DNA of 44,585 nucleotides, taken from the NCBI GenBank assembly GCA_018302465.1, contig JAGVZQ010000001.1, forward strand, positions 66,235 through 110,819. The letters run 5' to 3'. Positions 1 through 44,585 of the stretch are shown here, piece after piece. The notes beneath the pieces are model-generated. The model was not told the origin of the DNA. It searched no databases and saw only the letters and a program-made list of their open reading frames with translations. Both the position numbers and the translations under genes were made by a program. Position 1 is the stretch's first letter. Every line of letters begins with the position of its first letter. This DNA is from Candidatus Woesearchaeota archaeon (GTDB lineage Archaea > Nanobdellota > Nanobdellia > SCGC-AAA011-G17 > GW2011-AR20).

Positions 1-104
1 ATTACTAATGTGGACTGGCCCTTACTTAAAATGTCATTTATCTTCTTTTCATAGACTTCATCCAAGAAATCCTTTGCTCTTTGAATTTGCTCGTGAGAAT
101 CCAT
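1..104 (-). CDS. Probable MCM replicative helicase, N-terminus only
   Basis: This reading frame starts at an ATG at 104 and runs off the left edge, giving about 34 residues that begin MDSHEQIQRAKDFLDEVYEK and continue to KGQSTLV. The pattern of an amphipathic helix followed by a K-G-x-x-(S/T)-L-V segment resembles the start of archaeal MCM helicases, where a short N-terminal helix leads into a strand with K-x-S-L-x-V-D-F. That match is from memory of the family and rests on few residues, so the identification is tentative. A TATA-like element centred near 131 lies 27 bases before the ATG, which supports this start and a leaderless transcript. The rest of the gene lies outside the window. Confidence 0.45.
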   Translation of the reverse strand, partial: MDSHEQIQRAKDFLDEVYEKKINDILSKGQSTLV

Positions 105-125
105 AATAGAGTATATGGGTAAGGC

Positions 126-137
126 TATTTAAATTTA
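126..137 (-). promoter_or_regulatory. TATA box for the gene starting at 104
   Basis: The AT-only run TATTTAAATTTA is centred about 27 bases upstream of the ATG at 104 on the minus strand, the usual TATA-to-start spacing for leaderless archaeal genes. No other promoter-like element is obvious in 105-274. That gap also holds two copies of TAACCTAGTTT, near 227 and 256, of unknown meaning. Confidence 0.5.
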
Positions 138-274
138 TTATTGTAGTGAGAAGAATATAAAATGGTGTAGGATTATAGACACTATTTAAAGAAATGAATA
201 GATAGTAGAGTTAGCATTAAGTTAATTAACCTAGTTTATAAGGACTAAAGATGAACTAACCTAGTTTTATTCTT

Positions 275-727
275 TTAATAAAGGATCATTGCACCATCTT
301 GCATTGCTTCTTCATTTGTTATTGATGGAACTGAACCTTTGCTAGTTTGAGCACAAGGAATTTCAGTGTTTGCATTTACAAGTACAGGAAGTTCTCTAGT
401 GAATGCCCTTGTTGATCTGACTGGATCGCTTTGATAAGGTACTACATTTAGATCTGAACCGAGTACAGTTACATCGACGCATCCTTTTACTTGATAACAT
501 GTGAAATCCACGTATATATAATTAGTTCTATAAACGCCTTCTGGGCACTGGGTTAATGTAATATGTACTGATGACGAACCAAACTTTGTTGATGTATAGG
601 TGCTATCTGTTGCGGAATAAGGTGATGAGCTTGTTTTTCTGAGACCTCCAACAGTTTCCTGACAACCAGCAATGAATAAAATAGAAGCAACAAGTAAAGA
701 AAAAAACACTAAATCTCTTTTTTGCAT
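275..727 (-). CDS. Small secreted lipoprotein of the GCQxTVGG family, copy A
   Basis: This 150-residue protein has a short basic N-terminus, a hydrophobic stretch at about residues 6-20 and a lipobox ending I-A-G-C, so it is predicted to be lipid-anchored outside the cell. After the lipobox Cys comes QETVGG, a pattern shared with other lipoproteins here (17142, 17593, 20970). The mature part is rich in Ser and Thr. It has cysteines in the arrangement C-P-E-G ... C-Y-x-V-x-x-C plus one near the C-terminus (I-P-C-A-Q), which may form disulfides. The mature sequence is roughly 88 percent identical by eye to the protein at 20970-21419, while the signal peptides differ more. It lies directly downstream of a VapBC pair on the same strand. 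I do not recognise a function. Confidence 0.8.
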   Translation of the reverse strand: MQKRDLVFFSLLVASILFIAGCQETVGGLRKTSSSPYSATDSTYTSTKFGSSSVHITLTQCPEGVYRTNYIYVDFTCYQVKGCVDVTVLGSDLNVVPYQSDPVRSTRAFTRELPVLVNANTEIPCAQTSKGSVPSITNEEAMQDGAMILY

Positions 728-790
728 GAAAATTAGAAAGTAATATGATATATATATATCGGTTCTTATTTTTTAAGATTTTAACCTAAT

Positions 791-1210
791 CTAAGTTTTG
801 ATTTTTGACAAACTAAGCCTTTTTATCTCCTTAATTTTATCAAAATCTGCGTCTTCTGAGATCATTATTTTTAAGTTGCGACTTAAAGCACAAGCAAGAT
901 GTATTGCGTCTCTTGGTTCCAAGTTGTAATTTTTAATTATTTCAAAGGCGTCCCATATAATATTTCTTGAAACATCTATGAATATTATTCCTTTCAAATT
1001 AAAGAAAGCAGAGATAGCATTTACAGCATCTTCTTTTTTTCTATTTTTTAATAATTTATAGGAGAATTCATCAAATGTCAGCACTGAAGTGTATATTTTT
1101 ACATTCTTTTCTGCTAAGTATTCTAAAACTTGCCTGGCTTTTAATCCTTCCTTTTCATCACTCACTGCAGCAAATACGAAGATATTTGAGTCTATGTATG
1201 CTTCTTCCAT
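791..1210 (-). CDS. PIN-domain ribonuclease toxin (VapC family)
   Basis: This 139-residue protein has the acidic PIN-domain core: Y-I-D-S-N near the N-terminus, an E in T-F-D-E-F-S about residue 48, P-R-D-A-I-H-L-A in the C-terminal half, and S-E-D-A-D-F-D near the end. These residues bind Mg or Mn in VapC-type RNases that cut tRNA or other RNA. It overlaps the upstream antitoxin gene (1192-1455) by 19 bases, the normal antitoxin-first order, so the two are probably translated together. The toxin role is inferred from family and pairing; the RNA target cannot be read from sequence. Confidence 0.85.
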   Translation of the reverse strand: MEEAYIDSNIFVFAAVSDEKEGLKARQVLEYLAEKNVKIYTSVLTFDEFSYKLLKNRKKEDAVNAISAFFNLKGIIFIDVSRNIIWDAFEIIKNYNLEPRDAIHLACALSRNLKIMISEDADFDKIKEIKRLSLSKIKT

Positions 1211-1455
1211 CTTTCCTTCATCATCTGGTCATAGTCGCTATCTGAGTTTACACTTATGGGCTTTCCTTTTTTAGAAATTTCCTCAAATACCTTAAGTGCG
1301 TCTTTTGTCGATTTCTCTATTATTATAGAATCCTCTCTTAATTCCACAAAAATTCTGTCTCCAGGGTATATTTTTTTATGTTCCCTGAAAATTTTTGGTA
1401 TTACAATTTGACCTTTAGGGCCTACTTTCATTTCTTGCCTTATCATTCTAACCAC
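1192..1455 (-). CDS. AbrB/SpoVT-type antitoxin (VapB family)
   Basis: This 87-residue protein carries a swapped-hairpin AbrB DNA-binding domain at about residues 8-50, with the signature K-V-G-P-K-G-Q-I-V-I-P-K followed by P-G-D-R-I-F-V-E. The C-terminal half, about residues 50-87, is the likely toxin-binding tail. The longest frame starts with GTG at 1455; an ATG at 1446 is a possible alternative. A TATA-like element near 1478-1488 is 28 bases before the GTG. An imperfect inverted repeat, GTTAT...ATAAC at about 1458-1475, could be the operator through which the complex represses itself. It precedes and overlaps the PIN toxin gene. Confidence 0.8.
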   Translation of the reverse strand: MVRMIRQEMKVGPKGQIVIPKIFREHKKIYPGDRIFVELREDSIIIEKSTKDALKVFEEISKKGKPISVNSDSDYDQMMKERWKKHT

Positions 1456-1504
1456 AGGTTATACTATAGAATAACTGGTATATATACTTTTTGATTTTGA
1501 ATTT

Positions 1505-2056
1505 TTACTTTACTTTTTTTAGAACAACTACTAGTTTTTTAACTGCTTCCCTTAATTTAGTTTCTGATTTAGTTCCAGTACAGACTATTTTTCCATTGCT
1601 GAATAATAAGAAAGTTGCTTTTGTTCCTGCTAACTTATAAACTAAACCAGGGAATTGTTCTGGTTCATATTCTGTGTTGTCTAATTTCATAGCTAAAGAA
1701 TTTAAATTTAAATCCATATGGATTGAGCCTGAAGCTACCATGTTTTGAACGTTTATTTTTGGCTTTATTTTTATCCTTATTTTTATTTTTGCTAAATTCT
1801 TGATTATTTTCTGCAGAGATTCTTTTACTTTTGTCAAAGATTTTGCGCCAGTTAATACTATCTTTCCTGAACTAAATATTAAAGCAGAAGTTTTTGGATC
1901 CTTTATCCTCATTACTAAACCAGGGAACTGCTCGGGGTTATATTCTGTATTCGGCAGAACCTCGGCAAGTTTTATTAAAGGAATGTCGTGTTCGAGTGAG
2001 GTAGAAACAACGATATTTTGGATTGTAATTTCAGTTCTTGATTTTGTTGCAGGCAT
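1505..2056 (-). CDS. tbp: TATA-box-binding protein (TBP)
   Basis: TBP binds promoter TATA boxes and nucleates transcription with TFB and RNA polymerase. The 183-residue length matches archaeal TBP. Two tandem saddle repeats are visible, each containing the pattern (N/D)-T-E-Y-x-P-E-Q-F-P-G-L-V, then a strand and a (S/N)-G-K-I-V-x-T-G motif, at about residues 10-85 and 100-183. The start at 2056 has a good Shine-Dalgarno-like GGAGGGTT 5 bases upstream. Two TATA-like runs lie at about 2075-2097, so a short leader is likely. The gene stands alone between two toxin-antitoxin pairs. Confidence 0.95.
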   Translation of the reverse strand: MPATKSRTEITIQNIVVSTSLEHDIPLIKLAEVLPNTEYNPEQFPGLVMRIKDPKTSALIFSSGKIVLTGAKSLTKVKESLQKIIKNLAKIKIRIKIKPKINVQNMVASGSIHMDLNLNSLAMKLDNTEYEPEQFPGLVYKLAGTKATFLLFSNGKIVCTGTKSETKLREAVKKLVVVLKKVK

Positions 2057-2188
2057 TAATAACCCTCCACTATATTTATATACTATTTTTATAAGTACTA
2101 TTTAAACTTTTGCAAAAATATATAAATGCTTTCTTTTATGATTAAGGAAGGACAATTAAAGATATAAAAAGATTTAAATATGTAATGT

Positions 2189-2213
2189 GTGTATTATACA
2201 CTATAATTGTGTA
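2189..2213. promoter_or_regulatory. Candidate operator of the RHH/RelE pair
   Basis: The perfect inverted repeat GTGTA-TTA-TACAC lies at 2189-2201, and a third GTGTA half-site follows at 2209-2213, exactly 20 bases after the first. The TATA element GATTTAAATATG at about 2171-2182 lies just upstream, so these sites would cover the transcription start of the antitoxin gene at 2227. Ribbon-helix-helix antitoxins normally bind such tandem short palindromes to repress their own operon. Binding here is an inference. Confidence 0.5.
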
Positions 2214-2226
2214 TATGTGATGTAAA

Positions 2227-2487
2227 ATGAATGCAAGGATAAATGTTAACATTCCAAAAGGTTTATTTCAACAAGCTTCTCAACTAGTTAGAAGTGGGTA
2301 TTTTTCAAACTTCTCTGAACTAGTAAGAGAGGGATTAAGGAAGGAGGTTGCATTTTATCAGAAAGACGATTTTCAGATAAGCAATGATGAAAAGAAACTG
2401 TTTGCCATGTTAAAGAAAACAGAAGAACAAGGATTATTACTCGATGAAAAAGAGATGAGAAAACATGGACTCAAGATTTCAGTTTAA
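2227..2487 (+). CDS. Ribbon-helix-helix antitoxin (CopG/ParD-like)
   Basis: This 86-residue protein starts M-N-A-R-I-N-V-N-I-P-K, a beta strand typical of ribbon-helix-helix repressors, followed by two helices with R-S-G-Y-F-S-N-F-S-E-L-V-R-E-G-L-R, a classic ParD/CopG pattern. The C-terminal part, about residues 46-86, is charged and likely wraps the toxin. It overlaps the downstream toxin gene by 23 bases. Upstream repeats at 2189-2213 suggest autoregulation. The specific family name beyond RHH is uncertain. Confidence 0.8.
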   Translation: MNARINVNIPKGLFQQASQLVRSGYFSNFSELVREGLRKEVAFYQKDDFQISNDEKKLFAMLKKTEEQGLLLDEKEMRKHGLKISV

Positions 2488-2770
2488 GTTTACTTCTTAT
2501 TTTTTGAAACAGTGGAAAGGCTATGATAAAAGGACTAAAGACCTTGTACAGGAAAAGATTAATTTAATTAAACAAAACCCTTTTCGCTTTCCAAAACATG
2601 AAGGCTATAGGTTTGTGTTTAAAGTAAAACTTTCTGTTGGACAAAGATATTCAAGGTTAATGTATGCTGTTTTTATGCCTGACACCAAACATATCACTAT
2701 CTTAGGCGTCTTTGATAGAAGTGCCAGTTACAAGGATTTTGAGAGACTCTTTAAGGATTTAAGAAAATAG
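2465..2770 (+). CDS. RelE/ParE-superfamily toxin
   Basis: This 101-residue basic protein has the RelE fold pattern: an N-terminal F-x-F-K-F-T-S-Y-F-L-K-Q-W-K strand-helix, a helical D-L-V-Q-E-K-I-N-L-I-K-Q-N-P segment, then strands with Y-R-F-V-F-K-V-K-L-S-V-G-Q-R-Y-S-R-L-M-Y and a final D-R-S-A-S-Y-K-D-F. RelE-like proteins are mRNA interferases on the ribosome and ParE-like members act on gyrase; sequence alone does not settle which this is. It is translated with the RHH antitoxin. Its stop abuts the end of ileS, which is on the opposite strand. Confidence 0.8.
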   Translation: MDSRFQFKFTSYFLKQWKGYDKRTKDLVQEKINLIKQNPFRFPKHEGYRFVFKVKLSVGQRYSRLMYAVFMPDTKHITILGVFDRSASYKDFERLFKDLRK

Positions 2771-5551
2771 TTAATTAATCACTTTAATTTTTATTTCAAA
2801 TTCTTTGTCTTTTACCTTGAATTTATCTATGAATTTTGAAGAGTTTATAGGTTTTATTTCTGATGCTCCAACTGTCTCTTTTATGGTTTTTTCATCCAAC
2901 TCTATGCTTGAAGTTATGGCTAATACTATCTTATCTTCCTTGTTTAACCCTGCTTGTTTTCTTAAAGACTGCACCCTTCTAATAACTTCTCTTGTGAATC
3001 CTTCTTTTTCTAATTCTGGTGTTGTTTTTGTATCTAATACTACTTTAGTCTTGCCTTCTTTGAATTTTACAGCTTTTACATTTGTCTGAATTTTAATTAT
3101 TTCTGTAAACTTTTTTAGCTTTGAAGTATTTTCTGAACTTATTTCAACTTTAGCAAGAGGCCATTTCATTCCAATCTGCTCTTTATCTCTTTGTGATAAA
3201 ATTTCCTGAACTATTTCACTCACTTCCTGCATACCTGATTCTAACTGCTTGTTTATTAATTTTTTATTTTGGATTGGGTAAGATTCTAAGAATATTGATT
3301 TTTCATTCTTGCATAAATCTTTGTATAGTTTTTCTGTGATAAATGGAAGGAATGGTGCTAATAGTTTTAAGCCCTCTAAATATGAATTGTAAAGAACTGC
3401 CTGTACTTTTTTATCATCTAAATTATTCCTTATTAACTGGCCATACGTTCTTGATAAATCATCTATTAAGAACTGCTTTATTTCTTTTATGGCTTGATTT
3501 GGCTGCAATTTTTCCAAGTATTCTGTTACTTTTTCCTTAGTAGTTTCTCTTCTTGAGATTATCCATTTTGATGCAACGTCATCTGATTCTTCTTTTGATT
3601 TAGTTTTACAGTATAGTTTCACATAATTCCCTAAGTTCCAGATTACATCAAGATTTCTTTTAACTTCTTTTGCTGGAGTGTAACCAAAGTTTAAATTGAA
3701 ATTTGGATTTTGACTAGAGTATAACCAACGCATTACATCTGCTCCCATTTTTTCTACTGCATCATCAAACCATATTGCATTACCCCAACTTTTATGCATT
3801 GGCATACCTTTCTCATCATGAACTTTTTCATAAACAAGAACAGACTCATAAGGGGTTTTATCTTCTAAAGTTACAGACATGAACAGCATTGCATAGAACC
3901 ATAACCTAATCTGCTCTCTCATCTCTGTTATGAACTCAGCAGGAAACCATTTTTTCCAGTAAGTTTTATCATTCATGTAATTTAAAGTGGAAAATGGGAT
4001 TATTCCCGCATCAAGCCAGCAATCACCAACATCAAGAATCCTTTCTACATCTTGTTTACATTTGCTGCATTTTATTGTTATTCTGTCTATCCATGGTCTA
4101 TGTAATTCAGGAAGCTCATCAACTAGTTTTGGATCTGTTGCTTTTTTTCTTAATTCTTCTATTGAGCCTACAACTTCTAAGTTGCCGCATAGACATTCAT
4201 AAAACATTAATGGCAATCCCCAGAATCTTTTTCTTGAAATACACCAGTCCCCCATATTATTAAGCCAATCCTGCATTAATCTTCCGCCATGTTCTGGCTG
4301 CCATTTTACTTTCTTGGCTTCTCTTTTCATATGCGCTCTTATTTCATCTGATGAAATGAACCATTCAGCAACCAATCTGAAAACTAATTCTTCACTACAT
4401 CTCCAGCATGTCGGATATCTGTGTTTGTAATTTTCAGTGGTGTAAAGAAATTCTCTTTTTTCTAAATCTTCTAGTATCTTTCCAAGTACTCCTTTAACAT
4501 TTTTTCCTGTTAACCAGTCAAAGCCTTCTATGTAAAAACCAGATTCATCTAATGGCGAGAGTTCTTCTAATTTTTCTTTCTTCCCTAGCTCATTATCTTC
4601 CTGACCACATCCGGGGGCTATATGGACAATTCCTGTTCCTTCTTCCTCTCCAACCTCATTCCAAGAAATTACTCTGTGTTTTATTCCTTTTTGAACAGGC
4701 AAATAATCAAAAGGACCATCATATTCTAATCCAACCAATTCTTTTCCTTTTAATTTTTCTAATATTTTATAATCTCCCTTTAATTTTTGTGCTGTTTTTT
4801 CAGAAAGATAATAAAATTCTTCATTCTGTTCAACTTTTACATAATTTAATGATGGATTAACTGCTGCTGCAACATTTGATGTTAATGTCCAAGGAGTGGT
4901 TGTCCAAATTAGTAAAAATTCGTTTTCTTTGCCTTTTATAGGGAGTTTTAGATAAACAGAAGTATGAGTCATATCTTTGTAGGAATCTACTAATTCATGT
5001 TGTGATAAAGAAGTGCCGCATCTATAACACCAAGGCATGACTCTTGTATTTTTTAACAGCCATTTCTTTTCATGGCATTTTTTTAAGAAATACCAGATGT
5101 GCTCTATGTTATTATCTGATAATGTATAATAAGAATTTTCCCAGTCCATCCACTGGCCAAGTCTTATTGACTGCTCTGTCTGAATTTTAGAATATTTTTC
5201 AACTCTTTTTCTGCATGCTTTTGAGAACTTGTCTAGACCATAATTTTCTATATCTTTTTTTGAGTTAAAACCTAAGTCTTTTTCAACTTCTACTTCAACC
5301 CATAAACCCTGGCAGTCAAAACCATTCTGGTATCTTTGATCATATCCTTGCATTGCCTTAAATCTTTGGAATAAGTCTTTGTAAGTTCTACCCCATGCAT
5401 GATGAACCCCCATTGGATTATTAGCAGTTATCGGACCATCAAAAAATGAGAAAGCTTTCTTCCCTTTGTTTTTCTCTCTTAGCTTATCAAAGATCTTGTT
5501 TTTCTTCCAAAATTCAAGTATTTCCTTTTCAACTTCTATTGGGTTATACAT
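2771..5551 (-). CDS. ileS: Isoleucyl-tRNA synthetase with GXHH signature
   Basis: This class I enzyme charges tRNA-Ile and edits valine. Numbering is from the ATG at 5551, chosen because a TATA element (CCTTATAAAATAA) is centred 26 bases upstream; an in-frame ATG also exists at 5557. The protein is 926 residues. The usual HIGH motif is replaced by G-V-H-H at residues 48-51 in the context P-M-G-V-H-H-A-W-G-R. The KMSKS loop reads P-M-H-K-S-W-G-N at about 584-591. The CP1 editing domain looks intact, with the T-T-T-P-W-T-L-T-S-N segment at about 217-226 and G-T-G-I-V-H-I-A-P-G near 305 followed by E-D. Zinc-type Cys pairs are seen (C-Y-R-C at 175, C-W-R-C at 382, C-S-K-C at 495). The swapped signature is discussed in the findings. 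Confidence 0.95.
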   Translation of the reverse strand: MYNPIEVEKEILEFWKKNKIFDKLREKNKGKKAFSFFDGPITANNPMGVHHAWGRTYKDLFQRFKAMQGYDQRYQNGFDCQGLWVEVEVEKDLGFNSKKDIENYGLDKFSKACRKRVEKYSKIQTEQSIRLGQWMDWENSYYTLSDNNIEHIWYFLKKCHEKKWLLKNTRVMPWCYRCGTSLSQHELVDSYKDMTHTSVYLKLPIKGKENEFLLIWTTTPWTLTSNVAAAVNPSLNYVKVEQNEEFYYLSEKTAQKLKGDYKILEKLKGKELVGLEYDGPFDYLPVQKGIKHRVISWNEVGEEEGTGIVHIAPGCGQEDNELGKKEKLEELSPLDESGFYIEGFDWLTGKNVKGVLGKILEDLEKREFLYTTENYKHRYPTCWRCSEELVFRLVAEWFISSDEIRAHMKREAKKVKWQPEHGGRLMQDWLNNMGDWCISRKRFWGLPLMFYECLCGNLEVVGSIEELRKKATDPKLVDELPELHRPWIDRITIKCSKCKQDVERILDVGDCWLDAGIIPFSTLNYMNDKTYWKKWFPAEFITEMREQIRLWFYAMLFMSVTLEDKTPYESVLVYEKVHDEKGMPMHKSWGNAIWFDDAVEKMGADVMRWLYSSQNPNFNLNFGYTPAKEVKRNLDVIWNLGNYVKLYCKTKSKEESDDVASKWIISRRETTKEKVTEYLEKLQPNQAIKEIKQFLIDDLSRTYGQLIRNNLDDKKVQAVLYNSYLEGLKLLAPFLPFITEKLYKDLCKNEKSIFLESYPIQNKKLINKQLESGMQEVSEIVQEILSQRDKEQIGMKWPLAKVEISSENTSKLKKFTEIIKIQTNVKAVKFKEGKTKVVLDTKTTPELEKEGFTREVIRRVQSLRKQAGLNKEDKIVLAITSSIELDEKTIKETVGASEIKPINSSKFIDKFKVKDKEFEIKIKVIN

Positions 5552-5631
5552 ATTCATAGGTTATTTTGATTATTTTATAAGGTTTATTCTTCTAACAAAT
5601 CTTTATAAGATTTAGGTTATTTACTGTTTTC

Positions 5632-6579
5632 ATGGAACATTCCATATGGATAGAAAGGTATAGGCCTCAGAATTTTAATGAATTAAAGGGGCAGAAAGAG
5701 ATAGTTAATAGAATAAGAGCTTTTGTTGAGAATAAAAATATACCTCATTTATTGTTTACAGGACCAGCAGGGGTAGGAAAAACAAGCTTAATTTTAATTA
5801 TTGCAAAGAAACTGTTTGGAGAGTATTGGAGAGAAAATTTTTTGGAGTTGAATGCCTCAGATGACAGAGGAATTGATGTTGTAAGGAATACAATAAAAGA
5901 TTTTGCAAGAACTAAGTCTATTGGAAATGTTCCTTTTAAGATTATATATCTGGATGAGTGTGATAGCTTGACGAGAGATGCCCAGCAGGCATTAAGAAGG
6001 ACAATGGAGAATTATTCCAAAACCTGCAGATTTTGCTTAAGCTGCAACTATTCAAGTAAAATAATTGACCCCATACAATCAAGATGCAGTATTTTCAGAT
6101 TTAAATCGTTAAGTAAAGATGAAATTAAAGAGATAATTGATGTTGTGTCTAAAAATGAAGGATTAGCAGTTGATGATGAAGCTGCTGAAGCATTGTTTAA
6201 TCTATCTAACGGGGATGTCAGGAGATTAGAGAACATAATGCAGAGCTGTGCTTCTGTTGAAAAAAACATAACTAAAGAGTTGGTATATAAAATCGCAAGT
6301 TATGCTGACCCTAAGGAAATTAAGGAAGTTTTAGAGCTTAGTGTAAAGGGAGAATTTATTAAGTCAAGAGATTTATTATTGAACTTGATGCTTAAAGATG
6401 GTTTAAACGGCATTGACATCATAAAACAAATACAAAAAGAGATATGGAACTTAAAGATTGAAGATAATAAAAAATTAGAAATGACTGAGAAGTGCGGTGA
6501 AATAGAGTTCAGGATGGTTGAAGGAAGTGATGAATTTTTACAGTTGGAAAGTTTAATTGCAAGTTTTTGTAAAAAATGA
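5632..6579 (+). CDS. rfcS: Replication factor C small subunit
   Basis: RfcS is the repeated AAA+ subunit of the archaeal clamp loader that opens PCNA and places it on primed DNA. The 315-residue protein shows the N-terminal W-I-E-R-Y-R-P box, Walker A G-P-A-G-V-G-K-T at 44-51, Walker B L-D-E-C-D at 107-111 (DECD rather than the more common DEAD) and the S-R-C arginine-finger motif at 150-152. A TATA element (CTTTATAAGATTT) is centred 27 bases before the ATG, so the transcript is probably leaderless. It overlaps the next gene by 4 bases and heads an operon that reaches rfcL. Confidence 0.95.
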   Translation: MEHSIWIERYRPQNFNELKGQKEIVNRIRAFVENKNIPHLLFTGPAGVGKTSLILIIAKKLFGEYWRENFLELNASDDRGIDVVRNTIKDFARTKSIGNVPFKIIYLDECDSLTRDAQQALRRTMENYSKTCRFCLSCNYSSKIIDPIQSRCSIFRFKSLSKDEIKEIIDVVSKNEGLAVDDEAAEALFNLSNGDVRRLENIMQSCASVEKNITKELVYKIASYADPKEIKEVLELSVKGEFIKSRDLLLNLMLKDGLNGIDIIKQIQKEIWNLKIEDNKKLEMTEKCGEIEFRMVEGSDEFLQLESLIASFCKK

Positions 6580-7145
6580 AAATAAATTTTGAATATTCAC
6601 TGGCATATGATATGATGCTTGGAGAAATGGTGGGGAATTTTAATCCTGCTAGTATAGAAAATTCCCGATTATACTTAGATTCTGTCAGGAGTTTTTGGAG
6701 TAAAAATGAAGACAAGGTGATAAAAGAGATTGAAAAAGTTTCCAGACTAAAATTTAAGAAAGCTGCTGACTGTTTTATTGTTAATTCAATGCCTTATGAA
6801 TCTTTATCGCATCCATTTACAATAAAAATTGAGAATAATTCTGATAAATTGCTTGCAATCTTTGTTCATGAACTTACCCATATACTATTAGTCCAGAATT
6901 TCAAGAAAGTTTCTTCTTCTATAAACATGATTGATGGGGATGTGAATTATAGGGTTCATTTTCCTGTTTTGTTAATTGAAAGAAAGGTCTTGGGGAAGTT
7001 AAATAAGAGTTATAAAAAACAAAAAAGAACTGAGGACTTAGATTATGTGTGGAAAGATGTTAATGGAGTCTATAACGAATTTAAATCTTCTAATAAAGGA
7101 ATAGCTGACTTTTTAAGAAAATATGTTACTTCTAGACAAGCATAG
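6576..7145 (+). CDS. HELTH-motif protein between the two RFC genes
   Basis: This 189-residue protein is unrecognised overall, but contains I-F-V-H-E-L-T-H-I-L-L with H-E-L-T-H at 98-102, the HExxH zinc motif of many metallopeptidases. No signal peptide or membrane segment is seen, so it is probably cytoplasmic. No clear third zinc ligand stands out, so catalysis is unproven. It overlaps rfcS by 4 bases and rfcL by 23 bases, so it is tightly coupled to the clamp loader genes. It might process or bind a replication protein, resemble SprT-like or minigluzincin peptidases, or simply be carried along. Low similarity to anything I can name. Confidence 0.6.
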   Translation: MKINFEYSLAYDMMLGEMVGNFNPASIENSRLYLDSVRSFWSKNEDKVIKEIEKVSRLKFKKAADCFIVNSMPYESLSHPFTIKIENNSDKLLAIFVHELTHILLVQNFKKVSSSINMIDGDVNYRVHFPVLLIERKVLGKLNKSYKKQKRTEDLDYVWKDVNGVYNEFKSSNKGIADFLRKYVTSRQA

Positions 7146-8277
7146 ACCAAAAGATACAAGCGAGATTTTTGGCCAGGACATCGCTTTAAGAGAATTAAAA
7201 AGATGCATTATTAACAAGATTCCTGGTGTGCTAACTGGGAGTTCTGGTATTGGAAAAACTATAAGTGTTTATGCTATTGCAAATGAGCTGAATTATGAAG
7301 TTGTTGAAAGCAATTCTTCAGATATAAGAAACAAAGAAGGAATAGAAAAGGTTATTGGCATTGCATCAAAACAGAGAAGCTTATTTCATAAAGGGAAGAT
7401 AATTCTGATAGATGAAATAGAAGGGTTGACTGGGAGATATGATAGGGGAGGAATAAGCGCAATAGTAGATGTAATAAAAAAAAGCAACTTTTCTGTTGTT
7501 TTAACAACGAATAATGTAAAATCAAAGAATTTTTCTGCTGTTAAAAAAGTATGCAATGTAATAAACTTTGAAATACTTAATTACACTACAATTACAAATA
7601 TTTTGAAGAACGTCTGCAATAAAGAAAAATTGAAAATTGAAGAGAATATATTAAAGAATTTAGCAATAAAAAGCAACGGTGATGCAAGAGCTGCATTAAT
7701 TGATCTTGAATTATTCAGATATGGAGATTTTAGCAATATAGATTTTGTTTCTAGGGATATCACGAATGAAATTTCAAATGTTTTAAGAGTCATATTTAAG
7801 AGCAGGAATTCTTCTGATATCTTTAAAGTCTTTGATTCATTACATGAAGATTTAGATGAAATTAATTTATGGCTGGAAGAGAATCTGCCAAAAGAATATT
7901 CTGGTTTTGATCTTGCAAGAGGATTTGACTCCCTGAGCAAAGCTGATGTTTACAAAGGAAGAATAGCAAAGAGGCAGTATTACAGATTTTTAGTTTATAG
8001 AAGTTTATTCATGTCTGCAGGAATTGGATTAGCTAAAGAAGAAAAGAAACAAGGGCATATTAAATATTCAAGAAATTCAAGGATTTTGAAAATGTGGATA
8101 TGGAGCAATAAGAATGCAAAGAAAAAGTCAATTTCCCAGAAAATAGCTAAAAATATTCATACATCCTCAAGGAAAGTTATAAAAGATTTTTGTTATTATA
8201 GAAATCTAATAGACAGTGATTTTATTAAAAAACTTGAGCTAAATGAAGATGAAATTGAATGGTTACATAAGCATTAG
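7123..8277 (+). CDS. rfcL: Replication factor C large subunit
   Basis: RfcL is the single large subunit of the archaeal clamp loader. The 384-residue protein begins L-L-L-D-K-H-R-P-K, has Walker A G-S-S-G-I-G-K-T at 39-46 and Walker B L-I-D-E-I-E at 95-100, followed by the lid and collar domains. It is somewhat short for RfcL. Its end (E-D-E-I-E-W-L-H-K-H) lacks the PCNA-binding box that many archaeal RfcL proteins carry. It overlaps the HELTH gene before it by 23 bases and the nuclease lipoprotein after it by 35 bases. Confidence 0.9.
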   Translation: MLLLDKHRPKDTSEIFGQDIALRELKRCIINKIPGVLTGSSGIGKTISVYAIANELNYEVVESNSSDIRNKEGIEKVIGIASKQRSLFHKGKIILIDEIEGLTGRYDRGGISAIVDVIKKSNFSVVLTTNNVKSKNFSAVKKVCNVINFEILNYTTITNILKNVCNKEKLKIEENILKNLAIKSNGDARAALIDLELFRYGDFSNIDFVSRDITNEISNVLRVIFKSRNSSDIFKVFDSLHEDLDEINLWLEENLPKEYSGFDLARGFDSLSKADVYKGRIAKRQYYRFLVYRSLFMSAGIGLAKEEKKQGHIKYSRNSRILKMWIWSNKNAKKKSISQKIAKNIHTSSRKVIKDFCYYRNLIDSDFIKKLELNEDEIEWLHKH

Positions 8278-8893
8278 TTTGTTTCTTTTACTAGTTCTAA
8301 CTGGATGTTCTAATGATTTAACTGGAGAGGTTGTTTATGATTCTGAAGAAGCTTTAATTGTTGATGTGATAGATGGGGATACTGTTGAGACTTCTGATGG
8401 TGTGAGAATCAGGCTTTTAGGGGTTAATACACCTGAGGTAAATGAAGATTATTATCCTGTGGCTAAAGATGCTTTAAAAAAATTAGTGCTGAATAAAACA
8501 GTAATACTTGTTGAAGATGTCCAGGATAAGGACAAGTATGGCAGAGACTTAAGATATATGTATATTGGCGATATTTTTGTTAATTCTTATCTAATTGAAA
8601 ATGGATATGCTAAAACTTTGTCTATTGAGCCTAATACCAGATTTTCTGAAGAATTTGCCTTGGCTGAGAGAGAAGCGATTGATAAAGGAATTGGGGTGTG
8701 GGGAATAGAGCAGAGAAATGCCTGTGTTGTAATGGGTTGTGAAGAAGGGACAAAATATATTGTGAGTAAGAATTCTAAGGTATACCATGACTGTTCCTGC
8801 AGTAAAACCTCAAGGTCAAGGATTAAAGAAGTTGTGTGCTTTGCTAGTTTAGGGGATATACCTAAAGGCTATAGAGAATCTAAGTTATGCTGA
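8243..8893 (+). CDS. Secreted SNase-like nuclease lipoprotein with Ada-like Cys tail
   Basis: This 216-residue protein has a signal sequence ending in lipobox L-T-G-C at Cys22, then a staphylococcal nuclease domain at about 35-155. Likely catalytic residues are D-x-D-G-D-T (D44, D46, T47), R57 in R-I-R-L-L-G-V, E65 in N-T-P-E and R101 in K-Y-G-R. These cut DNA or RNA with calcium in the family. The tail at about 170-216 has N-S-K-V-Y-H-D-C-S-C and a final G-Y-R-E-S-K-L-C, resembling the small zinc-binding domain often fused to such nucleases (Ada-type). It would sit on the cell surface, where it could degrade external DNA for nucleotides. The start lies inside rfcL, which suggests coupled translation. 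Confidence 0.85.
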   Translation: MKMKLNGYISISLFLLLVLTGCSNDLTGEVVYDSEEALIVDVIDGDTVETSDGVRIRLLGVNTPEVNEDYYPVAKDALKKLVLNKTVILVEDVQDKDKYGRDLRYMYIGDIFVNSYLIENGYAKTLSIEPNTRFSEEFALAEREAIDKGIGVWGIEQRNACVVMGCEEGTKYIVSKNSKVYHDCSCSKTSRSRIKEVVCFASLGDIPKGYRESKLC

Positions 8894-8938
8894 ATTTTAG
8901 GAAAAGTTTTATAAATCCCTGTTAAATCCTTTTCCATA

Positions 8939-9277
8939 ATGAATAAAATATCAGAGATAAAACCAAGAGAAGGGAAACTAGAAATTTCTGGAAAAATAAT
9001 TTCTAAGGAAGAACCGAGAACTTTTGAGAAATTCGGACAGGCAGGAAGAGTCTGCAATGCAGAGATAGAAGATGATTCTGGAAAGATAAAATTGACTTTA
9101 TGGAATGATGAAATAGATAAAGTAAAAGAAGGAGATACTGTAAAGATAACTAATGGGTATTGCAATGAATTCCAGGGCGAGAAGCAATTAACAGCTGGAA
9201 GATTTGGAAAATTAGAAGTTGTTAATGGAAGTTCTGAAGAAACTGTAGGGAAGAAAGGTAGTAATAAGAAAGAATAA
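8939..9277 (+). CDS. OB-fold nucleic-acid-binding protein (RPA/SSB-like)
   Basis: This 112-residue protein is a single OB fold, about residues 5-95, with the pattern I-S-G-K-I-I-S-K ... V-C-N-A-E-I-E-D-D-S-G-K-I-K-L-T-L-W-N and V-K-I-T-N-G-Y-C-N-E-F. This is close to archaeal single-OB RPA-like or SOSS-B-like ssDNA-binding proteins. The short tail is Lys- and Gly-rich. A TATA box (GTTTTATAAATCC) is centred 27 bases before the ATG, so it has its own leaderless promoter. Its position after the RFC operon fits a replication or repair role. An RNA-binding role cannot be excluded. Confidence 0.8.
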   Translation: MNKISEIKPREGKLEISGKIISKEEPRTFEKFGQAGRVCNAEIEDDSGKIKLTLWNDEIDKVKEGDTVKITNGYCNEFQGEKQLTAGRFGKLEVVNGSSEETVGKKGSNKKE

Positions 9278-9324
9278 TTCTATAATCTAAATTTTTAAAT
9301 AAAACCTCTGAATCTTTTTGTTAT

Positions 9325-10518
9325 ATGAGAAGAGAAAGGACTCTTACTTCTGAAAGCGTAACTGAAGGCCATCCAGATAAAGTTTGTGATCAGATTTCTG
9401 ATTCTGTTTTAGATGAATGTTTGAGACAAGACCCTAACTCTAGAGTTGCTTGTGAGTCTATGGTTAAAGCTAGAAGAAACTTGTTCGGTACATTAATGCC
9501 TAGAGTTTATCTTATGGGAGAAATAACTACTGGGGCGAGTTTAGATTTTAAAAATATTGTAAGAAGGACTCTAGAAGAAATAAGATATGATGGGGATTGG
9601 ACTGGGTTTAATTCTAGTAGTTTTAAACTTCATGTAAACATAACAAGACAAAGCCCAGATATTGCAATCGGTGTGGACCCTAGAGGAGAAAAAGACCAAG
9701 GGGCGGGAGATCAGGGTTTGATGTATGGGTATGCTGATAATGAAACAGATGTTTTAATGCCTTGGTCTATAAAACTAGCACATGGTCTAGTAGCAAGACT
9801 GAGTTACCTTAGAAAACATAGGAACTTGGATTTTTTAGGACCGGATGGAAAGTCGCAAGTTACAATAGGATATCGGGACAATGGAGCACCTTATGTAAAA
9901 AAAGTTACTATTGCTGCCCAACATGCAGACAGAGATCTTCCTGGATTTAGGGACTGGATTTTGGAAGAGGTAGTTGAATATACAATTCCACAAAATCTTT
10001 TAGAAAATCATTTAAGAGATGTTACAATTGTTAATGGCACTGGAAAGTTTGTTGTTGGAGGACCTGAAGGAGATTCTGGGTTAACGGGGAGAAAAATAAT
10101 AGTTGACACTTATGGGGGGGTAGCCAGACATGGGGGAGGAGCTTTTTCAGGAAAAGACCCTAGCAAGGTGGATAGAAGTGCTGCTTACTTTGCTCGTTAT
10201 ATTGCTAAGAATATAGTTGCTGCTGGTTTAGCTGAAAGATGTGAAGTTAGATTTGCATTTACTATAGGATCTTCTCAACCTGATGATTTTGCTGTAGAAA
10301 CTTTTGGTACATCTCCTGTGGATGAGAGGCAGATAGAAAAAGTTGTAAGAGACATGTTTAATTTTAGACCTTCTTCCATAATAGATACATTAGAATTGAG
10401 AAGACCAATATATTCACTTACTGCAGCTTATGGTCATTTTGGCAGAGAACCAGAATATGGGTCTTTCCCATGGGAAAAAACAGATAGAGCAAGTGATTTA
10501 AGACGCGCCCTTGCTTAG
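9325..10518 (+). CDS. metK: S-adenosylmethionine synthetase, bacterial type
   Basis: This enzyme makes S-adenosylmethionine from methionine and ATP. The 397-residue sequence has the bacterial/eukaryotic MetK motifs E-G-H-P-D-K near residue 14, the hexapeptide G-A-G-D-Q-G in the first third, and G-G-G-A-F-S-G-K-D-P-S-K-V-D-R-S in the last third. Most archaea use a very divergent MAT, so this gene is likely of bacterial origin. A TATA element (TTTTTAAATAAAA) is centred about 28 bases upstream of the ATG, giving a standalone leaderless gene. It supplies the methyl donor for the FtsJ and Trm5-like methyltransferases encoded nearby. Confidence 0.95.
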   Translation: MRRERTLTSESVTEGHPDKVCDQISDSVLDECLRQDPNSRVACESMVKARRNLFGTLMPRVYLMGEITTGASLDFKNIVRRTLEEIRYDGDWTGFNSSSFKLHVNITRQSPDIAIGVDPRGEKDQGAGDQGLMYGYADNETDVLMPWSIKLAHGLVARLSYLRKHRNLDFLGPDGKSQVTIGYRDNGAPYVKKVTIAAQHADRDLPGFRDWILEEVVEYTIPQNLLENHLRDVTIVNGTGKFVVGGPEGDSGLTGRKIIVDTYGGVARHGGGAFSGKDPSKVDRSAAYFARYIAKNIVAAGLAERCEVRFAFTIGSSQPDDFAVETFGTSPVDERQIEKVVRDMFNFRPSSIIDTLELRRPIYSLTAAYGHFGREPEYGSFPWEKTDRASDLRRALA

Positions 10519-10531
10519 AATGATAAAACTT

Positions 10532-11389
10532 TTAAATTTTTAATTCTTTTAATTTCTTTACTCTTTCTGAAATAGGTGGATGAGTCATGAATAATCCGCC
10601 AAAAGCTCTGCCAGCGCCCCTAAATGGGTTTACTATGAAAAGATTATTAGTTGGATTATTTCCTAATAGCATTGGGTTGTTTTTGCCATAGTTTTCTAAT
10701 TTCTCTAAGGCTCTGGCTAAAGGTTCTCCATTTTTGATTAATTTTGCTCCTGTTTCATCTGCTATGTATTCTCTAGATCTTGAAATTGCAAGTTGAATCA
10801 ACATTGCTGCTATTGGAGCTAAGATTGCTAAGAATAAAAGTCCTATGATGTTTCCTCCTCTCTCGTTGTCATCTCTTCCCGAGCCACCAAACAGGGCTGC
10901 AAATTGTGCCATATGTGCTACATAAGTTATTACTGTGGCAATAGTGGCGGCTATTGTTGAGATTAACATGTCTCTATTTTTATCATGTGCAATTTCATGT
11001 GCTGTTACCCCCTTTAGTTCCTCATTACTTAACAATTTTAAGATTCCTTGGGTATACCCGAGAACGGCTTTCTTTGGATTTGGACCAGTGCAAAATGCAT
11101 TGGGATTTTCTGAAGGTATAATGTATATTTTCGGTTTAGGAACTTTAGCTTCTTTAGCAACTTCCTCTACTATTTCATGTAGTTTAGGATACTGAGACTT
11201 TGGAGCCTCTTTTGCTCTGTACATTGCCAGAACTATTTTATGTGAAAATAAGTAAGAACCAACATTCATAATTACAGCTATTATTAATGCTACGGTTAAG
11301 CCAGCTGCTCCCCCAAGAATATTACCTATTAACAATAATAACCCGGATAGGGCTGCAAGCAAGATTACTGTTTTGAATTGATTAAACAT
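10532..11389 (-). CDS. htpX: HtpX-like membrane zinc metalloprotease (M48)
   Basis: HtpX proteases degrade damaged or misfolded membrane proteins. The 285-residue protein has two N-terminal membrane segments (about 7-24 and 28-47), the zinc motif H-E-I-A-H at 131-135, two more hydrophobic stretches (about 142-160 and 181-202), and Y-I-A-D-E-T-G-A with the third ligand Glu at 212. A G-R-G rich C-terminus ends with the typical T-H-P-P-I-S-E-R motif. A TATA box centred 26 bases upstream of the ATG at 11389 supports that start. It converges with metK and is divergent from the HerA-like ATPase gene. Confidence 0.95.
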   Translation of the reverse strand: MFNQFKTVILLAALSGLLLLIGNILGGAAGLTVALIIAVIMNVGSYLFSHKIVLAMYRAKEAPKSQYPKLHEIVEEVAKEAKVPKPKIYIIPSENPNAFCTGPNPKKAVLGYTQGILKLLSNEELKGVTAHEIAHDKNRDMLISTIAATIATVITYVAHMAQFAALFGGSGRDDNERGGNIIGLLFLAILAPIAAMLIQLAISRSREYIADETGAKLIKNGEPLARALEKLENYGKNNPMLLGNNPTNNLFIVNPFRGAGRAFGGLFMTHPPISERVKKLKELKI

Positions 11390-11467
11390 GGTAAAATAGA
11401 GATGATATGGATTTAAAAATTTAATGAAAACAAAAAAGTTTATATCAAGCTAAGATTTGGGATTGTT

Positions 11468-12760
11468 ATGGCTCAGGATATTGTTATTGGAAGGAATAAA
11501 AAAGAGAAAGAAGAGTTAGGAAACAGGGGTCTTATCTATCTAGGAAAGAGCTATGTAAAGATGGAGAATGAGGTTTCTTTAAGCAATAATGTTTATCTTG
11601 ATGTTAATAAAAGCCATGTTATCCTTATTGCTGGTAAAAGGGGATCTGGAAAAAGCTACTCAATTTCCGTTATAGCAGAAGAAATGTCTAAACTTGATGA
11701 AGAAACTAGAAATAGAATCTCAGTTATAATCATTGATACTATGGGCATATTCTGGAGCATGAAATATCCGAATGAAAAGCAGAAAGATGAAGTCAGAGAA
11801 TGGGGAATGGAAGAAAGGGGATTTGATGTAAAAGTATTTGTTCCAAGAGGGAAATTTAAAGAATACCAAGAAAGAGGCATAGCTGTCGATTATTCTTTTT
11901 CATTCAGGCCAGGAGATTTAAGAGCAGAGGACTGGTGCAATGTGTTTAATGTTGATATAACCAGCCAAATCGGAGTTTTGATTGAAAGAGCTATTGGAAG
12001 CTTAGAAGGAAATTATACTATTGAGGATATTCTTAAATTTATTGAACAAGATGACAAAACAGACCGTCATACAAAATATGCTTTAATCAATAGATTTGAG
12101 GCTGCTAAAACCCTTGGGATTTTTGATGAAGAAGGAATAAACCTTAAAGATTTTATAATACCTGGAAAATCTGTCATTTTAGATGTGAGCTGCTATGAAG
12201 ACTGGAATGTTAAGAACTTAGTTGTTGGGTTATTGGGAAAGAAGTTGTTATCAGAAAGAGTTGATGAAAGAAAAAAAGAGGAAATTGAAGATATAACTAA
12301 CAGTGGAAGTTTGTACAATGAAGAGAAAAAACAGTCTCCTTTAATTTGGTTAATGATTGATGAAGCTCAGGAGTTTTTACCCAGAACAGAAAAGACTGCA
12401 GCATCTGATGCATTAACAAGATTGTTAAAAGAAGGGAGGCAGCCAGGAATCAGTATGATATTAGCAACGCAACAGCCTGGAGAGATACATAAAGATGTTA
12501 TGACCCAATCAGATATAGTTATAAGCCATAGGGTAACTGCCCAGTTTGATATAGAAGCATTAAATTCTATAATGCAAACTTATTTAGCTGATGATTTATT
12601 AACTTACATCAATGATCTTCCAAGCTCGAAAGGAAGCGCTATAATTTTAGATGATAATAATGAAAGGATATTTTCTGTTAAAGTAAGACCTAAAATGAGT
12701 TGGCACGGAGGAGATACACCTTCTGCTGTGAAAGTAAAGAAGAAATTATTTGAAGAATGA
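11468..12760 (+). CDS. HerA-like hexameric ATPase (DUF87 family)
   Basis: This 430-residue P-loop ATPase belongs to the HerA/FtsK superfamily. It has Walker A G-K-R-G-S-G-K-S at 56-63, Walker B L-M-I-D-E-A-Q-E-F-L-P at 295-305, and downstream R-L-L-K-E-G-R-Q-P-G at about 318-327 with T-Q-Q-P near 334, typical of the arginine-finger region. HerA pairs with NurA in double-strand-break end resection, but no NurA gene is next to it, so the exact role (resection, DNA translocation, or another HerA-family job) is open. A TATA element (GTTTATATC) is about 27 bases before the ATG. The stop overlaps the start of the FtsJ gene by 4 bases. Confidence 0.85.
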   Translation: MAQDIVIGRNKKEKEELGNRGLIYLGKSYVKMENEVSLSNNVYLDVNKSHVILIAGKRGSGKSYSISVIAEEMSKLDEETRNRISVIIIDTMGIFWSMKYPNEKQKDEVREWGMEERGFDVKVFVPRGKFKEYQERGIAVDYSFSFRPGDLRAEDWCNVFNVDITSQIGVLIERAIGSLEGNYTIEDILKFIEQDDKTDRHTKYALINRFEAAKTLGIFDEEGINLKDFIIPGKSVILDVSCYEDWNVKNLVVGLLGKKLLSERVDERKKEEIEDITNSGSLYNEEKKQSPLIWLMIDEAQEFLPRTEKTAASDALTRLLKEGRQPGISMILATQQPGEIHKDVMTQSDIVISHRVTAQFDIEALNSIMQTYLADDLLTYINDLPSSKGSAIILDDNNERIFSVKVRPKMSWHGGDTPSAVKVKKKLFEE

Positions 12761-13314
12761 TAAAAAAAGACAAAGCTACTATAAGAGCTAAGAGAGAAGG
12801 ATACAAAGCAAGAAGCGTCTATAAGTTATTTGCTATAAACAATAAATATAGGGTGATTAAACAAGGGGATAGGGTTCTTGATTTAGGTTGCTGGCCTGGA
12901 AGCTGGCTGCAAGCTTGTTTAAAATTTAAAGCTGATGCTGTTGGGATTGATTTAAAAGAGACTGAAATTAAAAATACTGAAACAATAAAAGCAGATGTTA
13001 TGAAGGATAGAATATTTGACAAGATTAATGGCAGATTTGATGCTGTAATAAGCGATATGGCACCAAATACTTCTGGAAGACAGGATGTTGATAACTATAA
13101 ATCTGCAATGCTGAGCGAAAGAGCTTTTAATATATCTGAGAAAGTTCTTAAAGAAAAAGGAAATTTGCTGGTTAAAACTTTTCAAAGCGGCTATTCTGAT
13201 GAAATTTTAAATAAGATAAAGAAAAAATTTTCTTTTGTAAAAATCTATAAACCAGAAGCTTCGAAGAAAAGAAGCAAGGAAATGTATATTGTTGCTCTTG
13301 GTTATAAGGGCTGA
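12757..13314 (+). CDS. rlmE: FtsJ/RrmJ-family 2'-O-ribose methyltransferase
   Basis: This 185-residue Rossmann methyltransferase is the expected length for RlmE. It starts with the basic Y-K-A-R-S-V-Y-K-L box, has the SAM-binding motif V-L-D-L-G-C-W-P-G-S-W, and carries the S-D-M-A-P-N-T-S-G motif with the catalytic Asp, followed by L-L-V-K-T-F. These match the K-D-K-E set of the RrmJ family, which methylates 23S rRNA in the A-loop, or tRNA in some relatives. Its start overlaps the HerA-like gene (ATGA), so the two are cotranslated. The stop overlaps the convergent Trm5-like gene by 13 bases. Confidence 0.9.
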   Translation: MIKKDKATIRAKREGYKARSVYKLFAINNKYRVIKQGDRVLDLGCWPGSWLQACLKFKADAVGIDLKETEIKNTETIKADVMKDRIFDKINGRFDAVISDMAPNTSGRQDVDNYKSAMLSERAFNISEKVLKEKGNLLVKTFQSGYSDEILNKIKKKFSFVKIYKPEASKKRSKEMYIVALGYKG

Positions 13315-14108
13315 AAGTCTATACATACCCTATAAGTTCTAGGGGAGTAATTTCCACATTTTACCTTGCTTAAAATTTTTATTCTTTTACAATGTTTTTT
13401 TATTTTTTTAATAGATGAATCTGGGAAATCCTCTTCTTTTGAGAAGTCATAAAAATGGATTATTCCTTTTTGTTTTAAATATTTTAAAGCTAAAGATAAA
13501 TAAGATTCTGAATCTGTTGGCAATGGCATTATTATCCTGTTAAATTTCTTTTTTAATTTTGGCAGAATTGTTTTTACATCTCCTTTAAAGGATTTTAAAT
13601 TGTCTATTTTATTTAGTTTAATGTTTTCTAAAGCGTATTTATGCGCTATAGGATTTAATTCAATTGCATAAACTTCTTTTGCTTTCTTCGCTGCTAAAAT
13701 TGAGAAAGGGCCTATACCTGAGAACATGACTAAAACTGATTCATCTGGTTTTATTTTTGAGGCTATTCTTAATCTTTCACTTCCTGTTCTTGGAGAGAAA
13801 TAAGCTTTTTCTATGTCTAATTTGAATTTTAAATTATTTTCTTTATGGATTGTCTCTTTTGTTTTTTTTCCTGCTATTATTCTTATTTTTTGCAGTCTGT
13901 ATTTTCCTGAGAATTTTTTATTTTTAACTGCTACTGTTTTTATTTTTTTATTTAGTTTAATTAATTTGTTTCCAATTATTTTTTCATATTTTTTTAATTC
14001 TTTAGGAAATTCATTGAATATTGCTATCTCTCCAATCTGGTCAAATGAAGTAGGAACTAGGTTAATCAAATTCTTTGGAAGTTTTAATGAGTTTTTAAAT
14101 GAAGGCAT
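13302..14108 (-). CDS. Trm5/Tyw2-family tRNA (G37) methyltransferase
   Basis: This 268-residue class I methyltransferase resembles archaeal Trm5, which makes m1G37 in tRNA. It has the F-S-P-R-T-G-S-E-R-L-R-I segment (Arg107), a SAM motif M-F-S-G-I-G-P-F-S at 128-136, the acidic A-I-E-L-N-P, and Y-S-P-R-T-Y-R-V-C-I-D near the C-terminus. The usual N-L-P catalytic-loop motif reads M-P-L-P-T-D-S at 194-200, and the position often Asp before M-F is Val. Whether that alters specificity (Trm5 versus a Tyw2-like relative) I cannot tell. The ATG is 26-27 bases from a TATA element shared with the divergent gene at 14161. Confidence 0.8.
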   Translation of the reverse strand: MPSFKNSLKLPKNLINLVPTSFDQIGEIAIFNEFPKELKKYEKIIGNKLIKLNKKIKTVAVKNKKFSGKYRLQKIRIIAGKKTKETIHKENNLKFKLDIEKAYFSPRTGSERLRIASKIKPDESVLVMFSGIGPFSILAAKKAKEVYAIELNPIAHKYALENIKLNKIDNLKSFKGDVKTILPKLKKKFNRIIMPLPTDSESYLSLALKYLKQKGIIHFYDFSKEEDFPDSSIKKIKKHCKRIKILSKVKCGNYSPRTYRVCIDFQPL

Positions 14109-14128
14109 ATATTGTTAGAATGAGTAAG

Positions 14129-14139
14129 ATTTATATATT
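14129..14139. promoter_or_regulatory. Central TATA element shared by two divergent genes
   Basis: ATTTATATATT holds a palindromic TATATA at 14132-14137 whose centre (14134.5) is 26.5 bases from both the minus-strand ATG at 14108 and the plus-strand ATG at 14161. The 52-base intergenic region has no second convincing TATA box. Archaeal TBP binds such symmetric sites in either direction, with TFB/BRE contacts setting polarity, so a single site may fire both ways. Shared use is an inference. Confidence 0.55.
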
Positions 14140-14160
14140 CTTTATTGTTTATAACTCTTA

Positions 14161-15429
14161 ATGAAAAAGAGGAGTAGGACAAGAAATAGAAGAGTTAGTT
14201 TTTTAAGGATAAATCCTAATCTTAGAGATAGTGTTTCTAGGCTAAGTTCTAGAGGAAGAGAAGTTTATGATACTTTAAAAGAAAGAGTTTTCACAAGGGA
14301 GGTTACTTTTATTTTACTGGTTTTATTTGGAGGAATGATTTTCTTTGATGCTGTTGGTTATGATTATACTGGAATGGTTGTTAGTAATTTAGGGCCTGAG
14401 GCTATTACTGGTGCACAGGCAGGAATACCTGATAGTGCAATTAGTAATATTGGTGGAACTATGAGCAGTATCTTTAAACTGATATTTGATGGATTTTTGG
14501 GTCCTGCTTTGGGGATTTTTGGTGATAATCAAGCTGTTGCAACTAAATTAACTCTTTTTGTTATAGTATTTGTGTTTATTCTTCCTGTATGTAAGAAAAT
14601 TTTCAAAATAGAAAAAGGTGCAAAAACTGTAAATTCAGCATCAATTGTTGCTGCCTTAATTTCTCTTCTTGGAATTGGACTTTTACCTGGTGAGTTTGTA
14701 AATAGACTGTCTGAGACCGTTCCGATTATTTTGGTTGTAGGGTTTTTAGCTGGTGTGCTTTATGGTTTGTTTAAATGGAAAACAGAAGAAAAAATTGCCT
14801 CATTTATAAAAGGTCTTGTGTCTTTATCTGCATTAATGTTCCTTACTTATATTCTTGGAGCATTTGAGGGGTCCAACCTTGATGGTAATCTTTCAGGGGC
14901 TATATGGGTTGTTGCTGGTTTTGGTTACTTAATTTTAGCATGGCTATTTTTAGAAGGAGTCTTTATCAAACCTTTTGGTGGAGAATCTAAAAGTGCTAGT
15001 GACGTTGCGGGAGAATATGTTGAGAGAAGAAGAGATATAAAAGAGGGTAGAGGGGTATTAGCTAGAGGCAAAGAAGAGCGTATTGATATGGATTTAAAAA
15101 GAAAGGCTCCTAAAATAATTAGAAATGCAGAAAAACTAGTTTATACCTTTTTGAGAAGTAATGTAGGAACTGACATTGGAAATGAGAAGAAGACTAAGGC
15201 AATTTCAGCAGCAGTTGATGAGATTATTATTTTATTGAGGAATAATCCAGATCCGCAAATCACTGTTCAAATTGACGAGATGGAAGCGAGATTAACAGAT
15301 TTTCAAGCAATTTGTAGTGCCGTGAGGGTAAGACCTCCTGTTAATGCAGCACAGATAGGCAATGTTACTCGTTACTTGAATGCAATTAGAGTTAATTTAA
15401 ATACACTTTATACTATTATTAGGACTTAG
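14161..15429 (+). CDS. Multi-pass membrane protein of unknown function
   Basis: This 422-residue protein is not recognised. It has an Arg/Lys-rich cytoplasmic N-terminus and about six hydrophobic segments (roughly 48-66, 128-147, 157-175, 186-205, 216-233 and 246-268). A charged soluble C-terminal domain of about 150 residues, likely helical, follows. The region after the first membrane segment (about 67-125) is Gly/Ser-rich and probably outside. The start is supported by the TATA element 26-27 bases upstream with no leader. The next gene begins 3 bases after its stop, so the two probably form one operon. It may be an envelope or secretion component, but nothing in the sequence proves this. 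Confidence 0.7.
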   Translation: MKKRSRTRNRRVSFLRINPNLRDSVSRLSSRGREVYDTLKERVFTREVTFILLVLFGGMIFFDAVGYDYTGMVVSNLGPEAITGAQAGIPDSAISNIGGTMSSIFKLIFDGFLGPALGIFGDNQAVATKLTLFVIVFVFILPVCKKIFKIEKGAKTVNSASIVAALISLLGIGLLPGEFVNRLSETVPIILVVGFLAGVLYGLFKWKTEEKIASFIKGLVSLSALMFLTYILGAFEGSNLDGNLSGAIWVVAGFGYLILAWLFLEGVFIKPFGGESKSASDVAGEYVERRRDIKEGRGVLARGKEERIDMDLKRKAPKIIRNAEKLVYTFLRSNVGTDIGNEKKTKAISAAVDEIIILLRNNPDPQITVQIDEMEARLTDFQAICSAVRVRPPVNAAQIGNVTRYLNAIRVNLNTLYTIIRT

Positions 15430-15432
15430 TAA

Positions 15433-15735
15433 ATGTCATTCTTAAATAAAATATTCCATAGAAACAGGGATAATCCTGAGGGCTTACAGGAAGATAAATT
15501 TGATTTTGGAGAAGAGCATAGGGATGATGAGCAGGAAGAAGAGTTTAATACTTCTGATTTAAGCATACATCAACCAATAGGAAGCCATATTCCTCAGCAG
15601 AATTTTTCTAACCAAGGAAATGAGCTTTTGATGAGCAGATTAGAAACAATTAATGCTAAACTAGATAGCATTATACACAGACTTGAGAAATTAGAAAGAA
15701 TTGCTGAAAGAGAAAGCGGAAGTGATAAATGGTAG
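15433..15735 (+). CDS. Small acidic coiled-coil protein
   Basis: This 100-residue protein has an acidic, disordered-looking first half with runs such as E-E-H-R-D-D-E-Q-E-E-E. It ends in a short heptad-patterned coiled coil at about 70-95 (M-S-R-L-E-T-I-N-A-K-L-D-S-I-I-H-R-L-E-K). There is no membrane segment. It lies 3 bases after the membrane protein gene at 14161 and is likely its partner. Small proteins with this tail are common next to membrane proteins in related archaea, but I know no function. Confidence 0.65.
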   Translation: MSFLNKIFHRNRDNPEGLQEDKFDFGEEHRDDEQEEEFNTSDLSIHQPIGSHIPQQNFSNQGNELLMSRLETINAKLDSIIHRLEKLERIAERESGSDKW

Positions 15736-16059
15736 TTAATTTTTTCTTATGTATGTTCTAAATTCTTTGCTTAGCTCCTCTAATTTTGTTATATCTCCGA
15801 AGGTTATTGTGCCCGACACTGCATCAGAAATATCATGCATTATCCTACATATTGTCTCATCTTTGCGGTACATCATTCTTATGAGGTTTGCTATTTGATT
15901 GAGTTTTCTTGCGGAATCCTGTGAAAAATCCTGAGCCCTTATTGTTAAAATTGCCTTCCCAATTAAATCTGCAAATTTGTACAACCTTTTTTTCTCTTTA
16001 AGAGAGAATTCATACCTTTCACGTACTGCTTTAAACTCATCTATTAAACTTCTTATCAA
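15736..16059 (-). CDS. Helical protein of unknown function, TTG start
   Basis: This 107-residue soluble protein is predicted to be all-helical, with the repeated pattern L-I-G-K-A-I-L-T-I-R ... L-N-Q-I-A-N-L-I-R-M-M. Cysteine is rare and no catalytic motif is seen. The start at 16059 is a TTG, chosen because AGGAG lies 7 bases upstream inside the end of the preceding gene and no ATG occurs early in the frame. It begins one base after the stop of the membrane protein at 16061-16642, so the pair is likely cotranslated. Confidence 0.6.
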   Translation of the reverse strand: MIRSLIDEFKAVRERYEFSLKEKKRLYKFADLIGKAILTIRAQDFSQDSARKLNQIANLIRMMYRKDETICRIMHDISDAVSGTITFGDITKLEELSKEFRTYIRKN

Positions 16060-16060
16060 T

Positions 16061-16642
16061 TTAATCTCCTATCAAGTCAGCTGCACTTGCTCCTACAATT
16101 GCCGGAAGCGATAATACACCGACTTGCCTGTATAATTCTTCAATAGTATTATACTGGTTAAATAATGTAAGAACGAGAGAGATTGTTATTAATGACACTA
16201 TATAGATTACTGTAACTCTTAAAGGTAGGAACTTTAACACTCTTATCTGCTTTACTTTCCTAAAGCCTGTTGCATAAAGAAATATTGCTCCTATGAAAAA
16301 TGATACGATGTACATGAAACTTATCCTCGTTAAAGATAATATTTCTGCTAAATGTACTCCTTCAACAAAAACAAAGTGAGATATTACTCCTACAAAAGCA
16401 CCTATGACTCCTTTTGCAATATCTTTTTGAGTTATTTTCCTGATTGGGTGGTCTCCTATTTCTTTTATTAAATTTTCTTCTAATTCTTCTAATTCCTTTA
16501 TTTGTTTCTTTTCTAAATTTTCTATTTTTTCTGAGTCTTCTTCCTGGTCTTCTGACTGATCTGATTCTATTCTTATTAACTTGTCTAATTTCTTGTTTAT
16601 CTGATCCAGCTTAGAACTCTTACTACCTCTCTTTTTTGGCAT
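16061..16642 (-). CDS. Membrane protein with N-terminal coiled coil (DUF2391-like)
   Basis: This 193-residue protein starts with a basic patch and a charged coiled coil (about 8-65). It then has four hydrophobic segments (about 82-103, 107-127, 139-160 and 170-190). The arrangement, including the segment G-D-H-P-I-R-K-I-T-Q-K-D before the first membrane span, resembles the archaeal DUF2391 integral membrane family; this is a recollection and not verified. It is followed one base later by the helical protein gene at 15736. Function unknown. Confidence 0.6.
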   Translation of the reverse strand: MPKKRGSKSSKLDQINKKLDKLIRIESDQSEDQEEDSEKIENLEKKQIKELEELEENLIKEIGDHPIRKITQKDIAKGVIGAFVGVISHFVFVEGVHLAEILSLTRISFMYIVSFFIGAIFLYATGFRKVKQIRVLKFLPLRVTVIYIVSLITISLVLTLFNQYNTIEELYRQVGVLSLPAIVGASAADLIGD

Positions 16643-16676
16643 GAATTAAAGTAGAATATTTCTTTAATAAAGATTT

Positions 16677-17096
16677 CTATATGTAAGACGAAACTAAGGG
16701 TTCTATTAAATTCCATATTTCAGGAGAGAAATAGACTAATAAAACTACTATAAAAGAATGAGTCCATGTTTCTTTTAGCCCTTTTGAAGAGCCAACTGTA
16801 CTTTTTACTACAGCTGAAGCAGAATGGATTTTAATTAATGTTGCCAGGCCAATTACTCCCCTAAACACCCATTGATTTTCCACATATTTTATATTCTGTA
16901 GAAAAGAAAGATTTGCGTAAGCAAATTCTACATTCATTACTGCAAATGTTGCTGCTATAGCCCATATTGCTGCATGTAAACCATGAGTAAACCAATGACT
17001 GCCCTGAAAATTTTCATCTTTATGGATTAATATTAATTCATATAAGCCTATTATCGCTCCGAGAATTATTGCTGGTAAGATGATTAATTCGGCCAT
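16677..17096 (-). CDS. Four-helix membrane protein of unknown function
   Basis: This 139-residue protein is almost entirely membrane-embedded, with hydrophobic segments at about 3-24, 40-60, 78-95 and 110-130. Conserved-looking polar residues include H-W-F-T-H-G-L-H-A and W-T-H-S-F, a histidine-rich set close to the membrane face. The histidines could bind metal or heme, but this is speculation. It stands upstream of the membrane/coiled-coil gene at 16061 on the same strand, separated by 34 bases. Confidence 0.6.
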   Translation of the reverse strand: MAELIILPAIILGAIIGLYELILIHKDENFQGSHWFTHGLHAAIWAIAATFAVMNVEFAYANLSFLQNIKYVENQWVFRGVIGLATLIKIHSASAVVKSTVGSSKGLKETWTHSFIVVLLVYFSPEIWNLIEPLVSSYI

Positions 17097-17141
17097 GGAA
17101 TAGAGTAGATAAAAGTATTATTTAAATGTTGTTAAAAAAAA

Positions 17142-17600
17142 TTAAAAGCCTGATAGTCCTGTGTCTATTAGTGGTCTATCGTAAGGTATTATTACCACAT
17201 CTGGAGCGAGACATTTTGTCACATCCTTACCATAAACTCCTACTGCTAAAAGGGGCTGAACTGAATTTACTCGGATTCGACTATCTCCGGTTGAAGTTGC
17301 CTGAGCATTTATCTGAATACACCCAAGAACTGTAAGACATGTGTTTGATACCCCGTTTAAAGTTCCATATGCAAAGGTACCTATAGGTGGGTCGCAGTTG
17401 TTATTAAGATTTGATCGCAACGTTACAGTTGAGGTATCTTGATTGCTAGGAGAAACAAGTTTATATCTTATTCCTTGACTGTCTGAAGTCCTCGTGTTTG
17501 AAATTCCTCCAACAGTAGTTTGGCAACCAGCAAGGAATAAGATTGGAACAATGAACAAAGAAAAAATTACTAAATCCTTTTTTCGCATAAGCTTATTCAT
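17142..17600 (-). CDS. Small secreted lipoprotein of the GCQxTVGG family
   Basis: The protein has a signal sequence K-D-L-V-I-F-S-L-F-I-V-P-I-L-F with lipobox L-A-G-C and then QTTVGG, the family mark. The open frame extends to 17642, but the start at 17600 is preferred: its ATG overlaps the stop codon of the upstream lipoprotein (AATGAATAA), which implies coupled translation. An ATG at 17588 also fits. The mature part is Ser/Thr/Asn-rich with a C-D-P-P ... T-C-L-T-V-L-G-C-I-Q cysteine pattern like its paralogues, but is otherwise divergent. It is the last of three tandem lipoprotein genes. Confidence 0.75.
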   Translation of the reverse strand: MNKLMRKKDLVIFSLFIVPILFLAGCQTTVGGISNTRTSDSQGIRYKLVSPSNQDTSTVTLRSNLNNNCDPPIGTFAYGTLNGVSNTCLTVLGCIQINAQATSTGDSRIRVNSVQPLLAVGVYGKDVTKCLAPDVVIIPYDRPLIDTGLSGF

Positions 17601-18006
17601 TTCCACGCACCGGGGTTGATCCAGTTCTACAACTTCCATCATATTGACAACCAGTCGTTATCATAACCTCACTTTCTTTGTATGAATTTCTGGCTCCTTG
17701 ACAGAACTGATCATCTGCTTTCTTAATTACTGGTTTATATGAGTCTGTAGAAGTTTTTGTTATTCCATCTGATTGAATAATGGATGTAGTTAAACAGCTT
17801 ACTACTTTGTAACAATTGTCGTTTATTTGTAAAGAAGCACTCTCACTTAGTAGGACTGCCTCTCCTCTGGTTGGTCCTTCAGGGCAACTGGATAATTGGC
17901 TTGTAATATCTGTTCTGTAATTCCCCCCAACGGTGTCCTTACATCCAGTAATGAATAAAATAGAAATAAGGAATAAAGAAAAAATGATTAAACCTCTTTT
18001 TTCCAT
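17593..18006 (-). CDS. Small secreted lipoprotein of the GCKxTVGG family
   Basis: This 137-residue protein has a signal sequence G-L-I-I-F-S-L-F-L-I-S-I-L-F, lipobox I-T-G-C, then KDTVGG. The mature part shows S-C-P-E-G ... N-C-Y-K-V-V-S-C-L-T-T, matching the cysteine spacing of copies A and B. It has further cysteines near the C-terminus (C-Q-G-A-R, C-Q-Y-D-G-S-C-R). Its stop overlaps the start of the next lipoprotein. It is the middle gene of the tandem array at 17142-18335. Extracellular location is inferred; the role is unknown. Confidence 0.75.
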   Translation of the reverse strand: MEKRGLIIFSLFLISILFITGCKDTVGGNYRTDITSQLSSCPEGPTRGEAVLLSESASLQINDNCYKVVSCLTTSIIQSDGITKTSTDSYKPVIKKADDQFCQGARNSYKESEVMITTGCQYDGSCRTGSTPVRGNE

Positions 18007-18038
18007 AATTTTAAAGTAACTTTAAAGTATTTAAACAT

Positions 18039-18335
18039 TTAGTTTTTTATGAGGTCGCAACTTACACTTGACCAGTAATGCATACCTTCTACATCTCTGT
18101 TACATAATAAACATTCTGAATTCTTTTCTATTACTGTGTTTCTTGGGCACTTCTTCATACTGTTATCTTTTACTAGACAGCCAGAAACTGTATTTTCTGA
18201 AGATTCTACTATGTAACAATTTTCTGAACCTTTAATTAGAATCTGTATATCCTGATTTTCTCCTACAACACTTAAACATCCTGTAATTATTAAAGAAGAG
18301 AGTAATAATATAAAGAATAACGCCTCATTTTTCAT
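18039..18335 (-). CDS. Small secreted Cys-rich lipoprotein, divergent family member
   Basis: This 98-residue protein has a signal A-L-F-F-I-L-L-L-S-S-L-I-I with lipobox T-G-C at about residue 20, followed by LSVVGE, a degenerate form of the TVGG mark. The mature part contains N-C-Y-I-V ... S-G-C-L-V, K-K-C-P, C-L-L-C and a final C-D, so several disulfides or a metal site are possible. It is the first and shortest of three tandem lipoprotein genes. Function unknown. Confidence 0.65.
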   Translation of the reverse strand: MKNEALFFILLLSSLIITGCLSVVGENQDIQILIKGSENCYIVESSENTVSGCLVKDNSMKKCPRNTVIEKNSECLLCNRDVEGMHYWSSVSCDLIKN

Positions 18336-18392
18336 ACAAGTATATAGTTTTGAGTTTATTTAAAATTTGTTATTTATCTTAGAAATAATGCT

Positions 18393-19154
18393 TTATTCTC
18401 TGCCTATATGATAAGTATAACCAGCTATCATCATGTACTTCAAAGTTATTGCTAACAAACTGATGAGGGCAGCATATTCTACCCCAAAGTAAGGCAATGC
18501 TGCTGTCCCAGTCATTGGAGCAGGTAGGGCTTGCATTCCTACATAAATAGCTACTTCCTTTGCTCCTGCATTTCTTATTGTTCTAAGAAGCCTATCATTT
18601 TCCTTTTTTTGAAAGGCTTGCACTGTTTTTATTTCCGTATTATACTCGGATACGAAATGGTTTAAAACTAACTGAGTATCTTGGTTATTTCTTATTATTG
18701 ATTCTAGAGTTATTAAAACTCTCATTTGCTGTACGAAATGCCCTTCAACTCTTTCAAATTCTTTGTTTATTCTTGTTAAATAACCATTAACAAACTTTTT
18801 AATCTGCCTTGTAATAAGCACAGATTTATAACTTGTATTTGTTTTTCGTCTTCTAAATATGTTCCAAGTATGAGATATAATGCCTGTACTCTCTAGGGTT
18901 TCTTCTAATTCTTCATTGAACTCTTCTAAATTCCTTGCTCCTTTTTTTATAATATCTAAGAACCCGAATTCTTTCCTATAAACCCCTAAGAGATTATTTA
19001 CATTTTGTAAAGTTGGATTTTCTATTAGAAGGTTCACATAAGCATTTCTTTTTTTGTCTAATTTCGCTTTTATTTCTACTGCTTGTTGTATTTTTCTTCT
19101 TGTAAACTCTAAGTTTCTATAATACTCTTCTGCCCTTTCTTTTGTTAGTTCCAT
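18393..19154 (-). CDS. Coiled-coil protein with C-terminal membrane segment
   Basis: This 253-residue protein is helical and charged for about 195 residues, with heptad-like stretches (for example E-E-F-N-E-E-L-E-E-T-L-E). It ends in a Gly/Pro/Ala-rich hinge and hydrophobic segments (about 205-225 and 228-245), so it is probably tail-anchored. The start overlaps the end of fen1 by 10 bases, which suggests cotranscription. No catalytic motif or known family is recognised. Confidence 0.6.
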   Translation of the reverse strand: MELTKERAEEYYRNLEFTRRKIQQAVEIKAKLDKKRNAYVNLLIENPTLQNVNNLLGVYRKEFGFLDIIKKGARNLEEFNEELEETLESTGIISHTWNIFRRRKTNTSYKSVLITRQIKKFVNGYLTRINKEFERVEGHFVQQMRVLITLESIIRNNQDTQLVLNHFVSEYNTEIKTVQAFQKKENDRLLRTIRNAGAKEVAIYVGMQALPAPMTGTAALPYFGVEYAALISLLAITLKYMMIAGYTYHIGRE

Positions 19155-20161
19155 TTATCTAAACTAGACTGCTCCTGCTCTTTTTTAATATTTAATAACT
19201 TATTTAAATTATTTTCAACTCTTTCCTGGTTAAATTCATGTTTATCTACTAAAATTTTCATTATTTGTTCCTGATCTACTTTAGACCATTTTAACTGGTA
19301 GTTTTTCATTATTGGCATTGATTTGAAAACTGCATAGATTTTTTTCCAGTCAAATTCAGCTTTTGATTCTTTAAATAATTCGTCAAAACTTTTGTATTGC
19401 TTTATTAATTTTAAAGCTGTTTTAGGGCCTATGCCTTTAACACCACCGGGATTGTAATCTGTTCCTATTAAAATTGAGAGAGCTATGAACTGATCCTGAG
19501 TTATATCTAAGGATTTTAAAACATCTTTTAGCTCTATAACCTCTGGATGAACAGAGATATAAATCCCGGAAGGCAAACGCCTTCTAGAGGATAGAGTTAA
19601 GTTCCTTATAATCCTTGGGGCGTTGTAAATAAAAGAGTCATAATCTGAACTGCCAACATAATCTACATCTCCTTTCTCGCACATAAAAGAGCATTGAGCT
19701 TCTGCTTCTGAAGGCGCCTGGATTACAGGGATACCATATGCCTGGATTAATTCCTTTGCTTCCTGAGACATTTCTCTTGTTAATCTTGAGGTTTGTTTAG
19801 AATACCTCAACATTAGCTCTGTGTCCTTTTCTTTTTTAGCCTGTTTCAGTCTTTTTTCAGCTACTTTTTTTCTTGATTCTCTTTGCTCAGTTTCATATAC
19901 TTTTAATGCTGGAGGCTTTCCATCAAAAATAAAACATACTTTTAATCCTTTTTCTATTAAATTTGGTATTCTTGTGGATATTCCCATTAAATGAGAAGTT
20001 ATGTTATTGTTTGAGTCTTTTAGAGGTGTTCCATCTGGCTGCCTTATTGAAGATAAAAACTGGTATAAGGTTTGAGAGGCATCTATTGCTATTTTCTTAT
20101 TTTTTAGAGATTCCAGATTTATCTCCTTTTTTTGTATTATTTCCCCCAGATTAACTCCCAT
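19145..20161 (-). CDS. fen: Flap endonuclease 1
   Basis: FEN1 removes 5' flaps in Okazaki fragment maturation and base excision repair. The 338-residue length is typical. Metal-binding acids include D27 (A-I-D-A-S), D80 (F-I-F-D-G-K-P-P), E152 and E154 (S-E-A-E-A-Q), D173 and D175 (S-D-Y-D-S) and D235 (G-T-D-Y-N-P-G-G), the last ahead of the helix-hairpin-helix V-K-G-I-G-P-K. The extreme C-terminus Q-S-S-L-D-K-W-N (331-338) is a PCNA-binding box in which the final aromatic is Asn. A TATA element centred about 25 bases upstream supports the ATG at 20161. Confidence 0.95.
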   Translation of the reverse strand: MGVNLGEIIQKKEINLESLKNKKIAIDASQTLYQFLSSIRQPDGTPLKDSNNNITSHLMGISTRIPNLIEKGLKVCFIFDGKPPALKVYETEQRESRKKVAEKRLKQAKKEKDTELMLRYSKQTSRLTREMSQEAKELIQAYGIPVIQAPSEAEAQCSFMCEKGDVDYVGSSDYDSFIYNAPRIIRNLTLSSRRRLPSGIYISVHPEVIELKDVLKSLDITQDQFIALSILIGTDYNPGGVKGIGPKTALKLIKQYKSFDELFKESKAEFDWKKIYAVFKSMPIMKNYQLKWSKVDQEQIMKILVDKHEFNQERVENNLNKLLNIKKEQEQSSLDKWN

Positions 20162-20229
20162 AAAAAGATTATAGTGATAGTTTATAAAAAACTTTTTATA
20201 TAGCTTATATTTCTTGTATTAAAAAGAGG

Positions 20230-20877
20230 ATGATAAAAAAAACATTTCTTAATCATAAAGGTGGGCTGTATTTTTACAGGGTGCATCAAACTAAGACGGA
20301 TAAGTTATGCGCTAACGGGCTGTCGGGGTTAAGGGATTTCATGGATGACATGTTTTTCAGGTGTCCTGATGAGTATTTTCATAAAGGCCCCAGAAGCTCT
20401 AATTTGAAAATATCTCTGAATAACTTAGATTTAAGACAGATAAGCGGGCATGAGATAAGCAACCTTGCTTCTCTTGGTTTGAAACATAACAAGGATAAGT
20501 TTAGGGATAATCATTCTAAAGTTCAGGTTTTTATGCTTGAAAATGATGATAAGACCATTGCTATGGAAGTTCCAGTGTGGCTGAATGATAAAGAATTTGA
20601 AAACTTTTTGAGAACATTTAGAAGTGATGAACCTTTAACTGGGCATATTGATATTTTAAGAGTTGAGGATGATAAAATATGGATTTGGGATTATAAACCA
20701 AAATCTCTTGAAGAGAAATTTGCCTCCACTCAAATTTATTTTTACTGCTTAATGCTGAGCAATAGAACTGGAATTCCCTTAGAAAAGTTTAGATGTGGGT
20801 ATTTTGATGATAGAACTGCTTTTGTTTTTGATCCTAATTCTGTTAGTTTAGACGTAAGAAACCTTAATGATTTTTAG
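20230..20877 (+). CDS. Cas4/RecB-like PD-(D/E)XK nuclease
   Basis: This 215-residue protein contains the nuclease core G-H-I-D-I-L (Asp141), then W-I-W-D-Y-K-P (Asp154, Lys156) and Q-I-Y-F-Y (Gln168), matching motifs II, III and the QxxxY element of RecB-family exonucleases such as Cas4. The four-cysteine iron-sulfur signature of true Cas4 is not evident. No CRISPR array or other cas genes are visible, so a repair or maintenance role is more likely. It is divergent from fen1 (68 bases apart), each with its own TATA-like run. An AGAGG abuts the ATG. Confidence 0.75.
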   Translation: MIKKTFLNHKGGLYFYRVHQTKTDKLCANGLSGLRDFMDDMFFRCPDEYFHKGPRSSNLKISLNNLDLRQISGHEISNLASLGLKHNKDKFRDNHSKVQVFMLENDDKTIAMEVPVWLNDKEFENFLRTFRSDEPLTGHIDILRVEDDKIWIWDYKPKSLEEKFASTQIYFYCLMLSNRTGIPLEKFRCGYFDDRTAFVFDPNSVSLDVRNLNDF

Positions 20878-20969
20878 AAATTGAAAATAATTTGTGGTTA
20901 AATATCTATAGTATACCTGATACCCAAATTTTTAAAATAATCAAAGATGAAATAATTGATTTTATTCCT

Positions 20970-21419
20970 TTAATAGAGGATCATTGCACCATCTTGCATT
21001 GCTTCTTCCTGTGTTATCGATGGAACTGAACCTTTGCTAGTTTGAGCACAAGGAATTTCAGTGTTTGCATACACAAGTACAGGAAGTTCTCTAGTGAATG
21101 CTCTTGTTGTTGGAACTGGATCGCTTTGGTAAGATACTACTTTTAGATCCGAACTAAGTACAGTTACATCGACACATCCTTTTACTTGATAACATGTGTA
21201 ATCCATGTAGATATAATCAGCTCTATAAACACCTTCTGGACACCGCGTTAATGTTATTTGTACTGATGACGAACCAAACTTTGTTGAGGTATAAGTGCTA
21301 TCTGTTGCAGAATATGAAGGTGATGAACTTGTTTTTCTAAAACCACCTACAGTATCCTGGCAACCAGCAATAAGTAAAACAGAAATAATTAATAAAGAAA
21401 AGATTACTAATTTTTTCAT
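20970..21419 (-). CDS. Small secreted lipoprotein of the GCQxTVGG family, copy B
   Basis: This 149-residue paralogue of the protein at 275-727 has lipobox I-A-G-C followed by QDTVGG. The mature part is nearly the same as copy A (about 16 differences over roughly 130 residues by eye), including C-P-E-G-V-Y, T-C-Y-Q-V-K-G-C-V-D-V and the end E-A-M-Q-D-G-A-M-I-L-Y. Similarity continues about 10 bases beyond the stop codon. As with copy A, a VapBC pair lies just upstream on the same strand, although those toxins and antitoxins are not close relatives. Confidence 0.8.
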   Translation of the reverse strand: MKKLVIFSLLIISVLLIAGCQDTVGGFRKTSSSPSYSATDSTYTSTKFGSSSVQITLTRCPEGVYRADYIYMDYTCYQVKGCVDVTVLSSDLKVVSYQSDPVPTTRAFTRELPVLVYANTEIPCAQTSKGSVPSITQEEAMQDGAMILY

Positions 21420-21497
21420 GATTTTTTAAAGATTAGAGTATATTTAAATGCTTACTTTTTAAAGTCAAATAAAAATAGTATACCAACGCCTTATAAT

Positions 21498-21872
21498 CTA
21501 TAGTGATAGCACATCCTTAAGTCCCCTAAAATCATTATCCAGTGTAACTAGTGTAGCATTATTGGTTAAAGAAGTGGTATAAATTAATGAATCGATAGCT
21601 GATAACCTGAGAGCTATAGAAATTTCAGCAGCTTTTTCGCCGATTTTAGTATCCATAGGAATTACTAGGCTTCTTTTTTTAATAATTTCTAGTGATTTCT
21701 GAATCAATGATTGCTCTTTTTTATCTTTTAGAAGCTTTAACTTCACTTCAAATAGGGAAAGAGAAGATGTAAGTAACATGTCATCAGATTCCATAACGTC
21801 TCTTATTCTTGTATTTTCAGCATAAAAATAAGATAACCATGCAGAGGAATCAATTAGTTTAGAATCTGTCAT
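21498..21872 (-). CDS. PIN-domain ribonuclease toxin (VapC family)
   Basis: This 124-residue protein has the PIN acidic positions L-I-D-S-S-A-W-L near residue 6, an E in L-S-L-F-E-V-K about 43, S-A-I-D-S-L-I-Y and V-T-L-D-N-D-F. It is shorter than, and little like, the PIN protein at 791. It overlaps the antitoxin gene upstream by 14 bases. The RNase toxin role is inferred from fold and pairing. Confidence 0.85.
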   Translation of the reverse strand: MTDSKLIDSSAWLSYFYAENTRIRDVMESDDMLLTSSLSLFEVKLKLLKDKKEQSLIQKSLEIIKKRSLVIPMDTKIGEKAAEISIALRLSAIDSLIYTTSLTNNATLVTLDNDFRGLKDVLSL

Positions 21873-22062
21873 TTTTGTCTCTTAAGCCCTTCAAAATCCA
21901 ACTCTTCGATTTCTTTCCCAAAAAACCATAGGCAGATTCTTTTTTTGCTCTTGCTATAATAATGTTTTTTATAGTCTCATCGTAAGAGGAAGACTTTGTT
22001 TCGCCCTTAATTTTCTTTAGAAGCTCTAAGGTTCTTTCTTGAATTTGTATCGTTGTTGGCAT
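21859..22062 (-). CDS. VapB-type antitoxin with RHH-like N-terminus
   Basis: This 67-residue protein begins M-P-T-T-I-Q-I-Q-E-R-T-L-E-L-L-K-K-I-K, a strand-helix start typical of short archaeal VapB antitoxins, followed by S-S-S-Y-D-E-T-I-K-N-I-I and a charged toxin-binding tail with W-I-L-K-G-L. The ATG sits inside a perfect 24-bp palindrome. A TATA element (GTTTATATATAGC) is centred 25 bases upstream, so the transcript is leaderless and a bound repressor would cover its first bases. It overlaps the PIN toxin gene. Confidence 0.8.
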   Translation of the reverse strand: MPTTIQIQERTLELLKKIKGETKSSSYDETIKNIIIARAKKESAYGFLGKKSKSWILKGLRDKNDRF

Positions 22063-22082
22063 ATAATTATATAATTATATGC
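22059..22082. promoter_or_regulatory. Perfect 24-bp palindrome over the vapB start (operator)
   Basis: The sequence reads GCATATAATTAT on one side and its exact reverse complement on the other, with no spacer. It spans the ATG of the antitoxin at 22062 and the predicted transcription start, and ends next to the TATA element at 22081-22093. The position is ideal for autorepression by the VapBC complex. Because the palindrome is so AT-rich, some symmetry could be chance, but 12 matched pairs at this place favour function. Confidence 0.6.
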
Positions 22083-22108
22083 TATATATAAACTTTTGGG
22101 CTGTTGAA

Positions 22109-25100
22109 TTATTTTTTAAAGTCAAATAAAGAATGTTGCGTTGTCGACCTTAACAAATCATCAAAAGAAACATTGTAAAAACATAAAACAGAATCTGCAA
22201 TTGGTTTAATCTGTTTATTTATATAATGATCATAGTCTATTTTGTGTTTTTGATTTTGAATTGGTTCTGGACCATCTGTGGTTATGACATATTCTATAAT
22301 ATTAGAAGTTATTTTTTTTAGTTTCTTTGCTGCCTGAACATGCTGAGGATTAATTTTAGTATACTCTTTCAGATCTTTACTTATGGCCTTCCTATAAATT
22401 AGCAAGTCATCATACATTCCATCTTTTAGCTCTTTTACAAACTTCTTTACATATTCAGAAACTTCCTCTTTGTGAAATATTCTGTTAAGTAATTCTAGCT
22501 GGAATTTTTTAGAAGCTTCAGTCCAGTCTCTTCTTGCAGACTCCAAACCAACAAAGTCAATCTTTTCTTTTCCATCTTGTTTTAACAACCCCGCATAACG
22601 CTTTTTTGCTCCTTCTTCTCCTCCACGAATTTTTGGCATTAAGAATTTAATATAGTTTTTTTCAAAGTCTAATTCTAATTTTGATTCCCTGCTATATTCT
22701 TCTTTTATGTGTTTTTTATAGAAGTTATTTATTTGACCCTCAATTGTCTTTCCTAGTTTTTCTGCTTCGCTTGAAGAAGTTAAATTGGCACTTACAAATA
22801 TGCTGTCCGTATCGGAATAAATGACTTCTACATTTTTATAGTCTTCTTCTATTTTCTTTGCAGTTGATTTAATTAAAGACTGGCCAAAATGGGTTATTGC
22901 ATTTGCTATTTTCATATTAAAGAATCTAGAAGCGGGAGATGCTAAAGATCCAAACATTGACTGACCGCAGAAATTTAACTTATAATCTCTTCCCGCAAGA
23001 ATTGTATGGTGTGGTTGGACTTCTATACAAAAAACTTTGCCTGTGAATTTTTCCAGATTCATATTTCTTTGGGGATGGAGATATGGTCTTATCCCTCTGT
23101 TTTTGTTTATTCTCACTCTGTACATAGTGTATTCTTTTCCATTGTACCTTCCCTTCTCAATAAAAATTGTACTATACCAACCAAGATGGCGGACTAATCT
23201 CATGAAATCTTCTGCTAATTTCCTGGATTTTGTAGAATATCTTCTTCCATTCCTATCTCCATCTCCTTCCATCATAGATTTGAATAGATGTACTAATAGA
23301 TTTGGGTCTAGATTGTAAACCCATAAGGGTATTCTTTTTGAGTTAGTACCCTTACCTATTTCTTTTTCCAGTACTTCAGAAAGAATATGATTGCTTATAC
23401 TTATTCCACTTTTTTGGGAGCAGTATTTAAAATTCATTCTTTCAAATAATTTTTTTATTTCTTTCCGGTTAGGTTCTATTTTCTGGCTTATTGTCATAAT
23501 CTTTGTTATACCCCTCCACGAAACCTTTCCGGGATATCTCTTTTCCTTAGAAGTATAAATACATCCTTCCGAGATATACCAACCTAGGAGGCTTAACCAA
23601 TCTTTTATCTTGTATATCTTATTTATAGAACTGTGTTTGGGACCTTTTTGGAGTTTTTTCCCTTTTATCCCATATTTTATTTTATGTTTTTTGCAGAGTT
23701 CCTCCAAACTTATTTCTTCTATGATGTGGCCTTTAATTTTTGAATGGAGAGGTAGCCAATATTCTTTTTTGCGATCGTATAACTCTTGGGCAGTCTTCCA
23801 CATATAACTTCCATTTTTTTCTGTACTAACCAAAAAACGATGATTGGGGGTAACTAGATAATCTACAACTGTGCTTTTCATCCTTATCATATCTCCCTTA
23901 TAATTATAGGAGAACACTTTTGTAGTGGCCTGTAATCCTATGGAATTATTAGCCGGATTTATAGAATAAACCCTATCCCCTAGTTTTACCTCTTTAATAT
24001 TTCTTATTCCGTGCTCTGTTAAGATTTCTGTATCTTGTGAGAAACAGTTCATTGTTATTTTTATTGCCTGGGAAGCTAATTCCTTCTTTTGCTGTTTTGC
24101 TTTAGCTCTTTCTTTGAATAATCTTTCCAGAATTTTAGGAATTATCCCATCTTCATTTTTGAAATAAGCTTTATTTGGGGATTCTATACAGTTTTTTTCT
24201 TTTTTCTCTCTGAAAGAGTAAGGATCAATATTGAAAGTCATCATGACAGAGGGATATAGAGATTTAAAATCGAAAACTAAAATGTTATCATATATTCCTG
24301 GTTTAGAAGACATTACGTATCCACCAGTTATGCTTTTTTCTTTTACTGAGAATTTTCCAGTGGGGATTACTAACTTTCTTCTTATTGTTTCTCTGATGTA
24401 TAAAGAATCTAGAGATGCAATTGAAGCATTTACTCTGTCTATTGGCATGCCTGTTAGCATTGATCTTTGTATGACTAAGTCGATTAATTCAGTTTTTTCT
24501 AATATCATGTATACTAATTCTGCATCTTGCAAATTATATTTTGCCAGAGATTTTTTATCTTCCTTAAACTGTCTTTCTATTTCTTCAACCTTGTTATCTT
24601 TTGAGATTAATTTCTTTTTACCTAGAATTTCACCTGCTATGGTATCTAACCTGTAATTTTCAAATTTCATAGCTCTCACAGAAGGAGCATCTTTTAAGTA
24701 AGGGTCACGAATTAAGTTCAAAGCATCTAAAGCTTGCCTTCCAACTATTGTTGCTTTGCTCGTTTTAAAGAAATCATTTTCAATTGATAATTTGCTTAGA
24801 TCATCAGATCTTCCAAGAGAAAATTTTATTTTGTTTTTATCAAACAGGTTTTTTAATACTAATAAATCAAAGTCGATTAAGTTCCATCCGGTAATTATAT
24901 CCGGGTCTTCTTTTCTTATTAATCCTTTAAAACTTTCAAGAAGCTCTTTTTCTGAGCTGTAATTTTCTGCACCTTGTACTTTATCTTTTGAGATTATTAA
25001 TACTTTTTTTATATTTTTACTGTACAATGCTATTGAATATAATCTGTTTTGATCTTGAGAAGTTTCTATATCTAAAGAAAGTATGCTTAATTTTGGTGAA

Positions 25101-25531
25101 AAAGAATCAGATGTTATTTTTGGCTCTCTGTAAACTCGGTCAACATAATCCCCTTTTTCATAGGTTCCTTCTATGTTTACTGTGCCTTTCAGGTCATTAT
25201 CAAATAAAAATCTATAAGCAAATCTTATGTCTGCTTCATAGCATTCAATTTTTTTCTTTGAGAATTTATCTCTTAACTTCGGCACATCTGCAGGATTGTT
25301 CAAAACTATCTTTGAAACTTTTTTACCCTTGAAATTTGTAAAGTTTGTCTCTTCAAAGTCAAATTTTTCTAGTTTTTTGGCTTTTGCTAATTTGGAAGAT
25401 TCTATGAAAAAGTAAGGTTTTTGGCGGGTTATAGTTAAGAAGGATTCACCATTCTCCAACCTTCCATAAATCTGCACATAAGCCTTATTATTTTCTACAT
25501 TATAGGTGGGATAAAGAATAAATCCTTTCAT
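22109..25531 (-). CDS. polB: Family B DNA polymerase containing an intein
   Basis: This is a replicative or repair family B polymerase. The ATG at 25531 is preferred over one at 25546 because a TATA element is centred about 25 bases upstream of it. Numbering is from 25531 (1140 residues). Exonuclease motifs are D154-I-E156 (Exo I), W-N-L-I-D-F-D (Exo II, about 216-222) and Y-N-L-Q-D (Exo III, about 332-336). Polymerase motif A is D-F-K-S-L-Y-P-S (from D421), motif B is split by the intein (K-I-T-M-N / S-M-F-G-S), and motif C is Y-S-D-T-D-S (D907, D909). K-K-R-Y-A-G-L follows near 976. The C-terminal Q-H-S-L-F-D-F (1132-1138) is a PCNA-binding box. After splicing the enzyme is 778 residues, normal for archaeal PolB. 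Confidence 0.95.
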   Translation of the reverse strand: MKGFILYPTYNVENNKAYVQIYGRLENGESFLTITRQKPYFFIESSKLAKAKKLEKFDFEETNFTNFKGKKVSKIVLNNPADVPKLRDKFSKKKIECYEADIRFAYRFLFDNDLKGTVNIEGTYEKGDYVDRVYREPKITSDSFSPKLSILSLDIETSQDQNRLYSIALYSKNIKKVLIISKDKVQGAENYSSEKELLESFKGLIRKEDPDIITGWNLIDFDLLVLKNLFDKNKIKFSLGRSDDLSKLSIENDFFKTSKATIVGRQALDALNLIRDPYLKDAPSVRAMKFENYRLDTIAGEILGKKKLISKDNKVEEIERQFKEDKKSLAKYNLQDAELVYMILEKTELIDLVIQRSMLTGMPIDRVNASIASLDSLYIRETIRRKLVIPTGKFSVKEKSITGGYVMSSKPGIYDNILVFDFKSLYPSVMMTFNIDPYSFREKKEKNCIESPNKAYFKNEDGIIPKILERLFKERAKAKQQKKELASQAIKITMNCFSQDTEILTEHGIRNIKEVKLGDRVYSINPANNSIGLQATTKVFSYNYKGDMIRMKSTVVDYLVTPNHRFLVSTEKNGSYMWKTAQELYDRKKEYWLPLHSKIKGHIIEEISLEELCKKHKIKYGIKGKKLQKGPKHSSINKIYKIKDWLSLLGWYISEGCIYTSKEKRYPGKVSWRGITKIMTISQKIEPNRKEIKKLFERMNFKYCSQKSGISISNHILSEVLEKEIGKGTNSKRIPLWVYNLDPNLLVHLFKSMMEGDGDRNGRRYSTKSRKLAEDFMRLVRHLGWYSTIFIEKGRYNGKEYTMYRVRINKNRGIRPYLHPQRNMNLEKFTGKVFCIEVQPHHTILAGRDYKLNFCGQSMFGSLASPASRFFNMKIANAITHFGQSLIKSTAKKIEEDYKNVEVIYSDTDSIFVSANLTSSSEAEKLGKTIEGQINNFYKKHIKEEYSRESKLELDFEKNYIKFLMPKIRGGEEGAKKRYAGLLKQDGKEKIDFVGLESARRDWTEASKKFQLELLNRIFHKEEVSEYVKKFVKELKDGMYDDLLIYRKAISKDLKEYTKINPQHVQAAKKLKKITSNIIEYVITTDGPEPIQNQKHKIDYDHYINKQIKPIADSVLCFYNVSFDDLLRSTTQHSLFDFKK
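22961..24046 (-). mobile_element. PolB intein with LAGLIDADG homing endonuclease
   Basis: This 362-residue in-frame insertion starts at Cys (C-F-S-Q-D-T-E-I-L, block A) and has block B T-P-N-H-R-F. Two LAGLIDADG-like dodecapeptides follow, L-L-G-W-Y-I-S-E-G and L-F-K-S-M-M-E-G-D-G-D. Block F is V-F-C-I-E-V-Q-P-H-H-T-I-L-A-G, and the insertion ends N-F-C-G-Q before extein Ser. It interrupts the conserved motif B of PolB between Asn and Ser, which I believe is a known PolB insertion site (pol-b). The last residue is Gln instead of Asn and the one before is Gly instead of His. Both endonuclease motifs keep an acidic residue, so homing may still work. Confidence 0.9.
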
Positions 25532-25552
25532 ATAATTAAACCACATATATTT

Positions 25553-25560
25553 TTATATAA
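25553..25560. promoter_or_regulatory. Central palindromic TATA box for polB and map
   Basis: TTATATAA is its own reverse complement. Its centre (25556.5) lies 25.5 bases from the minus-strand ATG at 25531 and 24.5 bases from the plus-strand ATG at 25581. The whole intergenic region is 49 bases, with no second clear TATA element. Both genes would be leaderless. Bidirectional use is an inference from geometry. Confidence 0.6.
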
Positions 25561-25580
25561 ATCTATTGAATAAGCTTACT

Positions 25581-26468
25581 ATGGAAAATAATAAAGACTG
25601 GATAAAGGCAGGAAAAATAGCTGCTGAAGCATTAGATTATGCCTGTAGTTTAGTAAAACCTGGGGCTTCTTTGTTAGAAGTTACAAATAAAACAGAAAGT
25701 AAAATAGAAAAATTAGGCGGGAAATGTGCTTTTCCAGTCCAGTTTTCAATAAATGATTTAGCTGCGCATTATACTGCTTCTTTTGATGATAAAACCAAGT
25801 TTAAGAAAGGAGATTTAGTTAAGGCAGATGTTGGAGTGCAGGTAAACGGAGCTATAGGGGATAATGCAAGAACTGTTGACTTAGGTAATAATAAAAAATT
25901 AGTTGAATCAAGCTTAGCTGCGTTAAATGAAGCTGTAAAAATTATAAAAGAAGGAACTAAACTGCATGAAATTGGAAGCGTTATTGGGAAAACAATTAGT
26001 TCTAAAGGATTTAAGCCAATAAAAAACTTATCAGGGCATCTAATTGAAAGATATGCAGAGCATGCTGGTTTTAATGTTCCCAATTATAACAATAAAGATA
26101 CAACTGCTTTAGAAGAAGGAATGGTTATTGCAATAGAGCCATTTGCAACTGATGGATCTGGGATGATTAAGGAAGGAAAAAAGTCAGGAATATATGCAAT
26201 TGTTAATGATAAAAATGTCAGAGATAATATCAGCAGAGAAATTTTGGGATTTATTAAAGAAGAATATTCAACACTTCCTTTTTGCAAGAGACAATTGCTG
26301 AAACAATTTTCTGAATTCAAAGTTAGTTTTGCCATTAAAACTTTAATAATAAATGGAATAATTAGGGAGTATGATCAGTTGCCTGAGGTTGGAAAGGGTT
26401 TGGTTAGCCAGGCAGAGTATACTGTAATGGTTGAGAAGGAAGGATGTAAGATTTTAACACAATGTTAA
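25581..26468 (+). CDS. map: Methionine aminopeptidase, type II
   Basis: This enzyme removes N-terminal Met from new proteins. The ATG at 25581 gives 295 residues; a TTG at 25566 would add five residues but lies too close to the TATA element. Metal ligands are D83 (K-A-D-V-G), D94 (G-D-N-A-R-T), H153 (S-G-H-L-I), E186 (I-A-I-E-P-F) and E279 (Q-A-E-Y-T), with substrate-binding H63 (L-A-A-H-Y-T). The archaeal type II insertion is present. The stop overlaps the start of the AlkD-like gene by 7 bases. Confidence 0.95.
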   Translation: MENNKDWIKAGKIAAEALDYACSLVKPGASLLEVTNKTESKIEKLGGKCAFPVQFSINDLAAHYTASFDDKTKFKKGDLVKADVGVQVNGAIGDNARTVDLGNNKKLVESSLAALNEAVKIIKEGTKLHEIGSVIGKTISSKGFKPIKNLSGHLIERYAEHAGFNVPNYNNKDTTALEEGMVIAIEPFATDGSGMIKEGKKSGIYAIVNDKNVRDNISREILGFIKEEYSTLPFCKRQLLKQFSEFKVSFAIKTLIINGIIREYDQLPEVGKGLVSQAEYTVMVEKEGCKILTQC

Positions 26469-27163
26469 AAAAAATTAAGGAAGATTTAGAAAAAGCTGCT
26501 AATCCTGAAAAAGTTAATATTTATCAGAGATTTTTTAAAACTGGGAAGGGGGAATATGGCGAGGGAGATATCTTTATCGGGTTGACTGTCCCAAAACAAA
26601 GAGAAATAGCTAAAAAATATGTTAGTTTAGACTTAAATGATGTAAAGGATTTGCTTTCTAACAAAGTACATGAATACAGACTAACTGGTTTTCTTATCCT
26701 TGTGTATAAATTTGAGAAAGCTGATGAGAAAGAAAAGAAGAATATTGTAGAGTTTTACCTGAAAAATATTAAATCTGCCAATAACTGGGATCTTATTGAT
26801 TGTGTTGCTGATAAAATTCTGGGAAACTATCTGATTGATAAAGATAAGGAAATTTTGTATGAGCTTGCTAAAACTGACAATTTATGGAAAAAAAGAATAG
26901 CTATTATCTCAACTTTCGGATTTATTAAAAATAACCAATTTGAAGATACCTTGAAGATATCTGAAATACTGTTAAAGGAGAAACACGACTTAATCCATAA
27001 GGCAGTTGGATGGATGTTGAGGGAAGTTGGGAAGAGGGATATTAAAACTGAAGAGGTCTTTTTGAAAAAATACTATAAAACTATGCCCAGAACTATGCTT
27101 AGATATGCAATTGAGAAGTTTGATAGTAAAAAGAAAGCGTTTTACATGAATAGGAAAATTTAA
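26462..27163 (+). CDS. AlkD-like DNA alkylation repair protein
   Basis: This 233-residue all-helical protein has the HEAT-like repeat pattern of AlkC/AlkD DNA glycosylases, including G-L-T-V-P-K-Q-R-E-I-A-K-K, the segment N-N-W-D-L-I-D-C-V-A, W-K-K-R-I-A-I-I-S-T-F and A-V-G-W-M-L-R-E-V-G-K-R-D. These Trp, Asp and Arg positions line the DNA-binding groove in AlkD, which removes bulky or positively charged alkylated bases. It begins inside the end of map and ends 36 bases before the pilin-like gene. Confidence 0.85.
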   Translation: MLKKIKEDLEKAANPEKVNIYQRFFKTGKGEYGEGDIFIGLTVPKQREIAKKYVSLDLNDVKDLLSNKVHEYRLTGFLILVYKFEKADEKEKKNIVEFYLKNIKSANNWDLIDCVADKILGNYLIDKDKEILYELAKTDNLWKKRIAIISTFGFIKNNQFEDTLKISEILLKEKHDLIHKAVGWMLREVGKRDIKTEEVFLKKYYKTMPRTMLRYAIEKFDSKKKAFYMNRKI

Positions 27164-27198
27164 TAAATAGTTAAAGAATAGCTAAAGCAGGTGTTTTT

Positions 27199-27699
27199 AT
27201 GAATTCAAGAAAAAAAGGTGCATTGGAACTTTCTATGAACACAATTGTTATCGTAGTTATAGGCGTTACACTTTTAGTTTTAGGATTGGGCTTTGTTACT
27301 GGAATTTTTGGAAATCTTGAAAGTTTAACTCAGAATGTCTTTGTAGAAGCTGAAAATTCCATAAACCAGATTGCTACGCATAATGAAAAATTGTCTGTTC
27401 CTGGTGAGATAAATGTTAAACAAGGAAAGACTGCATCTACCAAGATCTGGGTTGTTAATGAAGAGTCGCAAAGCAAGACATTTACAATTGATATAAATGC
27501 TGCTACTGAAAATAATGCTAGGGTCGGAATAAAAATCTTAGTTCCGCAAAAACAAGCAACTGTTGAGACTGGCGGAGAGATTGGCTTTTCAGTTGGTATA
27601 GAGGTTGCAGATAATATTCCTAAAGGATTGTATGGGTATAATGTTAATGTAGGACCTAGTAATTATGCTCAAAGTTCATTCTTTGTGAACGTAGAATAA
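27199..27699 (+). CDS. Type IV pilin-like secreted protein
   Basis: This 166-residue protein starts M-N-S-R-K-K-G-A-L-E-L-S-M, then has a long hydrophobic helix (about 14-35). This resembles the class III signal peptide of archaeal pilins and archaellins, cut after K-K-G. The rest, about 55-166, looks like an Ig-type beta-sandwich (K-I-W-V-V-N ... F-T-I-D-I-N ... G-L-Y-G-Y-N-V-N-V). It could be a surface filament subunit or a membrane-anchored domain; no pilus assembly genes are near. AGGTGT precedes the ATG as a ribosome site. Confidence 0.7.
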   Translation: MNSRKKGALELSMNTIVIVVIGVTLLVLGLGFVTGIFGNLESLTQNVFVEAENSINQIATHNEKLSVPGEINVKQGKTASTKIWVVNEESQSKTFTIDINAATENNARVGIKILVPQKQATVETGGEIGFSVGIEVADNIPKGLYGYNVNVGPSNYAQSSFFVNVE

Positions 27700-27729
27700 G
27701 TTTATAAAGAATTTTTCTTTTTCTTTTAC

Positions 27730-29091
27730 ATGGTTTTGAAGGTATATAATACATTATCAAGGAAGAAGGAGGTATTTAAACCGATTAATAAAAAAGAAGT
27801 TAAGGTTTATACTTGCGGACCTACGGTTTACTGGTACCAACATATTGGAAATATGAGGGCGTATCTTTTTTCTGATATTCTGAAAAGAGTTTTATTGTAT
27901 GATAGCTATAAGGTTAAACATGTGATAAACATAACTGATGTTGGGCATTTAACTTCTGACGCGGACGAGGGTGAAGATAAAATTGAGAAGGCCGCTAAAA
28001 AAGAAAATAAGAGTGCAAAGGAAATAGCTGATCATTATTTTTCTGTGTTTGATGAAGACTTAAAGAAACTGAATGTTTTACAGCCTGATGTCTGGAGCAA
28101 AGCTACTGAGCATATTAAAGAACAGATTGAGTTGATAAAAAAACTTGAGAAAAAAGGATATACCTATGAAACAAAAGATGGAATTTATTTTGATACTTCC
28201 AAACTAAAAGATTATGGGAAATTAGGAAGGATTAAGATTGAAAAATTAGAGGCGGGAAAAAGAATTGCCATGGGAGACAAAAAGAATGCTACAGATTTTG
28301 CACTGTGGAAATTTTCTCCGGAGAATGAAAAAAGACAACAGGAATGGGATTCTCCCTGGGGTGTCGGTTTTCCAGGATGGCATATTGAATGCTCTGCAAT
28401 GTCTATGAAATATTTAGGAGAACACTTCGACATCCATACTGGGGGAGAAGACCATATTCAGGTACATCATACGAACGAGATTGCCCAAAGTGAATCTGCA
28501 ACTGGTAAGAAATTTGTTAATTACTGGCTGCATAATGCATTTCTGACAAAGGGGGGAGAAAAGATTTCTAAAAGCAAGGGCGGTTTATATACTATTTCAG
28601 ACCTTGAGGAGAAAGGGTATGATCCTATTTCATACAGATACTTTACATTTACTGCACATTACAGAAGATCATTAAATTTTTCATTGGCGGCATTAACTGA
28701 TGCTCAGAATTCTTATGAAAGACTAAAAAATATAATAAAAAATATAAAAGATGATAAAAAAAGTAATAAAAAATACATAAAAGAGTTTGAAGATGCAATA
28801 AACAATGATTTAGATATGCCCAAGGCCATTTCTGTTTTGTGGAAATTAATTAGAGATAATAAAGCAGCAGGAAAGATAGATACTATCAAAAAAATGGATT
28901 CTGTTTTTGGTTTAGATTTATTAAAAAAAGAGAGTATTCCAAAAGATATTTTAGAATTAGCTAAAGAAAGAGACAAATTAAGAAAAGAAAAGAAATGGAA
29001 TGAATCGGACAAGATAAGAGAAAAATTAAAGAAAAAAGGCTATGTTGTCGAGGATAATGAAAAAGGATTTAGCGTTAAAAAATTATCCTAA
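27730..29091 (+). CDS. cysS: Cysteinyl-tRNA synthetase
   Basis: This enzyme charges tRNA-Cys. The 453-residue protein has C29-G-P-T-V-Y-W, H-I-G-N-M-R at 38-43 (the last HIGH position is Asn), K-I-S-K-S at 278-282 and the zinc ligands C29, C221, H246 and E250 (H-H-T-N-E). The G-W-H-I-E-C-S-A-M and H-T-G-G-E-D segments are typical. A TATA element is centred 25 bases before the ATG, so the gene is leaderless. Its end overlaps the convergent cdc48 by 9 bases. Confidence 0.95.
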   Translation: MVLKVYNTLSRKKEVFKPINKKEVKVYTCGPTVYWYQHIGNMRAYLFSDILKRVLLYDSYKVKHVINITDVGHLTSDADEGEDKIEKAAKKENKSAKEIADHYFSVFDEDLKKLNVLQPDVWSKATEHIKEQIELIKKLEKKGYTYETKDGIYFDTSKLKDYGKLGRIKIEKLEAGKRIAMGDKKNATDFALWKFSPENEKRQQEWDSPWGVGFPGWHIECSAMSMKYLGEHFDIHTGGEDHIQVHHTNEIAQSESATGKKFVNYWLHNAFLTKGGEKISKSKGGLYTISDLEEKGYDPISYRYFTFTAHYRRSLNFSLAALTDAQNSYERLKNIIKNIKDDKKSNKKYIKEFEDAINNDLDMPKAISVLWKLIRDNKAAGKIDTIKKMDSVFGLDLLKKESIPKDILELAKERDKLRKEKKWNESDKIREKLKKKGYVVEDNEKGFSVKKLS

Positions 29092-31374
29092 ATAATTTGG
29101 AAGCTCCTTTAATCCTGCTCTGGCTTTTTGAAGATAATTGCCTTCAATCTCTTTGTATCTTTCAAATGTTTCTTTTGACACTGAGGGTCTGACTCTTGTT
29201 AATGCCTTCTTAAAATGATCTGCTGTAACTTCTACTGCCTCTACATTTTCTCTTAGTGCTTCAATACCTGCTTCTCTACACAGTGCTTCAACATCTGCTC
29301 CAACATATCCGTCTGTTAATGTTGATAATTCTTTTAAGTCAACATCTTTAGCAAGAGGCATTTTTTGAGTATGTATCTTTAATATTTGTATTCTCCCTTC
29401 TTCTGACGGAGGGGGGGTTAATAACAATCTGTCAAATCTTCCAGGTCTTAATAATGCTGGATCAATTATATCCGGTCTGTTTGTTGCTCCGATTATGATT
29501 ACATCATGCAGATCTTCTAAACCATCCATCTCTGCTAATAATGTGTTGACAACTCTTTCAGTTACATTGCCTTCTCCTTCATACGCCCCCCTTCTTGGAG
29601 CAATAGCGTCTAATTCATCAAAGAAAATAATTGCAGGAGCTACCTGTCTTGCCCTTTCAAATACTTTCCTTATTCCCTTTTCAGATTCTCCAACCCATTT
29701 GTTTAACAGTTCAGGTCCTTTAACAGAAATGAAGTTAGCTTCTGCTTCTTTTGCAACTGCTTTTGCCAATAAAGTTTTCCCTGTTCCAGGAGGACCATAG
29801 ATTAATAATCCTCTGGGGGGTCTTATCCCCATTCTTTTGAATATTTTTGGATTTTTCAATGGCCATTCTATAGTTTCCTTTAATTCTTTTTTAATATTAG
29901 CCAGGCCTCCAATGTCTTCCCATTTTATATTTGGTGTTTCAATAAGAACTTCTCTCAACACACTAGGTCTCACTATCTTTAATGCTTCCTGGAAATCTTT
30001 AGATGTTATCTTTAGATTTTCTAAAATTTTCTTAGGTATTTCTGATTTCTCTCCTAATTTAATATCGGGAAGAATTCTTCTTAATACATTCATGGCAGCC
30101 TCTTTTGTCAATGCAGATAAATCCGCACCTACAAAGCCGTGAGTTACTTCTGCCAATTTTTCTAAACTTACATCCTTTGTAAGAGGCATTAATCTTGTGT
30201 GAATTTTTAATATGTTTAATCTTCCTTTTTTGTTTGGAACTCCAATTGATATTTCTCTGTCAAATCTTCCCGGTCTTCTTAATGCTGGGTCAATTGCATT
30301 CGGCCTGTTTGTTGCTCCGATAACAACTACTTTTCCTCTTTTCTTCAATCCATCCATTTGGGTTAATAATTGTGAGACAACTCTTCTTTCAACTTCTCCA
30401 TAAGTTTCTTCTCTTTTTGGAGCAATTGCATCTATTTCATCAAAGAAAATTATTGAAGGTGCATTTTTTTCAGCTTCTTCAAATATACTCCTTATCTTTC
30501 TTTCTGATTCTCCGTAGAATTTATTCATAATTTCAGGGCCATTGACTAAGATGAAATTAGCTTCAGATTCATTTGCAACTGCTTTTGCCAATAAAGTTTT
30601 ACCTGAACCTGGAGGGCCGTGCAATAAAACTCCTGCTGGAGGCTGAATGCCTAATTTTTCAAAGATTTCAGGATGTTTAAGGGGTAGTTCAACCATCTCC
30701 CTTACTTTTGTTACTTCTTCTTCTATTCCACCTACATCTTCATATGTGACTTCCAAAACTTTTTCTTCTGATACTTCAACTGCTTTAGGATTTAGTGTTA
30801 TTGTTGTTGATTCAGTAATCAAGACAGGATCATTTTTTGGTGTTGTTGAAACTACTATGAATCTTAAACCTGCAAGACCAAAGGTTCCTATTGAAAAAGA
30901 TTCTTCAAACATATTATTGAAAACATCTTCAAAAAAAGGAGATTCATTCATTGCTCTTTTTCTTTGTCTTACTCCACCGGGAACTATAATATCTCCTTTT
31001 ACAACTGCCCTTCCTAAAAGAACTCTCTTGAATAACTCAGGATCTGCTCTTACCATCACTCCTTTCTGAGCGGGTGCAATTGTTATTGCAGAAGCTTCTT
31101 TGATATTTGCTTTTCTTACTTTAACATTTTCTCCAATTCCTGTTTTAGCATTTCTTCTGAGAATTCCATCCATTCTTATGATTGATTGACCTACATCTGT
31201 TGGATATGCTCTGTCTACTATACCTACTGTACCTCTTGCTCCTTCAATTTCAACAATGTCTCCAGGATGAACCCCAATAAAATGCATTGTTTCAGAATCA
31301 ATCCTTACAATGCCCTTGTACGCCTCTTCCTGCAAGGCTTCCATGACTTTTAACTTTGTTTCTTTCTTTTCCAT
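29083..31374 (-). CDS. cdc48: Cdc48/VCP-type AAA+ unfoldase
   Basis: This 763-residue double-ring ATPase unfolds proteins and feeds the proteasome or other partners. The N-domain spans about 1-200. The D1 ring has Walker A G-P-P-G-S-G-K-T at 253-260 and Walker B F-D-E-I-D-A at 311-316. The D2 ring has Walker A G-P-P-G-T-G-K-T at 527-534 and Walker B F-D-E-L-D-A at 585-590. Both rings keep the R-R-P-G-R-F-D or L-R-P-G-R-F-D second-region motif. The C-terminus lacks the usual HbYX-like proteasome tail and ends N-Y-L-G. Confidence 0.95.
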
Positions 31375-31397
31375 TTTTTGTTTATAATATGTAAATT

Positions 31398-31754
31398 TTA
31401 ATAAAGCTTTCTTAGCCTCTTTGAAAAAAATATTGAAAGCTTTTCAGGCTCTTCTAAGCACATTCTTATTGATTCTTCCATTTCTTCCTGCATTTCTTCC
31501 TGGAAGTTAATTATCTCTTTTGGTATTGAAATAGTATAGGAGTTTCCTACCATTCTTAGTTTTACTCTAAACTCTTTTTCTTTTATTCTTTGGAAATGCC
31601 TTAATTCTTCTAAATCTCCAGGATGGAAGACTTTTTTATTACAACTTGGACAATGTAAAGCTCTTAAAGTATAGCCTTCTTTCTGTGCTGTTCCTTTCTG
31701 CATTTGGACATTGCAGTGGTTACATAAAACTTTTTGATTGAATAGGTCTTCCAT
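31398..31754 (-). CDS. Zinc-ribbon plus AbrB/SpoVT DNA-binding protein
   Basis: The ATG at 31754 gives 118 residues; the open frame reaches 31814, but a TATA element (ATTTATATAC, about 31781-31790) sits about 32 bases upstream of 31754, so the shorter form is preferred. The protein has a zinc ribbon (C-N-H-C ... H-C-P-S-C) at about 11-45 and an AbrB-like hairpin (R-V-K-L-R-M-V-G-N-S-Y-T-I-S-I-P-K-E) at about 61-80, then an acidic helix. This suggests a transcription regulator. Two copies of TATACAC, 13 bases apart, lie between TATA and ATG and may be its own operator. It precedes cdc48. Confidence 0.7.
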   Translation of the reverse strand: MEDLFNQKVLCNHCNVQMQKGTAQKEGYTLRALHCPSCNKKVFHPGDLEELRHFQRIKEKEFRVKLRMVGNSYTISIPKEIINFQEEMQEEMEESIRMCLEEPEKLSIFFSKRLRKLY

Positions 31755-31829
31755 GTGTATACGTGTTGTGTATATATCTGGTATATAAATATTTCGGTTT
31801 AAATGGCTTTGCACAAATATATAATAAAA

Positions 31830-33017
31830 CTATTCATGCCTTAATGCATCAACTGGATTTAATTGTGAAGCTTTTATTGCAGGCAATGCTCCTGAAACCA
31901 TTCCTACTATGAAAGCAAAGGCTAATCCAAAGGCTATAATCCCTGGGCTTACTGGAACTTTTAAGAAACCATAACCTGCCTGTTTAGCAGCTATTGTAAC
32001 TATTTGTCCAATTCCAATTCCAATTCCAACACCAAAAGTTCCACCGAATAAACCAAGCAAGCCAGATTCCATCAAGAAGATTGTTAAGATGTTTTTGTTC
32101 TGCGCTCCAATGCTTTTCATTATTCCTATTTCTTTCGTTCTTTCCAAGACACTCGTATACATAGAATTCATTATACCAATTCCGCCAACAACTAAAGAAA
32201 TAGCTGCAATTCCTATTAATACAACTTGAACAACGCCAAGAATGTTATTTATTTGTTGAGCTATTTGTTCTGCGGTTAATACCTGATAATTTTCATCATC
32301 TCTTGCTTTTTTTAATTCTCTCTCTACTTTTTCCTGCAATTCCGAGATATCAATACCTTCTTTTGCCTGAGCAATGATAATATCAACATGATCTGGTTCA
32401 TTGAAAGCATCCCTATATGCATCTATTGGAATATTAATTGAATTATCATCTTGGGCATTTCCTATTTCTTTAAGAATCCCTATAACTGTGAATTCCTCTC
32501 CATTAATGTCTATCTTGCTTCTTAATCTTATTTTTTTATCGAACATGACATTTGATACTCTATGCCCGATCAATGCTACTTTTTTTTCTCCGGGCCTTAT
32601 CATTCTTCCTTCTTCTATCTCAAGACCTACATCCTTGAATGCTTCAGTATAATCTTCTGCTGGCAGACCTTGTACAGATGTAAACTTTACTTCATTAGAA
32701 TACTCTACTTCTGCAGTTGTGAAAACTGAGGGAGATACATATTTGAATTCTGATAATTTTTTTATTGTATCTACATCTTTTTCTGTTAGTCCTTTAGAAG
32801 CAGAACCTGGACCTTGAAAGCCTTGCGCAGAAATCAAAATTCTGTCTGCTCCAAAAGTTGAGAATTGCTCTTCAATACTTCCCTTTAATCCCTGAGAAAC
32901 AGAAATTAATGCTATAATTGCAGCTACACCAATAATTATACCAAGAACTGTCAGCCAACTCCTGAGTTTACGATGAAGGATATTGCTGACAGCGAAGTGC
33001 AGATAGTCATTTATCAT
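31830..33017 (-). CDS. MacB/FtsX-family ABC transporter permease
   Basis: This 395-residue protein has an N-terminal membrane helix (about 20-45, L-G-I-I-I-G-V-A-A-I-I-A-L), a large external domain (about 50-265) and three C-terminal membrane segments. The family signature E-R-T-K-E-I-G-I-M-K-S-I-G-A lies after the second helix, and the end reads L-N-P-V-D-A-L-R-H-E. MacB/LolC-type permeases move lipids, lipoproteins or peptides by mechanotransmission. It is the last gene of a three-gene operon whose members overlap by 4 bases each. Confidence 0.9.
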   Translation of the reverse strand: MINDYLHFAVSNILHRKLRSWLTVLGIIIGVAAIIALISVSQGLKGSIEEQFSTFGADRILISAQGFQGPGSASKGLTEKDVDTIKKLSEFKYVSPSVFTTAEVEYSNEVKFTSVQGLPAEDYTEAFKDVGLEIEEGRMIRPGEKKVALIGHRVSNVMFDKKIRLRSKIDINGEEFTVIGILKEIGNAQDDNSINIPIDAYRDAFNEPDHVDIIIAQAKEGIDISELQEKVERELKKARDDENYQVLTAEQIAQQINNILGVVQVVLIGIAAISLVVGGIGIMNSMYTSVLERTKEIGIMKSIGAQNKNILTIFLMESGLLGLFGGTFGVGIGIGIGQIVTIAAKQAGYGFLKVPVSPGIIAFGLAFAFIVGMVSGALPAIKASQLNPVDALRHE

Positions 33018-34360
33018 TCTTTAAGGAATTGTTTAATCTTGTCAGGAATATGCTTTAGATTCTTTATTCTGAACCATAAGATAAATCTCAGAACCTTCCT
33101 TATTGTCTGTTTTATTCCATATCTCAATCCGAAGTCTATGCTTTTTTCGCGTCTCCAGCCCCTGAATGTGTAATATGCGAAAAGGATTATCAGGATGTAC
33201 ATTATTAAAGTTAGAATTCCTCCATTTGATTTAACAAGACCATAGGTTGCTGCTTTGCTCTTAGAGTAGACTTTTAATGGAAGAGCATATTGTGATGTGA
33301 AATCTTTGTTATAAGAATCTTTATAGTTTAATTCAAAATTTAATTTTGGATTCTTGCTATTTACATGTATTTTAAATGATGCTGTCTGGAAATCATCTGG
33401 ATCCAGATTGCCCATGTAATTCTTGCTAGTAGAAATTATATCATAATCTTCAGATTCCAGAAGATTTAAACTTATGAATTTTACCTCAGACGGGCCAATA
33501 TTACTTACAGAGATTGTGACTTCTCCTGTTTGTCCTGGAGATATTATCTCTGAGTCTTCTATGTTAAGGTCTAAATCTGGCTTTGAATATATCAATAAAC
33601 CAATTGTATCATTTTTATTGAACTTAGTGTTTTGATCATCAAGGAAGTTTAAGATTAAAGGCAGCTTATACGGCTTTGATTCAGCATCTGTGTCTGCAAT
33701 TAAACTGAAATATACACTTGCTTCTTCTCCAGGACTTAACAACCTTATTCTTTTTTCTGCTGTGGTTTCTAATGGGGAAAATGGAGCATTCTTAAGATCA
33801 AGCATGACAGAGATATCCCTCATTGAAGATGATGCTGAATTCTTTAAAGTTAAGTTTAATTCTGTTTTCTGCCCTGGCCCGATTGTATCCGGTGATGTTG
33901 AAATTGATGCAACTGCTAATGTGGATTCAACTGATCTTATATCTACACTGATGTAGCCTTCGCTGTATACTTCAGGGAATTCCTCACTTGAGTATTTGAA
34001 TTTAATTCTGCTTTGCCCGTCTGGAGAATCTGAAGCTACACCTAGTCTGTAAATAACATCTACTGCTTCACTTTCTTTTAATACTCCTATATACCTTGTT
34101 TCTTCATCTTCAATAGTAAAAGGAGAAGATTCAAGCATTGTTATTCTTAAATTTTTGAGATTATTAGTCCTTGCTTTTGTTGATGGGGCTTCTATTCTTA
34201 ATCTTAAATCCACACTCTCACCTGGCTTTACAGGATTAGGATTCTGGCTGATTAAAGTTATTTTTATTAGATTTTGCGGGAAATTTGCAATACTATCTTC
34301 TGCAGATACTGCAACTATTCCTGAGAGCATTAAAATTATTAATAATATTAATTTTTTCAT
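33014..34360 (-). CDS. Membrane-anchored COG1361-like extracellular protein
   Basis: This 448-residue protein has a signal peptide (about 1-20, ending S-A-E-D), three or four Ig/CARDB-like beta domains (about 22-375, each with a G-(P/E)-G-(Q/E) turn such as S-P-G-Q-T-G-E-V-T) and one C-terminal membrane segment (about 383-405) followed by a basic tail. Such NEW3/COG1361-type proteins often sit beside MacB-like transporters in archaea, as here between the ATPase and the permease with 4-base overlaps. It probably works as the external partner of the transporter. Confidence 0.8.
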   Translation of the reverse strand: MKKLILLIILMLSGIVAVSAEDSIANFPQNLIKITLISQNPNPVKPGESVDLRLRIEAPSTKARTNNLKNLRITMLESSPFTIEDEETRYIGVLKESEAVDVIYRLGVASDSPDGQSRIKFKYSSEEFPEVYSEGYISVDIRSVESTLAVASISTSPDTIGPGQKTELNLTLKNSASSSMRDISVMLDLKNAPFSPLETTAEKRIRLLSPGEEASVYFSLIADTDAESKPYKLPLILNFLDDQNTKFNKNDTIGLLIYSKPDLDLNIEDSEIISPGQTGEVTISVSNIGPSEVKFISLNLLESEDYDIISTSKNYMGNLDPDDFQTASFKIHVNSKNPKLNFELNYKDSYNKDFTSQYALPLKVYSKSKAATYGLVKSNGGILTLIMYILIILFAYYTFRGWRREKSIDFGLRYGIKQTIRKVLRFILWFRIKNLKHIPDKIKQFLKE

Positions 34361-35031
34361 GAGCCTATTCTCCCATCTATTAAATGAACAACTCTTTGAG
34401 CGTATTTAGCTAATTTTTCATTGTGGGTAATCATGACAATTGTTTTGTTTTCTTTTTTATGCAAATTACTTAATAAATCCATTATATCTTTTTCTGTTTT
34501 TGAATCTAAGTTTCCTGTTGGCTCATCTGCTAAAATAACTTCAGGGTCATTTGCAAGAGCTCTTGCTATAGCAACTCTTTGCTGCTGTCCTCCTGATAAT
34601 TGTGTTGGCCTGTTTTGCATTCTGTCTCCTAGCCCAACTAATGTTAATAACTCTTTAGACCTGTTTATTCTTTTTTCTTTTGTAACGCCCTGAAAGATCA
34701 TTGGAAGCATAACATTCTGAAATGCAGACATAGAAGGGATTAAATTAAATGATTGAAATATAAAACCGATTTTCTTACCTCTTATGTTGGCTAATGTAGA
34801 CTCATGTAAATGCGCTATGTTCTGGCCATCTAATAATATTTCTCCTCTTGTTGGTGTGTCTAGACATCCTATATGATTTACACAGGTGCTTTTTCCAGAA
34901 CCTGATGTTCCTAAAATTGCCAAGAATTCGCCTTCCCTTACAGATAAGTTCAAACCTCTTAAAGCCTTTATCTCTACTTCTCCTACCTGGTAGATTTTCC
35001 ACACCTCTTTTAACTCTATTACCTTCTTCAT
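34357..35031 (-). CDS. ABC transporter ATP-binding protein (LolD/MacB type)
   Basis: This 224-residue ATPase has Walker A G-T-S-G-S-G-K-S-T near residue 40, Q-loop F-Q-S-F-N-L-I-P, signature L-S-G-G-Q-Q-Q-R-V-A-I-A-R-A, Walker B V-I-L-A-D-E-P-T-G-N-L-D, and H-loop M-I-T-H-N. It is the first gene of the transporter operon, with a TATA element (TTAAATATATAAAAA) about 28 bases upstream. It drives the permease at 31830. The exported substrate is not evident. Confidence 0.95.
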   Translation of the reverse strand: MKKVIELKEVWKIYQVGEVEIKALRGLNLSVREGEFLAILGTSGSGKSTCVNHIGCLDTPTRGEILLDGQNIAHLHESTLANIRGKKIGFIFQSFNLIPSMSAFQNVMLPMIFQGVTKEKRINRSKELLTLVGLGDRMQNRPTQLSGGQQQRVAIARALANDPEVILADEPTGNLDSKTEKDIMDLLSNLHKKENKTIVMITHNEKLAKYAQRVVHLIDGRIGS

Positions 35032-35106
35032 TCCATTATAAAGCAGATTTTTTTATATATTTAAATTTGCCTATCATTTTTTAAGGATTTTAGTTATATA
35101 ATAATT

Positions 35107-35709
35107 ATGTTTGAATCTGTTTTAGGTCTGGATTCAGGAATAAACCTGGTATATGGAGAGAGCGCTACTGGAAAAACTACTTTGTGCCTGCAGATTGCTG
35201 GGGAGAAAGCTATAAAGAGCAAGGTAGTTTTTATTGATACAGAGAATGGGTTTTCTTTAGAAAGGTTTAAGCAGATATACCCCGAGGATTATAAGGAAAG
35301 GTTAAATAATATTAATTTAGCCAGAGTTTCTAATTTTGATGAACAGTGTAAGGTATTTGATACTATTAAAAATGTGAAAAAAGTTGATCTTGTGATTGTT
35401 GATACTATAGGCATGCATTACAGAGAAAGAGTAAAAGAAGATTCTTATGATGCTAACAAAAAAATAGACAAGCAGCTGAAAATTTTAAAAGAATTATTCA
35501 ATAGGGATGTAAAGGTTATTATATCAAATCAAGTTTATTCTAATATAACCACAAATAAGATTCAGGTTGTTGGAGGGAATATGCTGAGAAACTGGAGCAG
35601 TGTTGTTATGAAGATGGAAAAAAATCCAAGAAAAATTATAAAAGAAAAACCTAAAGAAGAAATTATTGAATTTAAAATAGATAATAAGGGGATTACTCTG
35701 ATTTCTTAG
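35107..35709 (+). CDS. radB: RadB-like recombinase paralogue
   Basis: This 200-residue RecA-fold protein lacks the N-terminal helix-hairpin-helix domain of RadA. It has Walker A G-E-S-A-T-G-K-T-T at 17-25, a Walker B-like L-V-I-V-D-T-I-G about 97-104, and the I-I-S-N-Q-V-Y segment and G-G-N-M-L-R-N-W typical of RadB. RadB assists RadA in homologous recombination. A TATA-like run (TTTTTTAAGG) is about 27 bases upstream. The stop overlaps the convergent topA by 17 bases. Confidence 0.9.
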   Translation: MFESVLGLDSGINLVYGESATGKTTLCLQIAGEKAIKSKVVFIDTENGFSLERFKQIYPEDYKERLNNINLARVSNFDEQCKVFDTIKNVKKVDLVIVDTIGMHYRERVKEDSYDANKKIDKQLKILKELFNRDVKVIISNQVYSNITTNKIQVVGGNMLRNWSSVVMKMEKNPRKIIKEKPKEEIIEFKIDNKGITLIS

Positions 35710-37768
35710 CCAGTTCCTGCTGCTGTTTTATCCATTCTTGTTTTTTAGGGCATTGCTTGTTTATGCAGTAATCATACGGCCTTTTCCCTTTTCTTATCAT
35801 GAGAACGATAGGGCTTTTGCATTCTTCACATAATTTATCTGTTGGCTTAGGCAATGAATAGCTTGGCAAAGAGAAAGTTGTTTTACATTTTGGATAGCCT
35901 GAGCATGCAACAAAGTATGACTTAAATCTTCTTGAATACATAATTTTCAAATCATGTTCTTTACATTTTTGACATTTACCAATAACAGATTCTTTCTCTA
36001 ATGTTTCCTGATTGGCTTCTGATAATTCTTTCCCTATTTTTAATTCATTTTCCTTGAAATGTTTCAATATTTTATCTAAATCTTTTTTTGCTGACTCTAT
36101 AACTTTTTCTTTTGTCTCTTTCTCCTCTCTTATTTTTTCCATATCCGTTTCCAGATCTCTTGTTAATTTTTCATCTAATATTTCAGGGCAGTATTTGTTT
36201 AGGGTTTCTATAGTTTTTAATCCGAGATTTGTAACTTCTAATGACTGGTCTTTAACATAATTTCTTGTGTATAATGATTCAATTATTGCAGACCTTGTAG
36301 CTTTTGTTCCTAATTCTCTTTTCTCTAATTCTTTTATTATTGAAGCTGGTGTGTACCTTTTTGGGGGTTGTGTTTCTTTTGATAATAAATCAATTTTTTT
36401 TATTTTTATTTCCTGCTTCTCTTTTAATTTTGGAAGCTCTTCATCCTTGTTTGGATTAAATCTTCCGTAGAATTTATGCCATCCTGGTTCTATTGTCCTT
36501 GTTCCTTTTGTTGTGAAAATTTCATCTTTTATTTTTAATTCTATAGTCTGTGTTTCTCTTTTTGCAGGATCTGACAATGAAGCGAGAATTCTTCTGACAA
36601 CTAAATCATAAATTTTCTTTTGTCTCTCTCCCAGTTTCTTCGGGGTTTCTCCTGTTGGATGTATTGCAGGATGAGCAGGATCAGATTTCTTCCCGTTATT
36701 AGGAATTAATTTATTTTCTTTTAATAATTCAAGACATAATTCCTTGTATTCTTTTTGTTTTGATAAATCTGTTAGTATTTTCTTTATATTTATTGATGGA
36801 GGTAATTGGTCTGAGCTTGTTCTTGGATATGAAATGTATGAAGCTGAGTATAATTCCTGGGCTATTTCTAAAGTTTCCTTTGGATTTATTTTTAATGCCC
36901 TGTATGCTTCTAGTTGCAAAGAAGTTAAGTCAAATGGAGAAGGTGGTGATTGAGGAAACTCTGATTTCTTTATTGAATCTATTAATGCTTTTTTTTCATT
37001 CTTAATATTTTTATATATATCATTTACTTCTTTTTCCTTCCAGAAACTTCCGTTCTTGTGTTTTGCATTTATCTCTCCTATTGATTCAAGCTCCCAGAAG
37101 GGTTCTGGTTTAAAACTTTTTATTTCTAATTCTCTTTCTGCTAAGGTTTTTAATGCAGGACCCTGAACTCTTCCTGTTGACATTATCTTGAATCTTTTAG
37201 TTGCATTCTTTATTGATAAAGTTAAGGCTCTTGAAAGGTTTATTCCAAATATCCAGTCTATTACATGCCTTGCTTCTCCAGATTCAATTAAAGGGAAATC
37301 TAAATGCTTGTATGCTTTTTCATAAGAAGCTATTAATTCATCTTTTGTCAATGTTGAGAACTTCATTCTTTTACCGTCTTTTTTATTGCAAACAAATCTG
37401 ATGACATTATAACCTATCAAACTTCCTTCAAGATCATAATCACAGGCAACTGTGAAGCTATCTGCTTGTTTTGATAATTTTTTTAGAATATCCAAGTATT
37501 TTTTAGTAAACTCGGCGCTTTTTGATATTTTATGAGATGGCTGCCATTCATAATCATAAGTTGGATAAGTCCAGCCGTTTGATTTCTTTTCTTTTAGATT
37601 AAAAATATGACCTACTGCACAGCCAACAAGAATATCCTTTCCTTTATGTTTTAATTCGTAATAAGAAACACCTTTCTCTGTTTTCTTTACAGGTTTTTTA
37701 TCTGCCAGAGCTTCAGCTATCTTTAAAGATTGTGAGGGTTTTTCTGTTATTATTAATTCTGTTGACAT
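35693..37768 (-). CDS. topA: DNA topoisomerase type IA
   Basis: This enzyme relaxes negatively supercoiled DNA. The 691-residue protein has an N-terminal TOPRIM domain (I-I-T-E-K-P-S-Q, D110-x-D112 with L-E-G-S), the catalytic Y314 in Y-I-S-Y-P-R-T-S-S-D, G-R-V-Q-G-P at 199-204, and two C-terminal zinc fingers (C-Q-K-C ... C-S-G-Y-P-K-C and C-E-E-C ... C-I-N-K-Q-C). There is no helicase domain, so it is not reverse gyrase, which fits a non-hyperthermophile. Confidence 0.95.
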   Translation of the reverse strand: MSTELIITEKPSQSLKIAEALADKKPVKKTEKGVSYYELKHKGKDILVGCAVGHIFNLKEKKSNGWTYPTYDYEWQPSHKISKSAEFTKKYLDILKKLSKQADSFTVACDYDLEGSLIGYNVIRFVCNKKDGKRMKFSTLTKDELIASYEKAYKHLDFPLIESGEARHVIDWIFGINLSRALTLSIKNATKRFKIMSTGRVQGPALKTLAERELEIKSFKPEPFWELESIGEINAKHKNGSFWKEKEVNDIYKNIKNEKKALIDSIKKSEFPQSPPSPFDLTSLQLEAYRALKINPKETLEIAQELYSASYISYPRTSSDQLPPSINIKKILTDLSKQKEYKELCLELLKENKLIPNNGKKSDPAHPAIHPTGETPKKLGERQKKIYDLVVRRILASLSDPAKRETQTIELKIKDEIFTTKGTRTIEPGWHKFYGRFNPNKDEELPKLKEKQEIKIKKIDLLSKETQPPKRYTPASIIKELEKRELGTKATRSAIIESLYTRNYVKDQSLEVTNLGLKTIETLNKYCPEILDEKLTRDLETDMEKIREEKETKEKVIESAKKDLDKILKHFKENELKIGKELSEANQETLEKESVIGKCQKCKEHDLKIMYSRRFKSYFVACSGYPKCKTTFSLPSYSLPKPTDKLCEECKSPIVLMIRKGKRPYDYCINKQCPKKQEWIKQQQELAKKSE

Positions 37769-37801
37769 AAGAAGAATTCCTTAATATGATTTTTTAAACC
37801 T

Positions 37802-38404
37802 TTAGATTTCAAGAATTTTGCCATTTCTTCCAACATTCAACACTCTTGTTGAGCCTATCCTGTCTTCTATGCCCTCTGCTTCATGAACATGGCCGCATAA
37901 TAATAAATCAGGCTTCATTTCCTTTATAGCTTTTGTAACTCCCTTACTTCCAGGGAAATGTGATGTGAATTTTTCAATTAATGATTCTGAAGGATGGACA
38001 TGCGTAACCATTATTTTTTTTCTTGCATCTTTCGTGTATTTGAATCCTTTTTTTAAGGTGTTAAATATTTCCTCTTCGGACAACTGAAAAGCACCTATGT
38101 TTGCTGAGCCGCAGCCAAAGAAAGCTACATCTTTGTATTTTAATGAATAGCCATGCAGGTTAGTTGAATCGTACATTTCAGCAAGAAAATCTGCTGTTGC
38201 ATTTGTTTCATGGTTTCCAGGAATTAACAAGACTTTCTTGTTCTTTTTTTTGAAAGGACCAATAATTCCTTTTGTGGATAATTCTGCGTAAGTTAGATCC
38301 CCACATAAGACAACTAAGTCTACGTTTTCTTTTTCTGCCTTATCTGCCAGAGCTTCAGCTAGCTTAATATCTCCATGGATATCTGATGCGGCTAAAATTT
38401 TCAT
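37802..38404 (-). CDS. Calcineurin-like metallophosphoesterase
   Basis: This protein has the dinuclear metal motifs A-S-D-I-H-G-D, C-G-D-L-T, G-N-H-E, V-T-H-V-H and C-G-H-V-H. The ATG at 38404 gives 200 residues; the longer frame to 38470 lacks a promoter and its extra 22 residues are outside the fold, so it is rejected. A TATA-like CTTTTTAAAGC is centred about 25 bases upstream. The substrate (cyclic nucleotide, phosphodiester or protein phosphate) cannot be told from sequence. Confidence 0.9.
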   Translation of the reverse strand: MKILAASDIHGDIKLAEALADKAEKENVDLVVLCGDLTYAELSTKGIIGPFKKKNKKVLLIPGNHETNATADFLAEMYDSTNLHGYSLKYKDVAFFGCGSANIGAFQLSEEEIFNTLKKGFKYTKDARKKIMVTHVHPSESLIEKFTSHFPGSKGVTKAIKEMKPDLLLCGHVHEAEGIEDRIGSTRVLNVGRNGKILEI

Positions 38405-38442
38405 AAAGTATTTAAAGAAAAATGCTTTAAAAAGGTATTGAA

Positions 38443-38571
38443 ATGGGAAAAATACTGGTTCCTTGCACAATTTGCGGGTTAAAATTAGCTCAGAATATAT
38501 GCAGATTATGCGGCAGAAATGTATGCAATTCGCACTATTCTAAAGGGGTATGTACTGACTGTAAGAATTAA
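38443..38571 (+). CDS. 42-residue zinc-ribbon protein
   Basis: This very short gene encodes a 42-residue protein with the pattern C-T-I-C-G, C-R-L-C-G-R-N-V-C-N-S-H-Y and C-T-D-C, which could hold two zinc ions by a cross-brace. Similar tiny CxxC proteins occur in other archaea. The ATG is divergent from the phosphoesterase gene 38 bases away, with a TATA-like run TATTTAAAG about 30 bases upstream. Its stop overlaps the end of the convergent gene at 38568 by 4 bases. Role unknown, perhaps a nucleic-acid or protein adaptor. Confidence 0.7.
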   Translation: MGKILVPCTICGLKLAQNICRLCGRNVCNSHYSKGVCTDCKN

Positions 38572-38858
38572 CCTTTACTGTGTTTTCTATTAAACGCATC
38601 TACGCATTTTTGAGAGCAGAACCTGTAAATTTTATTGTTATATTCCTCTTCAATGACTTCATCGGGATCATCTGAAATTACCTTACGGCAGGTTTTACAC
38701 TTTGCTAATTTTTCTCCTTTCTCATAACCTTCCATGAAACCTGCTTCTTCTGCAGAAATTTCATCATCATCTTCTGCTGCTTCTCTTCCTTCTTCTGTGT
38801 AAATATCTTCATCTAGGCTTTCAGAGCTTTCACCATAATCATCATCTGAGTCTCTCAT
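38568..38858 (-). CDS. Acidic protein with TRASH/YHS-like zinc finger
   Basis: This 96-residue protein has a strongly acidic first half (D-D-D-Y-G-E and repeated E/D runs) and a C-terminal zinc-finger-like segment C-K-T-C ... I-Y-R-F-C-S-Q-K-C-V-D-A-F at about 54-89, as in TRASH/YHS-type domains. These bind metals or act in metal-responsive or ribosome-associated proteins. Function unproven. Convergent with the 42-residue zinc-ribbon gene. Confidence 0.65.
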   Translation of the reverse strand: MRDSDDDYGESSESLDEDIYTEEGREAAEDDDEISAEEAGFMEGYEKGEKLAKCKTCRKVISDDPDEVIEEEYNNKIYRFCSQKCVDAFNRKHSKG

Positions 38859-38892
38859 ATTTTTGGAATGGATTATCTATTAAAAAAGGTTT

Positions 38893-39159
38893 CTATTTGA
38901 ATGGGGAATCAAAAATTAATGGAGGTTCATCAACTATAGGGGTTGATTGATGCAATTGAATTCTTCTTCTTAACTTTGCCCTTTGCCCCCGTCCTGAAGT
39001 TTTTACCTCTAGTAATAATCTTGGATTAAATCTGTCATGTCTCGACATTAAATCGGGCATTCTTTTTCCATCTGGAACTTCTGCCATGTCAAAAACTCTA
39101 GCTGCGTAGGTCTGTCCCTGCTCTCCTTGTGAGTTATGATCAAATTTTGATTTTGCCAT
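38893..39159 (-). CDS. Small protein with PD-(D/E)XK-like motif
   Basis: This 88-residue basic protein contains M-P-D-L (Pro35, Asp36) followed 15 residues later by L-L-L-E-V-K-T-S (Glu51, Lys53), with G-E-Q-G-Q near residue 12. That matches the order E, PD, ExK of a PD-(D/E)XK nuclease core, though the protein is small for the fold, so activity is uncertain. It begins one base after the stop of the gene at 39161, indicating translational coupling. Confidence 0.55.
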   Translation of the reverse strand: MAKSKFDHNSQGEQGQTYAARVFDMAEVPDGKRMPDLMSRHDRFNPRLLLEVKTSGRGQRAKLRRRIQLHQSTPIVDEPPLIFDSPFK

Positions 39160-39160
39160 T

Positions 39161-39664
39161 TTAAAAAGGAGGTTCTAATACCTCTTCAATTCCTTCTACT
39201 CCGAAAAATTCTTGTGTTCTTTGTTCTGCAGGAACATATAAACCATCTTCTCCGTAACCGAAAACTAACATTTCAAATATAATCTCTCTGTATAACGTGA
39301 CATAGGTATAGTTTTGCCTTATTGCTCCTTTAGGCTTTAAGGATAATTCTGGGTCTCTTATATTTCTTATCCTGTCCAATGCCCTTAATGAATGTGGTCT
39401 TCTGACAGGACTAGGTTTTGTTCTATTTAATTCCTGATACCAAGTGGGATTTTTGGATACGACCGTGCGTATCATATGCCCTTGGTATCTGGGTTCTGGT
39501 GCAGGGACAAGTATTACTTCTAGATGGTTAGATTTTAAATCATAATAAAGTGAATCAGCACGCTCTCTGAATAAATTTCTTATTTCTCTTGGTAAAAAGC
39601 CTATTGAATACTCACTACTCCAATCTGTTCTTGGATCTGATACTCTAACCCATTTTCCCCCCAT
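39161..39664 (-). CDS. Hypothetical protein paired with the PD-(D/E)XK-like gene
   Basis: This 167-residue soluble protein is not recognised. It is rich in Arg, Tyr, Pro and Glu and has an AbrB- or antitoxin-like stretch near the start (F-L-P-R-E-I-R-N-L-F) and no membrane segment. Its position directly upstream of, and one base from, the nuclease-like gene suggests they work as a unit. A two-gene defence or toxin-antitoxin arrangement is possible but not shown. Confidence 0.55.
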   Translation of the reverse strand: MGGKWVRVSDPRTDWSSEYSIGFLPREIRNLFRERADSLYYDLKSNHLEVILVPAPEPRYQGHMIRTVVSKNPTWYQELNRTKPSPVRRPHSLRALDRIRNIRDPELSLKPKGAIRQNYTYVTLYREIIFEMLVFGYGEDGLYVPAEQRTQEFFGVEGIEEVLEPPF

Positions 39665-39714
39665 AAAAGTTGAAAGAATTATTATTTTAAAAGTATTATT
39701 GTAGTGAGATATAT

Positions 39715-40998
39715 CTACTTTTTAGCTTTTATTACTTTAAATCCAGTATATTTTTGCAAGACAGTTGGAACTTTTATTGAGCCATCTTTCTGCTGGTAAT
39801 TTTCCATTATGACAACTAAAGCGCGAGAAGTTGCAATTGCGGTGTTGTTTAGAGTATGCATTACTAATTTTTCTCCTTTCTTCGTTAATAATTTTATGTT
39901 TAAATCCCTTGCCTGGAAATCTGTGCAATTACTTAATGAACCAACTTCTCCGTATTCTTTTATTGTTGGTCTATAGACTTCAATATCTTCTGACTTAGCT
40001 TTCCAGTCCCCTAAATCTCCTGAGCAGCATTCTAATAATCTATAAGGGAGTTTTAATTTTTTATATAATTCCTCTGAATTTTTCCTTAATTCTTCATAGT
40101 ATTTCCATGAATCTTTTGGATGACAGAAAATGAACTGCTCTACTTTATTGAACTGATGCGTTCTCCATAATCCTTTTTCGTTAATGCCATGAGAACCAAT
40201 TTCTTTTCTGAAAGACATTGAATATGCAAAGAATTTTAATGGCAGTTTATCTTCGGGGATAGTCTGGTCTGCTAGCATGCCTAAGATTGCATCTTCTGCT
40301 GTTGGAATTAAGAAATGATCTTCATTTTCAATTTTATATAATGCTTTTTCAAATGCAGTAAAATCTCCCTTAGCTTCTTCTATTCTTCTGTTAACCATTA
40401 AAGGAGGCTCTATGTACAAATAATTCTTTTTGCTCATAAAATCAATCGCATATCTTATTAATGCCTGGTTTAATAATGCTAATTCTCCTTTTAGATAATA
40501 GAAACCATTTCCAGAAATTCTTGCTGATGCGTCAAAATCAAATAAGTTTAATGATTCTCCTAATTCAACATGGTTCTTTATTGGAAATTTAAATTTTGGA
40601 ATCTTTCCTACTTTTTTTAGAACTTTATTTTCTGTTGCGTCTTTTCCTAAAGGAACAGAAGAATGCAGTATGTTTGGAATATTGTAGGCTAATTGCTTTA
40701 AATTAGAATCTATTTTTTCTTTTTTTTCTTCTAACTCTTTTATTTTTTCAGGGATGTCTTTTACTTCTTTTATAACTGTTTTAACATCTTTCTTTTGTTT
40801 TACTAATTCATTTACTTTTAAAGATAATTCATTTCTCTTTCTTCTTAATTCCTCTGATTGCTGTTTTAATTTTAAAGAAGTCTCATAACCTGCTATTATT
40901 TCATCTACAACCTTAAATTTATCCTGCTGTGCTTTTTTCTTTAGATTAGTTTTTATTAATTCTACATTTTCTTTTATGAATCTAATATCTAACATCAA
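39715..40998 (-). CDS. serS: Seryl-tRNA synthetase
   Basis: This class II synthetase charges tRNA-Ser. The 427-residue protein has an N-terminal coiled-coil arm (about 30-105) that grips the tRNA. The catalytic core has motif 2 (S-F-R-K-E-I-G ... L-W-R-T-H-Q-F) and motif 3 (A-T-S-R-A-L-V-V-I-M-E-N-Y-Q). It is of the common, not the rare methanogen, type. The frame begins M-M-L-D-I; either Met could be the start (40998 or 40995). A TATA element (TTTTTATATAAAC) lies 16-28 bases upstream. Confidence 0.95.
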   Translation of the reverse strand: MMLDIRFIKENVELIKTNLKKKAQQDKFKVVDEIIAGYETSLKLKQQSEELRRKRNELSLKVNELVKQKKDVKTVIKEVKDIPEKIKELEEKKEKIDSNLKQLAYNIPNILHSSVPLGKDATENKVLKKVGKIPKFKFPIKNHVELGESLNLFDFDASARISGNGFYYLKGELALLNQALIRYAIDFMSKKNYLYIEPPLMVNRRIEEAKGDFTAFEKALYKIENEDHFLIPTAEDAILGMLADQTIPEDKLPLKFFAYSMSFRKEIGSHGINEKGLWRTHQFNKVEQFIFCHPKDSWKYYEELRKNSEELYKKLKLPYRLLECCSGDLGDWKAKSEDIEVYRPTIKEYGEVGSLSNCTDFQARDLNIKLLTKKGEKLVMHTLNNTAIATSRALVVIMENYQQKDGSIKVPTVLQKYTGFKVIKAKK

Positions 40999-41146
40999 GA
41001 AAAAATAAGAAAGAGTTTATATAAAAATCTGCTGTTTTATCCCTGTTTAAACGATAACGTTTTAAATATATTGCTTTAAATATATATTTTCTGAAGAAAC
41101 CTTTAAATATTAATCGGTATTACAAATAGACGGGGGTTATGAAAAA

Positions 41147-41425
41147 TTGGCAAAGAAAAAGGATGAAATATTCGAAGTGTTTTTTAGAAAGAAGCCTGCC
41201 ATGATTCTTGTTGCTTTGAGAAAAGGCGGCAAGAGCAGATATGGAAGCGTTCTAGCCAAAGAGGTTGATTGTACTTATTCCCATGCTGTAAAAATACTGC
41301 AGGAAATGGAAAAGGCAAAACTTGTTTCATTTGAGAAGCAAGGAAGGATAAAGTCAATAAATTTGACTGATAACGGGGAGAGAGTTGCAGAGCATATCTC
41401 CAGAATAAAAGATATTCTAATTTAA
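41147..41425 (+). CDS. Winged-helix transcription regulator, TTG start
   Basis: This 92-residue MarR/PadR-like protein has the helix-turn-helix core G-S-V-L-A-K-E-V-D-C-T-Y-S-H-A-V-K-I-L-Q-E-M-E and the wing K-Q-G-R-I-K-S-I-N-L-T-D. The start is a TTG at 41147; GGGGGT lies 9 bases upstream as a strong ribosome site, while the ATG at 41139 is in another frame. An inverted repeat AAACG-ATAA-CGTTT at 41049-41062 in the gap to serS may be an operator. The next gene begins 1 base after its stop. Confidence 0.75.
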   Translation: MAKKKDEIFEVFFRKKPAMILVALRKGGKSRYGSVLAKEVDCTYSHAVKILQEMEKAKLVSFEKQGRIKSINLTDNGERVAEHISRIKDILI

Positions 41426-41426
41426 G

Positions 41427-41705
41427 ATGGTTTTTAGCAAAGCTTTTCCTAGGCAGATAAAAGGAAGCAGTTATTCTGTCTGGGAAGAAATAAGTTTGAC
41501 TGAAAAAGAAGAAAAAGAGATAGAAGAGAAAGCGAGAAGGGAAAACATTGAATTGATGAAACAGTGTTTAAAAGATGCAAAAGAGGTTGGTTCTGATAAA
41601 ACAACTGAAATTGCTATTTCTTTATTTGATAAGAGGGCGAGCCATGTAGTTTTCTGGAAAGAAGAGAAATGCAAAGAAAAGTTTGATAAGAAATTTAAAG
41701 ATTAG
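41427..41705 (+). CDS. Small charged protein of unknown function
   Basis: This 92-residue protein is helical, with a charged middle (T-E-K-E-E-K-E-I-E-E-K-A-R-R-E-N) and an end with H-V-V-F-W-K-E-E-K. No motif is recognised. It is almost certainly cotranscribed with the winged-helix gene (1-base gap) and may be its partner or target. Confidence 0.6.
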   Translation: MVFSKAFPRQIKGSSYSVWEEISLTEKEEKEIEEKARRENIELMKQCLKDAKEVGSDKTTEIAISLFDKRASHVVFWKEEKCKEKFDKKFKD

Positions 41706-41759
41706 ATTTAAATGTTTTTTGGATTATTAATTCTTATTTGATTTTGCGGAGGATATAAA

Positions 41760-42614
41760 ATGGGAACAAAGGTTATGGTTAATGGTTTACCGGGAAAGAT
41801 GGCGATGGAAGTTGCTGCCCTAATAAAATCTGGGTTATTTTCTTCTGATGGGTATAGTGAATTTGATTTAGTGAGATATTCTCTTACATCCAGTAATCAA
41901 ACAGCAGGAATTGCTGTTGGAGCTTACAGAGATGTAGAACCTATAAGACCAGATCAGAGAGAAGAGGAAATAGGAAGGTTAAAAGAAGTATATGAAGGAA
42001 GAACTATTTTATCTGTTGATTATACTACTCCAGAAGTAGTTAATGGGAATGCTGATTTTTATTGTAGACAGGGATTACCTTTTGTTATGGGTACTACTGG
42101 AGGAGATAGAGCTGCTTTAGAAGCAAGAGTAAGAGATTCTGATATTGTTGCGGTTGTTGCTCCGAATATGGCTAAACAAATTGTTGCTTTGCAGGCAATG
42201 TTTGCTTATGCTGCAAATACTTTTCCTGGAGCTTTTGAAGGATATACATTAGAAGTTGAAGAAAGTCATCAGGCAGGCAAAAAGGATACAAGTGGAACAG
42301 CTAAGGCTATGGTTGCTTATTTTAATACATTGGGAGTTCCTTTTGCAGTAGAGGATATAAGAAGGTTTAGAGACCCAGTTGTTCAAGAACACCTAATGGG
42401 AGTTCCAAAAGAACATCTTGGAGGACATGGATGGCACGGTTATGTTTTAAAATCTAAACATGAAGATGTAGAACTTCATTTCGAACATAATGTAAATGGA
42501 AGAAGAGTTTATGTAGAAGGAACATTAGATGCCTTAAAATTTCTTCAAAGGAAAGTTGAAGCTGGAGAAAAAGGAAAGGTCTATTCTATGATAGATGTTT
42601 TGAGAGGGGAATAA
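41760..42614 (+). CDS. dapB: DapB-family dihydrodipicolinate reductase
   Basis: This NAD(P)-dependent reductase catalyses the second step of the diaminopimelate/lysine pathway. The 284-residue protein has an N-terminal N-G-L-P-G-K-M nucleotide motif (8-14), G-T-T-G-G-D (111-116), V-A-P-N-M-A (133-138) and E-S-H-Q-A-G-K-K-D-T-S-G-T-A (168-181). It looks like the plant/cyanobacterial-type DapB more than the E. coli type. No other lysine genes are in the window, so its real substrate is open. GGAGGAT lies 5 bases before the ATG. Confidence 0.85.
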   Translation: MGTKVMVNGLPGKMAMEVAALIKSGLFSSDGYSEFDLVRYSLTSSNQTAGIAVGAYRDVEPIRPDQREEEIGRLKEVYEGRTILSVDYTTPEVVNGNADFYCRQGLPFVMGTTGGDRAALEARVRDSDIVAVVAPNMAKQIVALQAMFAYAANTFPGAFEGYTLEVEESHQAGKKDTSGTAKAMVAYFNTLGVPFAVEDIRRFRDPVVQEHLMGVPKEHLGGHGWHGYVLKSKHEDVELHFEHNVNGRRVYVEGTLDALKFLQRKVEAGEKGKVYSMIDVLRGE

Positions 42615-42655
42615 ATGAATGGGCCCGGAGGGATTTGAACCCCCGACCTACTGGT

Positions 42656-42670
42656 CACTCTCTTGATGGT
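42656..42670 (-). other. tRNA-Lys intron 2, canonical position 37/38
   Basis: The 15-base intron ACCATCAAGAGAGTG fits a second bulge-helix-bulge motif. The central helix is CTCT with AGAG, the bulges are TA|A and TG|A, the outer helix is the mature anticodon stem ACTGG/CCAGT, and the inner part is one C-G pair with a 6-base loop. Because ACCA repeats at both ends the boundary could shift by eye, but the BHB geometry fixes it at 37/38. Confidence 0.9.
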
Positions 42671-42677
42671 TAAGAGC

Positions 42678-42692
42678 TTCGACCTTTTTAGA
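42678..42692 (-). other. tRNA-Lys intron 1, position 30/31
   Basis: The 15-base intron TCTAAAAAGGTCGAA fits a bulge-helix-bulge motif. The 4-bp central helix is CGAC with GTCG, the 3-base bulges are TG|T and AA|G (bars mark the cuts), the outer helix GAG/CTC uses D-stem bases and the anticodon loop, and the inner part is one C-G pair with a 6-base loop. Both cuts fall after the second bulge base, as for the archaeal splicing endonuclease. Confidence 0.9.
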
Positions 42693-42807
42693 CAGTCGCT
42701 CCACCAAGCTGAGCTACGAGCCCATATCTTCGTGAATTGTAAATTTGATTTAAAAGGGTATTGATTTATAAGTAAATTTTAAATATACCCTCTATTTTAC
42801 TTATTCT

Positions 42808-43197
42808 ATGAATTTTGGAAAAGTAGAACTGGTTAGTATAAAATTAACAAAATATGACAGGATGACTGACTACTTTGAGTATGAACTCAATTGCAATGTT
42901 GGAGAAACTCCTAAGGTATTCTCAAGGAAAGGATCTGTAAAAAGAATGGATGTGGCTGTTGCTGATATCCTAAATGAATTGAAGAATATGAATAAGCAGA
43001 AAGTTGAAGTCTGGGATAATTCTACCTTAGACACATTCTCCAGGGTTGACATAGAAGATGAGGAAAATGTGGAAAAAAAACTTGTATATTTCTTTAGAAG
43101 AATAAATGATAAGATTTCTGAATTTAAACATAATAAAAGTGCTGCAGGATATCTTGATAGGTATAACAGCATTGCTGGATTTTCTATGAAGCTTTAA
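42808..43197 (+). CDS. Hypothetical soluble protein
   Basis: This 129-residue protein is not recognised. It is mixed alpha/beta with a charged helical second half (E-E-N-V-E-K-K-L-V-Y-F-F-R-R-I-N-D-K-I) and no membrane segment. A TATA element (TTTTAAATAT) is centred about 26 bases upstream, so it is leaderless. It converges with the spliced gene at 43225, the two stops being about 27 bases apart. Confidence 0.6.
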   Translation: MNFGKVELVSIKLTKYDRMTDYFEYELNCNVGETPKVFSRKGSVKRMDVAVADILNELKNMNKQKVEVWDNSTLDTFSRVDIEDEENVEKKLVYFFRRINDKISEFKHNKSAAGYLDRYNSIAGFSMKL

Positions 43198-43224
43198 GAA
43201 AAAGAAAATAAAAAGAAAGAAGAC
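43198..43224 (-). terminator. T-rich terminator after the spliced gene
   Basis: On the minus strand the 27 bases after the stop of the spliced gene are strongly T-rich (CTTTCTTTTTATTTTC), which fits archaeal T-run termination. There is no stem-loop. Confidence 0.4.
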
Positions 43225-43412
43225 TTAACGTCTCCTTTTTGTGGTTTTCTTTGCAGAAGATTTTTTCTTCTTTTTTCCACCGCGTGCCATTTTAGCTGAA
43301 CACACGTTACCTTTACCATCCACTGCACCGGTTTAAACATAGTTGTTAAAAACCTATAGTATAGATAGCCAGGTTTTCTTTCTACTGCATTTTTTACTAA
43401 TATTTGTCCCAT
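43225..43412 (-). CDS. Small basic protein gene split by a 32-base mRNA intron
   Basis: Exon 1 is 43356-43412 (19 codons, ending P-G-Y-L-Y-Y). Exon 2 is 43225-43323 (V-D-G-K-G-N-V-C-S-A-K-M, then a Lys/Arg-rich tail ending K-R-R-R and a TAA). Joined, they encode 51 residues. Without splicing the frame instead reads on to 43194 as a 72-residue protein with no basic tail and no sensible end. The ATG has GGGGGTGA 6 bases upstream and a TATA element near 43465-43478. The protein resembles a small conserved archaeal family, but I cannot name it; the basic tail suggests nucleic-acid or ribosome binding. Confidence 0.8.
43324..43355 (-). other. Predicted BHB mRNA intron
   Basis: The 32-base segment is flanked by bulge-helix-bulge geometry. 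The central helix is TACT with GGTG (two G-U pairs), the 3-base bulges are AT|A and CA|G, the outer helix is 7-8 bp (GCTATCTA with TGGATGGT) and the inner helix 5 bp (GGTTT with AAACC). The cut positions set by the fold are exactly those needed to rejoin the reading frame between the exons. Confidence 0.85.
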
Positions 43413-43484
43413 TTCTTTTCACCCCCTTTTTAAGGCTTTACCGACGAGACATAGTGTTTACAAGTATTTAAATATATTGTAAAT

Positions 43485-43507
43485 GGAGGAGTATAATCTT
43501 TTCCTCC
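43485..43507. other. Hairpin between the spliced gene and the next gene
   Basis: GGAGGA at 43485-43490 pairs with TCCTCC at 43502-43507, leaving an 11-base loop. It lies upstream of the TATA element of the spliced gene and upstream of the gene at 43582. Role unknown. Confidence 0.3.
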
Positions 43508-43581
43508 TCGCGGGATTTGGTTTTTGAAATTGTTTAGATAGGTTTAAAAATTTATTTTATATTGCTTTATAAGGGATAAAA

Positions 43582-44349
43582 ATGTATACAGCTTCAGATA
43601 GTGAATTAGTGGCAAGGGTTGCCAATATGGATTTTCTTTATGAATTAGAGAAAGTAGTTGAAGTGCTAAGGGGAACAGAGTCAGCTTTTTCTCTCGGGAT
43701 TACTGTGGGAGGGGGAAGAATACCATTACAAGAGCATCTTGTATCTTCTAGGTATTTAAACAATTTTGGAACGGATATTGTTGAGGATGGGTCTTACATT
43801 ATAAGAAGTCTACATGAACATCATCCTGAAATTGGACTAGATGAGAATGAATGTTTAAGATTAAATGAAAGATTTAGAAGTTATGTTTTTTCTGATAATC
43901 CTGATTTACAGAAAGCGTACTTTACTGCATTAAGAGATGCTGTTCAAATTGCTTCCGGTAATACTAGACCTAGATGGAGCAAAGGCAGGAAAGAAGCATC
44001 TAGATTAAGAAGAAGTCTTGGAGATTTAGCTTATGATGGTAATATAATTTTAAGATTGAGTGATCATGATACCTATAAACCATTGAAAAATGCATATCAG
44101 TATTTAAGAGGGATAGAAGAAGGATTTATTGATATTAAAGACAGAGGTTGGTTTGGTGAGGGATTATCTGATGGTTTACTACATTGGTTGTTTGTAAGAA
44201 GAGGAGAAATTTCTCAATTAACAGAAGATATGAGAAGACATGCTGCTGATTCTGTCAATTTACTGAATGTTCTTGGAGATGCTTATAGGGCGATAAATGC
44301 TGTAGAAACTTGTTTTAAAGATAATGTGTTTATCTTAGGTATAGATTAA
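43582..44349 (+). CDS. Hypothetical protein
   Basis: This 255-residue soluble protein is not recognised. It is mostly helical with many charged residues and no membrane segment or signal peptide. Short motifs include G-G-G-R-I-P-L-Q-E-H and S-L-H-E-H-H-P-E-I-G. A TATA-like run (TTTAAAAATTTAT, about 43544-43556) is about 32 bases before the ATG. It is followed by the DUF378 gene on the same strand. Confidence 0.55.
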   Translation: MYTASDSELVARVANMDFLYELEKVVEVLRGTESAFSLGITVGGGRIPLQEHLVSSRYLNNFGTDIVEDGSYIIRSLHEHHPEIGLDENECLRLNERFRSYVFSDNPDLQKAYFTALRDAVQIASGNTRPRWSKGRKEASRLRRSLGDLAYDGNIILRLSDHDTYKPLKNAYQYLRGIEEGFIDIKDRGWFGEGLSDGLLHWLFVRRGEISQLTEDMRRHAADSVNLLNVLGDAYRAINAVETCFKDNVFILGID

Positions 44350-44392
44350 AGTTTATATAATAAAAAAATAATGTATTCTTAGAGGTGATATT

Positions 44393-44585
44393 ATGGCTGA
44401 AAAAACATAGTAAGCTGGATAGCACTAGTTTTAGTTGTTGTTGGAGGACTGAACTGGGAATTAGCTGGCCTTTTGGATTTTAATTTGGTTAACGTAATCT
44501 TTGGATTAGTTTCTTGGTTAGAAAGGCTAGTGTATGGGTTAGTTGGTCTAGCAGCATCGTATATGATTTATGAAGCTTTTCAAAA
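44393..44585 (+). pseudogene. DUF378-family membrane protein, frameshifted and cut by window edge
   Basis: From the ATG at 44393 the frame reads M-A-E-K-T and then a TAG stop. One extra A in the run at 44400-44405 would give M-A-E-K-N-I-V-S-W-I-A-L, then the typical DUF378 sequence V-G-G-L-N-W-E-L-A-G-L with two membrane helices and L-V-G-L-A-A-S-Y-M-I-Y-E-A. A ribosome site (GAGGTGAT) and a TATA-like run near 44351-44359 precede it. The end lies outside the window. It may be a true pseudogene, a sequencing error in a homopolymer, or a slippage site. Confidence 0.7.

Follow-up and report, generated by a model that had tools for sequence, protein, structure and literature searches.

Bulge-helix-bulge introns predicted in protein-coding genes of a Woesearchaeota archaeon and its relatives

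A gene for a small basic protein in a Candidatus Woesearchaeota archaeon is interrupted by 32 nucleotides that almost certainly represent an archaeal pre-mRNA intron, with sequence evidence pointing to excision by the tRNA splicing endonuclease EndA and joining by the ligase RtcB. The gene lies on the minus strand of the window, by which is meant the whole 44,585-nucleotide stretch of DNA analyzed here, taken from a MAG of 749 kb. A preliminary description of the window had interpreted the interruption as a bulge-helix-bulge (BHB) intron, and that interpretation is supported. The finding is broader than the single gene described at that time, as rtcB and alba of this genome also contain predicted introns, and these recur in relatives.

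The interrupted gene and its uninterrupted relatives

The gene runs from an ATG at 43412 to a stop at 43225 (Table 1). Deletion of 43355-43324 from the minus strand fuses MGQILVKNAVERKPGYLYY with VDGKGNVCSAKMARGGKKKKKSSAKKTTKRRR at codons 19 and 20, producing the 51-residue basic protein that was originally proposed from the joining of two frames, and the uninterrupted protein of relatives throughout the order agrees with it. Left unspliced, the frame loses the conserved sequence once codon 19 is passed and becomes an unrelated 72-codon open reading frame. Only a single placement of the deletion in the window gene yields the product of the relatives, and the join is unambiguous. The interruption itself is confirmed as real.

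The small basic protein was found in 58 of 99 relatives and in 242 of the 378 genomes of the class. Homologues lacking the insertion, which the preliminary description had suggested looking for, are present and contiguous at the exact predicted junction, with all 30 of the best homologues fetched reading LYY-[VI]DG unbroken; homologues that translate the 32 bases as part of the frame were also sought, and none was seen. When 28 sequences are aligned, sixteen positions are invariant, and the spliced window product retains every one of them. The protein has no sequence match in Pfam, NCBIfam, or the PDB, and the AlphaFold model of a relative's protein is poor (pLDDT 67, pTM 0.30) and matched nothing in a fold search. 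The gene at L039 (G022:C11) contains a 69-nt tandem duplication, and in family f4 and others the protein consists of two tandem domains within one open reading frame (for example, G055 and G073).

Table 1. Features of the window gene and of the additional interrupted genes of the same genome. Positions refer to the window unless a contig is named; the caret marks the predicted cut.
Feature	Position	Strand	Basis or remark
RBS-like GGGGGTG, 7 nt 5' of ATG 43412	43420..43426	-	relatives have GGAGGT(G) there
Exon 1, codons 1-19, MGQILVKNAVERKPGYLYY	43356..43412	-	matches residues 1-19 of relatives
BHB intron (predicted), 32 nt, AGGTTTTTAACAACTATGTTTAAACCGGTGCA	43324..43355	-	absent in relatives; G071 carries a homologous intron (31 nt) at this site
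Exon 2, codons 20-51 and stop, VDGKGNVCSAKMARGG and basic tail; VDGKGNVCSAKMARGGKKKKKSSAKKTTKRRR up to the stop	43225..43323	-	aligns to relatives
Predicted spliced junction, GGCTATCTATACTAT joined to GTGGATGGTAAAGG			
Outer helix, 5' strand, GCTATCTA, exon	43362..43369	-	pairs without a break with 43315-43322 (8 bp)
Central 4-bp helix, exon strand TACT	43358..43361	-	pairs with 43326-43329
5' bulge AT^A, predicted cut 43356/43355	43355..43357	-	cut after second bulge base
Inner helix, 5' strand GGTTT	43350..43354	-	pairs with 43330-43334
Inner helix, 3' strand AAACC	43330..43334	-	pairs with 43350-43354
Central 4-bp helix, intron strand GGTG	43326..43329	-	pairs with 43358-43361
3' bulge CA^G, predicted cut 43324/43323	43323..43325	-	cut after second bulge base
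Outer helix, 3' strand, TGGATGGT, exon	43315..43322	-	pairs with 43362-43369
rtcB intron (predicted), 31 nt	G000:C1:4867-4897 (L247)	-	BHB; protein sequence of relatives
alba intron a (predicted), 32 nt	G000:C20:13676-13707 (L179)	-	product as in G001
alba intron b (predicted), 30 nt	G000:C20:13642-13671 (L179)	-	product as in G001

A bulge-helix-bulge fold at the junctions

The exon ends and the 32 nucleotides can be arranged in a BHB with outer, central, and inner helices of 8, 4, and 5 bp and two bulges of 3 nt, where two of the four pairs of the central helix (TACT/GGTG) are G-U. The predicted cuts, after the second base of both bulges, coincide with the register set by the protein of the relatives. 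Each part of the fold as originally drawn, namely the 3-base bulges, the 4-bp central helix, and the cut positions, was verified on the minus strand. When every window position was scanned on both strands for lengths of 24-40 nt, a full BHB (4/4 central, at least 5 inner, and at least 8 outer pairs) occurred at one of 1,511,810 placements, position 43355 with length 32, in keeping with the earlier contention that the fold and the frame match beyond chance. In shuffles of the window intron at fixed register, 4/4 central and at least 4 inner pairs arose at a frequency of 0.0005. The fold has an energy of -17.1 kcal/mol (z = -2.9). In the minimum-energy structure obtained without constraints, the central part is paired differently, so the BHB is not singled out by energy alone.

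Two other features of the window were observed. A tRNA-Lys(CTT)-like gene of 104 nt at 42620-42723 (minus strand) scores 49.7 bits with Rfam and was missed by ARAGORN; it contains ~30 nt of intron, possibly as two small anticodon-arm introns in an arrangement resembling ACTG, 15 nt, GCTCTTAAC, 14-15 nt, CAGT. A DUF378 gene (PF04070, 67.6 bits) occupies 44394-44585 on the plus strand, and the frame of its start codon is broken by an apparent one-base homopolymer difference in AAAAAA near the contig end.

Predicted introns in the same gene of relatives

A 31-nt intron nearly identical to that of the window gene occupies the same codon boundary in G071, which belongs to a different family. At locus L034, this intron and its flanking exon are closer to window positions 43324-43412 than is the sequence of the same-genus genome G001, which lacks the intron. 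The likeness between G071 and the window may stem from an ancient shared intron that many lineages lost, or from transfer. In G021, a 30-nt intron lies at the window codon boundary and a 32-nt intron five codons later at N24/V25 (the slash in a motif marks the intron site throughout), the latter splitting the N codon as A/AT. This second site alone is occupied in G003 (33 nt), G040 (28 nt), and G074 (32 nt).

Predicted introns in rtcB and alba

The rtcB gene of the same genome is interrupted, and that of G001, with 97% identity, is not. Spliced RtcB reads MPDGHWGYGFPIGG as in G001, with the W codon assembled from TG/G, and aligns end to end with PF01139 (positions 1-426, 582.6 bits). Its predicted BHB has a central helix of CCAT/GTGG (strands separated by the slash), an inner helix of TGTGA/TCACA, and is without an outer helix. 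In alba, a 4-nt exon, TGAA, separates two introns; the spliced product contains KPFMNYVTG, as does that of G001, and scores 57.2 bits in Pfam. Intron a is similar to an intron of G082, which belongs to another family. The central helix of intron b has three of four pairs before removal of intron a and all four after it, and a strict order of splicing would not be required because three pairs are already available.

Placement by the protein sequence of relatives gave 48 introns across the order, 28-34 nt in length and from 30 genomes, divided among the small basic protein gene (7), rtcB (22), and alba (19). The true numbers are at least this high, since small genes with two interruptions were missed at first look. 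A central helix of 4/4 pairs with an inner helix of at least 4 bp is retained in 31 of the 48 despite many differing sequences, against a total of 0.07 expected from shuffles of introns at the same placements; the best BHB was taken where several placements fit, and the shuffles allow for this choice. The introns share structure rather than sequence, and MAFFT gave no common column register. The remaining 17 fail the strict criterion, mostly with 2-3 central pairs or an inner helix that is short or broken; among the 48, the outer helix is often weak or absent, so many of these introns would be relaxed BHBs. For one of them, in alba of G043, no BHB was found in any placement tested.

The sites are few and fixed. 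In rtcB of the order they lie around DGHW/GYG and at GFD/INCG, where the D and C are active-site metal ligands, and in alba at KPF(A/TG)N and KPFM(AA/T)Y. An rtcB intron is also present in two genomes beyond the order, G261 and G263. Co-occurrence of rtcB and alba introns across genomes is a tendency only (odds ratio 2.9, p = 0.09). As a separate observation, rtcB of G040, G049, G075, G042, and others carries long in-frame insertions of ~1.4-1.6 kb. These are probably inteins, and they lie at roughly the conserved position (FD/INCG) that BHB introns occupy in other genomes.

A blind scan for a BHB with an open frame over 273 kb of the genome returned 178 candidates, compared with 158-171 when the pairing was shifted. 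This is the level of noise, and introns were therefore accepted only with homology. Comparison of this genome (320 kb) with same-genus G001 (421 kb) recovered only alba and the window gene as intron differences, which suggests that a genome will hold few mRNA introns. Four further hits of this comparison were dismissed as apparent tRNA genes, antisense or gapped open reading frames, and a noncoding stretch.

Splicing enzymes and proposed mechanism

The genome has one detectable EndA, identified by PF01974 and encoded in the region of C20:20593-20850, with 188 amino acids, an N-terminal domain (PF02778), and a catalytic domain (PF01974). Its closest chains are those of Methanocaldococcus (1a79) and the Nanoarchaeum alpha subunit (3iey). 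A single copy of RtcB (PF01139) was found. The quaternary type of EndA matters here, since a review of the endonucleases assigns narrow specificity to the Methanocaldococcus-type alpha4 form and broad specificity to the Nanoarchaeum alpha-beta form (PMC6379350). Relaxed BHBs have been reported to be cut by hetero-oligomeric endonucleases (PMC6379350; PMC2738675).

In the proposed mechanism, the exon ends and the intron of the pre-mRNA would fold into a bulge-helix-bulge, EndA would cleave both bulges behind their second base, and RtcB would ligate the exon ends, which carry a 2',3'-cyclic phosphate and a 5'-OH. The resulting mRNA would encode the 51-residue basic protein without interruption. 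We infer the cutting, the joining, and the roles of both enzymes in this lineage from the genome sequence.

Alternative explanations

The ribosome might instead hop over a hairpin-forming insert in an RNA that stays uncut, that is, programmed translational bypassing. Conserved protein genes do hold short, hairpin-forming inserts here, often with stops, and such elements are known elsewhere (PMC8211752), but the inserts themselves make bypassing highly improbable. Matching take-off and landing triplets are found in none of 15 representative inserts, and 11 of the 15 split a codon, such that a conserved residue (W, Y, M, or N) reappears only once the nucleotides are joined. In addition, the central helix between exon and intron, at a fixed distance from both junctions, is what EndA requires and has no role in a bypass. 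Self-splicing was considered as well and rejected. The ribozyme core of a group I or II intron comprises hundreds of nucleotides; the insert has just 32, and the only Rfam match in the window is the tRNA.

Decay of the genes into pseudogenes could be suspected in reduced, fast-evolving genomes, all the more as the unspliced window frame runs on into unrelated sequence, but it is given just as little credence as bypassing. The exons retain every invariant residue, the RBS, and the stop; RtcB is required to mature tRNA in archaea, and the one copy found in this genome is among the interrupted genes; and inserts of 28-34 nt with BHB pairing at a few fixed sites are not the pattern of decay. The chance of a sequencing or assembly error, which the preliminary description had named as a possible refutation, is close to negligible. 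A likely one-base homopolymer indel does occur at 44398-44406, 1 kb from the insert and close to the contig end, yet inserts matching in size, place, and fold occur in independent genomes of several families, two of them beyond the order. Because G071 (31 nt) and G021 (30 nt), independent genomes of other genera and families, have introns at the same codon boundary, misassembly is in practice excluded. An intron processed by EndA and RtcB is accordingly the reading that we adopt, with the strength given at the outset.

Relation to known systems

A BHB intron in crenarchaeal cbf5 pre-mRNA was reportedly described by Watanabe in 2002. Crenarchaeal cbf5 introns of 16-44 bp are experimentally supported, and a 2009 paper by Yokobori mentions unconfirmed predictions of them in other genes (PMC2738675). 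According to a 2020 paper, cbf5 was the sole further mRNA for which a BHB intron had been reported; that paper adds another, located in the HVO_1309 5' UTR of Haloferax volcanii (PMC7714728). The preliminary description had likewise named cbf5 as the main known case and knew of none for a small basic protein in DPANN archaea; a search of open-licence full text found no report of BHB introns in DPANN archaea or in rtcB. Within that literature, the genes, the lineage, the repeated sites, the 4-nt exon, and the interrupted ligase gene appear to be new, and the mechanism is known from crenarchaeal cbf5.

Predicted BHB introns of coding sequence are thus extended to three more genes in a different phylum, with recurrent sites and intronless close relatives. 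The system lets gain and loss of introns be traced over short times and makes the drivers of archaeal mRNA introns a testable question. In practice, many Nanoarchaeia genomes must have genes, rtcB and alba among them, that gene callers overlook or truncate. The possibility is raised that the ligase controls its own mRNA. We tentatively propose that, in Nanoarchaeia, BHB introns of 28-34 nt have repeatedly invaded a small set of genes handling nucleic acids (rtcB, alba, and the basic protein), each time at one of a few fixed sites, and that the rtcB intron makes synthesis of the ligase depend on pre-existing ligase, a feedback loop on RNA joining; this combined proposal is possible but rather doubtful, and any regulatory role of the introns is speculation.

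The inserts resemble the byp elements of yeast mitochondria and the hop of T4 gene 60 in being short hairpins within protein genes, and are unlike them in splitting codons, in their BHB geometry, and in having no matching take-off and landing triplets. With the introns of archaeal pre-tRNA, of canonical and relaxed BHB, they share the motif, the cut positions, and the presumed enzymes, but the host RNA is an mRNA and correctness is decided by the reading frame. For HVO_1309, the mRNA is cut by EndA in vivo and in vitro, whereas EndA cutting is predicted here; that intron lies in a 5' UTR and these lie in coding sequence. In form they are like cbf5, which also has a short protein-gene intron with a BHB at the junctions, a predicted cut between bulge bases 2 and 3, insertion in a highly conserved stretch, and patchy gain and loss. 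The introns described here differ from those of cbf5 in their genes and phylum, in occupying several sites per gene, in the 4-nt exon between two introns, and in the interruption of the gene for the ligase itself.
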